From a virus, in the IMG/VR virus record IMGVR_UViG_3300042881_000493, positions 1 to 63,860 of that record: 63,860 nt of DNA, one strand, 5' to 3'. Under the pieces are notes generated by a model. The model saw only the letters and a program-made list of their open reading frames with translations. It did no database searches and was not told the origin of the DNA. The position numbers and the translations under genes were made by a program. This document shows, in pieces, positions 1 to 63,860 of the stretch. The stretch's first letter is position 1. Every line of letters begins with the position of its first letter.

Positions 1-106
1 CATACAGACTGATGCACTTAACTTGTATGTAAGGAATACATCATGGCACGTACTACGTTTCAAGGCCCAGTTCGTTCATTGGGCGGCATTTATCAACAAG
101 GCCCAG
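1..106. repeat. Terminal direct repeat, left copy
   Basis: These bases recur exactly at 63715-63820. The repeat covers the leader and the first 64 bases of the decoration gene. It probably reflects circular permutation of the contig, but the two copies diverge immediately after base 106, so simple circular closure does not fully explain it. Confidence 0.9.
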
Positions 107-591
107 CTACTGTTGTGGACATCACAACAAGCACCACACTAAGCCCCGAAGCTCATGGTGGTCGCATCATCGCTGTTGGTGGTTCTTTGGCAGCGGCAGT
201 CACTTTGACATTACCTGCAATCAATGTTTCAACTAACTCTACAACGTCTGGCCCCGGTCAAGACCCAAGCACAGCCAACAACGAAGGCGTTGTTTACACA
301 ATCTGGGTTCCTACTACTATCTCTACAAGCTCGTTGAAGATTGGTACAACTTCTGGTTCCAGCGATTTGTACGTTGGCGCTGTAATGTCTATTGACTCAG
401 ACACCTCTGGTGCTGTGGTTGCCTTCTCTGCTAACGGTTCTTCCAATGATTTCATCAACTTGAACGGTACAACTACCGGCGGTGTTGCTGGCACATGGAT
501 CCAAATTGTCGCAGTTGCTGCTGACAAGTACATGGTGACTGGAAACGTTATTGGTTCCGGCACTGTTGCTACACCATTCGCAGATTCCTAA
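43..591 (+). CDS. Putative capsid decoration/head protein
   Basis: A 182-residue Ser/Thr/Gly-rich, beta-type protein without cysteines. If the contig is circular, it is the first gene after the major capsid gene, which is where head decoration or head-fibre proteins usually sit. The start ATG follows AAGGA at a normal distance, and a TTCG-loop terminator follows the stop. A second, slightly different copy of its 5' end is present at the window end (63757). No catalytic motif is visible. The structural role is inferred from position and composition only. Confidence 0.6.
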   Translation: MARTTFQGPVRSLGGIYQQGPATVVDITTSTTLSPEAHGGRIIAVGGSLAAAVTLTLPAINVSTNSTTSGPGQDPSTANNEGVVYTIWVPTTISTSSLKIGTTSGSSDLYVGAVMSIDSDTSGAVVAFSANGSSNDFINLNGTTTGGVAGTWIQIVAVAADKYMVTGNVIGSGTVATPFADS

Positions 592-598
592 TCAACCC

Positions 599-620
599 AA
601 GGGGCTTCGGCCCCGTTTTT
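599..620 (+). terminator. Intrinsic terminator after decoration gene
   Basis: A five-pair stem GGGGC/GCCCC closes a TTCG tetraloop (601-614) and is followed by G and five T (616-620). It closes the short capsid/decoration transcript; the next ribosome-binding site begins immediately after it. Confidence 0.85.
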
Positions 621-634
621 AAAGGAGATTGATT

Positions 635-1150
635 ATGACAATGCAATATGACGTAAAACAGGCGCATTTAAATTCTAGCGGGTATCTTGTAAATTACGGT
701 ACACGGGTTAAAGGAATATCTTTTACAGGTGGAGCTTCTGCTGGATATGTAATTTTATTCGATGCTTCAAGCGTTCCCGTATCATCAAGCGTAACGTATG
801 CTCAAAGTGGCAATACCGTAACAGTAACTAAAGTTGCTCATGGACTTACTACCGGCACGAGTATTGGTATTCATTTTGTAGCAAATGGTTCTGGTGTTTC
901 AGCTACTGACGGCACATATATTATCACTAGAACGGGCGCAGATACCTTTACGCTAACCGATATTAACTCACGTACCATTACAAGTACTGCGGCTGTATAT
1001 GCAGTTGGTCGGTGGATTCTTACCTACGAAAGTTTTGCTGGCGATTATTTTAGTAATACGCCGACTATTCCGGGTGAAGGAATACGTGCAAATACATCGG
1101 TATATGCAGAAATTTCCAATATGGATTCAATACAAATTTATTATGGCTAA
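635..1150 (+). CDS. Putative virion structural protein
   Basis: 171 residues. The ATG at 635 is chosen over an upstream TTG because AAAGGAG (621-627) is correctly spaced from it. Residues of about 50-110 form a beta-rich module with the pattern TVTVTKVAHGLTTG ... GTYIITRTGADTFTLTD, a module common in phage structural proteins and also inserted in the 695-residue tail protein at 21413. No enzyme motif. It overlaps the next gene by 8 bases, consistent with translational coupling. Function otherwise unknown. Confidence 0.6.
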   Translation: MTMQYDVKQAHLNSSGYLVNYGTRVKGISFTGGASAGYVILFDASSVPVSSSVTYAQSGNTVTVTKVAHGLTTGTSIGIHFVANGSGVSATDGTYIITRTGADTFTLTDINSRTITSTAAVYAVGRWILTYESFAGDYFSNTPTIPGEGIRANTSVYAEISNMDSIQIYYG

Positions 1151-1388
1151 GTCTCCAGCATGGCAGAGGAAAGAGGGCAAATCCGAGAAGGGCGGCTTGA
1201 ACGCCAAGGGTCGGGCCTCCGCGAAAGCGCAAGGTATGAACTTGAAACCTCCCCAGCCGGAAGGCGGCTCACGGCGCGACTCCTTTTGTGCAAGGATGAG
1301 TGGCATGAAGAAGAAGCTAACCTCTGCCAAGACAGCCAACGATCCAGATTCACGGATCAATAAAGCATTGAGGGCATGGAATTGTTAG
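1143..1388 (+). CDS. DUF6321-like small basic phage protein
   Basis: 81 residues. It opens MAKSPAWQRKEGKSEKGGLN and carries a conserved RRDSFCARMSGMKKKLTSAK stretch and a C-terminal ALRAWNC, the features I associate with DUF6321, a small basic protein recurrent in phage genomes and of unknown function. The ATG at 1143 lies inside the end of the preceding gene, and its own end overlaps the next gene by 13 bases. Family assignment is from memory of the signature and not from a search. Confidence 0.65.
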   Translation: MAKSPAWQRKEGKSEKGGLNAKGRASAKAQGMNLKPPQPEGGSRRDSFCARMSGMKKKLTSAKTANDPDSRINKALRAWNC

Positions 1389-1624
1389 ATCTAAACACCG
1401 CTTGGTCTGCTGTCCTGTCTTTAGTGATTGGATTGTTAGGCTATATGATGAATGAAAAGTTCAGGGAACTGGCTCGTGTCACGATCCTGTTGAACAAAAC
1501 ACGCGAGGAGGTTGCCCGTGATAACGTTACTCAAGCAGAAGTGGATCGAATTACGAACCACATTGACCAACGCTTTAACAAACTTGAAGCAAAAATTGAC
1601 CAGCTTATTCAAGCGGGGAAATGA
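1376..1624 (+). CDS. Small membrane protein with coiled coil
   Basis: 82 residues. Residues of about 8-27 (WSAVLSLVIGLLGYMM) form one hydrophobic transmembrane segment; the remainder is a charged helix with heptad character (NHIDQRFNKLEAKIDQLI). This layout matches small holin-like or spanin-like phage proteins, but the lysis cassette lies elsewhere (19795-21409), so a structural or membrane-anchoring role is equally possible. It overlaps both neighbours. Confidence 0.55.
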   Translation: MELLDLNTAWSAVLSLVIGLLGYMMNEKFRELARVTILLNKTREEVARDNVTQAEVDRITNHIDQRFNKLEAKIDQLIQAGK

Positions 1625-2112
1625 TGCCGAGCAAAAGTAAAGCGCAACACAATTTCATGGCCGCGATAGCTAATTCGCCATCGTTTGCTAAGAAAGCCGG
1701 AGTGCCTACATCAGTGGGTAAAGACTTTGTAACTGCCGATAAAGGCAAGAAATTTTCTAAAGGTGGCGATATGAAAAAGATGAACATGGGTGGATATGCA
1801 GATGGCGGTATGCCAATGGTTATGAAAGATGGAAAAAAAGTTCCAACTTTTGCTGCTGACGGTGTGGGCAAAATGAAAAAAGGCGGCATGGCTCATGAAG
1901 ATGTCAAGATGGACAAGAAGATGATGCAAAAAGCCGTGAACAAACACGAAGGCCGCCTGCACAAAGGTTCAACTATGACTAAGTTGGCTTCTGGCGGTAT
2001 GGCTCCATCTAAGATGGGCGCTGTTAAAACTGGTAAAACTCCTGATGGTATTGCTACAAAAGGCAAAACTAAAGGAACAATGATTGCCATGAAGCGTGGC
2101 GGAAAGTGCTAA
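1621..2112 (+). CDS. Lys/Gly/Met-rich basic protein, DUF3008-like N-terminus
   Basis: 163 residues, strongly basic. The N-terminus (PSKSKAQHNFMAAIANSP) resembles the DUF3008-type small phage proteins; the rest is a low-complexity run rich in GGM, KKGG and KDGK. It ends with DGIATKGKTKGTMIAMKRGG, a motif repeated in the next gene and in that at 4397. ATG codons at 1621 and 1624 are both possible; 1621 overlaps the previous stop. Possibly a nucleic-acid-associated virion protein; function unknown. Confidence 0.55.
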   Translation: MMPSKSKAQHNFMAAIANSPSFAKKAGVPTSVGKDFVTADKGKKFSKGGDMKKMNMGGYADGGMPMVMKDGKKVPTFAADGVGKMKKGGMAHEDVKMDKKMMQKAVNKHEGRLHKGSTMTKLASGGMAPSKMGAVKTGKTPDGIATKGKTKGTMIAMKRGGKC

Positions 2113-2115
2113 GCC

Positions 2116-2403
2116 ATGAAAAAATACGCTGATGGCGGCATCTATACCGCTGAGATGGGTAAGCCTCCAATGAATCCTGAAAGCGCACCGGCTGCTAAAA
2201 AGCCTATGCCTAAAGCACCTAAGAAACCTGTACCAAAAGATACAGTGTTCCGTGAAGGTATGCCTGTGCCCCAAGACATTGACGGTAGATCTGTCAAAAG
2301 AATGGCCAAAGGCGGCTCAGCTTTTAGTCGTGCTGATGGTTGTATTACCAAAGGTAAAACTAAAGGCACAATGATTACCATGAAAAATGGCGGGATGTGC
2401 TGA
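2116..2403 (+). CDS. Small basic protein with KGKTKGT C-terminus
   Basis: 95 residues, starts MKKYADGG and contains a Pro/Lys-rich middle (KKPMPKAPKKPVPKD). The C-terminal 15-20 residues (TKGKTKGTMITMKNGGMC) are near-identical to the end of the preceding protein, suggesting duplication of a terminal module. No known fold can be named. Confidence 0.5.
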   Translation: MKKYADGGIYTAEMGKPPMNPESAPAAKKPMPKAPKKPVPKDTVFREGMPVPQDIDGRSVKRMAKGGSAFSRADGCITKGKTKGTMITMKNGGMC

Positions 2404-2404
2404 T

Positions 2405-2578
2405 ATGACGGCCTCAAAAACTTCAGTAGTTAAGTCTTTAAAAAAAGCTGGATTCTATGAGGCTCCAAAACCTAAACGTCTTAGCATTATTAATAAAGTT
2501 ACAACCAAACCTCAACGGATAGAGATGGTTGATAAATTATTTTTAGCTAAGAAGAAAAGTAAGGGTAACGCAAAATGA
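2405..2578 (+). CDS. Small lysine-rich hypothetical protein
   Basis: 57 residues with 15 or so lysines, no recognisable domain. The start at 2405 gives a one-base gap to the previous stop; an in-frame ATG at 2387 inside the previous gene is an alternative. It overlaps the next gene by four bases (ATGA). Confidence 0.4.
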   Translation: MTASKTSVVKSLKKAGFYEAPKPKRLSIINKVTTKPQRIEMVDKLFLAKKKSKGNAK

Positions 2579-2850
2579 TGGCTAGCCGTGGAATGGGAGC
2601 AATATCTCCCAGTAAAATGCCAAAAGGAAAGCGTAAAGCTCGCCGCGATAATACTGACTTTACGCAGTATGCAGAGGGCGGTAAAGTCAATGCTGCTGGT
2701 AACTATACAAAGCCAGATTTGCGTAAGCGAATTGTGTCTCAAGTAAAAGCCGCAGCAACGCACGGTACTGGCGCTGGTCAATGGTCTGCTCGTAAAGCTC
2801 AACTTGTAGCTAAAAAATACAAGGACGCTGGTGGAGGATATAGAGATTGA
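2575..2850 (+). CDS. DUF5872-like N-terminal-half protein
   Basis: 91 residues. Its C-terminal half NYTKPDLRKRIV...GAGQWSARKAQ.VAKKYKDAGGGY is a signature I associate with DUF5872, a phage protein of unknown function. The second half of that family signature is found in the next gene, so this may be one of two genes made by splitting one protein. Starts MM at 2575. Confidence 0.5.
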   Translation: MMASRGMGAISPSKMPKGKRKARRDNTDFTQYAEGGKVNAAGNYTKPDLRKRIVSQVKAAATHGTGAGQWSARKAQLVAKKYKDAGGGYRD

Positions 2851-3080
2851 AAGCCCCTCAAAAATCGCTCAAGGATTGGGGCGACCAGAAATGGCGCACT
2901 AAGTCTGGTAAGCCGTCAAGTAAGACGGGGGAGCGGTATTTGCCTGAAGCGGCTATTAAGTCTTTGTCTCCGCAAGAATATGCGGCTACAACCAAAGCCA
3001 AACGTGCTGGCAAAGCATCTGGTAAACAGTTTGTAGCTCAACCTAAAGCAATAGCAAAGAAAACGGCAGGATTTAGATGA
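2847..3080 (+). CDS. DUF5872-like C-terminal-half protein
   Basis: 77 residues with KSLKDWGDQKWRTKSGKPS and GERYLPEAAIKSLSPQEYAA, followed by a KAGKQF-like basic tail. The start is a TTG overlapping the previous TGA (TTGA), preceded by GGAGG. The two genes together look like one longer family member; both halves are basic and may be packaged with the virion. Function unknown. Confidence 0.5.
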   Translation: MKAPQKSLKDWGDQKWRTKSGKPSSKTGERYLPEAAIKSLSPQEYAATTKAKRAGKASGKQFVAQPKAIAKKTAGFR

Positions 3081-4003
3081 CCACTACCGGCTCAACCCTA
3101 TTCAATATGGATTTCACGGAGATCGCTGAAGAGGCGTGGGAGCGGGCTGGTCGTGAAATGCGTTCTGGTTATGATCTTAGAACTGCCCGGCGGTCGATGA
3201 ATCTAATGACCATTGAGTGGCAATCCAAGGGTATCAACATGTGGACGATGGAGCAGGGGATCATTAACTTGACCCCCGGCTTGGCTACTTATGCACTACC
3301 TACAGATACCATTGATTTGTTAGAACATGTTATTCGTACTGGATCTAATACAGCTTCTACTCAAGCTGATTTGACTATTACACGTATTAGTGTTTCTACC
3401 TATGCAACAATACCAAACAAGTTACAACAGGCGCGACCGATTCAAGTATGGATCCAGCGGTTATCTGGCGAGACAAATCCTACAAATGCTGTACTTGATG
3501 GTGCTCTTACCTCTACAGACACTACGATCACACTTAGCACGGTGGTTGGGTTAGCTGGATCTGGGTTTATCCGGCTAGGTACTGAAGATATTTACTATAC
3601 TTATGTATCAGGGAATACCCTTGGTGGTGTATTCCGTGGACAGAATAACACGACAGCCGCTGCTCAAGCAGATGGTACTGCGGTGTTTGTGCCACAACTT
3701 CCTTCGGTAACTGTGTGGCCTACGCCAGATAACAGCACACCTTACCAATTTGTTTACTACCGACTGCGTAGAGTGCAAGATGCTGGCGCTGGTGTAGAAA
3801 CTGCTGACATGAACTTCCGCTTCCTGCCTTGTTTGGTAGCTGGTTTGGCGTACCACATTGCTATTAAAGTGCCTGAATTGATGCCTCGCATTCAGATGCT
3901 TAAACAGATTTACGATGAAACCTTTGAGATTGCCGCAGGTGAAGACCGCGAGAAAGCAGCGATTAGGTTTGTTCCTCGTCAGATGTTTATTGGTAGCACG
4001 TAA
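3077..4003 (+). CDS. P22 gp4-like neck/tail accessory protein
   Basis: 308 residues. Conserved N-terminus RSMNLMTIEWQSKGINMWT, then LTPGLATYALPTDTIDLLEHVIR, then PVTVWPTPDN-type and YRLRRVQDAG...FRFLPCLVAGLAYHIA blocks, typical of the head-to-tail adaptor of short-tailed phages related to P22 gp4. Residues of about 140-205 look like an inserted beta domain. It should seal the portal and begin tail assembly. Start ATGA overlaps the previous stop. Confidence 0.7.
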   Translation: MTTTGSTLFNMDFTEIAEEAWERAGREMRSGYDLRTARRSMNLMTIEWQSKGINMWTMEQGIINLTPGLATYALPTDTIDLLEHVIRTGSNTASTQADLTITRISVSTYATIPNKLQQARPIQVWIQRLSGETNPTNAVLDGALTSTDTTITLSTVVGLAGSGFIRLGTEDIYYTYVSGNTLGGVFRGQNNTTAAAQADGTAVFVPQLPSVTVWPTPDNSTPYQFVYYRLRRVQDAGAGVETADMNFRFLPCLVAGLAYHIAIKVPELMPRIQMLKQIYDETFEIAAGEDREKAAIRFVPRQMFIGST

Positions 4004-4386
4004 TGGGAAATAGGTTTGCATCCGGCAAGATAGCGATTGCTGAATGTGATCGCTGTGGGCAACAGTATCAATTGAAGGCGCTTAAGACTGAGATCATTAA
4101 GCAGCGTAAATATCAGTTGTTGGTATGTCCAGAATGCTGGGATCCAGATCAGCCACAGTTGATGCTTGGAACGTTTCCTGTGGACGATCCACAAGCTTTG
4201 CGTAACCCACGTAAAGACACAACGTATGTCACTTCAGGCGTTAATGCTGCTGGTAATTTATCAGGTGGTTCGCGGAACATTCAATGGGGCTGGAATCCAG
4301 TAGGTGGAGCCAGTTTAAATGATGCAGGATTGACACCAAACTACTTGGTGGCAACGACATTTGTTGGTACAGTTACAGTATCTTAA
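4003..4386 (+). CDS. Zinc-ribbon virion-associated protein
   Basis: 127 residues. Two CxxC pairs (CDRC near residue 15 and CPEC near residue 45) suggest a zinc ribbon, followed by DPDQPQLMLGTFPVDDPQALRNPR, a block that recurs in homologues next to P22 gp4-like genes in environmental phages. The C-terminus is Gly/Asn-rich. Role unknown; its position suggests neck or tail. Confidence 0.55.
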   Translation: MGNRFASGKIAIAECDRCGQQYQLKALKTEIIKQRKYQLLVCPECWDPDQPQLMLGTFPVDDPQALRNPRKDTTYVTSGVNAAGNLSGGSRNIQWGWNPVGGASLNDAGLTPNYLVATTFVGTVTVS

Positions 4387-4396
4387 GGAGATTAAA

Positions 4397-4585
4397 ATGG
4401 CATATACAAAATCAGCCGACGGCATTGCTAAAAAGGGTAAGACTGAGGGTAAAAACCTTGGTGATAGTGGCCCTGTTGCTGCCATGATGCATGGCGGAAA
4501 AGGCAAAGGTAAGGGTAAAACCAATGCCGATATGAAGACTATGGGTCGTAACTTGGCAAAGATTGCCGCACAGAAACGAGGTTAA
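4397..4585 (+). CDS. Small basic protein with ADGIAKKGKTEG motif
   Basis: 62 residues. ATG at 4397 is preceded by AAGGAG. The N-terminus SADGIAKKGKTEGKN matches the C-terminal motif of the proteins at 1621 and 2116; then GGKGKGKGK and a C-terminal NLAKIAAQKRG. Possibly a DNA-binding minor virion protein (inference from charge). Confidence 0.5.
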   Translation: MAYTKSADGIAKKGKTEGKNLGDSGPVAAMMHGGKGKGKGKTNADMKTMGRNLAKIAAQKRG

Positions 4586-4587
4586 TC

Positions 4588-4851
4588 ATGGCTACATTCA
4601 GCAAAAAAATGATGGGTAAAGAAGTTGGCGATGCCAAGGTCTATGCCACGCCACACACAATGACTGGTAAAGTTGTTAAAGCTACTGACAACCCCGGTTC
4701 TGGCCCTGACCACAGTGATGCTAATACAGTCAATATGTCTGTAGGTAACATTAATCGTCGTCCTCAGCCGGCTACCAAGACATCTGGTATCAAGATGCGT
4801 GGTGCAGGCGCGGCGACTAAAGGTGTTATGTCACGAGGCCCAATGGCCTAA
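4588..4851 (+). CDS. Small basic hypothetical protein
   Basis: 87 residues, begins MATFSKKMMGKEVGDAKVYA; Gly/Met/Arg-rich C-terminus (MRGAGAATKGVMSRGPMA). It continues the run of small basic proteins between neck genes. No domain recognised. Confidence 0.5.
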   Translation: MATFSKKMMGKEVGDAKVYATPHTMTGKVVKATDNPGSGPDHSDANTVNMSVGNINRRPQPATKTSGIKMRGAGAATKGVMSRGPMA

Positions 4852-4860
4852 AGGTTACTT

Positions 4861-5712
4861 ATGCCAATGACTTACGCTCAACTTGTTGCTGCTGTAGTTG
4901 ACTACACGCAGAACACGTTTGACACGACTGCAATCAATACAATGATTAAGCAGGCGGAGCAGCGCATCTATAACACGGTGCAGATTGCTAACTTGCGTAA
5001 GAACGTAACAGGTGTATTGGCAACTGGTAATAAGTACTTGGCTTGTCCAGAAGACTTTTTGTCAACATACAGTCTAGCCATATACCCATATAACGCTACT
5101 ACGGCCACCGGAACTGCTGGTCAAAAGACCATTGTTGTGGCTAGTGCAACAGGTATTGCGGCGGGACAGCAAGTCACTGGTACAAACATTGGTACTAACG
5201 CCATCGTTCGTAGCATTAGCGGAACGACAGTTACTTTAACTGTTGCTAATAGCGGTACGGTGAACGGCGCAGTGGTGTTTCAAGGTGACTATCTGTACTT
5301 GCTAAACAAAGATGTGAACTTTATTCGTGAAGCTTATCCTTTAAGTGCAGTGTCATCTGAGCCTAAGCACTACGCCATCTTTGGCCCGCAGTCAGCTAAC
5401 GTGAATGAGTTGTCGTTTATTCTTGGCCCTACGCCTAATGCTAACTACTATGCAGAACTGCATTACTACTACTATCCAGAATCTATTGTTACTGCTTTGA
5501 CTACGTGGTTAGGTGATAACTTTGACTCAGCATTGCTGTATGGCACTTTGTCTGAGGCTGGAACTTACATGAAGAGCGCACCGGAAGACGGCATGTATAA
5601 ACTGTACCAAGAACGGTACGTTCAAGCTATTGCACTTCTCAAGAACTTGGGTGATGGTAAACAACGTGCTGATGCTTATCGTGATGGTCAGGTTAGGGTT
5701 GCAGTATCATGA
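4861..5712 (+). CDS. SU10-type adaptor (neck) protein
   Basis: 283 residues. The N-terminus MTYAQLVAAVVDYTQN...INTMIKQAEQRIYNTVQIANLRKN and the C-terminal LLYGTLSEAGTYMKSAPEDG...YQERYVQAIALLKN fit the adaptor family named after podovirus SU10. Residues of about 80-135 form an inserted Thr/Val-rich beta domain. It should form a ring under the portal with the gp4-like protein. Ends in an ATGA overlap with the next gene. Confidence 0.65.
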   Translation: MPMTYAQLVAAVVDYTQNTFDTTAINTMIKQAEQRIYNTVQIANLRKNVTGVLATGNKYLACPEDFLSTYSLAIYPYNATTATGTAGQKTIVVASATGIAAGQQVTGTNIGTNAIVRSISGTTVTLTVANSGTVNGAVVFQGDYLYLLNKDVNFIREAYPLSAVSSEPKHYAIFGPQSANVNELSFILGPTPNANYYAELHYYYYPESIVTALTTWLGDNFDSALLYGTLSEAGTYMKSAPEDGMYKLYQERYVQAIALLKNLGDGKQRADAYRDGQVRVAVS

Positions 5713-6128
5713 GTAGTATTGTCCAAACTCAAACGACTAGCTTTAAAAAAGAGCTATATACAGGCGTTCATAACCTATCTACCAATACGTTAAAGATTGC
5801 CCTGTATACGGCTAATGCTAATTTAAACGAAGCTACCACTGCATATTCTTCTGTAAATGAAGTTAGTGGGGGTGGTTATACCCTTGGCGGCGTAACGCTG
5901 ACTGGCGTAACCATTAGCTCATCTGGATATACAGCTTTTGTAGACTTTGCTGATGTGGTGTTTAACGCATCGGTTACGGCTCGTTGTGCACTAATTTATA
6001 ACGATACCGTTGTCGGTAAACCATCTATTGCTGTGTTGGACTTTGGGTCTGACAAAACATCTACCAATTTCACCATCACAATGCCTGCTAACACAGCGAC
6101 AGCAGCATTAATTCGTTCTTCCAATTAA
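5709..6128 (+). CDS. Putative tail structural protein
   Basis: 139 residues. Contains FKKELYTGVHNLSTNTLKIALYTANANLN near the N-terminus and CALIYNDT...AVLDFGSDKT near the C-terminus, blocks common to a widespread phage structural family without an assigned function. Position between the neck and fibre genes suggests tail location. Confidence 0.55.
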   Translation: MSSIVQTQTTSFKKELYTGVHNLSTNTLKIALYTANANLNEATTAYSSVNEVSGGGYTLGGVTLTGVTISSSGYTAFVDFADVVFNASVTARCALIYNDTVVGKPSIAVLDFGSDKTSTNFTITMPANTATAALIRSSN

Positions 6129-6138
6129 GGAGCTTCCC

Positions 6139-6708
6139 ATGACTATGGACAAAATTACCGCTACAGATAAAGTGGAAGCGGTTACTAAATACAACACAAT
6201 GCCTGCTGATACTATGGGTATTGGTGGCCATTACACGGCTGTTTGCTACAGCGTTGATGGCTTTATTAAGTGGACTGATGAGATTGAAAACATCGTTACA
6301 ACTGTAGGTCGTAACTTTACTTTAGATACTGCCTTTGGTAACACCGCTGGTGGTGCTGTGGTGATGGGTTTAAAGGGTACTGGTACAGCGGTAGCTGCTG
6401 ACACTCAAGCTTCCCACGCAAGCTGGTTAGAGGTAGGTGGCACCAACGCCCCTGCTTATTCTGGTAATCGTCCTACGCCTTCGTTTAGTGCGGCTTCTGC
6501 GGGTAGCAAAGCTACGTCTTCTGCTGTGTCATTTTCCATGACTAGCTCTGGTACTGTAGCTGGTTGTTTTATCAACATTGGCGGTAGCTCAACTAAAGAT
6601 TCAACCACTGGAACATTGTTTTCTGCTGGTGATTTTTCTAGTTCTAAGTCTGTGGTTAACGGCGACACCATTGCGGTTACTTATACTGCTACATTGACAG
6701 CAACCTAA
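6139..6708 (+). CDS. Putative tail protein
   Basis: 189 residues, preceded by AAGGAG. The central GFIKWTDEIENIVTTVGRNFTLDT and QASHASWLEV blocks occur in small phage tail proteins; the C-terminal half is a Ser/Thr-rich beta region. Followed after one base by the repeat protein at 6710. Function unknown. Confidence 0.5.
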   Translation: MTMDKITATDKVEAVTKYNTMPADTMGIGGHYTAVCYSVDGFIKWTDEIENIVTTVGRNFTLDTAFGNTAGGAVVMGLKGTGTAVAADTQASHASWLEVGGTNAPAYSGNRPTPSFSAASAGSKATSSAVSFSMTSSGTVAGCFINIGGSSTKDSTTGTLFSAGDFSSSKSVVNGDTIAVTYTATLTAT

Positions 6709-6709
6709 A

Positions 6710-7486
6710 ATGGCAACCGGCTGGGGTGATCTTGCTTGGGGTGATGGCTACTGGGGTGGCTCGGATGTCTTCGAGGTAGCCGTAACAGAAACTATAGCAA
6801 TCACCACATCCGAGGCGGCAACAGCCAGTTTTGGTGTCTCTATTACGGAGACAGCGGCATATACAGAAGCTCAAGCAGTATTAGCAACCTTTGTTGTATC
6901 TAGGACAGAATCTGCGGAATACACAGAAGTCCAAGAAGTAGCTGCCACTTTTGCTCAGAGCATTACGGAAAGTGCTTCTATTGCAGATACTAATGCGGCG
7001 GCAACGGCTTACACAGCCAGCGTATTAGATACTGCGGCCATTAGTTCTGCTGAGTCAGCTACTGCAAACTTCCCTGTATCTGTTACAGAAAATGCCAATA
7101 TTGCCACAGTAGAACAAGCTGTAGCTTTGTTTGTAGCTGACATTACTGAGTCTATTAGCGTAGCCGAGGTAGCTCTTGCCACCTTGATTATGACGATCAA
7201 TGAGTCAATGTCGGTTTTAGACAGCACTACAGTCGGTACGTTTTATACAGAATTTCTTAATGAATCTGCATCTATTAGTGACAGCCCAACTGCAATAACT
7301 GGGTATGGCGTAAATAGAACTGAGACAATGGCAATAACTTCCACAGAATTTGGTAGAAATTTGTGGGAAGTTATAGATGACACAGAGGCCGCAAACTGGC
7401 AAAATATCAGCAATCCGCAAACACCGGGCTGGGCTGCTGTTGACAATACAGAATCACCCGGTTGGACACAAATTTCTACTCAGTAG
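6710..7486 (+). CDS. Repeat-rich tail protein with WGD N-terminus
   Basis: 258 residues. It starts MATGWGDLAWGDGYWGG, then carries about nine degenerate repeats of 22-24 residues with the consensus (V/I)TE(T/S)xxI/Yxxxxxxxxx(A)xF, and ends with three W-rich units (NWQNIS, GWAAVDN, GWTQIST). Such arrays build elongated fibre shafts. It is between tail genes and is probably a fibre or fibre-connecting protein. Confidence 0.55.
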   Translation: MATGWGDLAWGDGYWGGSDVFEVAVTETIAITTSEAATASFGVSITETAAYTEAQAVLATFVVSRTESAEYTEVQEVAATFAQSITESASIADTNAAATAYTASVLDTAAISSAESATANFPVSVTENANIATVEQAVALFVADITESISVAEVALATLIMTINESMSVLDSTTVGTFYTEFLNESASISDSPTAITGYGVNRTETMAITSTEFGRNLWEVIDDTEAANWQNISNPQTPGWAAVDNTESPGWTQISTQ

Positions 7487-7495
7487 GAGAATTAA

Positions 7496-8311
7496 ATGGC
7501 AAACACATCGCTAATTGGACTAACCCTCCCAGTACAAGGAACTCTATCCGGTAGTTGGGGTAATACGGTTAACAACGCGATCTCCCAGATTGTGGACGTT
7601 GCCGTTGCTGGCACACAGACAATTACGGTTGATACAGACATTAACTTGGCGGTTACAGTAGGCACTGATTCAAGCACAGGTTTAACAGCCAATAGCTCTC
7701 AGTACGCAGTTCTCTTGTGTACAGGCGCACGTACAGCACTGCGATTTATCAACACCCCCAAGCAGTCTAAGACCTACGTTGTTATTAACGATACGACAGG
7801 CGGTTTTGCGGTAACAGTTCGTGGTGGCCCCTCAACCCCTACAACGGGCGTAACGGTAGCTGCTGGTACACGGGCAATCATTGCTTGGAACGGTTCTGAC
7901 TTTGTGAATGTGGGCGGTGGCTCTGCTGGTGGCTCTAACACACAGGTTCAGTTCAACAGTTCTGGCTCATTTGGTGGTTCTGCTAACCTGACATTTGACG
8001 GCACAACGCTGACGGCCAATGATTTAATTGACTCTTCGCTAACAGCCAGCAAGCCTGTATTTACAAATGGCACTAAAAACTTGGTGTCTACTGGAACGCT
8101 TGGTGTGGATCAAGGCGGTACCGGCCTTACTACTTTGACTGCTAATAACGTCATTCTGGGTAATGGAACATCAACACCAACTTTTGTAGCACCTAGCACA
8201 GCAGGTAATGTTTTGACTTCTAATGGCACAACGTGGGCATCCACTGCTCCGGCGGCTTCTGGCGCTACCAAAGGTCAGGCAATCGCTTTCTCAATCGTAT
8301 TCGGTCTGTAA
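7496..8311 (+). CDS. Tail fibre protein
   Basis: 271 residues. N-terminus ANTSLIGLTLPVQGTLSGSWGNTVN and C-terminal blocks GTLGVDQGGTGLTTLTANNVILGNG and STAGNVLTSNGTTW are the standard repeat-linker signatures of phage tail fibres. It ends IVFGL just before the HNH insertion. A trimeric fibre is likely from the family; receptor unknown. Confidence 0.7.
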   Translation: MANTSLIGLTLPVQGTLSGSWGNTVNNAISQIVDVAVAGTQTITVDTDINLAVTVGTDSSTGLTANSSQYAVLLCTGARTALRFINTPKQSKTYVVINDTTGGFAVTVRGGPSTPTTGVTVAAGTRAIIAWNGSDFVNVGGGSAGGSNTQVQFNSSGSFGGSANLTFDGTTLTANDLIDSSLTASKPVFTNGTKNLVSTGTLGVDQGGTGLTTLTANNVILGNGTSTPTFVAPSTAGNVLTSNGTTWASTAPAASGATKGQAIAFSIVFGL

Positions 8312-8320
8312 AGAATTATC

Positions 8321-8824
8321 ATGGAACTTACCCAAGAAATGGTTAAAAAGATGTTTGACTACCGTGCAGACGGTGAGTTGATTCGTCGCCATTCTATAAT
8401 GGGTAATGGTAACTATGCTGGTGCTGTGGTTGGTACAAAACCAACAGGCGCTCGTAACTTCAGATACAGTACAACTAAAATTCATGGTGAGCATTGGTGT
8501 GTTCACAAGCTAATTTATCTGTATCATCATGGAGTGGTTCCAGATCAATTGGATCACATTAATCGGGACTCGACTGATAACAGAATAGAAAATTTGCGTC
8601 CTGCCAATTCATCTGAGAATACCCGTAACCGCAGATTGTTTTCAAACAACACATCTGGCTGTAAGGGAGTTACATGGAATAAGCGCATAAAAAAATGGCA
8701 GTCTTATGTATCAATGAATTCAAAGACAAAACATCTTGGTTATTTTGAAGATTTAGAATTGGCAGACCTTGTTTCAACTGAAGCCCGTGATCTATATCAT
8801 GGCAAATACGCAACTCATGCGTGA
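8321..8824 (+). CDS. HNH homing endonuclease with AP2-like domain
   Basis: 167 residues. The HNH core reads VHKLIYLYHHGVVPDQLDHINRD...DNRIENLRPAN; residues of about 105-155 (GCKGVTWNKRIKKWQSYV...HLGYFEDLELA) are an AP2-type DNA-binding module, the usual pairing in phage free-standing homing endonucleases. It sits between the fibre gene and a structural gene that has lost a normal start codon, so it looks like a mobile insertion. It should nick or cut cognate DNA lacking the insertion. Confidence 0.8.
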   Translation: MELTQEMVKKMFDYRADGELIRRHSIMGNGNYAGAVVGTKPTGARNFRYSTTKIHGEHWCVHKLIYLYHHGVVPDQLDHINRDSTDNRIENLRPANSSENTRNRRLFSNNTSGCKGVTWNKRIKKWQSYVSMNSKTKHLGYFEDLELADLVSTEARDLYHGKYATHA

Positions 8825-8836
8825 AGGAGATATATC

Positions 8837-9214
8837 ATCGCAAATCCCAACATAGTTAACGTCACGACCCTAACGGGCAATACAACGTATCTAACGCCCG
8901 GCAATACAACAGCTAACACTCTGCTGTCTAACGCTGCATCTTCTGGTCTGGTCTTTAAGATCAACCAGATTGTGTGTGCTAATGTGAACGGCTCAAGTGC
9001 AGTAAATGCAACGGTAGCAATTAACAACCAAGCTGCCGGCGCAGGTACAAACTACCCAATCATCTCTACGATCTCAGTGCCTGCTAGTGCATCTGTGATT
9101 GCAGTGGATAAGACAACGGCTGTGTACCTGATGGAGAACTCATCCATTGTGGTGACATCTGGTACATCTAGCGGTATCACTTACACGATCTCATACGAGA
9201 GCATCGCCAGTTAA
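8837..9214 (+). CDS. Structural protein with apparent ATC start
   Basis: 125 residues if read from the ATC at 8837. The sequence after it, ANPNIVNVTTLTGNTTYLTP...LLSNAASSGLVFKINQIVCANVNG, has the normal N-terminus (usually M-A-N-P-N-I-V-N) of a common phage structural family, and AAGGAG (8824-8829) lies seven bases upstream of the ATC. No ATG, GTG or TTG is in frame before 8972, which would remove 45 residues. The rest is beta-rich (TISVPASASVIAVDKTTAVYLMENSSIVV). Probably a capsid or tail component. Confidence 0.65.
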   Translation: MANPNIVNVTTLTGNTTYLTPGNTTANTLLSNAASSGLVFKINQIVCANVNGSSAVNATVAINNQAAGAGTNYPIISTISVPASASVIAVDKTTAVYLMENSSIVVTSGTSSGITYTISYESIAS

Positions 9215-9226
9215 GCGGGGAACAGT

Positions 9227-10357
9227 ATGTCTATAAGACAAATGTTTCCGGGGAGTATTGTTAAGCCGGGGTTTAATCCTCTAGCGGTTCAGACACCTAT
9301 CTATACTTACAATTTGTACGGTTGGGGCGATAACTCTTATGGTCAATTAGGATTGGGCAATATAACTAATCGCTCTTCTCCTAATCAAGTCGGTGCTTTG
9401 ACTGATTGGTTAAGCATTGTTACTAGATACAGCACATTGGCTTTAAAAACTAACGGGACAATTTGGGCTTGGGGTAGGAATCAAGCAGGCCAATTGGGAC
9501 TTGGTAACACTACCTACTATTCATCTCCAAAACAAGTCGGTTCTTTAACAACTTGGTCTGTTGTGGCAACTATTAACAATGCGTCTATGGCATTAAAGTC
9601 TGATGGAACACTATGGACATGGGGTGGTAATAGTTTTGGCGCATTAGGTCTTGGCGATACTATATCTAGGTCTAGCCCAGTACAAGTTGGAGCTTTGACC
9701 AATTGGGCAAAGATTTCTACAGGTGCAAATTTTGGTGGTTTTGCAATTACAACTAGTGGCGCTTTGTATGGCTGGGGTTACAACACTTCAGGTGCATTAG
9801 GGTTGGGTAATGTCACCAACTATTCGTCACCTAAGCAGGTCGGTTCATTAACTAATTGGTCATCTGTTGTATCTGGAATACAAAACACTTACGCAATTAA
9901 AACAGATGGCACATTTTGGGCTTGGGGTAACGGTAACTATGGGGCATTAGGTCTTGGTAACTCAACATATTATTCCAGCCCAAAACAAGTCGGAGCTTTG
10001 ACCAATTGGTTGCAAGTTTCGGCATCGGAATATTCTGCATTAGCTGTTAAAACTGACGGTACATTATGGTCTTGGGGAGATGGTGGTTCAGGCGTTTTGG
10101 GTTTAGGTAATACAAGCAATTACAACTCTCCCAAGCAGGTTGGTGCTTTAACTGCATGGACTGCTGTAAGGCTTGGTAAAAACTTTGCTATTGCTTCTAA
10201 AACAGACGGAACTATTTGGACTTGGGGAAATAATACTTTAGGTGAATTAGGTTTAGGCAATACAACCAACAGAAGTTCCCCAGTACAAGTAGGAGCACTT
10301 GCCACTTGGGGCTATATTACTGCTGGCGCTCAATCAACTTTTGCCCTAGCTTTCTAA
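9227..10357 (+). CDS. RCC1 seven-bladed propeller protein, type A copy 1
   Basis: 376 residues. A short N-terminal linker (SIVKPGFNPLAVQT) is followed by exactly seven RCC1 repeats of about 50 residues, each with WGxNxxGxLGLGNxTxxSSPxQVGxLTxW. Seven repeats is the number that closes an RCC1 beta-propeller. The linker is shared with the protein at 13892. Being in the tail fibre operon, it is probably a tail-tip or receptor-binding component (inference). GGGGA precedes the ATG weakly. Confidence 0.75.
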   Translation: MSIRQMFPGSIVKPGFNPLAVQTPIYTYNLYGWGDNSYGQLGLGNITNRSSPNQVGALTDWLSIVTRYSTLALKTNGTIWAWGRNQAGQLGLGNTTYYSSPKQVGSLTTWSVVATINNASMALKSDGTLWTWGGNSFGALGLGDTISRSSPVQVGALTNWAKISTGANFGGFAITTSGALYGWGYNTSGALGLGNVTNYSSPKQVGSLTNWSSVVSGIQNTYAIKTDGTFWAWGNGNYGALGLGNSTYYSSPKQVGALTNWLQVSASEYSALAVKTDGTLWSWGDGGSGVLGLGNTSNYNSPKQVGALTAWTAVRLGKNFAIASKTDGTIWTWGNNTLGELGLGNTTNRSSPVQVGALATWGYITAGAQSTFALAF

Positions 10358-10366
10358 GAGACAACT

Positions 10367-11521
10367 ATGCCAGTAACAATCCCCGGCGTTCAATACTCAG
10401 GCATCTGGACAATGCAACAGGTGAATGCCGCTATTGCGGCTGGGACTTGGCCTGTCGGTAGCCCCCAATTTCTTTGGGGCTGGGGAACAAATAATTATGG
10501 TCAACTTGGACTTGGCAATACAACTTATTCGTTTTCATCACCGCAACAAGTTGGTTCATTGGCTACATGGAAAAGTGTAACTAGTAAATACTTTAATACA
10601 ACAGCTTTAAAATCAGACGGCACTCTTTGGGCTTGGGGCTATAATCAATACGGGGTTTTAGGGCTTGGTAACACAACAGATTATTCATCACCTAAACAGG
10701 TTGGTGCTTTGACTGCTTGGTCTAAAATTCGTAATGGGGCATATCACACTCTAGCCATAAAAACAGACGGCTCTCTTTGGGCATGGGGATACAATGCTTT
10801 TGGGCAACTTGGTTTGGGTAATACAACCAATCGATCTTCTCCCGTCCAAGTAGGTTTATTAACTGATTGGCTTGAAATAGGCGCTGGCAATTACAACACC
10901 CTTGCTGTTAAAACAAATGGCACTCTTTGGGCTTGGGGTTACAACGCTAACGGAAATCTTGGTTTAGGTAACCTCACATATTATTCATCCCCAAAACAAG
11001 TTGGCGCTTTAACAAACTGGGCTACTGTTGCAGGCGGATTTTATTTTTCTTTAGCCGTTAAAACAGATGGAACACTTTGGTCTTGGGGAGGTAACAACCA
11101 AGGTCAATTAGGTTTGGGCGATCAAACTTACAGATCATCTCCTGTTCAAGTTGGCGCTTTAACTACTTGGTACAATATTTCGGGTGGCAATACTTTTACT
11201 GTTGCGACTAAAACAAATGGCACATTGTGGTCATGGGGCCGAAACAATTTGGGGCAATTAGGTTTAGGTACTACTAGCTATTATTCTGCTTCTCCTAACC
11301 AAATAGGTTCTTTAACAACTTGGTTAAACATAGCTAATGGTTACAGTTTTGCTATTGCTACACAAACAAGCGGCGCTCTTTATGCTTGGGGGCGTAACAA
11401 TTCTGGACAATTAGGTCAAGGTGACACGGTAAATCGTTCTTCTCCAACTCAAGTTGGTGCATTAACTACTTGGACAACAATTGGTGCTGGGATACATTTT
11501 CCATTGGCAATCAAAGGATAA
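10367..11521 (+). CDS. RCC1 seven-bladed propeller protein, type B copy 1
   Basis: 384 residues. The N-terminal domain VTIPGVQYSGIWTMQQVNAA...GTWP, a motif seen in phage tail fibres, precedes seven RCC1 repeats (WGWGTNNYGQLGLGN first, YAWGRNNSGQLGQGD last). The same N-terminus is on the protein at 15015, so A and B types alternate. Likely a tail-tip propeller that attaches through the GVQYSGIW module. Confidence 0.75.
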   Translation: MPVTIPGVQYSGIWTMQQVNAAIAAGTWPVGSPQFLWGWGTNNYGQLGLGNTTYSFSSPQQVGSLATWKSVTSKYFNTTALKSDGTLWAWGYNQYGVLGLGNTTDYSSPKQVGALTAWSKIRNGAYHTLAIKTDGSLWAWGYNAFGQLGLGNTTNRSSPVQVGLLTDWLEIGAGNYNTLAVKTNGTLWAWGYNANGNLGLGNLTYYSSPKQVGALTNWATVAGGFYFSLAVKTDGTLWSWGGNNQGQLGLGDQTYRSSPVQVGALTTWYNISGGNTFTVATKTNGTLWSWGRNNLGQLGLGTTSYYSASPNQIGSLTTWLNIANGYSFAIATQTSGALYAWGRNNSGQLGQGDTVNRSSPTQVGALTTWTTIGAGIHFPLAIKG

Positions 11522-11528
11522 TAACTGC

Positions 11529-13307
11529 ATGAACAAAACACTGCACTTCCTCTCTGGCATTCCTCGTTCTGGCTCGACAGTCCTTGCGGCTATCCTGAAC
11601 CAGAACCCAATGACTCATGTATCCACCACATCTGGGCTTGTCCACGCCCTTGATGGGCTTGCCAACACATGGCATTCGGCTGGCTTGCTGAACGAAAACG
11701 ACCCGGAGAGAACAAAGTTAGCGCAGACCATGCGCGGGGCAATTGATGCGTTCTACGAAGACACTGACAAGCCTGTCATCATCGACAAGTCCCGTGGCTG
11801 GCCTATTGGTCAAATTATGGGTGCTATGTCGCAGGTGCTAGGTCGTCAGCCTAAGATCATTGCTACTGTTCGCTCAGTGCCTGACTGCGCCGCCAGCTTC
11901 ATTCGTGTAGCAAAACCCACAGACCTAGACGAATTCATGGCAACTGGTCAACTGATGGATCACCTCAAAGCCGCTTACATCTCCCTCCAGAATGGCTACG
12001 AGTACGCACCAGAGAACTTCCTATTTGTTGAGTATGAAGACCTGTTAGCTGACCCCAAAGCGCAGTTAGCCCGTATCCATGAGTTCTTGGGTCTGCCTGA
12101 GTTTGCCTACGACTTCAACAACATTGATGGCTCAAGCGTAGCTGAAGATGATGAAAACTTGCACGGTCACGCAGGGATGCACGATGTCAAGCCTGTATTG
12201 GCGGCGCAGCATAAGCAAGACCCCCGCGACCTGCTGAAGCACCACTACTCAGCTTTCTGTCAGCCTGAGTTCTGGCTTGAGCGTCCACGCACAGTTCCTG
12301 AGTTGCATGACCTAGACCTACAGCTTGCCGCATCCACAATGGGTGACTTTGCTGAAGGCTGGAGACTGGCCCAAAAGTTAGAAGCTGAAGAGCCTAGCAA
12401 CCACCGAGCCGCCTATAACCGTGGCTGGTACTTACTGCGTCAAGGTCAAATCCAAAAGGGCTACGGCTTGATGGACAGAGGCCGTATCGTAGGTGTCTTT
12501 GGTAACTCACGACCTGATGTGCCTACACCCCAGTGGGATGGCAAGACAAAGGGTACGGTCATGCTGTATCTGGAAGGCGGTCTGGGCGATCAGATTCACC
12601 AGATTCGTTATGCCAAGCTAATCGCAGAGCGTGGCTGTAAGGTGGTGGTGTCTTGTACTGGCCCACTAGCATCATTGTTCCAAGGCGTAGAAGGCGTATC
12701 AGCCGTTGTTCAGCACGAGGCTACCTTTGGTATCTACCACGACTTCTTTGTGTCTGGAATGTCTGCTGTAGTGCCTCTAGGCTTAGAACTCCGTGACCTG
12801 TCTGGTGCGCCATACCTTGAGAAGCCAATGTCAATCAAAGGTCGCAAAAAACGCATCGGTCTGCGCTGGCAGGGCAACAGTAAGTTTGAGCACGAACACA
12901 ATAAGAAATTCCCTTATGAACTCATGTTTGAGGCGGTAAAGGATATTGATGCTGAGTTTGTTTCCCTTCAAAGAGATGAAGGAATGGAAGCGTGTCCAGC
13001 TTGGGTTAAGCAAGTCCCCTTGAATACTTGGCAAGATACCCAGCAAGCTGTAGCAAGTTGCGATCTGGTCATCTCAGCTTGTACCAGCGTGTCACACCTA
13101 TCGTCTGCCATGGGCGTAGAAACTTGGGTAATAACGCCTGTAATGCCATACTTTTTGTATTCCATGGACGGCGACAAAACACCATATTACGATAGCATGA
13201 GACTGTTTAGGCAAGAAGTTTACGGCGATTGGACGCATCCGTTCTTGTCAGTTAAAGCAACTTTGATTAAAATGTTTGGGCAACCTAAACTAAGGAATGT
13301 GGCGTGA
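11529..13307 (+). CDS. Sulfotransferase fused to GT-B glycosyltransferase
   Basis: 592 residues. Residues 1-260 are a PAPS-dependent sulfotransferase: SGIPRSGSTVL (about residues 9-19) is the 5'-phosphosulfate loop and VRSVPDCAASFIR the 3'-phosphate motif. A TPR-like linker follows (about 275-330). Residues of about 345-590 match GT9/GT41-like GT-B transferases: LEGGLGDQIHQIRYAKLI, RIGLRWQGN, LVISACTSVSHLSSAMG and SMRLFRQ. The protein could sulfate and glycosylate one target. ATG 11529 is chosen rather than upstream codons inside the RCC1 gene. It ends in a GTGA overlap with the GIY-YIG gene. Confidence 0.75.
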   Translation: MNKTLHFLSGIPRSGSTVLAAILNQNPMTHVSTTSGLVHALDGLANTWHSAGLLNENDPERTKLAQTMRGAIDAFYEDTDKPVIIDKSRGWPIGQIMGAMSQVLGRQPKIIATVRSVPDCAASFIRVAKPTDLDEFMATGQLMDHLKAAYISLQNGYEYAPENFLFVEYEDLLADPKAQLARIHEFLGLPEFAYDFNNIDGSSVAEDDENLHGHAGMHDVKPVLAAQHKQDPRDLLKHHYSAFCQPEFWLERPRTVPELHDLDLQLAASTMGDFAEGWRLAQKLEAEEPSNHRAAYNRGWYLLRQGQIQKGYGLMDRGRIVGVFGNSRPDVPTPQWDGKTKGTVMLYLEGGLGDQIHQIRYAKLIAERGCKVVVSCTGPLASLFQGVEGVSAVVQHEATFGIYHDFFVSGMSAVVPLGLELRDLSGAPYLEKPMSIKGRKKRIGLRWQGNSKFEHEHNKKFPYELMFEAVKDIDAEFVSLQRDEGMEACPAWVKQVPLNTWQDTQQAVASCDLVISACTSVSHLSSAMGVETWVITPVMPYFLYSMDGDKTPYYDSMRLFRQEVYGDWTHPFLSVKATLIKMFGQPKLRNVA

Positions 13308-13858
13308 CTGAAGAATCTTGCACCGTGTATGAGATTGCCAACCAGTTGGATGGCATGAAATACTTTGGTGTAACAAAAAATCCACACAAACGGTTTATTT
13401 ACCATTGTGCAAAATCAAAAACTAAATCGTACATTTCTCATGCAATAGCAAGACATGGGAAAGAAAACTTCCAAATAAAAGTGCTTCTGGTAAGCAACCG
13501 CAGGTACTGCTTGGAAATGGAAGCAAAACTTATCAAAGCGTACAACACAGTTGCACCAAATGGGTATAACATTTGTGGTGGTGGTGAAGGCCCAGTTGCT
13601 TCATTATTTGGCGATAAGAATCCAATGTTTGGCAGAAAACAAAAGCCAGAATCAGTTGCCAAAAGCAGGGCTGGTGTTTTGGGTTCAAACAATTATTTAG
13701 CTAAAGAGTTTGTGGCTACCGACCCTACTGGTAAACAATACACTGGCAAGGGCTTGGCGCTTTTTTGTTTGGAATATGGTTTGCATACTTCCAATATGGC
13801 GCAAGTGGCTAGGGGTTTGCGGAATCATAGCAAAGGCTGGAAGGTTCAATATGTTTAA
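13304..13858 (+). CDS. GIY-YIG homing endonuclease
   Basis: 184 residues. The N-terminal YEIANQLDGMKYFGVTKNPHKRF is the GIY-YIG nuclease core (with variant residues YEI and YFG), followed by AIARHGKENFQIKVL and EMEAKLIKAYNT. The middle has GDKNPMFGRKQKPESVAKSRAG, a NUMOD-type DNA-binding segment, then an HTH-like C-terminus (GLALFCLEYGL). GTG start overlaps the sulfotransferase stop. It appears inserted at the sulfotransferase 3' end; a second copy of those last codons follows at about 13850-13895. Confidence 0.75.
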   Translation: MTEESCTVYEIANQLDGMKYFGVTKNPHKRFIYHCAKSKTKSYISHAIARHGKENFQIKVLLVSNRRYCLEMEAKLIKAYNTVAPNGYNICGGGEGPVASLFGDKNPMFGRKQKPESVAKSRAGVLGSNNYLAKEFVATDPTGKQYTGKGLALFCLEYGLHTSNMAQVARGLRNHSKGWKVQYV

Positions 13859-13895
13859 TCTGTCTAACAAGCCAGCATTGAGGAGTGTAGCGTGA
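13850..13895 (+). pseudogene. Remnant 3' end of sulfotransferase gene
   Basis: In one frame this encodes MFNLSNKPALRSVA and a stop, closely resembling the actual end of the sulfotransferase, MFGQPKLRNVA. Both end in GCGTGA with the GTG starting the next gene. This is the expected scar if the GIY-YIG gene entered near the 3' end of the gene and brought replacement last codons. Confidence 0.55.
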
Positions 13896-15010
13896 GCTTT
13901 AGATACGCCGCTGGGATAAACAAGCCGGGGTTCAACCCGCTGGCGGCTCAGACAAGCACTCTTCAAACTACGCTGTTTAGCTGGGGGTATAACACCCAAG
14001 GTCAGTTAGGTTTAGGAAATGTTACCTATTATTCCTCTCCAAAACAAATAGGCTCTTTAACTAATTGGGCTACTGTATCTAACGGAACAAACTTTAGTAC
14101 AGCAATTAAAAGAGATGGCACATTTTGGGCTTGGGGTTTAAACAGCAATGGGCAACTTGGCGTAGGAAATACAACCAGTTACTCTAGTCCAAAACAAATT
14201 GGCGCTTTAACTACTTGGTCTAAAACTGCTGGTGGTTTTACTCATGTCCTTGCAATTAAAACAGACGGAACTCTGTGGGCATGGGGTGATAATGCTCAAG
14301 GTCAATTAGGCGACGGCACTACAACTCAACGAAACTCTCCCGTTCAAATTGGCGCGTTGACTATATGGTCAAACATTGCAGGGGGTAGTGATTTTTCAAT
14401 AGCTACTCAAACCAACGGTACGCTTTGGAGTTGGGGTCGTAGCACCTATGGCCAACTTGGACTTGGGAACACTACTAGTTACTCCTCTCCTAAACAAATT
14501 GGTGCATTAACGGCATGGTCTAAAGTAACCACTGGAAACATTTATGCCCTTGCCGTTAAAACTGATGGTACTTTATGGTCTTGGGGTTATAACAACTATG
14601 GTCAACTTGGTGTTGGCAACACCACCAACTATTCTTCCCCCAAACAAATTGGTGCGTTAACCACTTGGTCTACCATTGATGCTGGCTGGGCTTTTGCTCT
14701 TGCCGTTACAACAGGCGGCGCTCTTTATGCTTGGGGTGAGAACGGAACGGGTCAACTAGGTCAAGGTAACTTTACTGATAGATCATCTCCAAATCAAATA
14801 GGTGCACTTACTACATGGGCAGTCCCCGCTGGTGGCAGGGCACACAGTCTTGCCACTACAACAGGGGGAGAGCTTTGGTCATGGGGTCAAAATACTTACG
14901 GTGAGCTTGGTCTAGGTAGTACAGCAATAAAACTTTCTCCTAATCAAGTAGGGTCAAATACTACTTGGCTTATTGTGGCGTGTGGTCAATATCACACAAC
15001 AGCGGGATAG
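13892..15010 (+). CDS. RCC1 seven-bladed propeller protein, type A copy 2
   Basis: 372 residues from a GTG start that overlaps the sulfotransferase remnant stop. N-terminal INKPGFNPLAAQT matches the type A linker of 9227. Seven RCC1 repeats, here mostly with PKQIG rather than PKQVG, ending with WSWGQNTYGELGLGS. A paralogue of the copy before the sulfotransferase, arguing for duplication of the A-B pair. Confidence 0.75.
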   Translation: MSFRYAAGINKPGFNPLAAQTSTLQTTLFSWGYNTQGQLGLGNVTYYSSPKQIGSLTNWATVSNGTNFSTAIKRDGTFWAWGLNSNGQLGVGNTTSYSSPKQIGALTTWSKTAGGFTHVLAIKTDGTLWAWGDNAQGQLGDGTTTQRNSPVQIGALTIWSNIAGGSDFSIATQTNGTLWSWGRSTYGQLGLGNTTSYSSPKQIGALTAWSKVTTGNIYALAVKTDGTLWSWGYNNYGQLGVGNTTNYSSPKQIGALTTWSTIDAGWAFALAVTTGGALYAWGENGTGQLGQGNFTDRSSPNQIGALTTWAVPAGGRAHSLATTTGGELWSWGQNTYGELGLGSTAIKLSPNQVGSNTTWLIVACGQYHTTAG

Positions 15011-15014
15011 AACT

Positions 15015-16172
15015 ATGGCAACTACAACAGTCGTATCAGGCGTTCAATACTCAGGTATCTGGAACATCAGCAGTCAAGCCAATGCTAAGGCGGCAAATAC
15101 TTGGCCTGTCCCTCCTTCTCCAGCTTTGTTTACATGGGGGGCTGGTGCATTTGGTGTTTTAGGTTTAGGAAACACAACTAATTATTCATCCCCTAAACAA
15201 GTTGGCTTATTAAAAGCGTGGTTAAATTTAGCAAGTGGTGCATCCCATGTAATATCAAGCAAAGAGGATGGGACTCTTTGGGCGTGGGGCAGAAATAATT
15301 CAGGCCAACTTGGTGTAGGAGACACTGCTAATAAATCATCACCAACTCAAATTGGCGCGTTAACAACTTGGTTAAAAGTTGCGGCGGGTGGATATTCATC
15401 ATATGCAATAAAAACTGATGGAACTTTATGGTCTTGGGGTAGTAATAGCGCAGGCCAATTAGGTCTTGGCAATATAACCTACTACTCAAGTCCCAAACAG
15501 ATTGGTGCTTTAACTACTTGGTTATCAATTGCTAGTGGTTTTTACACTGCAATTGCAATTAAAACTGACGGAACATTGTGGTCTTGGGGAAATAATACTT
15601 ATGGACAACTTGGTATTGGCAATACATCTGTTAGGTCATCCCCAGTTCAAGTTGGCGTTTTAACTAATTGGCTTAATATTGCAAGTGGTAAATATTACAC
15701 TTTATCTGTAAAAACAGATGGAACACTGTGGTCTTGGGGTCAAAATAACTCAGGACAGTTAGGTCTTGGAAATACAACTGCATACTCGTCACCTAAACAA
15801 GTTGGCGCATTAACTGCTTGGAATATTGTAGCTAGTAAAGAAAATCATGGTTTATCCATTAAAACTGATGGTTCATTGTGGTCATGGGGTGTTAATGGTA
15901 ATGGACAACTTGGTCTTGGAGATAGCGCAAATCGGTCATCCCCAGTTCAAGTTGGCGCTTTAACTAATTGGTTAAAAATAACAGGTGGTCAATATCAATC
16001 TTTATCAATTAAAACGGATGGCACTCTGTGGTCATGGGGAGATGGTGGTGGTGGAAGACTTGGATTGGGAAATACTACCCAGTACAACTCACCAAAACAA
16101 GTTGGAGCATTAACTAATTGGGCCGTTGTTTCAACTGGTACAACTGCAACTGTTGCAACTGCATACCTTTAA
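15015..16172 (+). CDS. RCC1 seven-bladed propeller protein, type B copy 2
   Basis: 385 residues. ATG 15015 gives the type B N-terminus VVSGVQYSGIWNISSQANAK...NTWP. Seven RCC1 repeats follow (FTWGAGAFGVLGLGN to WSWGDGGGGRLGLGN). Codon use is more AT-rich than in its type A neighbour. Probably a tail-tip protein paralogous to 10367. Confidence 0.75.
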   Translation: MATTTVVSGVQYSGIWNISSQANAKAANTWPVPPSPALFTWGAGAFGVLGLGNTTNYSSPKQVGLLKAWLNLASGASHVISSKEDGTLWAWGRNNSGQLGVGDTANKSSPTQIGALTTWLKVAAGGYSSYAIKTDGTLWSWGSNSAGQLGLGNITYYSSPKQIGALTTWLSIASGFYTAIAIKTDGTLWSWGNNTYGQLGIGNTSVRSSPVQVGVLTNWLNIASGKYYTLSVKTDGTLWSWGQNNSGQLGLGNTTAYSSPKQVGALTAWNIVASKENHGLSIKTDGSLWSWGVNGNGQLGLGDSANRSSPVQVGALTNWLKITGGQYQSLSIKTDGTLWSWGDGGGGRLGLGNTTQYNSPKQVGALTNWAVVSTGTTATVATAYL

Positions 16173-16203
16173 TTTAAAATAACTTTTTAACAAGGAGTCT
16201 TAA

Positions 16204-16614
16204 ATGACACATTATGTACAAGTCCTCAATGGGGAAATCAAACAAGTCTGGGACACACCTCCCGCAGAAGGCGTAGGCAATAACGGCTGGCGCAACGCTG
16301 TGGAAGTTCGTCCTGCAATCACAGCACACCGTCAGGGCTACACTGCCCACCGCTTTGATCTGAGCACTGATCCAGTGCAGATCATTTGGGACACATACGA
16401 TATTTCTGTGGCTGACCGCAAAAACGGTATGAAATCCAACGCAGGTTTTGGATTCCAACAAGTGGTGATGGAGCAGTCCCGCCTACAGCTTTCTCCTAAC
16501 GCTAACGAGCAGTACGATGCCACAGCGGTAGAGACAGCGCGTCAGGCTATGTTGACCAAGCAAGCCGCTATCGAAGCCGCTACAACTCACGATCAATTAG
16601 ACGCTCTGCTATGA
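16204..16614 (+). CDS. Putative tail fibre assembly-like protein
   Basis: 136 residues, strong AAGGAG upstream. Starts MTHYVQVLNGEIKQVWDTPP, a typical opening for small proteins after phage fibre genes; the C-terminus is helical (AVETARQAMLTKQAAIEAATTHDQL). Position after the last RCC1 gene suggests a fibre chaperone or connector. It overlaps the APS kinase gene by four bases. Confidence 0.45.
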   Translation: MTHYVQVLNGEIKQVWDTPPAEGVGNNGWRNAVEVRPAITAHRQGYTAHRFDLSTDPVQIIWDTYDISVADRKNGMKSNAGFGFQQVVMEQSRLQLSPNANEQYDATAVETARQAMLTKQAAIEAATTHDQLDALL

Positions 16615-17399
16615 AGCGTATTTTGATTATGGGTTTGCCCGGCGCGGGTAAGACCACCTTAGCTCAACACATCCTTGATCACTTGCAAGCAGAACGCAAG
16701 ACGGTCATGTGGCTTAACGCCGATGATGTGCGTAAGAAGTACAACGACTGGGACTTTTCCCACGAAGGCCGTATTCGTCAGAGCCTACGGATGCGTGAGC
16801 TTGCTGACAGCTACGATGTAGACTATGTGATCTGCGACTTTGTTGCTCCTCTTGTTGAGATGCGTAACAACTTTAAAGCTGACTGGACTATCTGGGTTGA
16901 CACCATCAATCAAGGTCGTTTTGAAGACACCAACAAGGTGTTCGTTCCTCCTAAAGAATATGACTTCAGGATCACCGAGCAGAAGTCTGAGAAGTGGGGT
17001 GAGTTCATTGCCGCACACATCTTGGATGACCGCCGCCGCCCTGTGTTTGACTGGCAAAAAGAAACAGTCCAGATGCTTGGCAGATGGCAACCGTGGCATG
17101 AAGGCCACCGTAAACTGTTTGAACGGGCGTTAGCTAAGACTGGTCAAGTTGTGATCCAGATCAGGGACTGCCAAGGCTGGAACGGCTCTAACCCGTTTGC
17201 CGCCAATCAGGTCAAAGAGTTTATTAGCCGTGATCTAGACCCCCTGTACCAAGGTCAGTACGAAGTTCAATTGGTTCCTAACATTGTCAACATTACCTAC
17301 GGGCGCGATGTTGGATACAAGATTGAGCAGGAATCTTTTGACGATGCTACCCACGCTATCTCGGCAACCAAGATACGCAAAGAGATGGGAATTGAATAA
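16611..17399 (+). CDS. APS kinase fused to HxGH nucleotidyltransferase
   Basis: 262 residues. Residues 1-150 match adenylylsulfate kinase: Walker A GLPGAGKTT (8-16), LNADDVRKKYNDWDFS in place of the usual DGDxVR...N...FS, and DFVAP. The enzyme phosphorylates APS to PAPS, the donor for sulfotransferases such as that at 11529. Residues of about 155-262 form a nucleotidyltransferase: GRWQPWHEGH with HEGH at 163-166 and C-terminal ISATKIR. That domain could be ATP-sulfurylase-like, NMNAT-like or cytidylyltransferase-like; I cannot decide its substrate. Confidence 0.7.
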   Translation: MKRILIMGLPGAGKTTLAQHILDHLQAERKTVMWLNADDVRKKYNDWDFSHEGRIRQSLRMRELADSYDVDYVICDFVAPLVEMRNNFKADWTIWVDTINQGRFEDTNKVFVPPKEYDFRITEQKSEKWGEFIAAHILDDRRRPVFDWQKETVQMLGRWQPWHEGHRKLFERALAKTGQVVIQIRDCQGWNGSNPFAANQVKEFISRDLDPLYQGQYEVQLVPNIVNITYGRDVGYKIEQESFDDATHAISATKIRKEMGIE

Positions 17400-17616
17400 G
17401 TACCATGTGCGCTTTAACACCAAGCACAATGGCTCTGACTTGGTGTGGCGTATCTTTGAGAACGGTGATGAACATCTTGCCACTGATGTAAGAATCGTTG
17501 GCGAGACTTTCACGGAATGCACTCACGAGCACGGCGAAACCAAATGGAACATTGCCTGCAAGGGTAGGCTAGTCTGGGTGGACAAAGTAGCTGTGATCGT
17601 GACTGACAAAGACTAA
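17392..17616 (+). CDS. Small hypothetical protein
   Basis: 74 residues from TTG 17392, which overlaps the previous stop; GTG 17407 is an alternative. Sequence NKYHVRFNTKHNGSDLVWRIFENG...WNIACKGRLVWVD is seen in other phages beside sugar-nucleotide genes, function unknown. It overlaps the next ATG by one base. Confidence 0.5.
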   Translation: MNKYHVRFNTKHNGSDLVWRIFENGDEHLATDVRIVGETFTECTHEHGETKWNIACKGRLVWVDKVAVIVTDKD

Positions 17617-18056
17617 TGACTATTGTCTTCACCAATGGATGCTTTGATGTGCTCCACCGTGGGCACATCGAGTATCTAAAGCAGTCCCGTCAACTTGGGA
17701 CTAGACTGGTTGTGGGGCTGAACTCAGACGCTTCTGTTAAGAGGCTCAAGGGTGATAACAGACCTATCAACAATCAGGACGACCGCAGGGCACTGTTGCT
17801 GGCGCTCAGGTGTGTAGATCAGGTGGAAATCTTCGAGGAAGATACGCCACTAGAGTTGATCATGCGCATCAACCCTGACATCATTACCAAGGGGGGTGAC
17901 TACCAGCCTGCTCAAGTTGTGGGACACGCTGTTGTTCAGAAAACAGTTATCATTCCATTTTTAGACGGGTATTCATCAACAAGGATTATCCATGCGGTTA
18001 AAAGGAATAGTGGAGAAGGGTTGGGGTTCGGAGCTAATCTGGGCAACCAACGATAA
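17616..18056 (+). CDS. hldE: Heptose-1-phosphate adenylyltransferase (HldE C-domain)
   Basis: 146 residues. TNGCFDVLHRGHIEYL with HRGH at 14-17 and YSSTRII near the C-terminus are the nucleotidyltransferase signature of HldE domain II (RfaE). It would convert D-glycero-beta-D-manno-heptose 1-phosphate to ADP-heptose. Normally fused to the kinase in enterobacteria; here encoded separately from the kinase at 18342, with a cupin between them. Overlaps the cupin gene by 65 bases. Confidence 0.75.
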   Translation: MTIVFTNGCFDVLHRGHIEYLKQSRQLGTRLVVGLNSDASVKRLKGDNRPINNQDDRRALLLALRCVDQVEIFEEDTPLELIMRINPDIITKGGDYQPAQVVGHAVVQKTVIIPFLDGYSSTRIIHAVKRNSGEGLGFGANLGNQR

Positions 18057-18354
18057 ATACTGCGGAAAGCTGATGACCTTTCGCAAGGGTGCTAAGTTTT
18101 CCATGCACTTCCACGCTGAGAAAGACGAGACTTGGCTAGTCCAAGGTGGTCTGTTCAAGGTCATCTGGATTGACACCAAAGATGCCAGCCGCCATGAGAA
18201 GGTTCTCAACATTGGGGACACATGGCACAACCCACCATTATTGCCACACCAGCTAGTCTGCCTAACAGCAGGTGTGATCTTGGAAGTCTCAACTGCTGAC
18301 TCCGTGGAGGATAACTACCGAGTCGAAACAGGAGACAGCCAATGCGCATCCTAG
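17992..18354 (+). CDS. Cupin sugar isomerase-like protein
   Basis: 120 residues. Beta-barrel cupin motifs: HFHAEKDETWLVQGG (motif 1 with metal-binding HxH and E) and GDTWHNPPLLPHQ (motif 2 with H). It resembles the cupin fold of mannose-6-phosphate or D-lyxose isomerases. In this cluster it could supply a missing isomerase or epimerase step in heptose synthesis; that is inference. Start ATG lies within the adenylyltransferase gene. Confidence 0.6.
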   Translation: MRLKGIVEKGWGSELIWATNDKYCGKLMTFRKGAKFSMHFHAEKDETWLVQGGLFKVIWIDTKDASRHEKVLNIGDTWHNPPLLPHQLVCLTAGVILEVSTADSVEDNYRVETGDSQCAS

Positions 18355-19055
18355 TCATTGGTGACGGTTGTATCGACGAATACCGCTATGGCGAGATACG
18401 CAGGGTAAACCCTGAATCTACTGCGCCCCTCTTAAACTTTGAGAAAAGCGAAGAGAAGATGGGCATGGCGTTTAATGTTGCTCAGAACCTTCAGGCATTT
18501 GGCGCTGAAGTCACCTTGTGCGTTAGCGACGAAATATCCCGCAAGATCAGATACATTGACCGCAGGACTGGTGAGCACCTTCTGAGGGTTGATCAGGATG
18601 TGGAGGCTAAGCCCTACGACTTTGGCGTGCCCATGGAGGGGTTTGATGCCATTGTGATCTCTGACTACAACAAGGGGCATGTGCTTGACGAAGTTGTTTT
18701 GCAATTGCGCCAGCAGTTTGAGGGGCCAATCTACATGGACACCAAGAAGCGCAACTTGGCAGACTTTCCTGACATTTACATCAAGATCAACCAGCGCGAA
18801 CTGTACGACTCTACCTCACTGCCTGATTCAGAATATCTGATAGTCACCTATGGCGCTAAGGGCTGTGGATACAAGGACAAGCTATATCCTGCCAAACCTA
18901 TTGAGGTGTTGGATGTCTGCGGGGCAGGGGATGTATTCCTAGCAGCTATGGTCTATAAGCATTTAGAAACTGGCGACATGGGCCAAGCTTTGCCGTTTGC
19001 CAATGAGAAAGCGGCAATATCTTGCCAGAGCATAGGGGCTGTATGCATATCTTAA
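18342..19055 (+). CDS. hldE: Heptose-7-phosphate kinase (HldE N-domain, PfkB family)
   Basis: 237 residues, shorter than the roughly 320-residue bacterial domain. MRILVIGDGCIDEYRYGEIRRVNPE, MGMAFNVAQNLQAFGAEV and the PfkB signature DVCGAGDVFLAAMV (catalytic Asp of GAGD) identify it. It phosphorylates D-glycero-D-manno-heptose 7-phosphate at C1. The substrate-lid region between residues 60 and 80 seems shortened. AGGAG precedes the ATG; the last bases overlap the epimerase gene. Confidence 0.75.
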   Translation: MRILVIGDGCIDEYRYGEIRRVNPESTAPLLNFEKSEEKMGMAFNVAQNLQAFGAEVTLCVSDEISRKIRYIDRRTGEHLLRVDQDVEAKPYDFGVPMEGFDAIVISDYNKGHVLDEVVLQLRQQFEGPIYMDTKKRNLADFPDIYIKINQRELYDSTSLPDSEYLIVTYGAKGCGYKDKLYPAKPIEVLDVCGAGDVFLAAMVYKHLETGDMGQALPFANEKAAISCQSIGAVCIS

Positions 19056-19798
19056 TTACTGGATACAAAGGGTTTATTGGCCAGAACATGGTCAAAGCCC
19101 TGTCAGATCACGACCTAGATCTGTGTGAATGGGGTGATGAGTATTCCCTCTATGGAATAGATAGAGTCATTCACCTTGGTGCTATCTCAGATACAAGGTG
19201 TCAGGATTGGGTAGCACTACGCAGACAGAACGTAGGGTTTACCATTACTCTTATGGAGAGGTGCCAGCGGGCGGGGATACCTATTCAAATAGCTTCTTCG
19301 GCTTCGGTCTATGGGCCAAACAATACGACGTTTAAAGAGACTGACCCAGTAGCTCCTGCTAATCTATACGCTGAATCCAAAGCTTTAATCGAGCAGTACT
19401 TCCATGAGATGCGTCCTGTCTCGCCCGTGCAGATCTTTAGATACTTTAATGTCTATGGCCCACACGAAGATCACAAGGGGGATCAGGCTTCTCCGTTTCA
19501 CAAGTTCCGCGAGCAGGCAAAGACAGGAACGATTAAAATATTTGAAGGTTCAGAAAACTTTAAACGTGACTTTATCCATGTAGATGAAGTTATCAAAGTT
19601 CACAGAAAACTTTTAATTTTTCTAGGTTCTGGAATTTGGAACGTAGGAACTGGAAAAACAATGTCATTTTTAGACGTTGCTCGCTTGGCAGCAGATGAAT
19701 TTTCAGCGAAAATAGAGACTATTCCAATGCCTATTTTGGGTGGGTATCAAATGTATACATGTGCTGACATGACCAAACTGAACGGGATATTGAAATGA
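19043..19798 (+). CDS. hldD: ADP-heptose 6-epimerase-like (HldD) SDR enzyme
   Basis: 251 residues. Rossmann motif GYKGFIG (7-13), IHLGAISDT, SSASVYGP, catalytic YAESK and FRYFNVYGPHEDHKG...FRDFIHVDE-type blocks match ADP-L-glycero-D-manno-heptose 6-epimerase. It completes ADP-heptose synthesis. About 55 residues shorter than bacterial HldD. ATG 19043 is used; an upstream in-frame ATG would extend into the kinase gene. A copy of the 20-base palindromic element lies inside it at 19604. Confidence 0.75.
   Translation: MHILITGYKGFIGQNMVKALSDHDLDLCEWGDEYSLYGIDRVIHLGAISDTRCQDWVALRRQNVGFTITLMERCQRAGIPIQIASSASVYGPNNTTFKETDPVAPANLYAESKALIEQYFHEMRPVSPVQIFRYFNVYGPHEDHKGDQASPFHKFREQAKTGTIKIFEGSENFKRDFIHVDEVIKVHRKLLIFLGSGIWNVGTGKTMSFLDVARLAADEFSAKIETIPMPILGGYQMYTCADMTKLNGILK
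19604..19623 (+). repeat. 20-base palindromic element, copy inside hldD
   Basis: One base different from the copy at 42631 and the exact reverse complement of the copy at 37086. Here it is translated (part of RKLLIFL). It is the only copy within a known reading frame. Confidence 0.7.
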
Positions 19799-19899
19799 GA
19801 GACTGGGCCGAGGCAATTATTGCAGCGGCCTGTATAGTCGCCTTTGTAATCTTTGGAACCTACATGATTGCATGGAGTTGGGGTTTATATGGAACTTGA
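19795..19899 (+). CDS. 34-residue single-span membrane protein
   Basis: ATG 19795 overlaps the epimerase stop (ATGA). Reads MRDWAEAIIAAACIVAFVIF, then GTYMIAWSWGLYGT; residues of about 8-30 are one transmembrane helix with a charged N-terminus. As the first gene before the holin-like and lysozyme genes it may be a small holin or antiholin component (inference). Overlaps the next gene by 11 bases. Confidence 0.55.
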   Translation: MRDWAEAIIAAACIVAFVIFGTYMIAWSWGLYGT

Positions 19900-20362
19900 G
19901 TATTACACCAAGATTATTGGTGCGGTAACTGCCTCAACTGCCATGATCGGTGGTGGTTATACACTTGCCGACAAGTTTGGTGTGTTCCACAAGGACATTC
20001 TCAAATGGTCACCAGAGCACTTTCAAATATCCGATGCACCTGCAAATGGCGAATTCAAGGTTGTAGTGGCTCGTCAGAAGCTCAGAGATAACTGCGAAGT
20101 TACGTCATTTAAAATAGAGGTGCGGGATTCTGAGTTGGTTGTACACCCAGCCAAACCTAGCATTGCAACGTTTTCAGGCCCAGCCAGCGACACAGTAGAT
20201 AAGTTTGGATACAAGTTTAAACTTGACACTACTTCACAAGTGACACCCGGCGTTGCTACGTTAATGGCTCACATTAAATACAAGTGCCCCGAAGGTGAAG
20301 TAATTGTCAATTACCCTGCACATAAAAACTTAATGTTTACAATAAAGGAATCCAATGTTTGA
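19889..20362 (+). CDS. Membrane-anchored hypothetical protein of lysis region
   Basis: 157 residues from ATG 19889. Residues of about 8-25 (IIGAVTASTAMIGGGYTL) are hydrophobic and the rest looks like a beta-sandwich (FKVVVARQKLRDNCEVTSFKIEVRDSELVVHP). Topology would be one N-terminal membrane segment and a soluble domain. Role in lysis or membrane perturbation is inferred from the neighbours. Confidence 0.5.
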   Translation: MELEYYTKIIGAVTASTAMIGGGYTLADKFGVFHKDILKWSPEHFQISDAPANGEFKVVVARQKLRDNCEVTSFKIEVRDSELVVHPAKPSIATFSGPASDTVDKFGYKFKLDTTSQVTPGVATLMAHIKYKCPEGEVIVNYPAHKNLMFTIKESNV

Positions 20363-20849
20363 TGTATTAAGTGGTGGTATTTTGGGTTCAGTATTTGGTG
20401 GCTTGTTCCGTATGGCCCCCGAGGTGCTGAAGTTCTTTGACAAGAAGAACGAGCGCCAGCATGAACTGTTGATGTTTACACGCCAATGTGAACTAGAGAC
20501 ATTACGTGGTCAGCAGAAGTTGGCTGAGATTGGCGCACAGCGGGAAGCCGCTATTGACGTAGGCGTAATGGATGCGTTTCAGTCTGCCATAGAGCAGCAA
20601 GCCACAATGGTCAAAGCCGCTGGTGGTTGGGCTGCATCTTTATCTGCATCTGTCAGGCCAGTCGTAACTTACTGGGTTTTGTTTGTGTGGAGCTTTATCC
20701 ACGTATGGTTTGCATGGAACGCATGGATTACTGGCGCTCCTCCTGTAGAAGTTTTTAAGATAATGATGTCTCCTGACTTTTCGGCTTTGCTGGCTGGGAC
20801 AATTAACTTCTGGTTCCTTGATCGTACATTAGCAAAAAGGGGTTTATAA
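20355..20849 (+). CDS. Holin, GTA_holin_3TM-like
   Basis: 164 residues. An amphipathic N-terminus and a charged middle (KKNERQHELLMFTRQCELETLRGQQKLAEIGAQ) precede a C-terminal membrane region SASVRPVVTYWVLFVWSFIHVWFAW and LLAGTINFWFLDRTL. The SVRPVVTY...FWFLDR pattern is that of the three-transmembrane holins of gene transfer agents and podoviruses. It should permeabilise the inner membrane for the lysozyme. Confidence 0.65.
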   Translation: MFDVLSGGILGSVFGGLFRMAPEVLKFFDKKNERQHELLMFTRQCELETLRGQQKLAEIGAQREAAIDVGVMDAFQSAIEQQATMVKAAGGWAASLSASVRPVVTYWVLFVWSFIHVWFAWNAWITGAPPVEVFKIMMSPDFSALLAGTINFWFLDRTLAKRGL

Positions 20850-20969
20850 ATGGCACACGCTACTACTTGTTTGGTTAACGAAGACGGCCCATGCACTTGT
20901 GGGTTTGAAGAGATTCTTGAGGATGAGGCAAGAGAAGCCGCACAAGAGCATCTTGAAGAAGAGCAATGA
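20850..20969 (+). CDS. 39-residue acidic Cys-containing protein
   Basis: Reads MAHATTCLVNEDGPCTCGFE and continues with an acidic helix EEILEDEAREAAQEHLEEEQ. It begins right after the holin stop and overlaps the lysozyme ATG (ATGA). Three cysteines (C7, C15, C17) may bind metal. Unknown. Confidence 0.45.
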   Translation: MAHATTCLVNEDGPCTCGFEEILEDEAREAAQEHLEEEQ

Positions 20970-21409
20970 ACCTAGCACTAGCCGCAGAGATGTGCAAACG
21001 GTTTGAGGGTTTTCGCTCCAAGCCGTATCTTTGCCCCGCCAATGTAGCCACGATTGGCTACGGTTCTACCTACTACGCAGATAAGCGCAAGGTAACTTTA
21101 GAAGATGCACCAATGAGTCAGGAAGAAGCTCACGCGCTTTTAATGATTGAGCTTGAGCATACGTACCTACCCGGTGTTCTGCGTAACTGTCCCGGCTTAA
21201 TTCTGGACGAACGCAGGTGCAACGCCATCGTGGACTTTGCCTACAATTTGGGCACAGGACGCTTGCAAACATCTACGTTAAAGAGGAAAATCAATGCCAA
21301 TGATTGGGAAGGAGCAAAAGAACAACTTATGCTCTGGACTAAGGGTGGCGGTCGAGTACTGCCGGGACTATTAAAACGCCGCACGGCTGAGTGCGCTTTG
21401 TTGGATTGA
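20966..21409 (+). CDS. Endolysin, T4/P21-type lysozyme (GH24)
   Basis: 147 residues. Catalytic pattern E14-(8)-C23-(5)-T29 in FEGFRSKPYLCPANVATIGYG has the E-D/C-T spacing of T4 and P21 lysozymes, with Cys in place of Asp as in P21-type SAR endolysins. NAIVDFAYNLG and LPGLLKRRTAEC complete the fold. It cleaves peptidoglycan glycan strands. No signal-anchor is evident, so it needs the adjacent holin. Confidence 0.85.
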   Translation: MNLALAAEMCKRFEGFRSKPYLCPANVATIGYGSTYYADKRKVTLEDAPMSQEEAHALLMIELEHTYLPGVLRNCPGLILDERRCNAIVDFAYNLGTGRLQTSTLKRKINANDWEGAKEQLMLWTKGGGRVLPGLLKRRTAECALLD

Positions 21410-21412
21410 CCA

Positions 21413-23500
21413 ATGGCACTAAAAAAACTTGTACTAAAACCGGGAGTGAACCGGGAAAACACCCGTTACGCTAACGAAGGTGGTTGGTATGAGTCCGACA
21501 AAGTGCGGTTCCGCCAAGGTACGCCTGAAAAGATTGGTGGCTGGGCACGTATATCTACATCCACATTCCAAGGCTTGTGCCGTTCACTGTGGAACTGGAT
21601 CACACTAGATAATTTAAACCTTATCGGAGTGGGCACTAACTTAAAGTTCTATCTGGAACTAGGTGGTGAGTACAACGACATTACGCCCATTCGGGCAGGA
21701 GCTATCCTAAATAACCCGTTTGCTACAACTAACCTGCTTACTTTAGTTACAGTTACAGACGCATCCCACGGCGCAATTACAGGTGACTTTGTAACGTTTA
21801 GCAACGTAGCTCCCGTAGGTGGCCTTGATTTAAACGGTGAGTATTCTATTACTTACGTTGATGCTAATACCTACACAATCGTAGCATCTACGGCGGCAAC
21901 CTCAACTGTTGCGGCTGGTGGCGGTTCAACTGTTAATGCCATCTATCAAATTAACACGGGCGATGCTTATGAAATCCCACTAGCCGGTTGGGGTGCTGGT
22001 ACGTGGGGCGCAGGAACTTGGGGATTTGGCGGTACGTCAACATCTGCGATTAGGTTGTGGAGTCAGAACAACTTTGGTGAAGACTTAGTTTATGGTTTCC
22101 GTGGTGGCCCAATCTATTATTGGGATGCCGGTTATGGCGTAGCCCCTGCTTTAGCTACGGTCACCATAGCCTCTCCTGCGGTGGTTACTGCCGCTTATAG
22201 TTTGCCTAATGGCTCTCCAGTCATCTTTACAAACAGTGGTTATCCTGCTGCGCTACCTACAGGGCTGTCTCCCGGAACAATCTACTATGTTATTAACGCT
22301 AGTGGTAATACGTTTAACTTAGCGGCTACTGTTGGCGGCGCGGCTATTACCACTACAGGTACTCAGTCTGGCGATCACTACATCATGCCTAACGGTGTAG
22401 ATATTGCAAGTCTGTCTGGCGCATCAGACTGCCCAATCATTCAAAACTTTGTCTTTGTATCTGACATTAGCAGGTTTGTATTTGCGTTTGGCTGTAATGA
22501 TTACGGCTCAACCACACAGAATCCTATGCTGATTCGCTGGTCGGATCAGGAGTCTGTGGTTAACTGGACACCATCTGCTACTAATCAAGCCGGTAGTGTT
22601 ACGCTGTCTCACGGCTCAAGCATCGTAACCGCTATTCAAACCCGTCAAGAGATCTTGGTATGGACTGACTCAGCCATCTATTCTTTACAGTACATTGGCC
22701 CACCCGTAGTCTGGTCTAGCCAGTTGATGGGAGATAACATCTCTATCCTTGGTCAAAACGCAGCGGCTCAAGCTTCTGGTGTGGTGTACTGGATGGGCGT
22801 TGATAAGTTCTATCTATACGATGGACGCTTACAAACACTGCCATGCGATCTCCGAAGATACGTATACCAAGACATTAACCTCCAGCAAAACCAGCAAGTG
22901 TTTGCTAGTACAAACGAGGGTTTTAATGAGATCTGGTGGTTCTACTGCGCGGCGGGTAGCTTGATTGCCAACCGTTATGTGGTGTACAACTACCTTGAAA
23001 AAATCTGGTACTACGGCACTATGGAGCGGACAGCTTGGCTTGATTCTGGCTTAAGAGACTTCCCTATTGCCGCTACGTACAACTACAACTTGGTCGATCA
23101 AGAGTTTGGTTTAGACAATAACGAGACAGGTACGCCAGCAGGTATTGAGGCTTACATTTCGTCTTCTGAGTTTGACATTGATGATGGCGACAGATTTGGT
23201 TTTGTCTGGAGAATGTTGCCTGACTTGACATTCTCAGGGTCAGATGCTTCACCAACTCCGCAAGTTACGTACACTTTGTATCCCATGCAGAACTCAGGTT
23301 CTGGTACGGGCACGGCAGTAAACAAAGATGTAGACAAGTTAACCGGCGCTGAGTACACAGTGACGGAAGGTTTTACGGGGCAGATCAATACCCGTGTGCG
23401 GGGCAGACAGTTAATTTTGAAGGTTAGCTCGGACAACCTTGGAACAACATGGCAGTTGGGTGCTACCCGTATTGACATCAGACCGGACGGCAGACGATGA
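21413..23500 (+). CDS. Large tail protein (hub/stabilisation type)
   Basis: 695 residues. N-terminus LKPGVNRENTRYANEGGWYESDKVRFRQGTPEKIGGW is typical of a large beta-rich tail protein of environmental podoviruses, comparable in role to P22 gp10. An inserted module at about residues 110-170 (DASHGAITGD...YSITYVDANTYTIVAST) is like that in the protein at 635, and a second similar module occurs near 265-320. Begins four bases after the lysozyme stop. Confidence 0.6.
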   Translation: MALKKLVLKPGVNRENTRYANEGGWYESDKVRFRQGTPEKIGGWARISTSTFQGLCRSLWNWITLDNLNLIGVGTNLKFYLELGGEYNDITPIRAGAILNNPFATTNLLTLVTVTDASHGAITGDFVTFSNVAPVGGLDLNGEYSITYVDANTYTIVASTAATSTVAAGGGSTVNAIYQINTGDAYEIPLAGWGAGTWGAGTWGFGGTSTSAIRLWSQNNFGEDLVYGFRGGPIYYWDAGYGVAPALATVTIASPAVVTAAYSLPNGSPVIFTNSGYPAALPTGLSPGTIYYVINASGNTFNLAATVGGAAITTTGTQSGDHYIMPNGVDIASLSGASDCPIIQNFVFVSDISRFVFAFGCNDYGSTTQNPMLIRWSDQESVVNWTPSATNQAGSVTLSHGSSIVTAIQTRQEILVWTDSAIYSLQYIGPPVVWSSQLMGDNISILGQNAAAQASGVVYWMGVDKFYLYDGRLQTLPCDLRRYVYQDINLQQNQQVFASTNEGFNEIWWFYCAAGSLIANRYVVYNYLEKIWYYGTMERTAWLDSGLRDFPIAATYNYNLVDQEFGLDNNETGTPAGIEAYISSSEFDIDDGDRFGFVWRMLPDLTFSGSDASPTPQVTYTLYPMQNSGSGTGTAVNKDVDKLTGAEYTVTEGFTGQINTRVRGRQLILKVSSDNLGTTWQLGATRIDIRPDGRR

Positions 23501-24168
23501 CCTATATCATTACGTCTGAGTTTGAGCTTAACAAGGTAGCCGCACCTAACTTGCCTTTACCTCCGTTAGAGTACGACCGTGTGTATTTTGACCAGATGCT
23601 CAACATCCTGCGTCTGTACTTCAACAGGATTGATGCGTTAACTACTCAGTTGATGACATCCGGCTCAATTGATCCTAGTTTAATTAACAACCCTAATGGG
23701 CTGTTCTTCAGCACAGTAGACCAGACGCTGGCTGCGATAGACACGGGCTACCCCATTACGTTTAACCAGACATACCTAAACAACAACGTAGCTTTGCAGA
23801 CTGCCAGCACTTCTAAAATTGAGGTGGCTGTAGGAGGTGTGTACAACTTCCAATTGTCGGCTCAGTTAAAGAGTACCAACGCTTCAGCTAAAGATGTGCA
23901 GATCTGGATTAAACGCAATAACGTTACGATTGGTTATTCTGCTCATAAATACACCGTAGAAGGTTCAGACAACCACATGAATGTGTCTTGGAACTTCAAT
24001 ATTGATTTGGCGGCTAATGAGTACATTGAGATGCAGTGGGCCGCAGACAATACGAATGTAACGCTAGAGTCTATTGCGGCCTCTGCCCCGTATCCAGCCG
24101 CAGCTTCCGTAGTAATGGTGGTTAACTTTATTGCTAAGTTACCTGACCCACGCCCAACGCCCCCGTAA
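23497..24168 (+). CDS. Tail protein with C1q/TNF-like domain
   Basis: 223 residues. N-terminal helix (DRVYFDQMLNILRLYFNRIDAL) for trimerisation or docking, then FFSTVDQTLAAIDTGYPITFNQTYLNNNVAL and a jelly-roll-like end (GGVYNFQLSAQLKST...DVQIWIKRNN...EYIEMQWA). Similar domains trimerise at fibre tips. ATGA overlap with the preceding gene. Confidence 0.55.
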   Translation: MTYIITSEFELNKVAAPNLPLPPLEYDRVYFDQMLNILRLYFNRIDALTTQLMTSGSIDPSLINNPNGLFFSTVDQTLAAIDTGYPITFNQTYLNNNVALQTASTSKIEVAVGGVYNFQLSAQLKSTNASAKDVQIWIKRNNVTIGYSAHKYTVEGSDNHMNVSWNFNIDLAANEYIEMQWAADNTNVTLESIAASAPYPAAASVVMVVNFIAKLPDPRPTPP

Positions 24169-24176
24169 GGTTTTAA

Positions 24177-27100
24177 ATGGCATTAACACAAGAACAAGTT
24201 GACTGGTGGTTTGCCCAGAATCCAAATGCTACTGCCGATCAAGTAGCTGCCGCCGTTCAATCTGCTGGTGGGTTAGAAGCTAACGCAGGGTTAGCTGGCA
24301 TGATTGCCAATAGATATGCTATTGCTGAACCAGAAGTAACTAATTACTACAACACATATACATCTGGTATTGCAACTCTTCCTACCGTACCGTCTACCCC
24401 AGTCGTACCATCTACCCCAGTCGTACCGTCTACCCCAGTAGTAACGTCTGACCCAGTAGTAACGTCTGACCAAGTAATTACATCAGCCCCAACATCCGTT
24501 GCGCCTGTTGTTGATACAGTAGCTCAAGATTATTGGAATCAACAAGCCGCATTACAGCAAGCAGAGTGGGAAAGACAAGCGGCGTTGCAACAAGCTGAAT
24601 GGGAGCGTTTAGCCGCCATAAGAGATGCTGGTACAACGACCAGTACAACAACTGCTACAACAACACCTGTCACCAACCCTTACGCCGCAATTACAGCCGC
24701 ATGGAATAGTGGTGACTACGGAGCTACCAATAGTCTTATTGCAAGTTCAGGATTAACAATATCAGATATCAAAGCTCACTATGGGTTAGATGATGCCACA
24801 ATGGATTTTGTGTTGAGCAAAGGAATCTATGCTCCAGTTGTTAGACCTGTAGTTACACCTGTAGTTTCAGTAAGCCCTACTGTTTTAGTTTCTGTTACGC
24901 CAACAGTTTTAACTACGCCTACAGTAGTTGGTATCGACACTCTTGCAGTAGCAGGTAGTGATGGAACCTTACTTAATGTTCCCGGTTATGGTGAACTAAG
25001 TACTTCTACCCTTAATACTTGGGAGCCTTGGCGTTTACAGATGTTGGGTATTACCAAGAATGCCGATAATACTTTTGGTTATACCGGTGGCCCAGCTTGG
25101 GAAACTACTGTAGGAACAACCAATAAAAATTTGTACGACCAAATCAATAGCATCTCTAATCTTCAAGGGATGAATGGTCTGTTTACAGGTGGTGCATTAA
25201 AAAAAGAAGATGGTGGTCTAGGTTCTAAAGAAGCTGTTCTGTGGGACTTTGCTAATAAGTTGTCTTCTGAAGGCATTACTAGTCTTGCCGATATTGGCAG
25301 ACGTATGGTTACAAAAACCAGAGAAACTGAACAAGGCACAGAAGAATATCAAGAAGAAGAGATCTATAACAAGTTAACTGGCAAAGCTTTTAACATACAA
25401 GGTACTTCATTAGGTAATAACAAAACTGACTATGGTTTTACTTTTACCAATACTGGTTTAGCTATACCTACAACCAAAGAAACAAAGGTTGGTTGGGCTG
25501 ATTTTAAAGAGAACACTCTTCCTTTAATTCTTACTGCGGTATCTGTAGCTCTTCCGGGCACGGCTCCTTACATTCAAGCATACAACGCTGCCAAGGCTGC
25601 ACAGAATGGTAATTGGGCTGCTGCGGCTTTTAGTGGATTGGCTTCAGCTTCAGGATTTTCTGCACAAATTACTGCGGATATTAATGCTCTTGTTAAAGCA
25701 GGCGACCTTGCTGGAGCGGAACAGCTTTATAACAATAGCTGGTTAGCTCAGAACGCTGGCACTTTAAAGACGGCAACAGATGCAGCTTCATTTGTAAATG
25801 CTATTGACCAGAAAAACGTAGCAGGTGTTATCAATGCAGGTATGAACCTAGCAGGTACAACACTACCACCAGAAGTTCGTACTGCTGTTAACTGGGCAAA
25901 CTTAGGTAAAGCCATAGCTGACAATGACTATGCAGGCATGGCTAATGCGGCTAGTACTTTAACTGGAAGTACCAATTTAAAAATAGCAGCATCGGCAACT
26001 AACTTTGTAAAAGCGTTAGATATATTTAATAAGACTGGTAATCCGTCTGGATTAATTAGTGCTGGTAATGCGTTTGGTAATTTAATTAAAAATCTACCAA
26101 GTTCTTCAGGTACTGGGACAGATGTAATTACTGCACTTGAAAATTCTGGGCTTACTGAAGGTCAAGGTTTATCAACAGCAGAGCAACGTTCTAATGCTTT
26201 GACTACAATATATGACTATAATAATAATGAGAATAATCTAGGTGTTAATTTAATTAGCCCTACGCAACTTGCAGCGGGTGATGGTTATACAGGTGGATTA
26301 CCTAAACCAGATTTTCAACCCAATAAAGTTAATATTGATACGGCTACTGGTAAAGCATTTTTTACTACGATTGATACATCAGGCAAGACTATAAACATTC
26401 CTGTTGTTATTGATGGCGCTACGGGTCAGCTATTAACTTCTTCTGGTAATGCTGAGGCTTTAAATAGAGCACTAGCGGATATTCCTAGACTATCATTTAG
26501 TTCTGATTTGATGAGAGCTTTGCAGGTATTGAATCCTGCTATCGGTGATCGCACAATTATTCCAACCAGTTCTATTGTGACGCAGGCAGAGTTAGATGCT
26601 TTGCTGGGAAAAGAAACAATAGATGTTACTGCTAAAGATGTAACTGGAACGTCAACTGATACTACAGGTAAATCAACAATTCAATCTGTTGCAGACGTAT
26701 TAAGAACATTTGGCAGTCTTGATGTTGCAGAAACTGCAATGGGTATTGATGCTTTATTAAAGATTCCCGGCGTTCAAGAAGCTATGAATGCTGGATATAT
26801 TAGAGATTTAGAGGCAGAACTTAATTTAGATCCATCCAGAACTGAATTACTTGAAGAGTACAAACGTATAACTGGTAGAGATTTTACTCCCAACGTAACT
26901 GATTTCGGTACAGTAGTTATTACTGGAACTCGTCCAACTACTACAGTATCTACATCTCCAGTCCCATTATTCTTAGATGCAGATGGAAACTATGTAACTA
27001 AAGATGATTTAGATTTATTAACAAGTAAATCTGTGTCTGTATCTCCAAGTGTTGGAACAATTGTATTGCCTGCTGTAACTCCCGCCGTAACGCCAGCAGT

Positions 27101-28106
27101 AACCCCAGCGGTTACTCCTGCTGTAACTCCAGTGGTTACTCCTGCTGTAACTCCAGTGGTTACTCCTGCTGTAACTCCAGTGGTTACTCCTGCTGTAACT
27201 CCAGTGGTTACTCCAGCAGTAACTCCTGTAGTTACACCTGTAGTTACTCCAGTTGTCACACCAGTAGTAACACCTGCCGTTACACCTGCGGTAACGCCTG
27301 CCGTCACACCTGTTGTTACTCCTGCTGTGACACCCGCAGTAACCCCAGCAGTTACGCCTGCGGTAACTCCAGCGGTAACTCCCGCCGTTACACCTGCTGT
27401 GACTCCTGCGGTTACACCCGCAGTTACTCCTGTAGTCACTCCTGTAGTTACGCCGGCGGTAACTCCTGCCGTGACCCCAGCAGTTACGCCTGTCGTGACT
27501 CCTACCGTCACTACAGCAGTTACAACTGTCGTCACTCCTGTTGTAACACCTACAGTTGTAGTGACACCAGTCATAACTCCAGTTATATCAGTCACTCCTG
27601 TAATTACTCCTACAGTTTTGATTACACCTGTAGTTACCCCAACTGTTTTAATTACACCTGTAATTACTCCGACAGTTTTAATTACTCCTGTAGTTTCAAT
27701 TACACCTGTAATTACCCCAACGGTCACACCTATAGTCACGCCAACTGTAAAGGTGTCAGTCAAGATTAGTGTTACACCCACTAAGTCTGTTGAGCCGTTC
27801 ACAATGCCGCAAGCTCAGAACATTGCGGCTGCTTTTGGTTTGCCTCAACTGGCAAATGTCTTCTACTACGGCAAAGAGTTTGGGTCTAAGAAACAAAAAC
27901 TTACCAAAAAGGGTGAGTTAGAAGATGAAGACTACCGTCCTCTCAGTGTGACCAAAGCGGGAGCAGAAGGTGAAATGCTAGAAGACATTGCCGAAGAGAA
28001 GAAAAACAAGGAAAATAACACCAATGACGCATTAGATTTGATCCTTGGGGAATCTAGTGATTCAATGTCGTTAGACGACTTAATTAATATTGTGAAGGGT
28101 GGCTAA
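24177..28106 (+). CDS. Giant virion protein with (V-T-P-A/V)n repeat
   Basis: 1309 residues. A Pro/Val/Thr region at about 60-110 (STPVVPSTPVV), AWNSGDYGATNSLIASSGLT and LDDATMDFVLSKG at about 175-220, a long Ala-rich helical region, then about 160 residues of VTPA/VTPV tetrapeptide repeats (nt 27065-27550) with degenerate continuation to about 27780, and a charged C-terminus. The N-terminal and helical parts suggest an internal or tail protein; the repeat may be an extended stalk. No enzyme motif. Confidence 0.55.
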   Translation: MALTQEQVDWWFAQNPNATADQVAAAVQSAGGLEANAGLAGMIANRYAIAEPEVTNYYNTYTSGIATLPTVPSTPVVPSTPVVPSTPVVTSDPVVTSDQVITSAPTSVAPVVDTVAQDYWNQQAALQQAEWERQAALQQAEWERLAAIRDAGTTTSTTTATTTPVTNPYAAITAAWNSGDYGATNSLIASSGLTISDIKAHYGLDDATMDFVLSKGIYAPVVRPVVTPVVSVSPTVLVSVTPTVLTTPTVVGIDTLAVAGSDGTLLNVPGYGELSTSTLNTWEPWRLQMLGITKNADNTFGYTGGPAWETTVGTTNKNLYDQINSISNLQGMNGLFTGGALKKEDGGLGSKEAVLWDFANKLSSEGITSLADIGRRMVTKTRETEQGTEEYQEEEIYNKLTGKAFNIQGTSLGNNKTDYGFTFTNTGLAIPTTKETKVGWADFKENTLPLILTAVSVALPGTAPYIQAYNAAKAAQNGNWAAAAFSGLASASGFSAQITADINALVKAGDLAGAEQLYNNSWLAQNAGTLKTATDAASFVNAIDQKNVAGVINAGMNLAGTTLPPEVRTAVNWANLGKAIADNDYAGMANAASTLTGSTNLKIAASATNFVKALDIFNKTGNPSGLISAGNAFGNLIKNLPSSSGTGTDVITALENSGLTEGQGLSTAEQRSNALTTIYDYNNNENNLGVNLISPTQLAAGDGYTGGLPKPDFQPNKVNIDTATGKAFFTTIDTSGKTINIPVVIDGATGQLLTSSGNAEALNRALADIPRLSFSSDLMRALQVLNPAIGDRTIIPTSSIVTQAELDALLGKETIDVTAKDVTGTSTDTTGKSTIQSVADVLRTFGSLDVAETAMGIDALLKIPGVQEAMNAGYIRDLEAELNLDPSRTELLEEYKRITGRDFTPNVTDFGTVVITGTRPTTTVSTSPVPLFLDADGNYVTKDDLDLLTSKSVSVSPSVGTIVLPAVTPAVTPAVTPAVTPAVTPVVTPAVTPVVTPAVTPVVTPAVTPVVTPAVTPVVTPVVTPVVTPVVTPAVTPAVTPAVTPVVTPAVTPAVTPAVTPAVTPAVTPAVTPAVTPAVTPAVTPVVTPVVTPAVTPAVTPAVTPVVTPTVTTAVTTVVTPVVTPTVVVTPVITPVISVTPVITPTVLITPVVTPTVLITPVITPTVLITPVVSITPVITPTVTPIVTPTVKVSVKISVTPTKSVEPFTMPQAQNIAAAFGLPQLANVFYYGKEFGSKKQKLTKKGELEDEDYRPLSVTKAGAEGEMLEDIAEEKKNKENNTNDALDLILGESSDSMSLDDLINIVKGG
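27065..27555 (+). repeat. 12-base tetrapeptide-coding repeat array
   Basis: About forty units of 12 bases encoding V-T-P-A or V-T-P-V. Third positions vary freely (GTA ACT CCT, GTT ACA CCC, GTC ACG CCT and so on) while the protein repeat is conserved, so it is old and under protein-level selection rather than a recent slippage product. The minus strand reads open as an artefact. Confidence 0.85.
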
Positions 28107-28107
28107 G

Positions 28108-29145
28108 ATGGATGATTTTGGACAAGACTATGGATATAGTGACACCACTGAAGAAATCCCTAGCTGGATGGGTGGCAACCGAGACATAGAAACCGGAGAA
28201 TTTTATCCCGGCTTAAATGAAGCTAACTCAGGCACTAACCTTGAGTCAATGGCTGGTTACACATTTAAGGACGGAGTATGGACTTCTCCACAGGGACTTA
28301 CTTACGACACCAAAACTAATACAGGATCATTAGCCGATCTGTTTAAAACAGGTGGAATTGGCAGTGTTTTGGGTATTGCAGGAGCCGCTGGTCTAGCTCA
28401 ACAACTATTGGGCGGTGGCGGAAATAGTGGCTACGCTGGCTATCAAGGTGGTATACCAAAATACACAGTAGATCGTAGGCAGTATGCAGTTCCTTTAACT
28501 TCTGCTCCTTATACAACTAAAATAACAGATCAACAAGTAAAAGACTTTTTCTCTCGTCCTAACATGACAGAGGCTATAGCTGCTCGTGGAATGAATGAAT
28601 ATGGCATTAGTCCTGAGCGAGTAGCTGGAATTTTTAGTCTTCCTGCTGCGACTATTCAGTCTAAATATCAAGAAGCTCTTGGCCCTAACTATGCGTCCCG
28701 CCGACCCGGATCTGGTGGTGTTACTTACTTTAGCCCGATACAGTACAAACCAGTACCTCCAGTTGTTCCTGCTAATACGACTACGGGTACAACTGAGACA
28801 GTAACTGATGCTAATGCAGAAACTGTTGTTAAAGCAGATGGTGGTCGTATTATGAATAGTGGTATAGCCAGCTTAGGAGGATACTCAGATGGTGGACAAC
28901 TACTCCGTGGCCCCGGTGATGGTGTATCTGATGACATCCCTGCAACCATTGGTAACAAGCAACCCGCTCGTCTTGCTGACGGTGAGTTTGTTGTACCTGC
29001 TCGTATTGTTTCTGAACTTGGTAATGGCTCGACAGAGGCGGGAGCACGTAAACTCTATGCCATGATGGATCGTATTAAGAACGCACGATCTAAGGCTAAA
29101 AACATTGCAGCTAATACCAAAGCTGATAAACATCTTCCCGCTTAA
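28108..29145 (+). CDS. Putative internal virion protein with GPGDG domain
   Basis: 345 residues. An Ala/Gly-rich stretch GGIGSVLGIAGAAGLAQQLLGGGG may be membrane-active. The C-terminal LLRGPGDGVSDDIPATIGNKQPARLADGEFVVPARIVSELGNGSTEAGARKLYAMMDRI is a strongly conserved phage module seen in ejection-type proteins near the end of late operons. Function unknown. Confidence 0.55.
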   Translation: MDDFGQDYGYSDTTEEIPSWMGGNRDIETGEFYPGLNEANSGTNLESMAGYTFKDGVWTSPQGLTYDTKTNTGSLADLFKTGGIGSVLGIAGAAGLAQQLLGGGGNSGYAGYQGGIPKYTVDRRQYAVPLTSAPYTTKITDQQVKDFFSRPNMTEAIAARGMNEYGISPERVAGIFSLPAATIQSKYQEALGPNYASRRPGSGGVTYFSPIQYKPVPPVVPANTTTGTTETVTDANAETVVKADGGRIMNSGIASLGGYSDGGQLLRGPGDGVSDDIPATIGNKQPARLADGEFVVPARIVSELGNGSTEAGARKLYAMMDRIKNARSKAKNIAANTKADKHLPA

Positions 29146-29153
29146 GGAATAAC

Positions 29154-30062
29154 ATGGCTACTACCCCAGCACCCGGCACCTCTTCCCAATCTACTCTATC
29201 CGAGTACGCAGGCCCGTATGTAACAAGTATGCTCGGCAAAGCCGAAGCACTTTCCGAGCAACCTTATCAGGTATACCAAGGCCCAATGACGGCTGGTGAG
29301 TCTGGTTTGCAAAGCAAAGTATTCCAAGGATTAGGTAACTTAAACTTCCCTAGTCAATTGGGTCAGACATTTAGTTCTGGAAGTGCATACACACCGCCGG
29401 CTATGACTCCCGGTGCTTATGCCCCCGGCGCTATTGGCACTGGTGCTGGTATGTCTGGTGGCATTGGCTCATTAGGTGGTATGGGTACTGCTGGAGGTAC
29501 CGCTAGTGGTACTACTGCTCCATTAGGTATGGCTTCTCAGTACATGAATCCATATTTACAGTCAGTCCTTCAACCTCAGTTAGAAGAACTGCGCCGCCAG
29601 TCACAGATTAATTTGCAGCCCGGCATGGCTAAGATGACTCAAGCTGGTGGCTACGGTGGTGGCCGTCAAGCTATTATGGAATCTGAAGCTAACCGTAATT
29701 TGTTACAACAACAGAACCAAGCTATTGGTACTGGGTACTCTAATGCTTACGACAAAGCTATGGGTCAGTTTAATGTTGAGCAAGGTCAAGCTAAGACACT
29801 GGCTGACATCATGAGTCAAGCCGGTGGTCAACAGCGCGGCATTGAGCAAGAAGGTATCACTGCTGACTACAACGAGTTCTTGGCTCAGCGTGACTACCCA
29901 CAAAAGATGTTGCAGTTCCAGCAGTCTATGTTGCAAGGTCTGCCAATCTCTACAGTTTCTACCAGTCCAGCTTCTATGACTGGCTTGGGTTCATTGCAGT
30001 CTACAGTGGGTACACTAGGATCTACATACGACTTGCTTAAGAAACTTAAAGTTATCGACTAA
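29154..30062 (+). CDS. Putative internal virion (ejection) protein
   Basis: 302 residues. GPYVTSMLGKAEALSEQPYQVY at the N-terminus, a Gly-rich middle, and MNPYLQSVLQPQLEELRRQSQINLQPGMAKMTQAGGYGGGRQAI followed by a helical Gln-rich region. The composition and location before the 1770-residue protein suggest one of three proteins of an ejectosome, as in T7-type phages (inference). Confidence 0.55.
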   Translation: MATTPAPGTSSQSTLSEYAGPYVTSMLGKAEALSEQPYQVYQGPMTAGESGLQSKVFQGLGNLNFPSQLGQTFSSGSAYTPPAMTPGAYAPGAIGTGAGMSGGIGSLGGMGTAGGTASGTTAPLGMASQYMNPYLQSVLQPQLEELRRQSQINLQPGMAKMTQAGGYGGGRQAIMESEANRNLLQQQNQAIGTGYSNAYDKAMGQFNVEQGQAKTLADIMSQAGGQQRGIEQEGITADYNEFLAQRDYPQKMLQFQQSMLQGLPISTVSTSPASMTGLGSLQSTVGTLGSTYDLLKKLKVID

Positions 30063-30071
30063 GGATAAGAC

Positions 30072-31775
30072 ATGAATCTCGTTCAAATACAAGAGCGTTT
30101 AAAGGATATGCCTACTCAGGCAATCATGTCCTATGCAAACGGGATGAACCCTGAAGTTCCTCCTTACTTGGCTTTAGGTGAACTGAACCGTCGTAAGCAG
30201 ATGGAGCAGAAGTCTGCTCAAGCTCCTACTGGTACTGTTAAAGACAATATTGAACAGCAGATGTCTACCATGCAAATGCAGGCAGCTAAGCAAAGACAGA
30301 TGGCTCAGCAGATGGCACAGCAAGGCGCTCAAGCTCAGATGCCTATTCCGCCCGGTGTTCCTGAGCCACAGATGCAGGCTATGCCAGAAGACTCTGGAGT
30401 GGCAACGTTGCCAACTGGAGAAATGAACTTTGGCTCTGGCGGTATTGTTGCTTTTGCCAACAAAGAAGGTAAGCAATTAGTTGAGGACGATGAAGATAGA
30501 GCAATGAAAGATCTTCAGACTGAAATTGAATATCGTGAGAGAGACGCTCGTCAAAAGAGATTAGAAGCTGATCGTGCAAAAAATATGGCGATAGTAAATC
30601 AAACTCCTGAACGTCCAGTAATGCAGAAAGACCCACGTTTAGTTGGTACAACTCCTCCTGCTGAAACTCTTGGCACACTTGCACCTCCTCCTAGAAATAT
30701 TCCACCCGGCGGAATAGCTAATGTTGTTCCTCCAAAAGTGATGCAACAGAATGTTCAGCCGCCACAACCACCACAACCGCAACAACCTGCGGCACCAGCA
30801 TCTCCTCTACTTGACATGTTAAAGACAAGGATTGCTGCAACCACACCAGCGTTGCCAGACTATGAGACTGAACGTGCTGCTGCTGCGGTCAAAAATCCTT
30901 TGCTAAATATGCAACAGGGTAAGAAGATTGAAGAAGGCATTGCAGGTCTTCGTGCAGGCTACGGTAAACAGCAAGAAGCCTTTGATAAGAATGAAGAAGC
31001 CGCTGCTCGTGCGGCTTTGTGGCAAGGTTTAATTGAGGGTGGTGAGTCTACCCGTGGTATCCGTGGCCGTGGCTTAGCTGCTTTGGGTACTGGTGCTGGT
31101 AAGTCTTTCCTAGCTTCTATGGCAGGTGCACGTTCCCGCGAGATGGCTCAACAAGAGTTAGTAACACAGCGTAACTTTAATCTTACCAAGATGGAGAATG
31201 AGCTTGAGAGTGCCCGTATTGCTGAAGCGAAGGGTGACTTTAATACTGCATACGGTCACAAGATGAAAGCTGCTGAGTTCAAACAGAACGCTGCTAAAGA
31301 TCAGAATCTATTGATTAGCCAAGGTGCTCAGATTGAGAGTGCTGACAACCGAGAAGTTATGCGTTTGCGTAATGAAAGAGAATTGGCCCAGCTTCGGTTT
31401 AAATACGAGAAAGAACTTAAAGGTATACCCCAAGCACAACGTGCTAGCTTTGAAGAACAGTTTGTTGCAGAAGCTGTCAAAGCTGGCATACCTAGACTGG
31501 ATGCTATGCGTGAGGCTAAGACTCTTGGAAAACCTAGAGATCAACTTACTTACGCCCAAGCTGCGGATGATGTAGATAATTTCTTAAAGAGTACTCAAGG
31601 TATGACTTATATTGCAGGATTAAATAAAGCTGCAAAAGAAAAGAAAGAACCTATGCCTGATTCATTTACTATTCGTAAGAATCTTATCGACCAACAAATG
31701 CAACAATCGGGTAGCAAAAACGCACCTAAGAGTGATTTACTTAAAGCGGCAGATGCAATTGTTGGAGCAAAGTAA
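30072..31775 (+). CDS. Putative internal virion protein, Gln-rich
   Basis: 567 residues. N-terminus MNLVQIQERLKDMPTQAIMSYANGMNPEVPPYLALGEL is shared by environmental phage proteins in this position; the rest is helical, Met/Gln-rich (QAAKQRQMAQQMAQQG) with a Pro/Gln linker at about 235-255 and a Gly/Arg-rich RGIRGRGLAALGTGAGKSF segment. Overlaps the next start by one base. Confidence 0.55.
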   Translation: MNLVQIQERLKDMPTQAIMSYANGMNPEVPPYLALGELNRRKQMEQKSAQAPTGTVKDNIEQQMSTMQMQAAKQRQMAQQMAQQGAQAQMPIPPGVPEPQMQAMPEDSGVATLPTGEMNFGSGGIVAFANKEGKQLVEDDEDRAMKDLQTEIEYRERDARQKRLEADRAKNMAIVNQTPERPVMQKDPRLVGTTPPAETLGTLAPPPRNIPPGGIANVVPPKVMQQNVQPPQPPQPQQPAAPASPLLDMLKTRIAATTPALPDYETERAAAAVKNPLLNMQQGKKIEEGIAGLRAGYGKQQEAFDKNEEAAARAALWQGLIEGGESTRGIRGRGLAALGTGAGKSFLASMAGARSREMAQQELVTQRNFNLTKMENELESARIAEAKGDFNTAYGHKMKAAEFKQNAAKDQNLLISQGAQIESADNREVMRLRNERELAQLRFKYEKELKGIPQAQRASFEEQFVAEAVKAGIPRLDAMREAKTLGKPRDQLTYAQAADDVDNFLKSTQGMTYIAGLNKAAKEKKEPMPDSFTIRKNLIDQQMQQSGSKNAPKSDLLKAADAIVGAK

Positions 31776-34700
31776 TGGCAACAGCAGAACAGTATGCAGA
31801 ATGGTTAGTACAGAACCAAAGTAAAAAGGGCACACCTGATTTTGAAACGGTTGCCTCTGCATACCGTTCGCTTAGATCTGCTCCGGCTCCTCAACCTACC
31901 GCTCCTTCTAGAGAAAGAACATACGGAGAAGCTGCTAAGGACATAGGTGCTGGTGTCGTTAGTGGTATTGGATCCCTTGTTCAACTGCCCGGCCAGCTTT
32001 ACGGCTTAGCTACTGGAGACTTCTCTAAGACTGGTGCCTTGGGTGCTGGTCAGCAAATCTCTAAGTTTGGCGAGGAGATGAAGTCTGCTGGCCTAAAAGC
32101 TCGTGAGGAAGAGAGAGCTAGGAAAGTTGCTGAGTCTGCTAAAGAAGGTCAGTTCCAAGCGTTTGGTACTGCACTTGGTGAGACTGTTAAAGATCCTGCA
32201 TTGCTGTTGTCTTTTATTGCAGAGCAAGCTCCTCAGTTGTTAGTGCCATTTGGTGCTGCCCGTGGCGTTGGTATGGCGGCTAAAGGTTTAGGTGCTACTG
32301 AGGCTGTAGCAGGTAAAGCCGCTGTTTCCGGCGCGGTAGGTGCTGGTGGTGTACAGCAAGGCTCTGACGTAGGTGCTGGTGCATACGAGAACATCTACAG
32401 AGAACTTAAGAGCAAAGGTGCATCTGACACTGAAGCCGCTCAAGGTGCTTTGACTTTAGCCCGTCAAGCTGGTGCCGCCGCAGGTACTATTTCTTTACTG
32501 GCTCAGCGCCTACCCGGTGCTCGTCAGCTTGAGGAAGTATTGGCTGGTGTACCCGGTAAGGGAGCGGCTGGTCTCGGTGGTCGTCTTAGAACTGCTGGCA
32601 GTACTGCTGTTGGTGAGACAGTTGGTGAGATACCTGAAGAGGTCGGCGGTAAGTTTGTATCTAACTTGGCCATGCAACAGGTTAAACCTGAGCAGAGTTT
32701 GACTGAAGGTTTGGGTGAAGCGGCGGCTATGGCCACTATTGGTGGCGTAGGTTTAGGTGGTGCGGCTGGTTTAGCTCGCCGTCCTGCTGCTCCTGTTACT
32801 GAAACAACACCAGAAACAACTGCGTTTGATGTAACAAAGTTACCACCTGAGATTCTTACTAGGATTGAAGAAATCACTGGTGTTAAACAACCAGAGCAAG
32901 AACAGCAACCTATGCTGTCTGCTGAAGAAGCTGCTCGTCAACGTATCCAGATGCTTCAGCAAAAGGCTGATGCTGAGTCTGCGGCTCTTGCTACCGCTTT
33001 GCCTGAGTCACCACAAGAGAAGGCTGCTCGTGCCGCCGCACCTCCCGCGACACAGCCTAGTCTTAATGAGCAAATGCCTCAAGCTACACCTCTTGCAGAG
33101 TTGGAAGCTAAGCAAGCTGAGATTGACCGCTTGCGTTTAGAGGCAGGTCTTCCCACTGGTGCGTCCTCTAAGACTCCCGGTGTACAGCCTGAGCAGGTGG
33201 TTGCAGAAGAGACACCTGTCCCTAAGATTGTAGATAACCGTCCCCTTGAAGACCGTGCTGCAAAGAATCGTTTATTGGTTATGAAGAACATGCTTCAGAA
33301 CCAAGGCGGTGATCCTGCTAGTTTGACTATTGTTCCTCACCCTACGGCTGAAGGTAGATTTGCCATTCAGTCTTTGGACGTTCCAGTTAAGTTTACTAAG
33401 AACCTTCCTGAGACAGCAATCAAGAGACCTGAGTCTCCAGTTGTTATTGATCCTGTCAACGCATACATGGAGATTGCTCGACGTACTAATACGCCTGCAT
33501 CTATGCGTTTGGTTAAGGACTTTGAAGCAGGTATCGTTACCCGTGAAGATGTAGAGGCTGCTATTGCCGCCGAGCAGAAAGCCGGCCAGCCTTTGCCTCT
33601 GAACTACAAAGGTAATGGTGAGCCTTGGTTCATTGCTCCAGAAACTTACAAGCCACGGGGGGAGCGTGAGATTCCGCCATTGTCTGAATCTCTTAAACCA
33701 CCAGTGAAAGAAGAGCCTACGGTTGAAGAGCCGCCAGTGGTGACTACCAACGAGATGCCTAAAACTCTTCAAGAGTTTCAAGTGCGTATGCCTATTGCAT
33801 CTAACAATCCGGCATATAGAGAAGCTCACGATAAACAGAATTTTGGTATTTTGGCTGATGCTATGGCCAGAAGCACTAACCCAACTATCAAGCGTGTGGG
33901 TGAATTAAGTCAAAAAATTTCAAGAAAAGTTAAAATTCATAAGCCCGGTGCTTTAGCTAAAAAGGAATGGGCTGGACAGTATGACAGTTCAGATCATTCA
34001 ATTAAGATGCGTAAAGAATACGCTGGGCATGAGTTAGTAAATGCTCACGAAGCAGTCCATGCTTTGACAGTAATGTCTCAGGCAAATCCTACTCGCTCTC
34101 AAAAACCTATCGTTGAACAAATTGACAAACTATACGACCATGTAAAGTTTGAACTTGGCCGTAAAGGTTATGGATATGGCAAAGGATACACTGGCTCTAA
34201 GTCAGTCTATGGATTGCTTAATTCTATGGAATTTACTGCTGAAGCAATGAGCAATCCAGAATTCCAATATTTGCTGATGCAGATTCCATATCCCGGCAAA
34301 AAGTCTGCGTGGACTAGGTTTACAGAGTTAGTTGCCGATTTGCTTGGCATCAAAGACACAAATGCTTTGACTGAGATTATTAACTTAGTAGATAAGTTAG
34401 CTATGAAAAAGCCTCCAAAGACTACTGTCGCTGGTGGCCAAACAATATTTGGCAAAGAAGAAGAAGCGCCATCTAAGGTAGAACAGGTTAAACAGAAAGC
34501 TTCTGAATTCTTGCAGAAGAACAAGCCTCTCACTAAAGAGAACTTACCCGGCCTGCCTTCAGAGTTTGTTACCGCTTCTAACAACATCTTTAAGCCACAG
34601 AACAGAACGATTGTTGAGAAGATCTCTGACATGCAGGATCGTTTCTGGCAGCGTCTGGCTCAGGGTATTGCTGACCAGTACCGCACGATCAAGGACTACT

Positions 34701-37087
34701 CTCCTGTCGGCTATATGCAAGCCCGCCTGTCTAAGAGTGTAGACGGTGCTCTAGAGGGTATCCTGTTCAACGGTCATGTCTTCAATGACGGTGGTGCATT
34801 GAACATTAAACCAAACACCAAAGGTTTGATTGAATCTTTGAAGCCTTTGGGTAATGAGGTTGACCGTTATCAGATGTGGGTTGCACTGAACCGCGAGTCA
34901 CGTTTACCAGAAGAGAAGCGTTCACGTAACGATGACATGGATTACTTGGTAGCAAATCGTGCCAAATTAGCCGAAGGTACGATCAACGGTAAGTCAAGAC
35001 TTGAGTTGTACAACTCTGTTCTTAATGATATGAACGGACTTAACAAGTCAGTACTTGATGTAGCTTTGGAGCAGGGGTTGATTGACAAGTTCAGTTACGA
35101 CAACTTTGCCGGCGACATGTACTACATTCCTTTCTATCGCCAGATGGAAGAGGATGTTAAAGGTGGTAAGACTCCTTCGGGATTGACTCAACAAAACTTT
35201 TCTAAAGCTTTGAAGGGCGGTAGTGATCGTCCGTTTGGTGACTTGATGGAGAACACTCTGCGTAACTGGAGTCACATCCTGTCTGCGTCGATGAAGAACC
35301 AAGCCGCCGTTACAACGATTAAAGATGCAGCCGAGCTAGGTGCTGTGGAGCCTGCGTCTGAGCCGGGTAAAGATACAGTTGAAGTTAAGGTTAATGGTAA
35401 GAACAAATACTTTACGATCTTAGATCCTCTCCTGCTTGAGTCCATTTCATCTATTGGTTACTTAGGGCCACAGAATAAGTTCCTTGATGTATCTCGTGAC
35501 TTCAAGAACCTCTTGCAGTACGGCGTTACGATGTCTCCAGCGTTCAAGGTAAACAACTTGTTCCGTGATTCCGTACAAGCTATGGCTGTGTCTGACTTAA
35601 AAAAGAATCCTTTTGCCAACGTGGTAGATGGCTGGATAGCTACAGACAAGAACAATCCTGCACATATCTCCGCTTTGGCCGGTGGTGCTATCTTTAACTT
35701 TGGTACGGCTTATGAGGGTAATCAATCTAAACTAATTAAAAGATTGATTGAAAAAGGTGTTAAAGAGTCTGATATTTTAGATACCCCAGATAAAATCAAA
35801 GCCGGTTTGTCTAAGCTCTTTGACAAGTATGAAGAACTAGGTAACAAGTCTGAAGCCGCTAACCGCATGGCTTTGTACAACCAGTTGCGTGAGCGGGGAC
35901 TGTCTCATTTACAAGCATCGTTTGAAGCTCGTGACTTGATGGACTTCTCCATGCAAGGATCGTTTAGTGCATTCCGTTACCTGACTCAGGTCGTACCGTT
36001 TATGAACGCACGTATCCAAGGCTTATACAAGCTGGGTCGTGACGGTATTATTCCAACTGGCCGAGTGTTCTACAACTCATTGACTGGTAAAGAGATTGAC
36101 CTTAACGATAAGAAGAAGGCTCAGGCTTTCTCTATCATTACAAGCGCGGTTTGTCTTGCTTCTCTTGCTTTGTATGCTGGCTTTAAAGATGACGAAGAGT
36201 TCCAGAAACGCAGTGACTGGGATAGAGATAACTTCTGGTGGATTCGTCTGCCCGGTATGGAAGCGGCTCTTCGTATTCCTAAGCCGTTCGAGATCGGTGC
36301 TTTGGGTACAGTAGCCGAGCGCACAGCCGAGCAAATCTTTGATGCTGACTCTGAAGGTAAACAGTTTACCAGTGCTCTTAGCCGTATGCTGTGGGACACC
36401 TTTGCAATGAACTTTACACCACAAATATTTAAACCTATTGTGGATCTGTACTCTAACAAAGATAGCTTCACTGGTGCGCCTATTGAGACTGCCGGTATGG
36501 AAGCCCTGTCTAAAGCTGAGCGTAAAGCTGATACCACAAGTCCTTTGGCTATGGCTTTGTCTCCTATACTTAACATTGCATTACCAGAAAAAGCAGAGTT
36601 AAGCCCAGTTCAGGTGGAATATGCTATTAAAGGTTACTTTGGCTGGTTAGGTGGGACGATTGCCTCTACTTCTATGTACGCTGTCATGCCGTTTAAAGAC
36701 GGTGAGTATCCAGATACCAAATGGATGGACAAGGCCAGCCTTGGATTTGTCAAGAGTCTTCCTTCTAACATGTCTCAGTACACCACTGCGTTCTACGAGA
36801 GCAACAAGCAGATCCAACAAGCCTTTGCCGACATGCGTCACTATGCTGAGATTGGTGAGATGGATAAAGTCCAAGAGATCATGGAAGAGAAGGGCGACAA
36901 GATTGCTCTTCAGAAGATGTACACCCAGACTTCTAAACAGATGGCCAACATCCGTAAGCAGATTAGTATTGTTACAAACGACACTAATATGGATGGAGCT
37001 ACGAAACGGGAGCAGATTGACCAGATGAAAGAGTTAATCTCTATGCTTGCCAAACAAGCTGAAGATGTTCGTAAATCAATGAAGTAG
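31775..37087 (+). CDS. 1770-residue internal virion protein with HExxH peptidase and LPD38-like domains
   Basis: The largest protein. Residues of about 125-350 are Ala/Gly-rich and membrane-prone. HEAVH at 758-762 in LVNAHEAVHALTVM, with SMEFTAEAM about 50 residues later, looks like a zinc metallopeptidase of the polyvalent-protein type. At about residues 1250-1420, NLFRDSVQAMAVSDLKKNPF and DLMDFSMQGSFSAFRYLTQVVPFMNARIQG match the LPD38-like domain of polyvalent proteins. It should be ejected with DNA into the cell. The TAG stop is part of the palindromic element at 37086. Confidence 0.65.
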   Translation: MATAEQYAEWLVQNQSKKGTPDFETVASAYRSLRSAPAPQPTAPSRERTYGEAAKDIGAGVVSGIGSLVQLPGQLYGLATGDFSKTGALGAGQQISKFGEEMKSAGLKAREEERARKVAESAKEGQFQAFGTALGETVKDPALLLSFIAEQAPQLLVPFGAARGVGMAAKGLGATEAVAGKAAVSGAVGAGGVQQGSDVGAGAYENIYRELKSKGASDTEAAQGALTLARQAGAAAGTISLLAQRLPGARQLEEVLAGVPGKGAAGLGGRLRTAGSTAVGETVGEIPEEVGGKFVSNLAMQQVKPEQSLTEGLGEAAAMATIGGVGLGGAAGLARRPAAPVTETTPETTAFDVTKLPPEILTRIEEITGVKQPEQEQQPMLSAEEAARQRIQMLQQKADAESAALATALPESPQEKAARAAAPPATQPSLNEQMPQATPLAELEAKQAEIDRLRLEAGLPTGASSKTPGVQPEQVVAEETPVPKIVDNRPLEDRAAKNRLLVMKNMLQNQGGDPASLTIVPHPTAEGRFAIQSLDVPVKFTKNLPETAIKRPESPVVIDPVNAYMEIARRTNTPASMRLVKDFEAGIVTREDVEAAIAAEQKAGQPLPLNYKGNGEPWFIAPETYKPRGEREIPPLSESLKPPVKEEPTVEEPPVVTTNEMPKTLQEFQVRMPIASNNPAYREAHDKQNFGILADAMARSTNPTIKRVGELSQKISRKVKIHKPGALAKKEWAGQYDSSDHSIKMRKEYAGHELVNAHEAVHALTVMSQANPTRSQKPIVEQIDKLYDHVKFELGRKGYGYGKGYTGSKSVYGLLNSMEFTAEAMSNPEFQYLLMQIPYPGKKSAWTRFTELVADLLGIKDTNALTEIINLVDKLAMKKPPKTTVAGGQTIFGKEEEAPSKVEQVKQKASEFLQKNKPLTKENLPGLPSEFVTASNNIFKPQNRTIVEKISDMQDRFWQRLAQGIADQYRTIKDYSPVGYMQARLSKSVDGALEGILFNGHVFNDGGALNIKPNTKGLIESLKPLGNEVDRYQMWVALNRESRLPEEKRSRNDDMDYLVANRAKLAEGTINGKSRLELYNSVLNDMNGLNKSVLDVALEQGLIDKFSYDNFAGDMYYIPFYRQMEEDVKGGKTPSGLTQQNFSKALKGGSDRPFGDLMENTLRNWSHILSASMKNQAAVTTIKDAAELGAVEPASEPGKDTVEVKVNGKNKYFTILDPLLLESISSIGYLGPQNKFLDVSRDFKNLLQYGVTMSPAFKVNNLFRDSVQAMAVSDLKKNPFANVVDGWIATDKNNPAHISALAGGAIFNFGTAYEGNQSKLIKRLIEKGVKESDILDTPDKIKAGLSKLFDKYEELGNKSEAANRMALYNQLRERGLSHLQASFEARDLMDFSMQGSFSAFRYLTQVVPFMNARIQGLYKLGRDGIIPTGRVFYNSLTGKEIDLNDKKKAQAFSIITSAVCLASLALYAGFKDDEEFQKRSDWDRDNFWWIRLPGMEAALRIPKPFEIGALGTVAERTAEQIFDADSEGKQFTSALSRMLWDTFAMNFTPQIFKPIVDLYSNKDSFTGAPIETAGMEALSKAERKADTTSPLAMALSPILNIALPEKAELSPVQVEYAIKGYFGWLGGTIASTSMYAVMPFKDGEYPDTKWMDKASLGFVKSLPSNMSQYTTAFYESNKQIQQAFADMRHYAEIGEMDKVQEIMEEKGDKIALQKMYTQTSKQMANIRKQISIVTNDTNMDGATKREQIDQMKELISMLAKQAEDVRKSMK

Positions 37088-37107
37088 AAAAATTAAAAGT
37101 TTTCTAC
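37084..37107. terminator. Bidirectional terminator / palindromic element
   Basis: GTAGAAAA pairs with TTTTCTAC around an eight-base loop. Its left TAG is the stop of the late operon and its right arm, read on the minus strand, gives the TAG stop of the glycosyltransferase. Both transcripts therefore end in one hairpin with U-rich sides. It is one of six copies of a 20-base element (37086-37105). Confidence 0.65.
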
Positions 37108-37757
37108 GCCTTGTTAGTTCCTTCTATGTGGGCTGTTGAGTTATCCCAGCCTATGTGTTTAACGTAGCCATCTTCTTTATTGGAGATGGCTGCTCTAAAT
37201 CCTTTACGCATATAGTGCCTGCCTGCTGCGGCCTCGCCATCGACCATCTCATAGTCCTTTAACCTGCGTAGTCCGGGGTTCCAAGTAAACCCATGCCACC
37301 AATCAGCATACCCAAGTGACATCAATGGGTACTCCAGATCCCTTAGCTTCTCTATTGGATGGCCATTCGTATCGTTGTGCGCTCTTAACCAAACTGTGAT
37401 GATCCAAGGATTACTCTGCATTATTAGTGCAGATTCTTCTATGAAACCGGGTGCATAGAACTCCCAATCATCCTCAATGTGAAAGATGTAATCTGTTTCT
37501 ACGTGGAAGTAAGCCCAATCTATTGACTTGGTTTGGCCAATATTGTGCTCGTTTGCTATGACTGTGAACTGCGGCGGCTCATGAATCTTGATCTTGTCAA
37601 TCATTTCTTTGATAGTTATTGCCGCATTTATATACCCTGAGTCATCAATAATGATGAAGCTCTTGATGGGGAATGTATTGAACTCAAAGAAAGAACGCAG
37701 AGTTCTATCCAGAAGTTCAAACCTACCGCATGAAGTAAGTACACAAGTTACCTGCAT
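37104..37757 (-). CDS. Family 2-like glycosyltransferase
   Basis: 217 residues. VTCVLTSCGRFELLDRTLRSF, FIIIDDSGY and FHIEDDWEFYAPGFIEESALIM show the GT-A nucleotide-binding region with the DxD-type EDDW motif. Last gene of the minus operon and convergent with the late genes. It could decorate virion proteins, host surface glycans or DNA; the acceptor is unknown. Confidence 0.7.
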   Translation of the reverse strand: MQVTCVLTSCGRFELLDRTLRSFFEFNTFPIKSFIIIDDSGYINAAITIKEMIDKIKIHEPPQFTVIANEHNIGQTKSIDWAYFHVETDYIFHIEDDWEFYAPGFIEESALIMQSNPWIITVWLRAHNDTNGHPIEKLRDLEYPLMSLGYADWWHGFTWNPGLRRLKDYEMVDGEAAAGRHYMRKGFRAAISNKEDGYVKHIGWDNSTAHIEGTNKA

Positions 37758-38011
37758 TCCAATAGTCTTTCAATGGTGACTGCTAGAGCGTCTAACTCAT
37801 CCATCTTCTTGATAGCCCACATTCTTTTCTGGCCGTGCCAGCCCATGATTGGGCCTTGGTGACAGTCAGTACACAGGGCTACCACTGTGTATTGCTGATG
37901 CTGTTTAACATGGTGGGCGGCGCTAGGCGGAGGAGCATCACAGACAGAGCAAGGTAGTTCCTTGACTCTGCCTATGTGAAGCCTATGCTTGGCGGTTAGT
38001 TTATTGTTCAC
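37748..38011 (-). CDS. HNH/Ref-like zinc nuclease
   Basis: 87 residues. CSVCDAPPPSAAHHVKQHQQYTVVALCTDCHQG...GWHGQKRMW has two CxxC pairs and the HH...H arrangement of small HNH proteins related to the recombination enhancement nuclease Ref. With the Erf and RecB-like genes upstream it may help process recombination intermediates. Overlaps both neighbours by about 10 bases. Confidence 0.55.
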   Translation of the reverse strand: MNNKLTAKHRLHIGRVKELPCSVCDAPPPSAAHHVKQHQQYTVVALCTDCHQGPIMGWHGQKRMWAIKKMDELDALAVTIERLLECR

Positions 38012-38258
38012 CAGACACCCTGTGCTCTAGCATGGCATCTGCCATGATGTAAGAATCTTTCGCAATTAACTTTGACATGCTTTCTTCATCTTGAAACCCA
38101 TCGTCCTCAAAAGTAGTTACAGGATCATAGTTCTGAAGTATTGCTTGCATAGCATGGATAGCTATGTAGTCTCTAAGAGACATACCCATATCAAAGGGTG
38201 CGCCGTGGCCAGTGTTCGGTATAGGGAAGGCCATCTTCCCGCCATAAATTACAGTCAT
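38001..38258 (-). CDS. Conserved small phage protein
   Basis: 85 residues with GMSLRDYIAIHAMQAILQNY and a C-terminal YIMADAMLEHR, the core of a very common phage protein family ('LRDYFAAKAMQ...AYxxADAML') of unknown function. Good GGAG before the ATG. Confidence 0.55.
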   Translation of the reverse strand: MTVIYGGKMAFPIPNTGHGAPFDMGMSLRDYIAIHAMQAILQNYDPVTTFEDDGFQDEESMSKLIAKDSYIMADAMLEHRVSGEQ

Positions 38259-38476
38259 TCTTTACTCCTTAATTTTGTTAATTCTGCTTTGGCATCAAGC
38301 CACGGCTGGATGTAGACCATCCTGCGGTCGTGATTCTTATTCCATTCGTTGATAGCAATAAATGGATTGCGAGCAGCCTCCCACTCCTCCATCCAAGTAA
38401 TTTCTTGCACGTTCATTGCACGTTGAGCATCGCTAACTAATTTCTCTAATTGTTCTATCTGGGTTTTGCGGTTCAT
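38255..38476 (-). CDS. Small helical hypothetical protein
   Basis: 73 residues, mostly helical and charged (KTQIEQLEKLVSDAQRAMN), ends with an ATGA overlap to the next gene. No family recognised. Confidence 0.45.
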   Translation of the reverse strand: MNRKTQIEQLEKLVSDAQRAMNVQEITWMEEWEAARNPFIAINEWNKNHDRRMVYIQPWLDAKAELTKLRSKE

Positions 38477-38667
38477 CTTTCCATCCTTTGAAACATCATC
38501 TCTTCGGCTTGGTCGTAAGCCATGCGAGCGTTCTCTTGCATGTCCTCTCCGCCGGCTAAGCCCATAAGGACAAAGGCTGCAAAGAAGTCAAGCATCGTAA
38601 TCTGGTCAAGAGAGACAGGCTCCAACTTGACCAGACTCTTTACACCTTCAGGCTTTTTTCTTGCCAT
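38473..38667 (-). CDS. Small hypothetical protein
   Basis: 64 residues from the ATG at 38667, which has AAAGGT upstream, preferred to a TTG-like start ten codons earlier. SLDQITMLDFFAAFVLMGLAGG resembles a short helical segment seen in phage proteins with 'DxFAxxALxGL'; unknown function. Confidence 0.45.
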   Translation of the reverse strand: MARKKPEGVKSLVKLEPVSLDQITMLDFFAAFVLMGLAGGEDMQENARMAYDQAEEMMFQRMER

Positions 38668-38968
38668 TTGATTTACCTTTTGTGTTCTGAGAAACAATCA
38701 TCTCTGAAAGTTTCTCGGCCAACAGATCGGCAACAGTGTCACCGTTGTACGCAAGGCTCGTAGCAAGTTCGTCCTCACCAATCACAGAGATCGCATCGCG
38801 GATACCTTTGTTGTATCCACCATTGAACTCGTCATCGCCTTCGACGATCATCGTAATAGCATCACGCACAAGGGCAGAAGCTTTGCGCTGACCAGCGGCT
38901 AGCTTTAGTTTGTCGTACACCTCCCGTTTAAGATGTACCGAGTAAGGTACTAAGCGGTTATCTTCCAT
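38648..38968 (-). CDS. Ribbon-helix-helix DNA-binding protein
   Basis: 106 residues. LVPYSVHLKREVYDKLKLAAGQRKASALVRDAITMIV has the beta-strand, helix, helix pattern of Arc/CopG-type DNA-binding dimers, with a lysine-rich C-terminus. It may regulate the recombination operon it lies in (inference). Confidence 0.6.
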   Translation of the reverse strand: MEDNRLVPYSVHLKREVYDKLKLAAGQRKASALVRDAITMIVEGDDEFNGGYNKGIRDAISVIGEDELATSLAYNGDTVADLLAEKLSEMIVSQNTKGKSNGKKKA

Positions 38969-39369
38969 GCTGAAAACTCCTGTGTTATGCCACGTAGCTT
39001 TTCTTGAGCACGGGCACTGTCTTTTATTTCTGTTCTTGAATTAATTTCCAAGTACTCTTTTAACCAACTGGTTGCTTCCTCTTCGTTAGCAATGAAGATG
39101 TGGCCACCGTCGTAGAGAAACTTGTGGAACTGAGAGTCTCTGCTGAGAATCCCAGCCGTTCGAACGCCATCGTTAGAGTGCTCTTGCTCTCTGTTCATTG
39201 GACGCTCTTCGTTATTAAGACGTACCATAACTACTTGGTACCTTGCACCTACGAAGTCACGCAGTATCTCCTCCGGCAATTCGTCTGGGTGTATTGAGAG
39301 TGTCAATACGAACCCAGTCTTATCTTGCTTGAGAGCTACCTTGACGCTTTCAAACTGGCTTGTTTTCAT
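38950..39369 (-). CDS. Conserved hypothetical protein
   Basis: 139 residues. FESVKVALKQDKTGFVLTLSIHPDELPEEILRDFVGARYQVVMVRLN is conserved among aquatic phages beside recombination genes; function unknown. No catalytic motif seen. Overlaps the RHH gene by 19 bases. Confidence 0.5.
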   Translation of the reverse strand: MKTSQFESVKVALKQDKTGFVLTLSIHPDELPEEILRDFVGARYQVVMVRLNNEERPMNREQEHSNDGVRTAGILSRDSQFHKFLYDGGHIFIANEEEATSWLKEYLEINSRTEIKDSARAQEKLRGITQEFSAWKITA

Positions 39370-39389
39370 ACAAAGTTAATACTTTAGTA

Positions 39390-39674
39390 CTAAAAAGGTA
39401 TATCGCTGTCGTCAGCAGGAACCTCACGCTGTTGTGCAGGTTTCTTATAGTTGTTCACTTTGATACTGAAGAACTTTCCAAACTGTCCTTCTTTAATCCA
39501 AGCACCAAGCTTCATGTTGATAGAGTCAGCGCCCTCTTGACGGGCATCTTCCAACATCTCTTTGATGAGAGAGATGTCAACATCAATACTTCCAGTGTAG
39601 TCTGGTGAGTTGGGGTTGATCTTAGGCTGCTTAGCTTTGCCGAGCATTCCTGAGTTTGGGTATTTAGTAGCCAT
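39390..39674 (-). CDS. SSB-like protein with acidic C-terminal tip
   Basis: 94 residues. It ends in DDSDIPF, the acidic-hydrophobic tip by which bacterial SSB recruits partner proteins. The body (INMKLGAWIKEGQFGKFFSIKVNNYKK) has the aromatic/basic strands of a small single-strand DNA-binding fold, though short for a full OB domain. Next to the Erf annealing gene, which fits a recombination or replication role. Confidence 0.6.
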   Translation of the reverse strand: MATKYPNSGMLGKAKQPKINPNSPDYTGSIDVDISLIKEMLEDARQEGADSINMKLGAWIKEGQFGKFFSIKVNNYKKPAQQREVPADDSDIPF

Positions 39675-39676
39675 GA

Positions 39677-40363
39677 TTATCCTTTCAGTTCTTCTTTACG
39701 GGTTTTGAATGCGCCCATGAGCGCGGTATATCTCTCAACGTCTTCTAACTTCAGACGATCAAAGATAATTCTGTTGTTGGTAAACAGCTTCATGACTTCA
39801 GCTTCGTTATGAGTCTCTGCTAGACCCATCTTCGTGATGTCTACTACTGCTGTGATCCAAGATTCTGATGAGTCTCCGGGTTCCTTCTCTACGATGAGGT
39901 GCCAAGACTTATCGTCACGGCCTTCCATCTTCAGAGGAACTGGTGTCTTCTTAACTGGCTCAGGTTTAGGTTCTGGCTTCGGTGCTTCTACGGGAGGCGC
40001 TGAATCTACTGCGTCCCCTTCCACAAGCTCTAAAGCGGCCATCCAAAGGTAGCGACGTTGGTAGCTCAAAACTGCGCCCAAATTTTGGATAGGGTGTGCA
40101 CCTTTGAGATTAGCTTCGGCCATTGGACTGGTAATCACAATGACCGTGCCGTCATCTACATCTGTGATGCATAGTTGGGCATACTCAGTGCTAAACGTCA
40201 CGACACCGCACAGGCCAAGGTCGTTGAAGATGGTTTGAACATGAGGGATAAAGTCACTCAACTCAAAGTATGAATAGCCGGCAAACTTATTGAGACCAGA
40301 CTTCTTCATCTCTGTGGATTGAAGCTTGACCCTAGCTTGCATTAGCTTTTTATGGACTGACAT
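39677..40363 (-). CDS. erf: ERF-family single-strand annealing protein
   Basis: 228 residues. LMQARVKLQ...MKKSGLNKFAGYSYFELSDFIP and AEANLKGAHPIQNLGAVLSYQRRYLWMAALEL are hallmarks of Erf/Sak-type annealing proteins. A Pro/Lys linker (about 120-140) precedes a variable C-terminal domain. It pairs single strands in phage recombination and in repairing or circularising the genome. Confidence 0.8.
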   Translation of the reverse strand: MSVHKKLMQARVKLQSTEMKKSGLNKFAGYSYFELSDFIPHVQTIFNDLGLCGVVTFSTEYAQLCITDVDDGTVIVITSPMAEANLKGAHPIQNLGAVLSYQRRYLWMAALELVEGDAVDSAPPVEAPKPEPKPEPVKKTPVPLKMEGRDDKSWHLIVEKEPGDSSESWITAVVDITKMGLAETHNEAEVMKLFTNNRIIFDRLKLEDVERYTALMGAFKTRKEELKG

Positions 40364-40840
40364 TTACTTTCCTTTTTTAAAATATGTATTCATCACATCT
40401 TGGTAGTCAAAGAACTCTTTGAAACAGTCTTCGATAAACACTGTCTCCAAGCTTGTAGCTTCGACTTCACCGTTGTATGTGAATACTTTCTTTGGGACTC
40501 GTGTGTGTTTAAGTACAAAGTCCAAACCAGTTTGCGTAACTCTCCAGTAGCCGGAGTGTTTTTTCTTTTCGTCTTCTGTATTAGGTCTACGCTCAACAAG
40601 ATCCCACCAACGAAGTGTTGGCAGTTGATTGGTTCTAACAACCCACTGCGGGCCATTAACAGGAACGTTGACCCAGCCAGCTTCATCGGCCTTCGCAGTA
40701 CATAACCAGATCAAAGACTTGGCCATAGACTTGTTGATGTTACGTGCATAGACTTTGCCCCAACGATCACACACGGGGCAGTGGCCACCGTCACGATCTA
40801 TCGTATGTCTCCATGCTTTTCTGAGTTCTGCTTTTTCCAT
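40364..40840 (-). CDS. Zinc-finger-containing hypothetical protein
   Basis: 158 residues. HCPVCDRWGKVYARNINKSMAKSLIWLC has a CxxC and a later Cys as a possible zinc site; the remainder looks winged-helix-like (YWRVTQTGLDFVLKHTRVPKKVFTYNGEV). Conserved in phages with Erf genes. Unknown, possibly DNA-binding. Confidence 0.5.
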   Translation of the reverse strand: MEKAELRKAWRHTIDRDGGHCPVCDRWGKVYARNINKSMAKSLIWLCTAKADEAGWVNVPVNGPQWVVRTNQLPTLRWWDLVERRPNTEDEKKKHSGYWRVTQTGLDFVLKHTRVPKKVFTYNGEVEATSLETVFIEDCFKEFFDYQDVMNTYFKKGK

Positions 40841-40848
40841 GATTCACC

Positions 40849-41085
40849 TCATTTAATAGATGGACGACCGGGGCGCTTCTTTGGAGTACCGTCTTTCTTT
40901 ACGCCGTACTTGTATGTCTTAGTCGAAACAGTGACTGTGTTAGTCGGCATCTGCTGCTGAGAGATAGCAATCTCATGGTCGATGTAGTGGATCAATTGAT
41001 TGACTTGCTTGAACGGCATCTCAATCAATGCACGGATAATCATCTCAGCACTTTCTTGTGTGAGCGATAGGCTAACTGGTTTCAT
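40849..41085 (-). CDS. Small AT-hook-like protein
   Basis: 78 residues from ATG 41085 with AAAGGAA upstream, in place of a longer open frame that runs into the nuclease gene. Ends KKDGTPKKRPGRPSIK, with RPGRP resembling an AT-hook that binds minor grooves of AT-rich DNA. Possible accessory DNA-binding protein. Confidence 0.55.
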   Translation of the reverse strand: MKPVSLSLTQESAEMIIRALIEMPFKQVNQLIHYIDHEIAISQQQMPTNTVTVSTKTYKYGVKKDGTPKKRPGRPSIK

Positions 41086-41978
41086 AGAATTTCCTTTAGG
41101 TAGTTTTGGTATTGAGTGCAGAACGTTGATACTTGGCAGTAACTGCGGCATCGTGTTCTTTCTCCTTGTCTTACTTCGATTACAAACTTCTCGTTCTTCT
41201 TGGCCGTCTCTTCGGACTTCGCCAGTGCTTTCTCGGCTTCCTCAAGTGTCTCGTGAACACTCTTTGCCCTAACGTTCCCATCCTTCTTTAAAGCATAGGA
41301 AGTTTTCTTCTCCCACATTTCTTCGGGTGTGCAGTCTGGCATCTCGCCATCTGTCTCCATCTCAAACAGAGCAGTGCCGTGGTCGTAGATTCGTTTCGTG
41401 ATAAATGCTTCACGCTCTTCGAATGACCAGAGTGGAATATCAATCGTGGCCACTGGTGATTGTGGATAACCTTCTTTAGATGCGGCATCGCGGGCAGACC
41501 AGTCACGAATGATGGCAATGATCTGAAGCTTACCCACGGGTACCTTCTTAACCTTCTCCACCAACCATCCATAAATATTTAATTGGCGGTGCCAGTCATC
41601 CTTCTCATTCATCACTGCCCATGCGCCAGTAACTTTGTAATCACTGATCGTCATAGTCCCGTTAGGCTCTAGCTCTTGTAAGTCAATCGCACCAGAGATC
41701 TTCCATCCCTCAAACTCAATGTTCAATCTCTCTTCAACGATGTGATGTTTGTCTTTGCCGTGTTCCAAAATATTGTGAACAGCAGAACCAAAGAGTGACC
41801 ACACCATCTCACTTGCATCTTGCTCGATGTCATCCCAGTGTTTCTTTTTTAACTGGACGATGCGAGGTGAGTTGATGATCTCAGTTGCAGAGATGTGTGC
41901 CTTACCTTTGGAGTACGTTGGTCGATGGATTACATTGACAAATGTCTGAGGTAAGTTGAACTTGTTTGTGAACTTCAT
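41082..41978 (-). CDS. PD-(D/E)XK exonuclease, Cas4/RecB-like
   Basis: 298 residues from ATG 41978. GSAVHNILE (H), GAIDLQELEPNGTMTISDYKVTG (D...DYK) and the helical HRQLNIYGWLV motif form the RecB/Cas4 nuclease core; RCRSYCQVSTFC near the end supplies cysteines like the Fe-S-binding cluster of Cas4/AddB. It probably resects DNA ends for Erf annealing. First gene of the minus operon, with a good AGGAG. Confidence 0.7.
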   Translation of the reverse strand: MKFTNKFNLPQTFVNVIHRPTYSKGKAHISATEIINSPRIVQLKKKHWDDIEQDASEMVWSLFGSAVHNILEHGKDKHHIVEERLNIEFEGWKISGAIDLQELEPNGTMTISDYKVTGAWAVMNEKDDWHRQLNIYGWLVEKVKKVPVGKLQIIAIIRDWSARDAASKEGYPQSPVATIDIPLWSFEEREAFITKRIYDHGTALFEMETDGEMPDCTPEEMWEKKTSYALKKDGNVRAKSVHETLEEAEKALAKSEETAKKNEKFVIEVRQGERTRCRSYCQVSTFCTQYQNYLKEIL

Positions 41979-42007
41979 TATCACTCCTGTCTGTTAGTGT
42001 TTGAGTG

Positions 42008-42036
42008 ATTGTACCTGCTACATTTTATTTTTGCAA
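42008..42036 (-). promoter_or_regulatory. Minus-strand early promoter
   Basis: On the minus strand TTGCAA (42036-42031), a 17-base spacer and TACAAT (42013-42008) match a sigma70 promoter well. It would start the recombination operon 41978-37104. It lies in the divergent region with the VRR-NUC gene. Confidence 0.6.
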
Positions 42037-42074
42037 TAGGTAGGTTAAAATATTTTTATCAGGTAGGAGACACC

Positions 42075-42362
42075 ATGAGATACGCCAACAGAATCGACGC
42101 TAACCAGAACAAAATTGTGGACGCATTACGGGGCGCAGGAGCGGTCGTAAGGATCATCTCGCAGGGTGATGGCATCCCTGATCTTTTGGTGGCTTATAAC
42201 GGCTATACGGTGCTTATGGAGGTCAAAGACGGGGACAAAGTTCCTTCAGCAAGGAAGCTCACCGAGGCCGAGCAGAAATTCTTCGACGAGTGGACAGGTG
42301 GAATGCTAGTAGTAGTTAATTCTGTAGGGGAAGCACTTGAAATTCTTAAACGCTGCGAGTAA
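42075..42362 (+). CDS. VRR-NUC-type nuclease/resolvase
   Basis: 95 residues from ATG 42075 (GTAGGAG upstream). GDGIPDLLVAYNGYTVLMEVKDG contains the PD...ExK catalytic arrangement of VRR-NUC nucleases, and EAEQKFFDEWTGGMLVVVNSVGEAL completes the small fold. Possibly a Holliday-junction resolvase or branch-specific nuclease. Followed by a strong terminator. Confidence 0.7.
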   Translation: MRYANRIDANQNKIVDALRGAGAVVRIISQGDGIPDLLVAYNGYTVLMEVKDGDKVPSARKLTEAEQKFFDEWTGGMLVVVNSVGEALEILKRCE

Positions 42363-42421
42363 TATGGTGGCAATCCAGAGGGCTGGTTGTTTTGTGAGTT
42401 GCTTTTTTCCTTTGATTGTTT

Positions 42422-42453
42422 TAGTGGCCTCGTAACTGGGGCCACTTTTTTTT
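42422..42453 (+). terminator. Strong intrinsic terminator
   Basis: AGTGGCC (42423-42429) pairs with GGCCACT (42440-42446) across a ten-base loop and runs into eight T (42446-42453). It ends the nuclease transcript and isolates it from the repeat region that follows. Confidence 0.85.
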
Positions 42454-42621
42454 GGGGCAAATGGGGCAAAAGCGACACCGTGTCGTATTTGAGTTTGTTT
42501 CACATATATATATGTGTAACAACTTTCTTGCCCCAAATGCCTTGGAACCCGCATGGATACTGGAGTTTTTAGGGCAAATGGGGCAACAAAAAAAGTGTAC
42601 TTTGCCCTGTGGTTTTGCCCC
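42454..42621. repeat. Iteron-like repeat region, candidate origin
   Basis: GGGGCAA occurs at 42454, 42463 and 42580, its complement TTGCCCC at 42528 and 42615, and one-mismatch copies at 42571 and 42602. A 15-base unit at 42455-42469 recurs at 42572-42586. Two perfect palindromes are inside: CGACACCGTGTCG (42473-42485) and CACATATATATATGTG (42501-42516). Such clusters mark replication origins or operators. It is next to the structured RNA. Confidence 0.55.
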
Positions 42622-42630
42622 AACAGTTGC

Positions 42631-42650
42631 AGAAAAATTTTAATTTTTCT
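42631..42650. promoter_or_regulatory. 20-base palindromic element
   Basis: Exact reverse complement of the copies at 54259 and 55085. It ends seven bases before a TTGACA, thus covering the UP-element position of the promoter at 42658, or it may stop incoming transcription. Confidence 0.65.
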
Positions 42651-42657
42651 ACGGGAG

Positions 42658-42688
42658 TTGACAAGGCCGGAACAGTTGTGCTTATAAT
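42658..42688 (+). promoter_or_regulatory. Promoter for structured RNA
   Basis: TTGACA at 42658-42663 and TATAAT at 42683-42688, both perfect consensus hexamers, with a long 19-base spacer. Transcription would begin near 42695 and run into the highly structured region and then the HNH gene. Confidence 0.6.
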
Positions 42689-42689
42689 C

Positions 42690-43291
42690 CGCCCGTTGCT
42701 GTCGGAGGCAATGAATTTGAGGCCGTTTACACATGCGTTCCGCTTTACTTAATGCTTTCTGTGGGGAGAGTCATTAAGCAAGGCTCCGACCGGACGCAGT
42801 TGTAAGCGGCCTTTTGTTTTTGAGACTGGGACTGGTGGCGGGTTAGCGCCGTTACAAGCCCTTTCTTGTTTTGAAAACACTGCTTTATGTGGCAGTTCCA
42901 GTCTCTCCTCCTACGACAACTTGCCTCAAGAAACTATCGGGTTTTGGGTTGGCACGAGGGAAGCGTAGGAAGCCGTAAGGTGTAGTCCGCAGTCCACCAA
43001 CCCTACAACGTTCCGTCTTGGGGCGAGAGCACTGGAAGATGCAAGGTGCAATCGGGGGAGTTCCGTTGTTGTCCGTGGTTCAGTCTGCGGGTGGCGGCAA
43101 CGGGCTGAATGGCCGAGCTAGACGTTGCCAAGCGACGGAAAGCATTCAGAGGTGACACAAGCTGGATTGATGTCACCCCACACGATACTAAGCTACGGCT
43201 CCGGGGATGTGGATAAACGCCTAGGTGGAGATACTCTCTCCCCTAGGCAGAGTCTTGCCCAGCCGAGCCTAGCACCCACCAAGGATGTGAA
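42690..43291 (+). ncRNA. Candidate large structured non-coding RNA
   Basis: About 600 bases without a credible gene but full of complementary arms: 42721-42742 with 42791-42811 (imperfect, followed by TTTTGTTTTT), GAGACTGGGACTG 42822-42834 with 42893-42905, GGGTTGG 42946 with CCAACCC 42997, TTCCGTC 43011 with GACGGAA 43134, GGCAACG 43096 with CGTTGCC 43123, GGTGACA 43151 with TGTCACC 43171, and GCCTAGG 43219 with CCTAGGC 43242 enclosing GGAGA/TCTCC. One pairing crosses another (pseudoknot). Size and complexity recall the GOLLD and ROOL classes of phage RNA, but I cannot assign a class by eye; it may be more than one RNA because of the terminator-like stretch at 42812. Confidence 0.6.
42721..42821 (+). 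terminator. Long hairpin with T-run inside RNA region
   Basis: The 22-base arm at 42721 pairs with 42791-42811 with few mismatches, encloses CTTAATG/CATTAAG (42748, 42772) and is followed by TTTTGTTTTT. It may end a 127-base small RNA starting at the promoter, or be a partial terminator or attenuator for the longer transcript. Confidence 0.55.
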
Positions 43292-43645
43292 ATGAACCTT
43301 TCCAATAAGTTGAAACGCAAGGCGGTGAAACTAGCTTGGGCGGTACGGGCTTCGTCCATGACGGATAACGAGGTAGCAGACGAACTGCGTAAGACGGCAG
43401 ACCCGTTCCTGTACACGGATGAGTGGAGGAAGCTTCGCCGAGAAGCTGCCGAGAGGTACGGGCTGATATGTTTTAAATGTGGGAGAGAGAACAGTCGCAA
43501 GTTCCCTATTAACATGGATCACATCAAACCACGTAAGTACTACCCTGAACTTGCTTTGGACATTGAGAACCTACAGCCGCTCTGCGGCCCTTGCAACAAG
43601 GCTAAAGGTAACAAAGTTACAGGCGTATTTAAAACGCAACATTAG
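43292..43645 (+). CDS. HNH endonuclease
   Basis: 117 residues. Two CxxC pairs (CFKC and CGPC) flank the HNH core MDHIKPRKYYPELALDIENLQPLCGPCN; an N-terminal helical region has SSMTDNEVADELRKTAD. Typical stand-alone phage HNH nuclease, which may act in packaging or as a homing enzyme. It follows directly on the structured RNA with AAGGA before its ATG. Confidence 0.8.
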   Translation: MNLSNKLKRKAVKLAWAVRASSMTDNEVADELRKTADPFLYTDEWRKLRREAAERYGLICFKCGRENSRKFPINMDHIKPRKYYPELALDIENLQPLCGPCNKAKGNKVTGVFKTQH

Positions 43646-43662
43646 GGAAAGTCCCTAGCACC
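43644..43662 (+). terminator. Weak terminator after HNH gene
   Basis: AGGGA/TCCCT with a three-base loop (43644-43656), then AGCACC and five T. The stem begins within the stop codon of the HNH gene. The stem is short, so function is uncertain. Confidence 0.35.
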
Positions 43663-43741
43663 TTTTTACAACAGACGGCACAAACTGCTAGAACTGTGCA
43701 ATAATAATTGGAAACATAGCAGGTATAACAGGAGATAAGCA

Positions 43742-43942
43742 ATGAGGTATAACGAAGAGAATCTAACGCATGGTGGAGCAAGAAGAGGGGCGGGTCGCCC
43801 TGCTACATCGGTGGATAAGCGCAGGGTTGAGGTGCTTATGAACGAGGGTCTCTCTATGAGAGTTATTGCTGAGAGATTCGGGGTAACTGCTGCGGTTATC
43901 AAGAGAGTAATCAGGGAGATCAAGAATGGACAGACCAAGTAA
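43742..43942 (+). CDS. Small HTH DNA-binding protein
   Basis: 66 residues. HGGARRGAGRPATSVDKRRVEVLMNEGLSMRVIAERFGVTAAVIKRVI combines a Gly/Arg-rich N-terminus common in phage DNA-binding proteins with a clear helix-turn-helix. AGGAG precedes the ATG. It heads the early plus-strand cluster and may regulate it. Confidence 0.6.
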   Translation: MRYNEENLTHGGARRGAGRPATSVDKRRVEVLMNEGLSMRVIAERFGVTAAVIKRVIREIKNGQTK

Positions 43943-44234
43943 AGAAACATGCCTGACGATGGCCAAGTACCAACATGGTTGCATGAATGAAGAGTTCATG
44001 TGGCGGTGGCTTTTTGAGTGGGCTACGTGGGAGGATGACATGAGGTGTCATGTGGAAGCTAAGAAACTTAAGCAAAGGAGATCAGTAATGACCAAAGAGC
44101 AGATAGAGAGATTCAACCAGACATTCCCAGAGTTCGACAACATCCTTGGCAGAACGATGGTGGCGTGGGTGGAAGCTGAGGTAACGCAGAAGTTAGTGGA
44201 GCAGTTCGATGAGATCTTTGAGGATACGAAATGA
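43926..44234 (+). CDS. Hypothetical protein
   Basis: 102 residues. N-terminus MDRPSKETCLTMAKYQHGC and a Trp-rich MWRWLFEWATWEDDM segment; the C-terminal half is an acidic helix. Overlaps the HTH gene by 17 bases. Not recognised. Confidence 0.4.
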   Translation: MDRPSKETCLTMAKYQHGCMNEEFMWRWLFEWATWEDDMRCHVEAKKLKQRRSVMTKEQIERFNQTFPEFDNILGRTMVAWVEAEVTQKLVEQFDEIFEDTK

Positions 44235-44416
44235 CTTGGCCGTTCCCCAATTCAAACCCGCCTAATTCTTTGGAAGACCTAATGGAGCAAGGCGAGACCC
44301 GAATGTTAAACGGCAGAGAGATTATTCTTGCCCCCTACAAGGGTGCTAAGTACCGCATTGGGTGGGTATACAAAGATACGGGTCTACCGCCAACAGACGA
44401 GGACGCACCGTTATGA
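44231..44416 (+). CDS. Small hypothetical protein
   Basis: 61 residues, Pro-rich start (TWPFPNSNPPNSLEDL) and GREIILAPYKGAKYRIGWVYKD. Starts and ends in ATGA overlaps with neighbours, so it is translated in the same coupled chain. Unknown. Confidence 0.45.
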   Translation: MTWPFPNSNPPNSLEDLMEQGETRMLNGREIILAPYKGAKYRIGWVYKDTGLPPTDEDAPL

Positions 44417-44694
44417 AACTTTTTAAGTATTCAGATTACAAAAATAAATCTCATGTCAAGCGTGAACCTTTATTTGAGATAACTGAGATTGCTGACAAAT
44501 TAAACATTGATGAAACAGATCTTAGAAACAAAATAAAAGGCCGACGGCGTGAAGGGTATCCATCCCCACCCAAACCAGCAATTGAACGAAGACTTTCCTA
44601 TGTTGGCACTAGGCCACAGTTGTACAAACTTTCAGAATTTAAGCAATGGCTTAAAGATTTAGAAAAGTTTAATCAAGAGGACGCACCAAGATGA
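44413..44694 (+). CDS. HTH/excisionase-like protein
   Basis: 93 residues from ATG 44413. FEITEIADKLNIDETDLRNKIKGRRREGYPSPPKP and QLYKLSEFKQWLKDL look like a winged HTH of the MerR/excisionase sort that reads a DNA site and ends with a 'R..W' wing. Likely an early regulator. Confidence 0.45.
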   Translation: MKLFKYSDYKNKSHVKREPLFEITEIADKLNIDETDLRNKIKGRRREGYPSPPKPAIERRLSYVGTRPQLYKLSEFKQWLKDLEKFNQEDAPR

Positions 44695-44936
44695 CCCGCG
44701 ATGAACTATTTGAAGTTGCTGAGAAGGTAGGGCTTGGCTTTATCAGACACGCCAGTGATAAGGACATTGAGAAGTTTGAAAGCTTTGCCCAACTGGTAGC
44801 AGAAGCTGAGCGCAATAAATACGAAGCCATCATCACCAACATGGCAAATTTGTTGGAAGCGCAACAGAAACGTGAAGGCGTTGCAGTTGAAATGATTGCA
44901 GCGGCTTTAGACATCCGAGCAAGGGGACAAGCATGA
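44691..44936 (+). CDS. Small helical hypothetical protein
   Basis: 81 residues. TRDELFEVAEKVGLGFIRHASDKDIEKFESFAQLVAEAERNKYE is a motif common in phage proteins of Burkholderiales phages; function unknown. Coupled by ATGA overlaps on both sides. Confidence 0.45.
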   Translation: MTRDELFEVAEKVGLGFIRHASDKDIEKFESFAQLVAEAERNKYEAIITNMANLLEAQQKREGVAVEMIAAALDIRARGQA

Positions 44937-45109
44937 AAGTCCGAAAGGTAAGAGGCCAAAACAAGGTAAGCAAGATTACTTTGACCGCCACCGAAGTTGC
45001 GTTAGCCAAGACGATGGGTATATCGCTTGAAAAATATGCACAGACAGCATTGTTTTTTATTGCAAAGCAACGCAGATGGAAGTGGTTCTTTAACAAGGAG
45101 AAAGCATGA
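44933..45109 (+). CDS. 58-residue basic protein, possible RHH-like
   Basis: Starts in an ATGA overlap. The segment KITLTATEVALAKTMGISLEKYAQTALF resembles the small strand-helix-helix proteins of phages that bind DNA, and the C-terminus is basic and Trp-rich (KQRRWKWFF). Confidence 0.45.
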   Translation: MKVRKVRGQNKVSKITLTATEVALAKTMGISLEKYAQTALFFIAKQRRWKWFFNKEKA

Positions 45110-45303
45110 AACCCCTAAGTGAACGCACGGCAAGGTTGACTATTGGAATGATGAGATCAATGGCTAATTGCAAGCCAATCAGTCCGTTCCATTTAGAAGC
45201 GTCTTATGAGATGGAGCAGTTGTTAAATGAGGTAATTGAATACAGGAGGAAAGATGAAAGCAAGAACAAACCGAAAAAGAATACTAGCAAAGCTGAGTCA
45301 TAA
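45106..45303 (+). CDS. Small hypothetical protein
   Basis: 65 residues; LTIGMMRSMANCKPISPFHLEASYEMEQLLNEVIEY followed by a Lys-rich tail. Not recognised. Overlaps the following gene by 50 bases, which starts within its last third after AGGAGG. Confidence 0.4.
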   Translation: MKPLSERTARLTIGMMRSMANCKPISPFHLEASYEMEQLLNEVIEYRRKDESKNKPKKNTSKAES

Positions 45304-45439
45304 CAAAAGAATCCCGTGGCTTATCACGCCTATCCTTGAGAGGGCAGCAAAGATCAAAGAACGTAACGACAGAATCAAAGCACAGGTAGATAAGATGTTT
45401 CCAAACCTGAAAGGAATTCCATGTCAGAACCTGAATTAA
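45254..45439 (+). CDS. Small basic hypothetical protein
   Basis: 61 residues from ATG 45254, which follows an excellent AGGAGG. KARTNRKRILAKLSHNKR and ILERAAKIKERNDRIKAQVDKMF are strongly basic and helical. Could bind nucleic acid; unknown. Confidence 0.4.
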   Translation: MKARTNRKRILAKLSHNKRIPWLITPILERAAKIKERNDRIKAQVDKMFPNLKGIPCQNLN

Positions 45440-45624
45440 ATATATGGGAGAAGGCGATGGGTTGGCGCAAGCGGCAGATGGTCAAGGCTCAGATCAATGA
45501 GGTGTCAGAGAAGATACGCAACGACACCATTGAAGAGGTGGCTAAGGAGATTGAGAAGATGACCATGTTTGGGCAGGACACCACATCAAGTTTTGCAGTT
45601 TACATAAGGGGCATGAAGCGATGA
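45421..45624 (+). CDS. Small hypothetical protein
   Basis: 67 residues, helical and charged (INEVSEKIRNDTIEEVAKEIEKM). Unknown function. Overlaps the previous gene by 19 bases and the next by four. Confidence 0.4.
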   Translation: MSEPELNIWEKAMGWRKRQMVKAQINEVSEKIRNDTIEEVAKEIEKMTMFGQDTTSSFAVYIRGMKR

Positions 45625-45863
45625 TTAAGTATGAAGGTTACGACGAAGCCATCCTTGGCCCTGCATTTATCTGGCGCGACAGGCAACAGGTTCAAGTGCT
45701 TGTCTATGACGGAGAAAAGATACGGGAGATTCTTATGAAGCGCGACGGCATGGAGGCCGACGAAGCTCGTGAGTTTATTGAAGTCAACGTTGAAGGCGGT
45801 TACTTGGGGGTTACGACACCCGTACTGGTATGGCCTCAAGATTTTTGGGATGACGAAGAATGA
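45621..45863 (+). CDS. Small acidic hypothetical protein
   Basis: 80 residues. YEGYDEAILGPAFIWRDRQQVQVLVYDGEKIREILMKRDGM...AREFIEVNVEGGYLG is the core of a widespread phage family ('YDGYDDAIIG...') of unknown role. ATGA overlaps on both ends. Confidence 0.5.
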   Translation: MIKYEGYDEAILGPAFIWRDRQQVQVLVYDGEKIREILMKRDGMEADEAREFIEVNVEGGYLGVTTPVLVWPQDFWDDEE

Positions 45864-46033
45864 ATGGATTTGTAGCGCAACAGTTGGTGCTTGGAAGCAA
45901 GCAGCCTTACCACCAACTCAAAGTATGTGACAAGTGTAAGGAAGAGAAGCCACCAGAGGGAGGCATTCAGATGTCACCCAACAAGTGGCATTGTGCAAAC
46001 TGCTGGACTAGAAGGGCAATAAGGAGATCGTAA
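45860..46033 (+). CDS. 57-residue zinc-ribbon protein
   Basis: Two CxxC pairs (VCDKCKEEKPPEGG and WHCANCW) form a zinc ribbon of typical spacing; the C-terminus is basic (TRRAIRRS). ATGA overlap upstream, and its stop TAA shares one base with the next ATG. Possibly a small DNA or protein adaptor. Confidence 0.5.
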   Translation: MNGFVAQQLVLGSKQPYHQLKVCDKCKEEKPPEGGIQMSPNKWHCANCWTRRAIRRS

Positions 46034-46143
46034 TGGAAGAACTAAAAGCAAAACTGGAATGGGAAAAGAAATATAGCAAGATGTTGGAGGAGCTTATAGC
46101 CCACTACCAACGCGAGATTAACTATCTGAAAGCAAACACATGA
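46033..46143 (+). CDS. 36-residue helical micro-protein
   Basis: Starts TAATG with the previous stop. One amphipathic helix, MEELKAKLEWEKKYSKMLEE followed by a tyrosine-containing tail. Overlap of four bases with the next gene argues it is translated. Unknown. Confidence 0.35.
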   Translation: MEELKAKLEWEKKYSKMLEELIAHYQREINYLKANT

Positions 46144-46295
46144 ACGAAGCACGACAGGCGTTTGAGTCTTACATGGCCACCAAAGGCAGAAGCATTGCTG
46201 ATGCTTGGAATGGTAAGAGGTACACCAACATCAACATCAATACCAAGTGGTGTTACTTTTTAATAGGATGGACAATGAAAGGACAAGGCAAATGA
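46140..46295 (+). CDS. 51-residue hypothetical protein
   Basis: Reads MNEARQAFESYMATKGRSIA, then a region with NININTKWCYFLIGW. ATGA overlaps at both ends. No family recognised. Confidence 0.4.
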   Translation: MNEARQAFESYMATKGRSIADAWNGKRYTNININTKWCYFLIGWTMKGQGK

Positions 46296-47050
46296 AACTT
46301 AATCAACTCACAATAGATGGCGGTACACAGTCACGGGTCAAGATTATTCAAGAGGCGGTGGATGAATACGCAGAGTCGCTTGCAGGTGGTGCGAGGTTTC
46401 CTCCGGTGCTTGCGTACTACGACGGCATAAATTATTACTTGACTGACGGATACCACCGGTACTTTGCCCACCAGAAGGCCGGCTTAAAGGACATCGAGGT
46501 AACAGTTGTTAACGGCACATTGAGGGATGCGATCCTTAGATCCTTTAGTGTGAATGCAGAGAACGGAAGACATCGTAGCAACGAGGACAAGCGCAACGCA
46601 GTTCAGGCCATGCTTGATGACTTTGAGTGGCAGTTTTGGAACAACACCGAGATAGCCAAGGCGTGTCGTGTGTCTGTGACTTTGGTCAATTTAGTTCGCG
46701 GTGGTGTTAAGCCAGAGGTCGTGAAGGTTACTCGCAATGGTAAAGTGTTTGAGCGTAAGGCTAAGTATGAGAAGCCCGAAGAAGAACCCAAGCATGACAC
46801 TTCAGGAGATGTGATTAAGTCATTGGCAGATGAGAACGACAAGCTGAAGGATCGTTTGGCGGTGGCAGTTTATGCGGCTGACGAGTCAGAGAAGAAGTTA
46901 GTTGAGAACACTATCGCGCAGTTGCGTGAGGATATTCGTTTGTTAGAGATCGAATTGAAGTCTACCCGTATCAGTCGGGACACATTGCTTAATGAAAATG
47001 CGGCAATGAAAAAGCAAATTGCAGCGATGCAAAGACAATTAAAGAAGTGA
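46292..47050 (+). CDS. ParB-like DNA-binding protein with coiled coil
   Basis: 252 residues from ATG 46292. YYLTDGYHRYFAHQKAGLKDIEVTVVNGTLRDAILRSFSVNAENGRHRSNEDKR is a ParB/sulfiredoxin-like domain, followed by an HTH (NNTEIAKACRVSVTLVNLVRGG) and a long coiled coil from about residue 175. Phage ParB-like proteins may act as nucleases, transcription factors or in replication. Its position before the helicase suggests a replication initiation or partition role (inference). Confidence 0.65.
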   Translation: MKLNQLTIDGGTQSRVKIIQEAVDEYAESLAGGARFPPVLAYYDGINYYLTDGYHRYFAHQKAGLKDIEVTVVNGTLRDAILRSFSVNAENGRHRSNEDKRNAVQAMLDDFEWQFWNNTEIAKACRVSVTLVNLVRGGVKPEVVKVTRNGKVFERKAKYEKPEEEPKHDTSGDVIKSLADENDKLKDRLAVAVYAADESEKKLVENTIAQLREDIRLLEIELKSTRISRDTLLNENAAMKKQIAAMQRQLKK

Positions 47051-47062
47051 GTAAAGCCTAAG

Positions 47063-47082
47063 CCCACAGGCTAATGTGTGGG
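47063..47082 (+). promoter_or_regulatory. Hairpin in helicase leader
   Basis: CCCACA (47063-47068) pairs with TGTGGG (47077-47082) just upstream of the helicase ribosome-binding site (GGAGA). It may modulate helicase translation or be a weak transcription pause. Confidence 0.35.
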
Positions 47083-47098
47083 TAGCTGGAGAAACAAT

Positions 47099-48574
47099 AT
47101 GGGATTAGAGTTACGGCCTTATCAGAAGGCTACGCTAGAGGCATTGCGTAAGGGGTTTGCATCGGGCAAAAAAAGCCTGATGCTCTACGCCCCCACGGGT
47201 GCAGGTAAAACGGAGATGGCTATCGCTTTGCTCGAAGCCACAAGCCAGAAGGGTAATCGGGCGGCAATGATCTTAGACAGGATCATTCTGTGCGATCAGA
47301 CGAGTCAACGGCTAGACAAATACAACATAGATCATGGAGTCTTACAGTCAGGTCACTGGCGTGATCTCCCGTCTGAGAAGATACAGATCTGTTCGGCTCA
47401 GACATTGGAGAGACGCGAGGAGTTTCCCAATCTAAACCTACTCATCATTGACGAAGCCCACCAGACCCGTGCGGCAACAGTCGAGTTCATCAAGAACAAT
47501 CCAGCGATCAGAGTCATAGGTCTGAGTGCTACACCTTTTACCAAGGGGTTAGCCAAGGTCTATGAGGATGTGGTCTCTACTGTCACGACACAAGAGTTGG
47601 TAGATGACAAGGTGCTTGTCCCGCTAAAAGTATTTATTGCCAAAGAAATAAATATGGAAGGGGCTAAGAAGGTGGCGGGCGAATGGTCTCCTATCGAGAC
47701 TACTAAACGGGGTATGCAGATCACAGGCGACATCGTGGTGGAGTGGGAGAAAAAGACCAATGAGATATTTGGTAAGCCGGCAAAGACGATTGTGTTCTGC
47801 TCCGGTGTAGCTCATGGTGCTGACTTGGCGCAGAAGTTTGGTGATCGTGGCTATAACTTTATCAATATCAGTTATCGGGATGACGATCAGTATAAGAAGG
47901 ATGTGATCGAGGAGTTTAGTAAGCCAAACACAGAGATTCAAGGGTTGATTGCTACTGACATCCTGACTAAAGGATTTGATGTGTCCGATGTGATGATTGG
48001 GGTATCGGCTAGGCCGTTCTCTAAGTCCTTGTCCTCCCACATTCAGCAGATGGGACGGGTCATGCGCGGTCATGAAGGGAAAGAGTTTGCCGTGTGGTTG
48101 GATCATTCGGGTAACTATCTTAGATTCCGCGAGGAGTGGGATGAGGTGTTTGGTGGTGGTGTTAGTGAACTAGATGACGGGGCGGAGAAGACTAAGAAAG
48201 AACCAAGCGAGAAGGAAAAAGAATTAGCTAAGTGTCCTGCGTGTGGGGCTTTGTGGCCTTTGAATTCAGATATGTGCAAGTCATGTGGACATATACGGCA
48301 GAGAAAGACCAAGGTCGAGGCGGTAGCGGGTGAGATGGAGGAGTTGACTGGCACTATGGCTCGCGAGAGTAAGCAGTTGTGGTGGTCGATGATGAACTGG
48401 TACATGAAATACAACGGATGGTCGAAGGGACGGGCGGCTAATGTGTACCGAGAGAAGTTCGGAGTCTGGCCTCGCGGGTTGGAGGACAATCCGGTCATGC
48501 CGGATGCAAATGTTTCTAAGTTTGTGCAGGATGGGATCAATAGATACGTTAAGTCAATCAGGAGGATGCGTTAA
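47099..48574 (+). CDS. SF2 DNA helicase (DEAH) with zinc ribbon
   Basis: 491 residues. LRPYQ, Walker A YAPTGAGKTEMA, DEAH in LLIIDEAHQTRAA, SATP, and motif VI QQMGRVMRG are superfamily 2 motifs; FATDILTKGFDVS-type motif V is present (IATDILTKGFDV). Residues of about 375-395 have CPACGALWP...CKSCG, a zinc ribbon. Together with the Toprim primase it may unwind the origin. The ATG at 47099 has GGAGA upstream. Confidence 0.75.
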   Translation: MGLELRPYQKATLEALRKGFASGKKSLMLYAPTGAGKTEMAIALLEATSQKGNRAAMILDRIILCDQTSQRLDKYNIDHGVLQSGHWRDLPSEKIQICSAQTLERREEFPNLNLLIIDEAHQTRAATVEFIKNNPAIRVIGLSATPFTKGLAKVYEDVVSTVTTQELVDDKVLVPLKVFIAKEINMEGAKKVAGEWSPIETTKRGMQITGDIVVEWEKKTNEIFGKPAKTIVFCSGVAHGADLAQKFGDRGYNFINISYRDDDQYKKDVIEEFSKPNTEIQGLIATDILTKGFDVSDVMIGVSARPFSKSLSSHIQQMGRVMRGHEGKEFAVWLDHSGNYLRFREEWDEVFGGGVSELDDGAEKTKKEPSEKEKELAKCPACGALWPLNSDMCKSCGHIRQRKTKVEAVAGEMEELTGTMARESKQLWWSMMNWYMKYNGWSKGRAANVYREKFGVWPRGLEDNPVMPDANVSKFVQDGINRYVKSIRRMR

Positions 48575-49398
48575 TGGAATTCATTTCATTTTGCAGGGCG
48601 CACGGGGTATTGATCGACATCCCTCCACCGATAGGAGTCTGGAGAAGATACCCAACGGATGACCACCCAAAGAAAAGAAACGGGGCGGTCAAGTTCATGG
48701 GAGATCACGGGTTTGTGCAGAACCATGCGGTCGATACCGAGGTATCTGTGTGGCAACCAGAGACACCGATCAAGATTGACAGAAAGAAAATAGCCAAGGA
48801 TCTTGCGGTGGTCGAGGCTAAACGCAGGGCAGATCAGGAAGATGCAGTCAAGCGGGCTGCTTTTATCTTGAGTCAGGCGGGTATTGGTAAGCATCCGTAT
48901 CTAGACAAGAAGGGTTTTGTAGGCGCAGAAGATATGGTGTGGGGGCATGAGGGTAAGAAAACAATGGTCATTCCCATGCGGGTGGATGGACACTTAGTCG
49001 GATGTCAGCTAATCGAGGAGGATGGATCTAAGAAGTTTCTGTATGGTCAGCGCACCAGTAATGCGGAGTTGGTCATGGATAACAAGGGGATTCATATACT
49101 TTGTGAAGGTTACGCAACGGGTCTGTCTATCCAAGAGGCTTTTAGAAAGATGAGCCGGAGGTACACGATCCATGTTTGCTTCAGCGCGGGGAACATGAAG
49201 AAGGTGGCGCAGGGCTTACCGGATGGACTCATAGTTGCGGACAACGATAAAAGCAAGACGGGGGAGCGGGTTGCTAAGGAGATCGGATGGCCTTACTGGA
49301 TGAGCGATGTCGAGGGAGAGGACGCTAACGACACTCACCAAAGGATAGGCGTTCTCCGGTTTGGATTAAGCCTAGTACGCTCATTGAACTTGGTCTGA
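48574..49398 (+). CDS. Toprim-domain primase
   Basis: 274 residues. MVIPMRVDGHLVGCQLIEEDGSKKFL, GIHILCEGYATGLSIQEAF (Toprim glutamate) and GLIVADNDKSKTGERVAKEIGWPYWM (DxD-type aspartates) match P4-type and DnaG-like Toprim primase domains. The N-terminal zinc finger is replaced by a short region with MGDHGFVQN. It should synthesise RNA primers at the phage origin. Ends convergent with the minus operon, overlapping its last gene by 18 bases. Confidence 0.7.
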   Translation: MEFISFCRAHGVLIDIPPPIGVWRRYPTDDHPKKRNGAVKFMGDHGFVQNHAVDTEVSVWQPETPIKIDRKKIAKDLAVVEAKRRADQEDAVKRAAFILSQAGIGKHPYLDKKGFVGAEDMVWGHEGKKTMVIPMRVDGHLVGCQLIEEDGSKKFLYGQRTSNAELVMDNKGIHILCEGYATGLSIQEAFRKMSRRYTIHVCFSAGNMKKVAQGLPDGLIVADNDKSKTGERVAKEIGWPYWMSDVEGEDANDTHQRIGVLRFGLSLVRSLNLV

Positions 49399-49578
49399 GT
49401 AATACATGTAGTCAACGCTCAAGATTTCGGGGTGCATAGCCTCCGCGATCTTGAGGTTTGACAGTATCTCTAAGCCGATTTCGTAGCTCATCATGCCGTG
49501 TCCTATGTGGTCAGACTTGACAGTTACGAAACCTTTTTCATCTTCTACGAGATAGATTGCGAACAGAGTTTTCTTCAT
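49381..49578 (-). CDS. Small hypothetical protein
   Basis: 65 residues from ATG 49578, which overlaps the upstream stop (TAATG). KKTLFAIYLVEDEKGFVTVKSDHIGHGMMSYEIGLEILSNL is conserved in small phage proteins; unknown. The last gene of the minus small-gene operon. Confidence 0.45.
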   Translation of the reverse strand: MKKTLFAIYLVEDEKGFVTVKSDHIGHGMMSYEIGLEILSNLKIAEAMHPEILSVDYMYYSDQVQ

Positions 49579-49760
49579 TAAAAGATTTTGCCAAGCAAAT
49601 AGCCTATTGCAATACAAACTACGGCAAATTGCAAGGTCTCAAGCCAGTAAGTCGGAGGTTCTTCTGTGATTTCTATGGCACACCCGTAGCGGGCGCGGTG
49701 CTCTGAGTCCTTGGGAAAGGCTTCGGCTAGGGTGCGTGGGTATTTGCGTAATGTATCCAT
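49578..49760 (-). CDS. Small membrane protein
   Basis: 60 residues. C-terminal ETLQFAVVCIAIGYLLGKIF is one transmembrane helix after a polar N-terminus (KYPRTLAEAFPKDSEHRARYG). GGAG upstream. Possibly membrane-associated takeover protein; unknown. Confidence 0.45.
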   Translation of the reverse strand: MDTLRKYPRTLAEAFPKDSEHRARYGCAIEITEEPPTYWLETLQFAVVCIAIGYLLGKIF

Positions 49761-49763
49761 GAT

Positions 49764-49928
49764 TTACTCCATTGATTCTTTTACTTGAATAAGTTCTTCG
49801 AGGGTGTCGATGATAAAGCCGTAGAGGTCTGTCACTTCCTGCGGTTTACCCTCGGCAAAAGCCCTGCGTTCCATGTCTCGGAATATGTCTAGCTTCTCAT
49901 CGTCCCAGTAGCTTGATTGGTAGTTCAT
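49764..49928 (-). CDS. 54-residue hypothetical protein
   Basis: Starts MNYQSSYWDDEKLDIFRDME and is acidic and helical throughout. GAGGTG upstream of the ATG, which overlaps the stop of the next upstream gene. Unknown. Confidence 0.4.
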   Translation of the reverse strand: MNYQSSYWDDEKLDIFRDMERRAFAEGKPQEVTDLYGFIIDTLEELIQVKESME

Positions 49929-50104
49929 GGTGTCACCTCATAAACGTTGTCAATAGACCAGTCGCCTCCGATACCCTGATCGACAGGGATAAACGCTCCT
50001 CCGTCCATGTCCTTGGCTATGGCATAGGCTTCGTCCTCATTTGCAGCCTCTACGTGTTCATAAAAGTATGTTGTTAGCTTGGCAATTACTTTGTAAGTTT
50101 TCAT
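49925..50104 (-). CDS. 59-residue DpnD/PcfM-like small protein
   Basis: KTYKVIAKLTTYFYEHVEAANEDEAYAIAKDMDGGAF has the strand-helix pattern ('VEAxNxDEAxxIA') of a small family seen in phages and plasmids. Unknown role. ATGA overlap with the upstream gene. Confidence 0.4.
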   Translation of the reverse strand: MKTYKVIAKLTTYFYEHVEAANEDEAYAIAKDMDGGAFIPVDQGIGGDWSIDNVYEVTP

Positions 50105-50421
50105 TTGTTACTCCTTGCGTAGCTCATAGCTTGTTGCCAAACGCACCATGCGTCCATGATGGATGAGTATGTGCCTAAGCTCCACTTGTCTGTGAATGCG
50201 TCTCCATCTTGCGGTGCTTCTTCTTCAAAAAAGGCTATGCACTCCTCCTCTGTTGCGCTTGCAACGCAAGTTAGGTAAGCGTCAATAAATGCCGTTTGTT
50301 CGTGTGTCGGTTCAAACTCAGCATCAAAGTTGACATGAATGTATTTAGTCTTGTCAATATCGTTGACCCAAAAGTCAATCTTTGCGTCATTAAGTATCTT
50401 GCAAACTTGTTCGTATTTCAT
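50101..50421 (-). CDS. Hypothetical protein
   Basis: 106 residues, acidic, with CKILNDAKIDFWVNDIDKTKYIHVNFDAEFEP. No recognised family. GGAG present upstream. Confidence 0.4.
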   Translation of the reverse strand: MKYEQVCKILNDAKIDFWVNDIDKTKYIHVNFDAEFEPTHEQTAFIDAYLTCVASATEEECIAFFEEEAPQDGDAFTDKWSLGTYSSIMDAWCVWQQAMSYARSNK

Positions 50422-50422
50422 T

Positions 50423-50623
50423 TCATTCCTCCATTAAAAAGATGCCCTTGTGTACACAAGTGGCGAACAATTCTTCGTCTGGGATTTTGTTAAACCCATC
50501 AAACCCATGCAGTTGGATGTGTCGGAACACTTCCCTCTGTTCGTCAAGTTCTCTATCAAAGAACCAATCCGTTTCGTATTCAACACAGGCGTTTACCATC
50601 TGTGTTTTAGTTATTGCAGTCAT
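50423..50623 (-). CDS. Small hypothetical protein
   Basis: 66 residues, acidic; MVNACVEYETDWFFDRELDEQREVFRHIQLHGFDGFN. GGAG upstream. Unknown. Confidence 0.4.
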   Translation of the reverse strand: MTAITKTQMVNACVEYETDWFFDRELDEQREVFRHIQLHGFDGFNKIPDEELFATCVHKGIFLMEE

Positions 50624-50639
50624 TTGCTTTCTCCTTTAA

Positions 50640-50804
50640 TTAGTCGTCTGTGTCTGTGTTTAGTTCAACAAAAGGGTACTGCTCATCATGGATAAATGCG
50701 TCATCTACCATTGAAATACCCATGCGGTTTCCTGCGTCCCAGATCAGTACATCTAGGTGCGGGGGCAGTTCTTGTAAGTGGGCGATTAGTTCCGATACTT
50801 TCAT
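50640..50804 (-). CDS. 54-residue hypothetical protein
   Basis: MKVSELIAHLQELPPHLDVL followed by IWDAGNRMGIS; the opening is shared with a large family of small phage proteins ('KVSELIxxLxxLPxDxxV') of unknown function. GGGATGGAG upstream, overlapping the previous gene's end. Confidence 0.5.
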   Translation of the reverse strand: MKVSELIAHLQELPPHLDVLIWDAGNRMGISMVDDAFIHDEQYPFVELNTDTDD

Positions 50805-50983
50805 GGCTCCATCCCTTCGTCTATTTGTTCTTGATAATGTTGGTTTATGTTTTCATCTGTGTAGGTGGTAAAGCCACCTTTGGCAAAGAAAAGCACGTTG
50901 TCTTCTAGCCATTCGGGGTTATCTAATAAGTATTGCAATTCATAACGAGTCATGGCATCAATTTTTTCTTTACGTGTCTTCAT
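50801..50983 (-). CDS. Small hypothetical protein
   Basis: 60 residues, TRKEKIDAMTRYELQYLLDNPEWLEDNVL. Its start lies in the first copy of the repeated GGAGACCATCCGATGA junction. Unknown. Confidence 0.4.
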   Translation of the reverse strand: MKTRKEKIDAMTRYELQYLLDNPEWLEDNVLFFAKGGFTTYTDENINQHYQEQIDEGMEP

Positions 50984-51267
50984 CGGATGGTCTCCTCAAT
51001 ATATTGTTTGGCTTCTTCCTTGGTATCAAAGCATCGGTAATCTCCGTTCTCATCAATCCACTCATCGCAAGTCTTGCCGAATATGACCCATACGTCACCT
51101 ACTCTTTCAGTCTCCCAACAGTTGGGGTCATTGAATCTCTCCATGTAAAGCTCATGCACAATCTTTTTGCAGATCGTATCTTCTACGCCAGTCAGTCGCT
51201 CAAGTTCTGCCGGATGGTTCTCTACTAAAAGATCGCTGATCTGTGCTTTTAGTTCTGCGTGTGTCAT
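50980..51267 (-). CDS. Hypothetical protein
   Basis: 95 residues, ends KQYIEETIR; that last EETIR is encoded by the junction repeat which serves as ribosome-binding site for the next gene. The middle VWVIFGKTCDEWIDENGDYRCFDTKEEA resembles small phage proteins. Unknown. Confidence 0.4.
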   Translation of the reverse strand: MTHAELKAQISDLLVENHPAELERLTGVEDTICKKIVHELYMERFNDPNCWETERVGDVWVIFGKTCDEWIDENGDYRCFDTKEEAKQYIEETIR

Positions 51268-51662
51268 TATTCGTCCTCCTCAAGTTCATAACAACCGATT
51301 GCATCGGCTTGGCTTTTCAATACTTTCAATGGCGTGTAGTGCAGATAAACGCTGACTAATTCGTTAACGTCAACTTCCTGTAAAAGATGGTCAAGGAAAA
51401 ATTCAAGGCGGTGATTTTTGTGCATCGGCTGATCTGCGGGAATAGAAAACATCTTGCGAAGTTTCTTGTTGCTTTTCTCTCCCCAATCCCAATCGGGAAT
51501 GTTGAAAACAATGGGTTTATCAAGCCCATAAAACACCCTTTCGGCTTCCTCGTATGTTTCAAACAAATCATTTCCTGCCAAGTCCCAAAGATATTTGCCC
51601 TTTAGTTCTCCGTCCATGTGTTGCACCCGATAGCCCTCATCGGTCTTAATAATTTCAATCAT
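51267..51662 (-). CDS. Hypothetical protein
   Basis: 131 residues, MIEIIKTDEGYRVQHMDGEL...DLFETYEEAERVFYGL. Aromatic and acidic, with no recognised domain. It begins at the second copy of the junction repeat. Confidence 0.4.
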   Translation of the reverse strand: MIEIIKTDEGYRVQHMDGELKGKYLWDLAGNDLFETYEEAERVFYGLDKPIVFNIPDWDWGEKSNKKLRKMFSIPADQPMHKNHRLEFFLDHLLQEVDVNELVSVYLHYTPLKVLKSQADAIGCYELEEDE

Positions 51663-51862
51663 CGGATGGTCTCCTCTAAAACTTCTGTGATTACAAAATC
51701 GGAATGCTCACCAAGCGCGGGCAGTCCGTCCAAATAAAAGAAAATGCGCTCATCCTCTGCATCTTCTATGCCGTCCCATTCACCAAGGGCAACAGTCATG
51801 CCGTTGAATGGTTCTTTACTGTCTACCCAGTAGCCGTTAACTGTGATCGTTTCGTACTTCAT
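51659..51862 (-). CDS. Small hypothetical protein
   Basis: 67 residues, MKYETITVNGYWVDSKEPFNGMTVALGEWDGIEDAEDERIF, typical of small phage accessory proteins. Ends EETIR in the junction repeat. Unknown. Confidence 0.45.
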   Translation of the reverse strand: MKYETITVNGYWVDSKEPFNGMTVALGEWDGIEDAEDERIFFYLDGLPALGEHSDFVITEVLEETIR

Positions 51863-51875
51863 CGGATGGTCTCCT

Positions 51876-52190
51876 TTAGTGAGTCAATGAATAATGGTGA
51901 TCGATGGTGTCGCGGATTAGGTCAAGGTTTCGCGTAGCCTGTGCGTGTTGTTCCTCGACTGTGCGCTGAGTTACTCGTGCGGGGCGTGTGCTCAAGATTG
52001 TTTTGTCGTAGTCTTTAAACGGCTCGTAGGAAAAATAATTTCCGTCTTTGTGCTCGACTGTGGCGGTGGTGCAGAGAGACCCGCCCCATCGTTTCATGGT
52101 GAGGATTCTCAGGCGCATGGTGTCGTTAATCTCAACGTGAGATTCTGTAATCCATCCTCGGTGTATTGATTTGTGAGTTTTGGTGTTCAT
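51876..52190 (-). CDS. Hypothetical protein
   Basis: 104 residues. HKSIHRGWITESHVEINDTMRLRILTMKRWGGSLCTTATV..., mixed strand and helix. Its stop lies 14 bases before the next ATG, without reading into the junction repeat. Unknown. Confidence 0.4.
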   Translation of the reverse strand: MNTKTHKSIHRGWITESHVEINDTMRLRILTMKRWGGSLCTTATVEHKDGNYFSYEPFKDYDKTILSTRPARVTQRTVEEQHAQATRNLDLIRDTIDHHYSLTH

Positions 52191-52495
52191 CTTGTTGCCT
52201 CTTGAATGTATGTTCTAACTGTGTTCATATCCTCATCGCTGACTGTGTAGATGTCGCGCTGACCCCCGTCAAGGCATAGTCCGCCCGTAGGGTCGCCCCC
52301 ATAAAAGCCCTCGTGCCCGAGTAGCGTCCCGACGTAATAACGGCTCACAAACCCGCCCCGCCCGTCATTGGTCGGGTGGTTCGAGTCGTAGAATTCAACC
52401 ATTGGCTTGTCCTCGTCATGGGTCAAACAATCGTCGCGCCCGAAGCGGTCGCCCTTTCGCACAATCCGGACGTTGTATTTATCAACTTTCATCAT
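52187..52495 (-). CDS. Hypothetical protein
   Basis: 102 residues. DKYNVRIVRKGDRFGRDDCLTHDEDKPMVEFYDSNHP and ends YIQEATR, another C-terminus shaped by the following gene's ribosome-binding site. Contains a Gly/Asp-rich middle. Unknown. Confidence 0.4.
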   Translation of the reverse strand: MMKVDKYNVRIVRKGDRFGRDDCLTHDEDKPMVEFYDSNHPTNDGRGGFVSRYYVGTLLGHEGFYGGDPTGGLCLDGGQRDIYTVSDEDMNTVRTYIQEATR

Positions 52496-52555
52496 TTAGT
52501 TTCTCCTGTTCGGGCAAAAGTACCCTCCAAAGCCCTCAAAAAGGGCTTCAGGCGG

Positions 52556-52729
52556 TTATCTAGCCTCTGCCCTACCTATCTCAAACAATCGGACGATCTC
52601 CAAGCGGTTGTCGGGGTCTTTGGCGGTGGCTTGGGCTAGCCAAGTTCGGTAAAAATTCGCTCGTGTGCTGCTTTTTGTTTTCTCGAATTTATAGCCCATG
52701 TCGATGATGTAAGCGGGTGGGTAGTTCAT
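52556..52729 (-). CDS. 57-residue hypothetical protein
   Basis: MNYPPAYIIDMGYKFEKTKS at the start, then a basic middle and DPDNRLEIVRLFEIGRAE. ATGA overlap with 52726. Unknown. Confidence 0.4.
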   Translation of the reverse strand: MNYPPAYIIDMGYKFEKTKSSTRANFYRTWLAQATAKDPDNRLEIVRLFEIGRAEAR

Positions 52730-53001
52730 GAGGTGGCCTCCTCTTTATGGGTCAATCGGTTAATGTGTTCGCAAAGGTCGCGCAAGTTGAAGCATTGAAA
52801 AACAATGCCCCCTCCGTAGCCTTTGGTGTGATACTTTTTTCCGCCTAATGCCTTGCCCAGTTGGACGGCTATGTCATAGCGGGCGGAAACGCTTAAATTG
52901 CTTTGCCATCCATGCACATCAAGGTGCAGAAAGTGGCAGACGTAGCGCGGGTTTCCGTTAATGTCATGGCGAATTTTTGTGAAGTCGTTTGGGGTAATCA
53001 T
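52726..53001 (-). CDS. Hypothetical protein
   Basis: 91 residues. FTKIRHDINGNPRYVCHFLHL...YDIAVQLGKALGGKKYHTKGYGGGIVFQCFNL is the core of a common phage protein ('RHDxNGNPRYVxHF'), unknown function. Starts in a copy of the junction repeat. Confidence 0.5.
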   Translation of the reverse strand: MITPNDFTKIRHDINGNPRYVCHFLHLDVHGWQSNLSVSARYDIAVQLGKALGGKKYHTKGYGGGIVFQCFNLRDLCEHINRLTHKEEATS

Positions 53002-53049
53002 CGGATGGTCTCCTTAAAGAATTGCGGGGTCGTGGGTGGTAAACATGGT

Positions 53050-53196
53050 TCAAGCCTCCCAAATGCCGTAGCCCTTGGGCATGCGGACAAGCCCATGCTG
53101 ATGGCGGAATCGGGCGATAGCGTCCTTTTTGTTCGTGCCGTAGCAAGTCATGGCGACATGTATCCATGTTGGGATGTGGACAAAATAGCGTTTCAT
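53050..53196 (-). CDS. 48-residue hypothetical protein
   Basis: MKRYFVHIPTWIHVAMTCYG followed by TNKKDAIARFRHQHGL and a Gly-rich end; frequent in small phage proteins. Begins in the junction repeat at 53193. The next 48 bases hold only a ten-codon open frame. Confidence 0.45.
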   Translation of the reverse strand: MKRYFVHIPTWIHVAMTCYGTNKKDAIARFRHQHGLVRMPKGYGIWEA

Positions 53197-53609
53197 CGGA
53201 TGGTCTCCTTTGTGGTTTCTAGGTGGTTGTGAAGTTGCTCAAGTACTTGGGCGCGTGTGCCGGTATAGCCCTCGTTTTTGAGGGTCTGATAAGCGGATTG
53301 ACCCCGCTTTTTCATGCCCGCGATCTCAAGGCGCAAAGCCCCCCGAAGGGCTAGAAGGCGGAAGCGGGCGATCTTTTCGGGTGTGTCTAGGACAATGGCA
53401 TTCATTGGGTGGTCTCCTTTATGCGGTGGCGGTATAACGTGTGCGTTAACAACTTCAAAAATTGGTTTTGTGCGTGTCAGTTGTCTGCGGGCAATGGCGC
53501 GAACGTCATCGTTTTTACAGGTGGCGATTTCAAGTTCTAGATGCTCAATGCGAAGTGCCAAGATCATCCAAAGTTCTGCGGTTTGTATTGAAGTCAGGTC
53601 TAGTTGCAT
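53193..53609 (-). CDS. 138-residue ORF, possibly two small genes fused
   Basis: The frame starts MQLDLTSIQTAELWMILALRIEHLELEIATC but contains, in frame, the ribosome-binding/start junction variant and an internal ATG at 53405 giving MNAIVLDTPEKIARFRLLAL. The internal product is 70 residues and ends HLETTKETIR. Either the two genes fused when a stop was lost, or a long and a short product are both made. Function unknown. Confidence 0.5.
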   Translation of the reverse strand: MQLDLTSIQTAELWMILALRIEHLELEIATCKNDDVRAIARRQLTRTKPIFEVVNAHVIPPPHKGDHPMNAIVLDTPEKIARFRLLALRGALRLEIAGMKKRGQSAYQTLKNEGYTGTRAQVLEQLHNHLETTKETIR

Positions 53610-53612
53610 GGT

Positions 53613-53783
53613 TTAGCTCCAGTCGGTTTGAATAAGGGCGAACAGGGCGCAAGATCCGGCAGACAGGGCAGTGACAAGCCCTAGGGTCTCGGATGGCTCT
53701 CCGATAAAAATTGATGCGACGTAACCTGCGAAGCAGATCAGCGTCTTAACGGCTAAATAAATTGTCTCAAGGTACTGGATCAT
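53613..53783 (-). CDS. 56-residue membrane protein
   Basis: Two hydrophobic segments: TLICFAGYVASIFIG (about 15-29) and LGLVTALSAGSCALFALI (about 34-51). Starts MIQYLETIYLAVK, AGGAAG upstream. Small phage membrane protein, role unknown. Confidence 0.45.
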   Translation of the reverse strand: MIQYLETIYLAVKTLICFAGYVASIFIGEPSETLGLVTALSAGSCALFALIQTDWS

Positions 53784-53798
53784 GGTTCTTCCTTTGAA

Positions 53799-53818
53799 GT
53801 AAAAGCCCCCGAAGGGGC
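53799..53818 (-). terminator. Intrinsic terminator within minus operon
   Basis: On the minus strand GCCCC-TTCG-GGGGC (53818-53805) is followed by TTTTA. It lies between the first gene at 53823 and the rest, and may attenuate expression of the small-gene operon. Confidence 0.7.
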
Positions 53819-53822
53819 GGGA

Positions 53823-54041
53823 TTAGTTAAGAATCAAACGGCCAGTAAGACCGAAGGATTGAAGGGTCGCAATAGCGTTTTCAATGGCTTCCCTGCGTGT
53901 GTGCCCATAGAACACAGGCGGAACGTTTGTGTTGGGCAAGGCGCACTCAAATTCGATAACCCAAGCGGGTGGCACAGTTGCACGAATACGAGGGTTGTAG
54001 GTCTCGGGTTGGAAGTAACATTCAGCATTGATCTTGGTCAT
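53823..54041 (-). CDS. Small hypothetical protein, first of the minus operon
   Basis: 72 residues. TKINAECYFQPETYNPRIRATVPPAWVIEFECAL, then HTRREAIENAIATLQSFGLTG. Likely beta then helix. A promoter-like sequence and dyads lie upstream. Function unknown. Confidence 0.45.
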   Translation of the reverse strand: MTKINAECYFQPETYNPRIRATVPPAWVIEFECALPNTNVPPVFYGHTRREAIENAIATLQSFGLTGRLILN

Positions 54042-54107
54042 GATTTTAAGTTCCTTTGTAAGTGGTTGTAAAGCAGTGTAACGATTTATCGTGCCTTACA
54101 CATATAT

Positions 54108-54135
54108 AGCATAATAGAATCGTGCCATGTATCAA
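54108..54135 (-). promoter_or_regulatory. Possible minus-strand promoter
   Basis: On the minus strand TTGATA (54135-54130), 16 bases, then TATGCT (54113-54108). Reasonable match to sigma70; TATATA further downstream is another possible -10. It would drive the small-gene operon starting at 54041. Confidence 0.4.
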
Positions 54136-54258
54136 AAAACCCTTTAAAATCAACGCTAGGGGTTTTCCCTATGAAACACAAAGTATTAAAAAAACATGGT
54201 GAAAGTGCTTTTTAAATTGTGAACGAAATGCTTACAAAAACAAGCTGCACAAAGGGCT

Positions 54259-54278
54259 AGAAAAATTAAAATTTTTCT
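54259..54278. promoter_or_regulatory. 20-base palindromic element
   Basis: Arms AGAAAAATT and AATTTTTCT with two central A, identical to the copy at 55085. Lies about 80 bases upstream of the terminase small gene start. It could be an operator, UP-type element or terminator. Confidence 0.6.
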
Positions 54279-54360
54279 GTTCCAATCGCGCCCGTAAGGA
54301 CATAGCGAAGCGGGTCGGCTTTGCTTACTATTCCCCCACTGTAGAAGGAGAGAACACACC

Positions 54361-55086
54361 ATGAAAACACTCACACGCAAGCAGATCAAGGAAGGTCTAG
54401 AACAAGTCCCAATGGCAGACATACTAGGCGTTTCCCACAAGGAGATCACCCCGAAAATGCAAACGTTCGCAAGGGAGATAGCGAAGGGGTCAAAGAAGGT
54501 TGACGCTTACCGCAAGGCTTACAAGGCGGATGCCAAACCCTCTAGCCTCGCCAAAGACCCTTACACGCTAGCCAATGATCCAAGAGTCATCCAAGAGGTC
54601 GAGGCTTACAGGCTGGCTTTAGAGTCGGCTAAACATCGCACCCCTGTTGCTTTGAGGGAGTTGGTAATTCAATCCCTTGTCCAAGTATTGATTGACCCAA
54701 AGGCTAAACAGTCAACCAAAGTGGCGAGCGCGAAGGTACTTGGCACAGTGACAGAGGTTTCCGCATTCACTGAGAGGCGCGAGGTTCGAACCATCTCATC
54801 GAGCGCAGACACCAAGGCGCAGATCATGGCGCAGTTGCGGGAGATGCTCAACGGGCGCGCGGAAGATGCGACGATCATAGAGGCCGACACCCTTTTGCGC
54901 GAGCTATCGGGCGAGACCCACCCACTCCCGACCCCCCCGAACGGCGTTGCGGAGTCCCAAGATCCTATACATACTATTCCACACGAACCAACCCAACAAG
55001 ATTCGGTTTTGGAAGACCCCCCACCCCCAGAAAAAGTTTCTGGAGCAGCACCCACCCATCCTTTTAGGGGAGACACCCCGGCGTAG
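54361..55086 (+). CDS. terS: Terminase small subunit
   Basis: 241 residues. ITPKMQTFAREIAKGSKKVDAYRKAYKADAKPSSLAKDPYTLANDPRVIQEVEAY is the HTH and dimer region of phage small terminases; after about residue 190 it has a Pro-rich tail (HPLPTPPNGVAE, EDPPPPEK). It recognises the packaging start site. It heads the late operon and has GAAGGAG before the ATG. The TAG stop belongs to the palindromic element at 55085. Confidence 0.75.
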   Translation: MKTLTRKQIKEGLEQVPMADILGVSHKEITPKMQTFAREIAKGSKKVDAYRKAYKADAKPSSLAKDPYTLANDPRVIQEVEAYRLALESAKHRTPVALRELVIQSLVQVLIDPKAKQSTKVASAKVLGTVTEVSAFTERREVRTISSSADTKAQIMAQLREMLNGRAEDATIIEADTLLRELSGETHPLPTPPNGVAESQDPIHTIPHEPTQQDSVLEDPPPPEKVSGAAPTHPFRGDTPA

Positions 55087-55104
55087 AAAAATTAAAATTT
55101 TTCT
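55085..55104. promoter_or_regulatory. 20-base palindromic element after terS
   Basis: Begins within the terS stop codon. The next copy is 35 bases downstream (55120). As RNA it could form a hairpin with a U-rich arm, so it may be a partial terminator between terS and terL; a DNA-binding site is the alternative. Confidence 0.6.
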
Positions 55105-55119
55105 GCAAAATAATTTTCT

Positions 55120-55139
55120 AGAAAAATTAAAATTTTTAT
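55120..55139. promoter_or_regulatory. 20-base palindromic element, second copy
   Basis: Same element with the last C changed to A. It directly precedes the leader of the LexA-like gene. Confidence 0.6.
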
Positions 55140-55174
55140 GCGGTTTTTAAAAGTACAGATAAATAAGAAAATGG

Positions 55175-55192
55175 TGTCACGTAAAAGTGACA
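55175..55192. promoter_or_regulatory. Operator-like dyad upstream of LexA-type gene
   Basis: TGTCAC (55175-55180) and GTGACA (55187-55192) form a perfect six-base dyad separated by GTAAAA. It lies about 30 bases before the start of the DNA-binding protein and may be its autoregulatory site. Confidence 0.45.
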
Positions 55193-55221
55193 TGACGTTT
55201 AACGAATGTATGGAGGTAGAG

Positions 55222-55446
55222 ATGACCCCGGTGCAGAAGGAAGTGTTTTTGATTATTGATGAATGGTGGAAGAGGTACGGGTTTAGTCCCTCTCTTAAGG
55301 ACATAGCTCACCAGCGTGGAAAGATGAGTATGTCTAATACTTCTAAAATAATTAAGCGGCTTGTGAATATAGGTGTTATAAAGAAGGTTGATAGACAGGG
55401 TAGGACGATCAGACCTGTTTATATTAACTTCAGGAATTTAGAGTGA
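55222..55446 (+). CDS. LexA-type winged HTH protein without peptidase
   Basis: 74 residues. MTPVQKEVFLIIDEWWKRYGFSPSLKDIAHQRGKMSMSNTSKIIKRLVNIGVIKKVDRQGRTIRPV aligns along its length with the LexA DNA-binding domain. Start 55222 has GGAGG five bases upstream and matches the usual N-terminus; upstream ATG codons at 55138 and 55171 lack a good site. Lacks the S24 autopeptidase domain. Between terS and terL it may control late gene expression. Confidence 0.65.
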   Translation: MTPVQKEVFLIIDEWWKRYGFSPSLKDIAHQRGKMSMSNTSKIIKRLVNIGVIKKVDRQGRTIRPVYINFRNLE

Positions 55447-56933
55447 AGCTAGAAGATTTGATTGAAAAGTTGCCTGCAAACGAGCAGGAGGAATTCTTGG
55501 CGAGTGTTGAGACGTATAAGAGTGCGTTGACTCGTGAGAGGTCTCATGCTTCTTTCATGGAATATATTAAGCAGATGTGGCCGGGATTTGTGGGGGGAAG
55601 ACATCATTCGTTGATGGCTAAGAAGTTTGAGGATATAGCTAATGGGAAGATTAAACGGTTAATCATTAATATGGCTCCTAGGCATACTAAGTCTGAGTTT
55701 GCCTCCTATCTATTACCGTCATGGTTCCTTGGCCGTTTCCCGAATAAGAAGGTTATCCAGTGTTCTAACACCGCTGATCTCGCTGTAGGATTTGGTAGGA
55801 AGGTTAGGAACTTAGTAGATTCAGAACAGTACTCTAGGATCTTTCCTAACGTTGCTTTGAGACAAGATAGTAAAGCTGCTGGCCGCTGGGCGACCAGTGG
55901 GGGAGGGGAGTACTTTGCTATCGGTGTACAAGGTACTGTTACCGGAAAAGGTGCTGATCTTTTAATTATTGACGATCCTCACTCTGAACAGGAAGCGGCT
56001 TTAGCTCAGGGGGATCCTACTGTTTTTGATAAAGTTTACGAGTGGTACACCTCTGGGCCTAGACAACGTTTACAGCCGGGTGGGGCTATTGTTGTTGTGA
56101 TGACCCGTTGGTCGGAGAAAGACCTGACTGGTAGGATTATTAAAGATGCAGCCAGTAGGGATAAAGGGGAGGAGTGGGAGGTTATAGAGTTACCTGCAAT
56201 CATGCCTAGCGGGAAACCTTTATGGCCAGAGTTCTGGAGTCTAGAGGAATTAGAAGCTCTGAGAGAAGAACTTCCTCCTTCTAAGTGGAACGCTCAGTAT
56301 CAGCAAAACCCTACGGGAGAAGAGGGTGCTTTAGTTAAACGGGAGTGGTGGAAGATTTGGGAGCATGAGGATCCTCCTAAGTGTGAATTTATTATTCAAA
56401 GTTGGGATACCGCTTTTACTAAGAATGAGCGATCAGACTATTCCGCCTGCGTGACCCTTGGGGTATTTCACTTAAATGAGAACCCAGAAGATATTAATAT
56501 TATTCTGTTAGATGCTTTCCAGAAAAGGATGGAGTTCCCTGAATTGAAGGAGAAAGCTTACGAGCACTACAAGGATTGGGAGCCGGATGCTTTTGTTGTG
56601 GAGGCTAAGGCTGCCGGCGCTCCGCTGATATTTGAATTAAGACGGATGGGGATAGTTGTTAGTGAATACACCCCGTCTAGAGGTAATGATAAATTTGTGC
56701 GACTAAATTCGGTGACTGATTTGTTCAAGTCGGGTAAAGTATGGGCACCTGATACGAGGTGGGCGCACGAGTTAGTTGAGCAGATGGCGGCGTTTCCGAA
56801 TGCTGACCATGATGACTTGGTTGATGCTTGTGTTCAAGCACTGATTCGTTTCAGACAAGGTGGGTTTTTGCGGCTCGATACAGACGAGCGTGAAGATCTA
56901 ATCGGCTTCAGAAAGAAGCACGTTTACTATTGA
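55443..56933 (+). CDS. terL: Terminase large subunit
   Basis: 496 residues. ATPase: MAPRHTKSEF (about 75-85, Walker A-like), LLIIDDPHSE (about 173, Walker B with catalytic Glu), coupling motif VMTRWSEKDL. Nuclease: WDTAFTKNERSDYSA, FVVEAKAAGAPL and DHDDLVDACVQAL supply the metal-binding acidic residues. It packages DNA through the portal. Starts in a four-base overlap with the HTH gene. Confidence 0.9.
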   Translation: MKLEDLIEKLPANEQEEFLASVETYKSALTRERSHASFMEYIKQMWPGFVGGRHHSLMAKKFEDIANGKIKRLIINMAPRHTKSEFASYLLPSWFLGRFPNKKVIQCSNTADLAVGFGRKVRNLVDSEQYSRIFPNVALRQDSKAAGRWATSGGGEYFAIGVQGTVTGKGADLLIIDDPHSEQEAALAQGDPTVFDKVYEWYTSGPRQRLQPGGAIVVVMTRWSEKDLTGRIIKDAASRDKGEEWEVIELPAIMPSGKPLWPEFWSLEELEALREELPPSKWNAQYQQNPTGEEGALVKREWWKIWEHEDPPKCEFIIQSWDTAFTKNERSDYSACVTLGVFHLNENPEDINIILLDAFQKRMEFPELKEKAYEHYKDWEPDAFVVEAKAAGAPLIFELRRMGIVVSEYTPSRGNDKFVRLNSVTDLFKSGKVWAPDTRWAHELVEQMAAFPNADHDDLVDACVQALIRFRQGGFLRLDTDEREDLIGFRKKHVYY

Positions 56934-56940
56934 GGCTCTC

Positions 56941-59307
56941 ATGGAAAAATCTTTATACGAAATGCCCAAAGGCATTGAATCTCTGGAAGGCCCAGAAATT
57001 GAAATCGAAGTTGAGAATCCTGAATCTATGTCTATTGAGATAGATGGGATTGAGATTGATCTGACTCCGCCGACCGGAGGAGAAGATCAATTTGACGACA
57101 ACTTGGCTGAGTTCATGGACGAAAGCGTATTAGCTACGATTGGATCTGATCTGGTGGAAGAGGTGTCTAGTGATGTGACATCTCGCAAAGACTGGGTGGA
57201 GATGTATGTCAAGGGTCTAGATGTTTTGGGGATGAAGTATGAAGAACGTACTGAGCCGTGGAATGGTGCTTGTGGAGTTTTCTCTACGATCCTTACAGAA
57301 GCTGCGGTTAGGTTCCAGAGCGAGACGATTATTGAAACGTTCCCTGCGGCGGGGCCAGTCAAAACTGAAATTATTGGTGCAATTGACCGACTTAAAACTG
57401 AAGCGGCTGCGCGAGTTCAGGAGGACATGAACTATAAGCTCACAGAGGAGATGCCTGAGTATCGCCCTGAGCACGAGAGGATGTTGTTTAACTTAGGTCT
57501 AGCTGGTTCGGCCTTTAAGAAGGTTTACTATGATCCCAGTTTGGGACGACAGACTTCTGTCTACGTACCCGCCGAGGATGTGATTATTCCTTACGGCTCT
57601 AGTAGTTCTAGGACAGCAGAGAGAGTTACGCACATCATGCGTAAGTCTAAGAATGAACTAAAGAAACTACAGGTAGCAGGCTTCTATGTTGATGTAGATC
57701 TGGGAGAGCCTAGTAACTTACACACTGACGTAGAGAAGAAAAAAGCGGACGAGCAGGGTTACTCAGTAACTGACGACGACCGCTACCAGATTTATGAAAT
57801 CCAAGTTGACTACGATCTGCCGGGCTATGAAGATGAAGACGGTATTGCTTTACCTTACATCATCACGATTGACGTTGGGACTAATAAAGTTTTATCTATT
57901 TACAGGAACTGGAATGAATCAGATAAGAAGCGCCTTAAGAGACAACACTTTGTTCAGTACGATTATGTACCCGGCTTTGGTGCTTATGGCTTTGGTTTCA
58001 TACATCTTATTGGTGGTTATGCCAGAGCCGGTACGTCTCTTATTAGACAACTCATTGATGCTGGCACATTAAGCAATCTGCCCGGCGGCTTGAAGTCTAG
58101 AGGACTCCGAGTTAAAGGTGACGATACACCTATCGCTCCCGGCGAATTCCGAGATGTAGACGTACCTAGTGGTTCTATCAAAGACAACATCATGATGCTT
58201 CCTTATAAGGAGCCATCACAAGTTTTGTCTATGTTGTTGGATAAGGTCACTGAAGAGGGTAGACGTTTAGGATCTATTGCTGATATGAACATCAGCGATA
58301 TGTCTGCTAATTCTCCAGTAGGAACTACGTTAGCTTTGTTAGAGCGTCAATTGAAAACGATGTCTGCTGTGCAGGCGCGGGTTCACTACGCTATGAAACA
58401 AGAGTTCAAGATCCTAAAGGCGATCATTCGTGACTACGCTCCTACAGAGTATGAGTACGAACCCACCTCTGGTACGAGGATGGCTAAGCAGGAAGACTAT
58501 GACATGGTGGATGTCATACCTGTATCAGATCCTAATAGCTCGACGATGGCTCAAAGGATCATGCAGTACCAAGCTGTGATGCAGATGGCGCAGCAAGCTC
58601 CGCAGATCTACAACTTACCTAACCTACATCGTCAGATGATTGAGGTTTTGGGTATTAAGAATGGCGAGAAGTTAGTACCGACTCCTGACGATGAACAACC
58701 AAGAGATCCTATCTCTGAGAACATGGCGTTCTTGAAGGGCGAACCTACTAAAGCGTTCATCTATCAGGATCAAGATGCTCACATTGCGGCTCATACGACG
58801 TTTATGCAAGATCCAATGATTGCTGCAACGATGGGACAGAACCCTATGGCTCAGCAAATGATGGCGGCTATCCAAGCTCACATCGCGGAGCACTTAGGAT
58901 TCTTGTACAGACGCAAGATTGAAGAGCAAATGGGTGTACCGCTTCCTCCTCCAAACGAAAAACTGCCAGAAGATGTGGAAGTTCAGTTGTCAAAGCTTAT
59001 TGCCGAGGCAAGTGCCCAGCTTTTACAGAGCAATACCGCTATGGCTCAGCAGAAACAAGCTCAACAACAGGCGCAAGACCCGCTTATTCAGATGCAACAA
59101 GCTGAATTGCAGATCAAAGCGGAAGAACTCAAGCGTAAAACTGCAAAAGATCAGGCGGATATGGCTTTAGCGCAGGCTAGATTGGCCATTGATGCTGAAA
59201 GAATCAAAGCAGAGGGCCAAAGAGAGGCTATGAGACTGCAATCCCAGCAGAAACAGACCGAACAGAAGCTTAAAGCTGATGTTATTACCAAAATGACGCG
59301 AGGCTAA
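56941..59307 (+). CDS. Portal protein
   Basis: 788 residues. SRKDWVEMYVKGLDVLGMKYEERTEPWNGACGVFSTILTEAAVRFQSETIIETFPAAGPVK and the Gly-rich GGYARAGTSLIRQLIDAGTLSNLPGGLKSRGLRVKGDD are conserved in portals of environmental podoviruses; the C-terminal 150 residues form a Gln-rich coiled coil/barrel. It makes the dodecameric ring at one capsid vertex. Eight bases from terL. Confidence 0.85.
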   Translation: MEKSLYEMPKGIESLEGPEIEIEVENPESMSIEIDGIEIDLTPPTGGEDQFDDNLAEFMDESVLATIGSDLVEEVSSDVTSRKDWVEMYVKGLDVLGMKYEERTEPWNGACGVFSTILTEAAVRFQSETIIETFPAAGPVKTEIIGAIDRLKTEAAARVQEDMNYKLTEEMPEYRPEHERMLFNLGLAGSAFKKVYYDPSLGRQTSVYVPAEDVIIPYGSSSSRTAERVTHIMRKSKNELKKLQVAGFYVDVDLGEPSNLHTDVEKKKADEQGYSVTDDDRYQIYEIQVDYDLPGYEDEDGIALPYIITIDVGTNKVLSIYRNWNESDKKRLKRQHFVQYDYVPGFGAYGFGFIHLIGGYARAGTSLIRQLIDAGTLSNLPGGLKSRGLRVKGDDTPIAPGEFRDVDVPSGSIKDNIMMLPYKEPSQVLSMLLDKVTEEGRRLGSIADMNISDMSANSPVGTTLALLERQLKTMSAVQARVHYAMKQEFKILKAIIRDYAPTEYEYEPTSGTRMAKQEDYDMVDVIPVSDPNSSTMAQRIMQYQAVMQMAQQAPQIYNLPNLHRQMIEVLGIKNGEKLVPTPDDEQPRDPISENMAFLKGEPTKAFIYQDQDAHIAAHTTFMQDPMIAATMGQNPMAQQMMAAIQAHIAEHLGFLYRRKIEEQMGVPLPPPNEKLPEDVEVQLSKLIAEASAQLLQSNTAMAQQKQAQQQAQDPLIQMQQAELQIKAEELKRKTAKDQADMALAQARLAIDAERIKAEGQREAMRLQSQQKQTEQKLKADVITKMTRG

Positions 59308-60093
59308 ATGACAAAACCGCTAGTTTCCCTACTAATGGCTGCGTATAACAACGTGGCTTACATTAAAAACGCTATTGATAGCGCAAAAAAGCAGACTTAT
59401 AAGAATTGGGAACTAATAATTCTCGATGATGGGTCTGATGATGGTACGTGGGAGCTAGCGGAAGTCTTATCTAAGGGCGATAAACGCATAAAAGTCCACA
59501 AAAATGGGGTAAATATTGGCTATAACAGCACAATGTTGAAGCTTTCTGGGCTTGCAAAAGGGGACTTTTATGCTCATTTTGACAGCGATGACATGCTTGA
59601 AAGGTATGCCATTGAGGAGATGTTGCTGGCTTTTGACCAGCTACCAAACGTAAAGTTCATTTACTCTGACTTTGCCCAGATAGGTAAGAAGGGTGAGGTC
59701 GAACATTATTCCCCAAGTCCCACATTTGATCCTAATAAATTACATCAACACGGGTGGAGACATTTTGGAATGTACCGCTCAGATGTAATGAAGCACATTC
59801 AAGGTTACAACGAGAAGCTGGCTAGTACTAATGGCTGTGCAGATGGCGATTTGTTTATGCAAATTGTCGAGAAGTTTCCTGCGGCACGATTACCTAAAGT
59901 GTTGTATTTATACAGAAACCACGGAAATAACATTAGTACAAAGAATGCTAAGTGCGAAGCGTGTCCATTAAGAATGGATTGCAACTTTGCACGAGTATGG
60001 TGTAAGTCGGCTAACTACGACATTACTACTTTTAAACCAATAGAGGTGCATCATGGAACTGAAGATATTCGAAGTCTTGAACCAAAAAATTAA
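59308..60093 (+). CDS. Family 2 glycosyltransferase in head operon
   Basis: 261 residues. VSLLMAAYNNVAYIKNAIDSAKKQTYKNWELIILDDGSDDGT and DFYAHFDSDDM (92-95 DxD) are GT-A family 2 motifs, followed by a conserved YSDFAQIGKKGE. Near the C-terminus CEACPLRMDC is a cysteine cluster. It starts one base after the portal stop, so is expressed with head genes, and may glycosylate virion proteins. Confidence 0.75.
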   Translation: MTKPLVSLLMAAYNNVAYIKNAIDSAKKQTYKNWELIILDDGSDDGTWELAEVLSKGDKRIKVHKNGVNIGYNSTMLKLSGLAKGDFYAHFDSDDMLERYAIEEMLLAFDQLPNVKFIYSDFAQIGKKGEVEHYSPSPTFDPNKLHQHGWRHFGMYRSDVMKHIQGYNEKLASTNGCADGDLFMQIVEKFPAARLPKVLYLYRNHGNNISTKNAKCEACPLRMDCNFARVWCKSANYDITTFKPIEVHHGTEDIRSLEPKN

Positions 60094-60250
60094 TGAGCGG
60101 GTTCAGGATATTAGTGGATCTTTATGTGACGGCGTGGCTAAAGACTACGCTGATTACAGGGGAATGTGCGGAGTAATCAAGGGTCTACGAACCGCGCAGT
60201 ATGAGTTGAATGACCTTTTAAGAAAAATTAAGGATGATGACGATGAGTGA
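60053..60250 (+). CDS. Small helical hypothetical protein
   Basis: 65 residues. FEVLNQKINERVQDISGSLCDGVAKDYADYRGMCGVIKGLRTAQYELNDLL is the small protein commonly preceding a GroES-like gene in environmental phages. Starts within the end of the glycosyltransferase gene. Unknown, perhaps capsid-assembly. Confidence 0.5.
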   Translation: MELKIFEVLNQKINERVQDISGSLCDGVAKDYADYRGMCGVIKGLRTAQYELNDLLRKIKDDDDE

Positions 60251-60650
60251 ATTTGATGTGTCTGCTGTTGATCTTTCTGGCCTTCTAAACAAAGAACCAG
60301 AGGAGAAAGCACGACAAGTGCCCGATCCCGCTACTTACCATATTCTTTGTATGCTCCCCAAAGCTGAAGAGGAATTTAGCGAAACTGGCATTTTAAAATC
60401 AGCCACTGCAATGCTTCACGAAGAATTGCTTTCTCCCGTCTTGTTTGTGGCCAAGATTGGCCCAGACGCTTTTAAAGACGAAAAACGATTTCCTTCAGGG
60501 GCTTCATGCAAAGTTGGAGACTTCATCATTACGCGACCTAATACTGGGACGCGAATGAAGATACACGGTACCGAGTGGCGACTGATTAACGACGATAGCG
60601 TCGAAGCGGTTGTTCAGGATCCCCGTGGAATTCAGCGACCTAACTATTAA
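60243..60650 (+). CDS. GroES-like co-chaperonin
   Basis: 135 residues from ATG 60243. TYHILCMLPKAEEEF...SPVLFVAKIGPDAFKDEKRFPSGASCKVGDFIITRPNTGTRMKIHGTEWRLINDDSVEAVVQDP has the GroES barrel with the 'G..D..GD.I' and final-strand pattern, and the segment about 45-55 may be the mobile loop. Like T4 gp31 it could direct GroEL to fold the capsid protein. Just upstream of scaffold and capsid genes. Confidence 0.65.
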   Translation: MSEFDVSAVDLSGLLNKEPEEKARQVPDPATYHILCMLPKAEEEFSETGILKSATAMLHEELLSPVLFVAKIGPDAFKDEKRFPSGASCKVGDFIITRPNTGTRMKIHGTEWRLINDDSVEAVVQDPRGIQRPNY

Positions 60651-60660
60651 GGAGTAGTTT

Positions 60661-61587
60661 ATGGATAATTTTAATAAAGAAGAATTTGCATTTCCTGATG
60701 AAGTTGACAAAAAAACAACAGTTCAGGAAGATGACGGCGGTGTAGATGTAGAGATTGAAACCTCTTCAAAAGAAACAAAATCTACTCGGTCTAATGACGA
60801 TGACGAGATTGAAAAGTATGATGAAAAGGTAAAGAAGCGTATTGCTGATTTACAGTCTGGCTTTCACAGTGAACGCCGCCGTGCTGAGGAAGCTGCCCGC
60901 GAGCGGGAAGAGGCTATTGCTTTTGCTCAATCTGTGGCCGAAGAGAATAAAAAGCTCAAAGGTTCATTATCTGAGGGGCAGTCAGCATTACTAGAACAAG
61001 CTAAAAAAGTAGTATCTAATGAGGTTGATGAAGCAAAACGACGCTACAAAAGTGCGTATGAATCGGGTGATTCTGACGCTTTAGTTGAGGCTCAGGAGTT
61101 ATTAACTTCTGCCAAAATTAAAATGGAGCGAGTAAATAATTTTAAACCCGCTTTACAAAAAGAAGAAAATGAAGTAAAAATCGCACCTAGGGAAGTCCCT
61201 CGCCAGCCACAAGTAGATCCTAAAGCTGCTAGATGGCAAAGCGAGAATTCTTGGTTTGGCAGTGATGATGAGATGACCAGCTTTGCTCTGGGCTTACATA
61301 CTAAGCTCATTAAGAATGGTATCGACCCTAACTCCGACGAATATTACACGCGACTTAATTCGCGTATTCGCCAAGTGTTTCCAGAGAACTTCGATCTGGA
61401 TAACAACGAATCGGAAACTCAAACGAGTTCCGCTCCTCGTCAAAAATCGAATGTCGTCGCACCTGCGACACGGAGCACCTCATCTTCCAAGATCCGGCTC
61501 ACTCCATTTCAGGTAACGATGGCTAAAAAGTTCGGCGTATCCCACGAACTGATGGCTCAAAAAATTGCAGAATTAAGAAAAGGTTAA
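60661..61587 (+). CDS. Scaffolding protein
   Basis: 308 residues. Acidic and helical (DDGGVDVEIETSS, then KKRIADLQSGFHSERRRAEEAAREREEAIAFAQSV coiled coil), with a basic C-terminal end (KIRLTPFQVTMAKKFGVSHELMAQKIAELRKG) typical of the capsid-binding tail of scaffolds. Position before capsid genes fits. AAGGAG precedes the ATG. Confidence 0.65.
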   Translation: MDNFNKEEFAFPDEVDKKTTVQEDDGGVDVEIETSSKETKSTRSNDDDEIEKYDEKVKKRIADLQSGFHSERRRAEEAAREREEAIAFAQSVAEENKKLKGSLSEGQSALLEQAKKVVSNEVDEAKRRYKSAYESGDSDALVEAQELLTSAKIKMERVNNFKPALQKEENEVKIAPREVPRQPQVDPKAARWQSENSWFGSDDEMTSFALGLHTKLIKNGIDPNSDEYYTRLNSRIRQVFPENFDLDNNESETQTSSAPRQKSNVVAPATRSTSSSKIRLTPFQVTMAKKFGVSHELMAQKIAELRKG

Positions 61588-61591
61588 TGAT

Positions 61592-62050
61592 ATGTCTGAA
61601 ACTCAAACTCGCGCTAAACGTGAAACTGAAAGCCGTGAAGCTGTTGCTCGTCCAAAACGTTGGATGCCGCCACAGCTTTTGCCTGATCCTCATCCAGAGC
61701 CGGGCTATGCTTTCCGTTGGATCCGTGTTAGTACCTTGAATAAGGAAGACGCTACCAATATTTCTTCAAAACTGCGTGAAGGCTGGGAACCCGTAAAGGC
61801 TTCTGACCATCCTGAAATTCGTTTGTTTGGATCTAGCAGCCATGCACAATTTCCAGATAGCGTTCAAGTCAGTGGTCTGTTACTTTGCAAAACACCCGTG
61901 GAATTTACTGAGCAGCGTAATGCGTACTATCGCAATCAAGCGGAAGCGCAGATGCAATCAGTAGACAACACCTATATGCGCGAAAATGATCCACGGATGC
62001 CTATGTTCAAAGAACGTAAGTCCACGGTCACTTTCGGAAAAGGTACTTAA
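61592..62050 (+). CDS. Head-associated hypothetical protein
   Basis: 152 residues. RPKRWMPPQLLPDPHPEPGYAFRWIRVSTLNKEDATNISSKLREGWEPVKASDHPE is conserved near capsid genes of aquatic phages. N- and C-termini are polar. Possibly a capsid assembly or decoration protein; unknown. Confidence 0.5.
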   Translation: MSETQTRAKRETESREAVARPKRWMPPQLLPDPHPEPGYAFRWIRVSTLNKEDATNISSKLREGWEPVKASDHPEIRLFGSSSHAQFPDSVQVSGLLLCKTPVEFTEQRNAYYRNQAEAQMQSVDNTYMRENDPRMPMFKERKSTVTFGKGT

Positions 62051-62069
62051 ATTTTTTTGGAGACTTAAA

Positions 62070-62675
62070 ATGTCAATGACCAATACCCCCTATGGCCTTC
62101 GAGCCATTAATCGTAACGACGGCATGCCCTATGCTGGCGCTACGAGTCAGTTCCTGATTGACCCAACCAGCGGCGCTGGTACTAACTTGTTCTTTGGACA
62201 AGCTGTTCTCATCAATGCAGACGGTTATATCGCTTTGTGTACCGCTACCGGCGCAGACTTAACTACCAATAACCTTGGTGGTTCTAGTTTGGGTGCTTGG
62301 GGCGTTTTTGTTGGTGCATCCTACATCAACGCACAAGGCCAGCAGATTTACGGTCAGTACTATCCCTCCGGCACAACCGGCGTGGTAACTGCATACGTTA
62401 TCACTGACCCTAACGTGACTTTCCAAGCTCAATTGGATGGCCAAGTTACTCAGGCCGCTCTTGGCGCAAACACCTTCTTTGCTGCTGCACAGTCTACTTC
62501 TACAGGTTCTACCCGTACAGGTAACTCTACCAGCGCCTTGGAGAGCACAGTAGTTACTACTGCCGCTGCGTTTAAGATCATCGGTTTCGCCTCCCCATTG
62601 ACTGATACTTACACTGAAGTGTTTGTTAAGTTCAATCCCGGCGCTTCCGCTTTCACTAACGCCGTTGGCATCTAA
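62070..62675 (+). CDS. Capsid-associated structural protein
   Basis: 201 residues from ATG 62070 (TTTGGAGAC upstream). MTNTPYGLRAINRNDGMPYAGATSQFLIDPTSG is the typical start of a beta-rich head protein encoded beside major capsid genes. Gly/Thr-rich throughout. Likely a head decoration or stabilising protein. Confidence 0.6.
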   Translation: MSMTNTPYGLRAINRNDGMPYAGATSQFLIDPTSGAGTNLFFGQAVLINADGYIALCTATGADLTTNNLGGSSLGAWGVFVGASYINAQGQQIYGQYYPSGTTGVVTAYVITDPNVTFQAQLDGQVTQAALGANTFFAAAQSTSTGSTRTGNSTSALESTVVTTAAAFKIIGFASPLTDTYTEVFVKFNPGASAFTNAVGI

Positions 62676-62686
62676 GGAGCTAAATC

Positions 62687-63598
62687 ATGGCTATTTCACG
62701 CGCACAACTGCTCAAAGAATTACTCCCCGGCTTGAACGCTTTGTTCGGTCTTGAGTACGCTAAATACGGCGAAGAGCACAAAGAAATCTACGAAACAGAA
62801 TCATCTGAGCGTAGCTTTGAAGAAGAGACAAAGCTGTCTGGCTTCGGTCAAGCACCTGTCAAAAACGAGGGTTCTGCCATCGCTTATGACAATGCACAGG
62901 AAGCATTTACTGCACGTTATACACACGAAACCATTGCGATGGGCTTTGCCATCACAGAGGAAGCTGTGGAAGATAACTTGTACGACAGCCTGTCTTCACG
63001 TTATACCAAGGCTTTGGCCCGTGGTATGGCTTACACCAAGCAAGTTAAAGCCGCTTTTGTGTTGAACAACGCATTTTCTGGCTCTGGCGTGACCTACGGT
63101 GACGGCGTTACTTTGTGTAACACTGCCCACCCATTGGTCTCTGGTGGTACTAACAGTAACACTCCATCTACCGCTTCTGACTTGAATGAAACATCGTTGG
63201 AAAACGCTGTTATTCAAATCGCTGCTTGGACAGATGAGCGTAGCTTGTTGATCGCCGCTAAGCCTAAGAAGTTGGTGATTCCACCTGCTCTGCAATTCGT
63301 TGCTACTCGTTTGCTTGAAACCGAACTCCGTGTTTCTACAGCCGACAATGACATCAACGCTTTGAAGAACAATGGTTCTATCCCTGAAGGCTATTGCATT
63401 AACCACTACTTGACAGACACCAATGCTTGGTTCCTGTTGACTGATGTGCCTAATGGTTTAAAGCACTTCATCCGCACTCCCATGTCTACTGGCATGGACG
63501 GTGACTTTGACACAGGTAACGTTCGTTACAAAGCCCGTGAGCGTTACAGCTTCGGCGTGTCAGATCCATTGGGTATCTTCGGTTCACCCGGAGCCTAA
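62687..63598 (+). CDS. Major capsid protein, gpT-like
   Basis: 303 residues. LLPGLNALFGLEYAKYGEEHKEIYETESSERSFEEETKLSGFGQ...YDNAQEAFTARYTHETIAMGFAITEEAVEDNLYDSL matches the Mu gpT-like major head subunit family with the HK97 fold; RLLETELRVSTADNDINALK and FIRTPMS complete it. Last gene before a strong terminator. AAGGAG upstream. Confidence 0.8.
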   Translation: MAISRAQLLKELLPGLNALFGLEYAKYGEEHKEIYETESSERSFEEETKLSGFGQAPVKNEGSAIAYDNAQEAFTARYTHETIAMGFAITEEAVEDNLYDSLSSRYTKALARGMAYTKQVKAAFVLNNAFSGSGVTYGDGVTLCNTAHPLVSGGTNSNTPSTASDLNETSLENAVIQIAAWTDERSLLIAAKPKKLVIPPALQFVATRLLETELRVSTADNDINALKNNGSIPEGYCINHYLTDTNAWFLLTDVPNGLKHFIRTPMSTGMDGDFDTGNVRYKARERYSFGVSDPLGIFGSPGA

Positions 63599-63613
63599 TA
63601 GGTCTAAAAAAAG

Positions 63614-63636
63614 AGGGAGCTTCGGCTCCCTTTTTT
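63614..63636 (+). terminator. Intrinsic terminator after capsid gene
   Basis: Seven-pair stem AGGGAGC/GCTCCCT with a TTCG tetraloop (63614-63631), followed by five more T to 63636. Transcription of the following decoration gene restarts from the promoter immediately downstream. Confidence 0.9.
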
Positions 63637-63637
63637 C

Positions 63638-63666
63638 TTGCATTAGATTTATTGTAGTGGTATAAA
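63638..63666 (+). promoter_or_regulatory. Promoter for decoration gene
   Basis: TTGCAT (63638-63643), an exact 17-base spacer, and TATAAA (63661-63666). Good sigma70 match and in the right place between the capsid terminator and the decoration gene, which would explain the terminator between them. Confidence 0.6.
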
Positions 63667-63714
63667 CATGTTAATCCGGGCTTATCCGGTGCATTAGACA
63701 GTCCCGGCTGACGA

Positions 63715-63820
63715 CATACAGACTGATGCACTTAACTTGTATGTAAGGAATACATCATGGCACGTACTACGTTTCAAGGCCCAGTTCGTTCATTGGGCGG
63801 CATTTATCAACAAGGCCCAG
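63715..63820. repeat. Terminal direct repeat, right copy
   Basis: Exact match to bases 1-106, then five differences in the following 40 bases. See the left copy. It includes the ribosome-binding site and start of the partial decoration gene. Confidence 0.9.
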
Positions 63821-63860
63821 CGTCTATTGTTGACATCACAACAAGCACCACATTAAGCCC
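63757..63860 (+). CDS. Decoration protein, partial second copy
   Basis: Start ATG 63757, runs off the window end. Encodes MARTTFQGPVRSLGGIYQQG, then PASIVDITTSTTLSP, differing from the copy at 43 by T-to-S and V-to-I changes near residue 23. Either an allele of the same gene in a mixed population or a paralogue following the capsid gene. Confidence 0.8.
   Translation, partial: MARTTFQGPVRSLGGIYQQGPASIVDITTSTTLS

What the first reader, a model, noticed from the sequence alone, without database searches (positions are those of the whole stretch)
42690..43291. Ornate large structured RNA candidate beside an HNH nuclease
About 600 gene-free bases after a promoter contain at least seven strong helices, including a 13-pair stem (42822-42834 with 42893-42905), long-range pairings, alternative arms for CTGAATG (43105) with either 43079 or 43143, and a crossing helix (43096 with 43123). 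Lengths and complexity are like GOLLD and ROOL RNAs, known from phages and aquatic metagenomes, but no class can be assigned by eye. It is directly followed by an HNH gene, so an RNA-linked mobile element is another possibility.
Basis: partly seen in the sequence, partly recalled or inferred. Interest (0 to 1): 0.85.

Follow-up and report, generated by a model that had tools for sequence, protein, structure and literature searches.

The report
Modular phage RNA with flank-matching guide
Between two phage genes lies a roughly 600-base structured RNA built from exchangeable parts, and one short internal stretch is kept identical, from phage to phage, to the DNA that directly follows the RNA, which suggests that the RNA finds that DNA by base pairing.

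Summary
The structured RNA is real. In freshwater phage contigs I found 154 homologues of its 5' domain and 40 of its 3' module. The 5' domain has a conserved promoter and ends in a terminator-like stem. Its 7-bp pseudoknot is exact in 151 of 154 loci, against 10 when halves are mismatched. In the 3' module 43 of 61 pairs show two-sided changes, none of 500 shuffles reaches that, and sliding the partners destroys it.

The RNA is mosaic. The same 5' domain is followed by at least seven dissimilar modules. One of these contains Rfam's Betaproteobacteria-1 RNA. The window's own RNA matches no Rfam family, so it is not GOLLD, ROOL, HEARO or a group I intron as modelled there.

The unexpected finding is a covarying identity. 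A segment X inside the module (window 43205-43211) is identical, not complementary, to segment Y just past the RNA's 3' CCACCA (43283-43289). Over 47 contexts the mean run is 7.1 nt, against 2.7 shuffled (maximum 3.6 of 1000). No conserved complementary strand was found. X could therefore pair with template-strand DNA at Y. My leading reading is a ColE1-RNAII-like R-loop, perhaps at a replication origin (unproven). The HNH gene is optional, and X=Y persists without it.

The parts
42658..42688 (+). Promoter: TTGACA (42658-42663), 19-nt spacer, TATAAT (42683-42688)
   Evidence: Both boxes aligned in the same place in 34 loci; missed by the tool's 16-18 nt spacer rule
42690..42821 (+). 5' domain ('domain a'): hairpin P1 (42695-42699/42708-42712), long stem P2 (about 42721-42737/42796-42811), U-run; looks like a small RNA ending in an intrinsic terminator
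   Evidence: 34-sequence alignment, 20 of 25 pairs with compensatory change; 154 sense instances
42701..42707 (+). Hypervariable pseudoknot strand in the P1 loop (GTCGGAG), pairs with CTCCGAC at 42784-42790
   Evidence: Exact 7-bp GTNNNNN/NNNNNAC pairing in 151 of 154 loci; mismatched halves give mean 10, maximum 17; 39 different 7-mers
42784..42790 (+). 3' strand of the pseudoknot
42822..42907 (+).
   Evidence: Present in 37 of 154 loci; also occurs elsewhere in related loci
42924..43281 (+). 3' ornate module, type A, ending in CCACCA (43276-43281)
   Evidence: 40 homologues, 61 pairs, 95.5% of cells paired, 43 pairs with two-sided change, 0/500 shuffles
43205..43211 (+). Segment X (GGATGTG), 2 nt after the invariant GGCTCC (43197-43202): putative guide
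   Evidence: Identical to Y and covaries with it in 47 unique contexts
43283..43289 (+). Segment Y (GGATGTG), 1 nt past the terminal CCACCA: the sequence matched by X; here also the ribosome-binding region of the HNH gene
43292..43645 (+). Optional HNH endonuclease gene, 117 aa
   Evidence: Pfam PF01844, E 5.6e-11; phrog_144, E 3.9e-19
43642..43668 (+). Terminator-like hairpin and T-run behind the HNH gene: likely end of the transcript
   Evidence: kept in relatives that carry other modules and no HNH

Best explanation
This is a previously undescribed modular phage non-coding RNA. Shown here: a conserved promoter and a 5' domain with a hypervariable but always complementary pseudoknot, followed by one of several interchangeable ornate modules. 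In the modules with known X and Y, a 5-11 nt segment X is kept identical to the DNA just past the RNA's 3' end, Y. Inferred: during transcription X pairs with the template DNA strand at Y and forms a local R-loop. Further inferred: by analogy with the ColE1 preprimer RNA II, this opens or primes a phage replication origin beside the early genes, and the 5' pseudoknot/terminator domain decides whether the full RNA is made. The HNH gene is most likely a free-standing homing endonuclease that settled next to the RNA and helps swap modules.
For: Structure. Mosaic modules behind one 5' domain. X=Y: 47 unique contexts, mean identical run 7.09 nt against 2.73 shuffled (maximum 3.60 in 1000) in fixed register. 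An unanchored column scan finds this pair of positions as the top identity-covarying pair in types A and E. Close pairs change both copies together, e.g. L071/L006, L063/L114, L005/L115, L044/L043. No complementary third strand is found at a consistent place, none in 7.3 kb of L138 for its 11-mer, none on the same strand in the 44.7-kb genome of L041 for its 11-mer, so template DNA is the obvious partner. X words are 72% purine against 55% for the module, which suits RNA:DNA hybrids. Promoter to Y is about 590 nt; ColE1 RNA II starts about 550 bp before its origin, needs no plasmid-encoded initiator and is controlled through its 5' end (PMC5043065). No DNA polymerase stands out among the window's ORFs of 180 aa or more (not exhaustive).
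Against: No transcript, R-loop or origin has been observed. X is only 5-11 nt, short for an R-loop by itself. Modules of types C, F and B show no X=Y by the same scans, so X=Y is not universal. GC skew shows no clean origin signal; it follows gene direction. The U-run after the 5' domain may terminate most transcripts. In HNH-bearing loci Y overlaps the ribosome-binding region, so a translational role is possible.
Confidence: 0.4

Rival explanations
1. RNA-guided homing: the RNA and the HNH protein form a complex in which X is the guide for Y-like DNA, so that the RNA-HNH unit is copied into phages that lack it.
For: Relatives picked by HNH sequence alone (L018-L025, L028, L029) lie directly behind such an RNA, and most show X=Y up to 11 nt; Y is right before the HNH start.
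Against: HNH is present in only 10 of 28 type A loci and in no type C locus, while X=Y is as good without HNH, e.g. L044, L043, L064. No domain a without a module was found. The HNH protein is only 117 aa with no second nuclease domain. The one search for an occupied-versus-empty site gave only the query itself.
Confidence: 0.2
2. GOLLD/ROOL-like RNA particle or trans-acting RNA: the RNA works in trans, and X and Y are two copies of one seed for the same outside target.
For: Size, ornate structure, phage origin, occasional tRNA neighbours (PMC12286853). Two copies of a seed would stay identical.
Against: No match to GOLLD or ROOL. 43 different X words would need as many different targets; the exact register right behind the RNA's end is not needed for a seed. 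For L041 no same-strand complement in the phage genome.
Confidence: 0.2
3. Regulatory leader: the 5' domain is an attenuator or antiterminator of the early operon, and the module is a structured 5' UTR; X=Y tunes ribosome access at Y.
For: The 5' domain ends in a terminator-like stem with a U-run; Y overlaps the ribosome-binding region of the next gene in HNH-bearing loci.
Against: Downstream genes are unrelated among loci, and many Y sequences are not ribosome-binding-like (TCCAGCATTGA, CTGATA).
Confidence: 0.12
4. X=Y is a target-site duplication left by insertion of a short 3' tail element.
For: Direct repeats of 5-11 nt flank a 50-85 nt segment ending in CACCA.
Against: Both copies change together between close relatives and stay identical in 47 contexts; a dead duplication would decay.
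Confidence: 0.04

Closest known systems
ColE1 RNA II (replication preprimer)
   Same: Non-coding transcript of about 550-600 nt from promoter to the supposed site of action, structured, with a regulatory 5' part; RNA would pair with its own template DNA downstream (PMC5043065).
   Different: No sequence or structure relation tested or seen; mosaic exchange of whole domains; explicit X=Y identity of 5-11 nt; found in phages; no RNA I antisense promoter established here.
Betaproteobacteria-1 RNA (Rfam RF02932)
   Same: The module behind domain a in L029 is a member (83 bits); a look-alike core is in MW202545.
   Different: The Rfam model covers only a 120-nt core and includes neither the 5' domain nor the X/Y tail; the window's module A does not match it.
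GOLLD and ROOL RNAs
   Same: Large ornate phage RNAs, sometimes beside tRNA genes; GOLLD also has a conserved and a variable half (PMC12286853).
   Different: No Rfam match; here the variable half is the 3' one and is exchanged for unrelated modules; X=Y identity.
HEARO / omega RNA of IscB
   Same: RNA immediately upstream of an HNH gene.
   Different: No Rfam match; the protein has HNH only (117 aa, no RuvC match); HNH optional; guide-like segment internal rather than at the element's edge.
IS110 bridge RNA
   Same: A structured RNA with an internal segment matching flanking DNA.
   Different: No transposase was noticed beside the RNA in the loci inspected; compared from memory only.

Membership tests
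GOLLD / ROOL (Rfam) | Match to the family's covariance model | tested here: not met
   cmscan of all 4227 families: none at gathering in the window; in 34 related loci only tRNA and RF02932; neither GOLLD nor ROOL up to E=10 in 42350-43750
GOLLD / ROOL (Rfam) | RNA-only multimeric cage | not testable with these tools
   needs cryo-EM
GOLLD / ROOL (Rfam) | Neighbouring tRNA genes | tested here: inconclusive
   No tRNA in the window; 9 of 154 homologous loci have 1-3 tRNAs within 1.5 kb upstream, 0 in the downstream control; MW202545 has several tRNA-like sequences directly upstream (by eye, sequence)
HEARO / IscB omega RNA | Match to the Rfam model, and a RuvC+HNH protein | tested here: not met
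Group I intron | Match to Rfam group I model | tested here: not met
Betaproteobacteria-1 RNA | Match to RF02932 | tested here: not met
   Not met by the window's module; met by another module behind the same 5' domain, L029
ColE1 RNA II type preprimer (works like) | Downstream DNA able to pair with an upstream RNA segment | tested here: met
   X=Y identity in fixed register
ColE1 RNA II type preprimer (works like) | R-loop, RNase H cleavage, DNA synthesis start | not testable with these tools
   needs infected cells or reconstitution

The most novel reading that the evidence does not exclude
An RNA-guided DNA-recognition system of phages unrelated to CRISPR, OMEGA or bridge RNAs: an ornate RNA carries an internal 5-11 nt guide that evolution keeps re-programmed to the DNA just past its own end, with exchangeable RNA modules and an HNH nuclease as occasional partner.
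Probability: 0.25. Interest if true: 0.95.

Novelty: categorically new. Interest (0 to 1): 0.85.

Why it matters
Large phage RNAs such as GOLLD and ROOL have no known function. Here is a group of large phage RNAs with a testable handle: a short sequence that must match the DNA behind the RNA. If the R-loop reading is right, some phages may start replication with a mosaic RNA preprimer. If RNA-guided targeting is right, it is a new programmable system. In either case it places at least one orphan Rfam family (Betaproteobacteria-1) inside a larger, testable unit.

Tried and rejected
Rfam families (GOLLD, ROOL, HEARO, group I and all others): no credible match for the window's RNA and only tRNA and RF02932 in related loci. 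Domain a in cellular genomes: 40 pattern hits in genome contigs, taken as chance, since the domain-a profile recognised none of them. Domain a in deposited phage genomes: one uncultivated complete genome, MW202545, otherwise none found with the sequences tried. A third RNA strand complementary to X and Y: none consistent. X=Y in types C, B, F: not found. Pairing of P1 with the junction before the module: only a weak excess (6.7 against 6.1), not claimed. Empty-site search for one locus: only the query itself. One search used a wrong family number (RF01998 is a group II intron model); its result is not used. One domain-a pattern was misdesigned and found nothing. RF02932 in Burkholderiales: 4 of 399 genomes over cut-off; of the hits read, L299 has X=Y (CCGCAAT) and L304 differs by one base, others do not clearly show it. 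MFE z-scores of single modules are mostly unremarkable; the structural claim rests on covariation. GC skew as an origin test: uninformative.

Full report
What was checked. The window is a 63,860-base virus record, G000. The 602 bases 42690-43291 lie between a small nuclease-like gene (42075-42362) and an HNH gene. They fold with z = -5.3 and match no Rfam family. Neighbouring genes were used to fetch related IMG/VR contigs, and blastn of the region against them found many relatives at 69-100% identity.

The 5' domain. The first 130 nt form a unit with its own promoter and a terminator-like stem with a U-run. In all, 154 sense-strand instances were collected. Hairpin P1 presents a loop GTNNNNN that pairs with NNNNNAC inside the second stem. 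The 7-bp match is exact in 151 of 154 loci, against 10 on average when halves of different loci are joined; 39 different 7-mers occur. The instances were collected partly by requiring such a pairing, so the mismatched-halves control, not the raw count, carries the argument. RNAalifold finds compensatory changes in 20 of 25 further pairs. Some type A loci instead carry other 5' domains that by eye have the same plan (L048, L064 and L098; sequences), so the 5' half may also be exchangeable.

The 3' modules. Behind the 5' domain, sometimes after hairpin b, come different modules: types C (63 loci), A (28), G (15), E (13), F (9), D (4), B (3), and about 18 small or single groups, some of them artefacts of antisense or cut-off hits. 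The window has type A. Close relatives with almost the same flanks carry B (L032, L034) or C (L035, L037, L039) in the same place. One module contains Betaproteobacteria-1 RNA (L029). Type D shares short blocks with A at both ends, by eye. For type A, 40 sequences give 61 pairs: 95.5% of cells paired, 43 pairs with two-sided change (shuffled mean 29.5), 334 two-sided cells (shuffled 104), none of 500 shuffles as high, and the signal collapses when partners slide by one column. The structure was derived from the same alignment, and the shuffles do not correct for relatedness; many independent pair types per position argue against either being the cause.

The identity X=Y. In type A a segment beginning 1-5 nt after the invariant GGCTCC is repeated as the first bases after the terminal CCACCA, about 70-85 nt downstream. 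The two copies are identical, not complementary, and differ from locus to locus: GGATGTG, GAAAGT, GGGGAGTAA, TCGTGGAAG, TCGGTGGAAA, CTGATA, CAGTGTG and others. Type E, L029, L205 and L138 (11 nt) show the same. Type D shows it in another context, as does MW202545, an independently assembled circular genome. A fixed-register test on 47 unique contexts gives a mean run of 7.09 nt against 2.73 with Y shuffled among loci, maximum 3.60 in 1000. A scan over all column pairs that knew nothing of this picks the same positions first in A and in E. HNH relatives chosen without regard to the RNA give further cases (L021 11 nt, L023 and L025 9 nt, L028 8 nt). Taken singly and without the anchors most such repeats are not significant; the fixed register carries the evidence. 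L026 shows only a near match, and L153 lacks the tail.

Interpretation. Identity that covaries suggests that both copies must match a third strand. No RNA strand fits. The template DNA strand at Y fits by definition, so the simplest inference is that X in the RNA pairs with DNA at Y. ColE1 RNA II forms a persistent hybrid with its template about 550 nt from its promoter and primes replication (PMC5043065); that the ColE1 hybrid depends on an upstream G-rich RNA segment and a C-rich template stretch I recall from Masukata and Tomizawa 1990 and could not read here. The origin role is the least supported step. The HNH gene is more likely a passenger that gains by sitting there, because X=Y does not depend on it.

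Limits. Nearly all sequences are metagenomic. No expression data were available. Type C, the commonest module, lacks a visible X=Y, so the shared function of all modules is inferred from their common place and 5' domain. The host is not established; the large terminase is closest to pelagiphage and freshwater phage relatives at 48-57% identity. Literature was searched only in the held open-access library and Rfam, so an unheld description cannot be excluded.

Noticed in passing
window 43630-43645; L034 6191, L035 1638, L037 5921: Relatives with other modules and no HNH keep a tiny reading frame MAK(T/I)QH*, matching the last four residues (KTQH) of the window's HNH protein, as if the HNH gene had been cut out or pasted in at that point.
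   Followed up: partly
window 42501-42517: AT-rich palindrome CACATATATATATGTG between the upstream terminator and the RNA promoter.
   Followed up: no
window 9227-16172: Four long ORFs with RCC1-like repeats (SWGxNxxGQLGLGN), by eye probably repetitive tail or fibre proteins.
   Followed up: no
window 16611-19798: Kinase- and nucleotide-sugar-epimerase-like genes in a phage, by eye possibly sugar-modification genes.
   Followed up: no
L298, L304, L305 (one Burkholderiales genome, G310): Three matches to Betaproteobacteria-1 RNA (two over the cut-off) with different flanks in one bacterial genome, suggesting a mobile or repeated element.
   Followed up: partly
L006 1604-1684, L071 4402-4480, L039 5505-5567, L053 3891-3998 and 4080-4148: Hairpin b also occurs separately upstream of or away from the RNA, twice in L053, so it appears to be an independent repeated element.
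   Followed up: no
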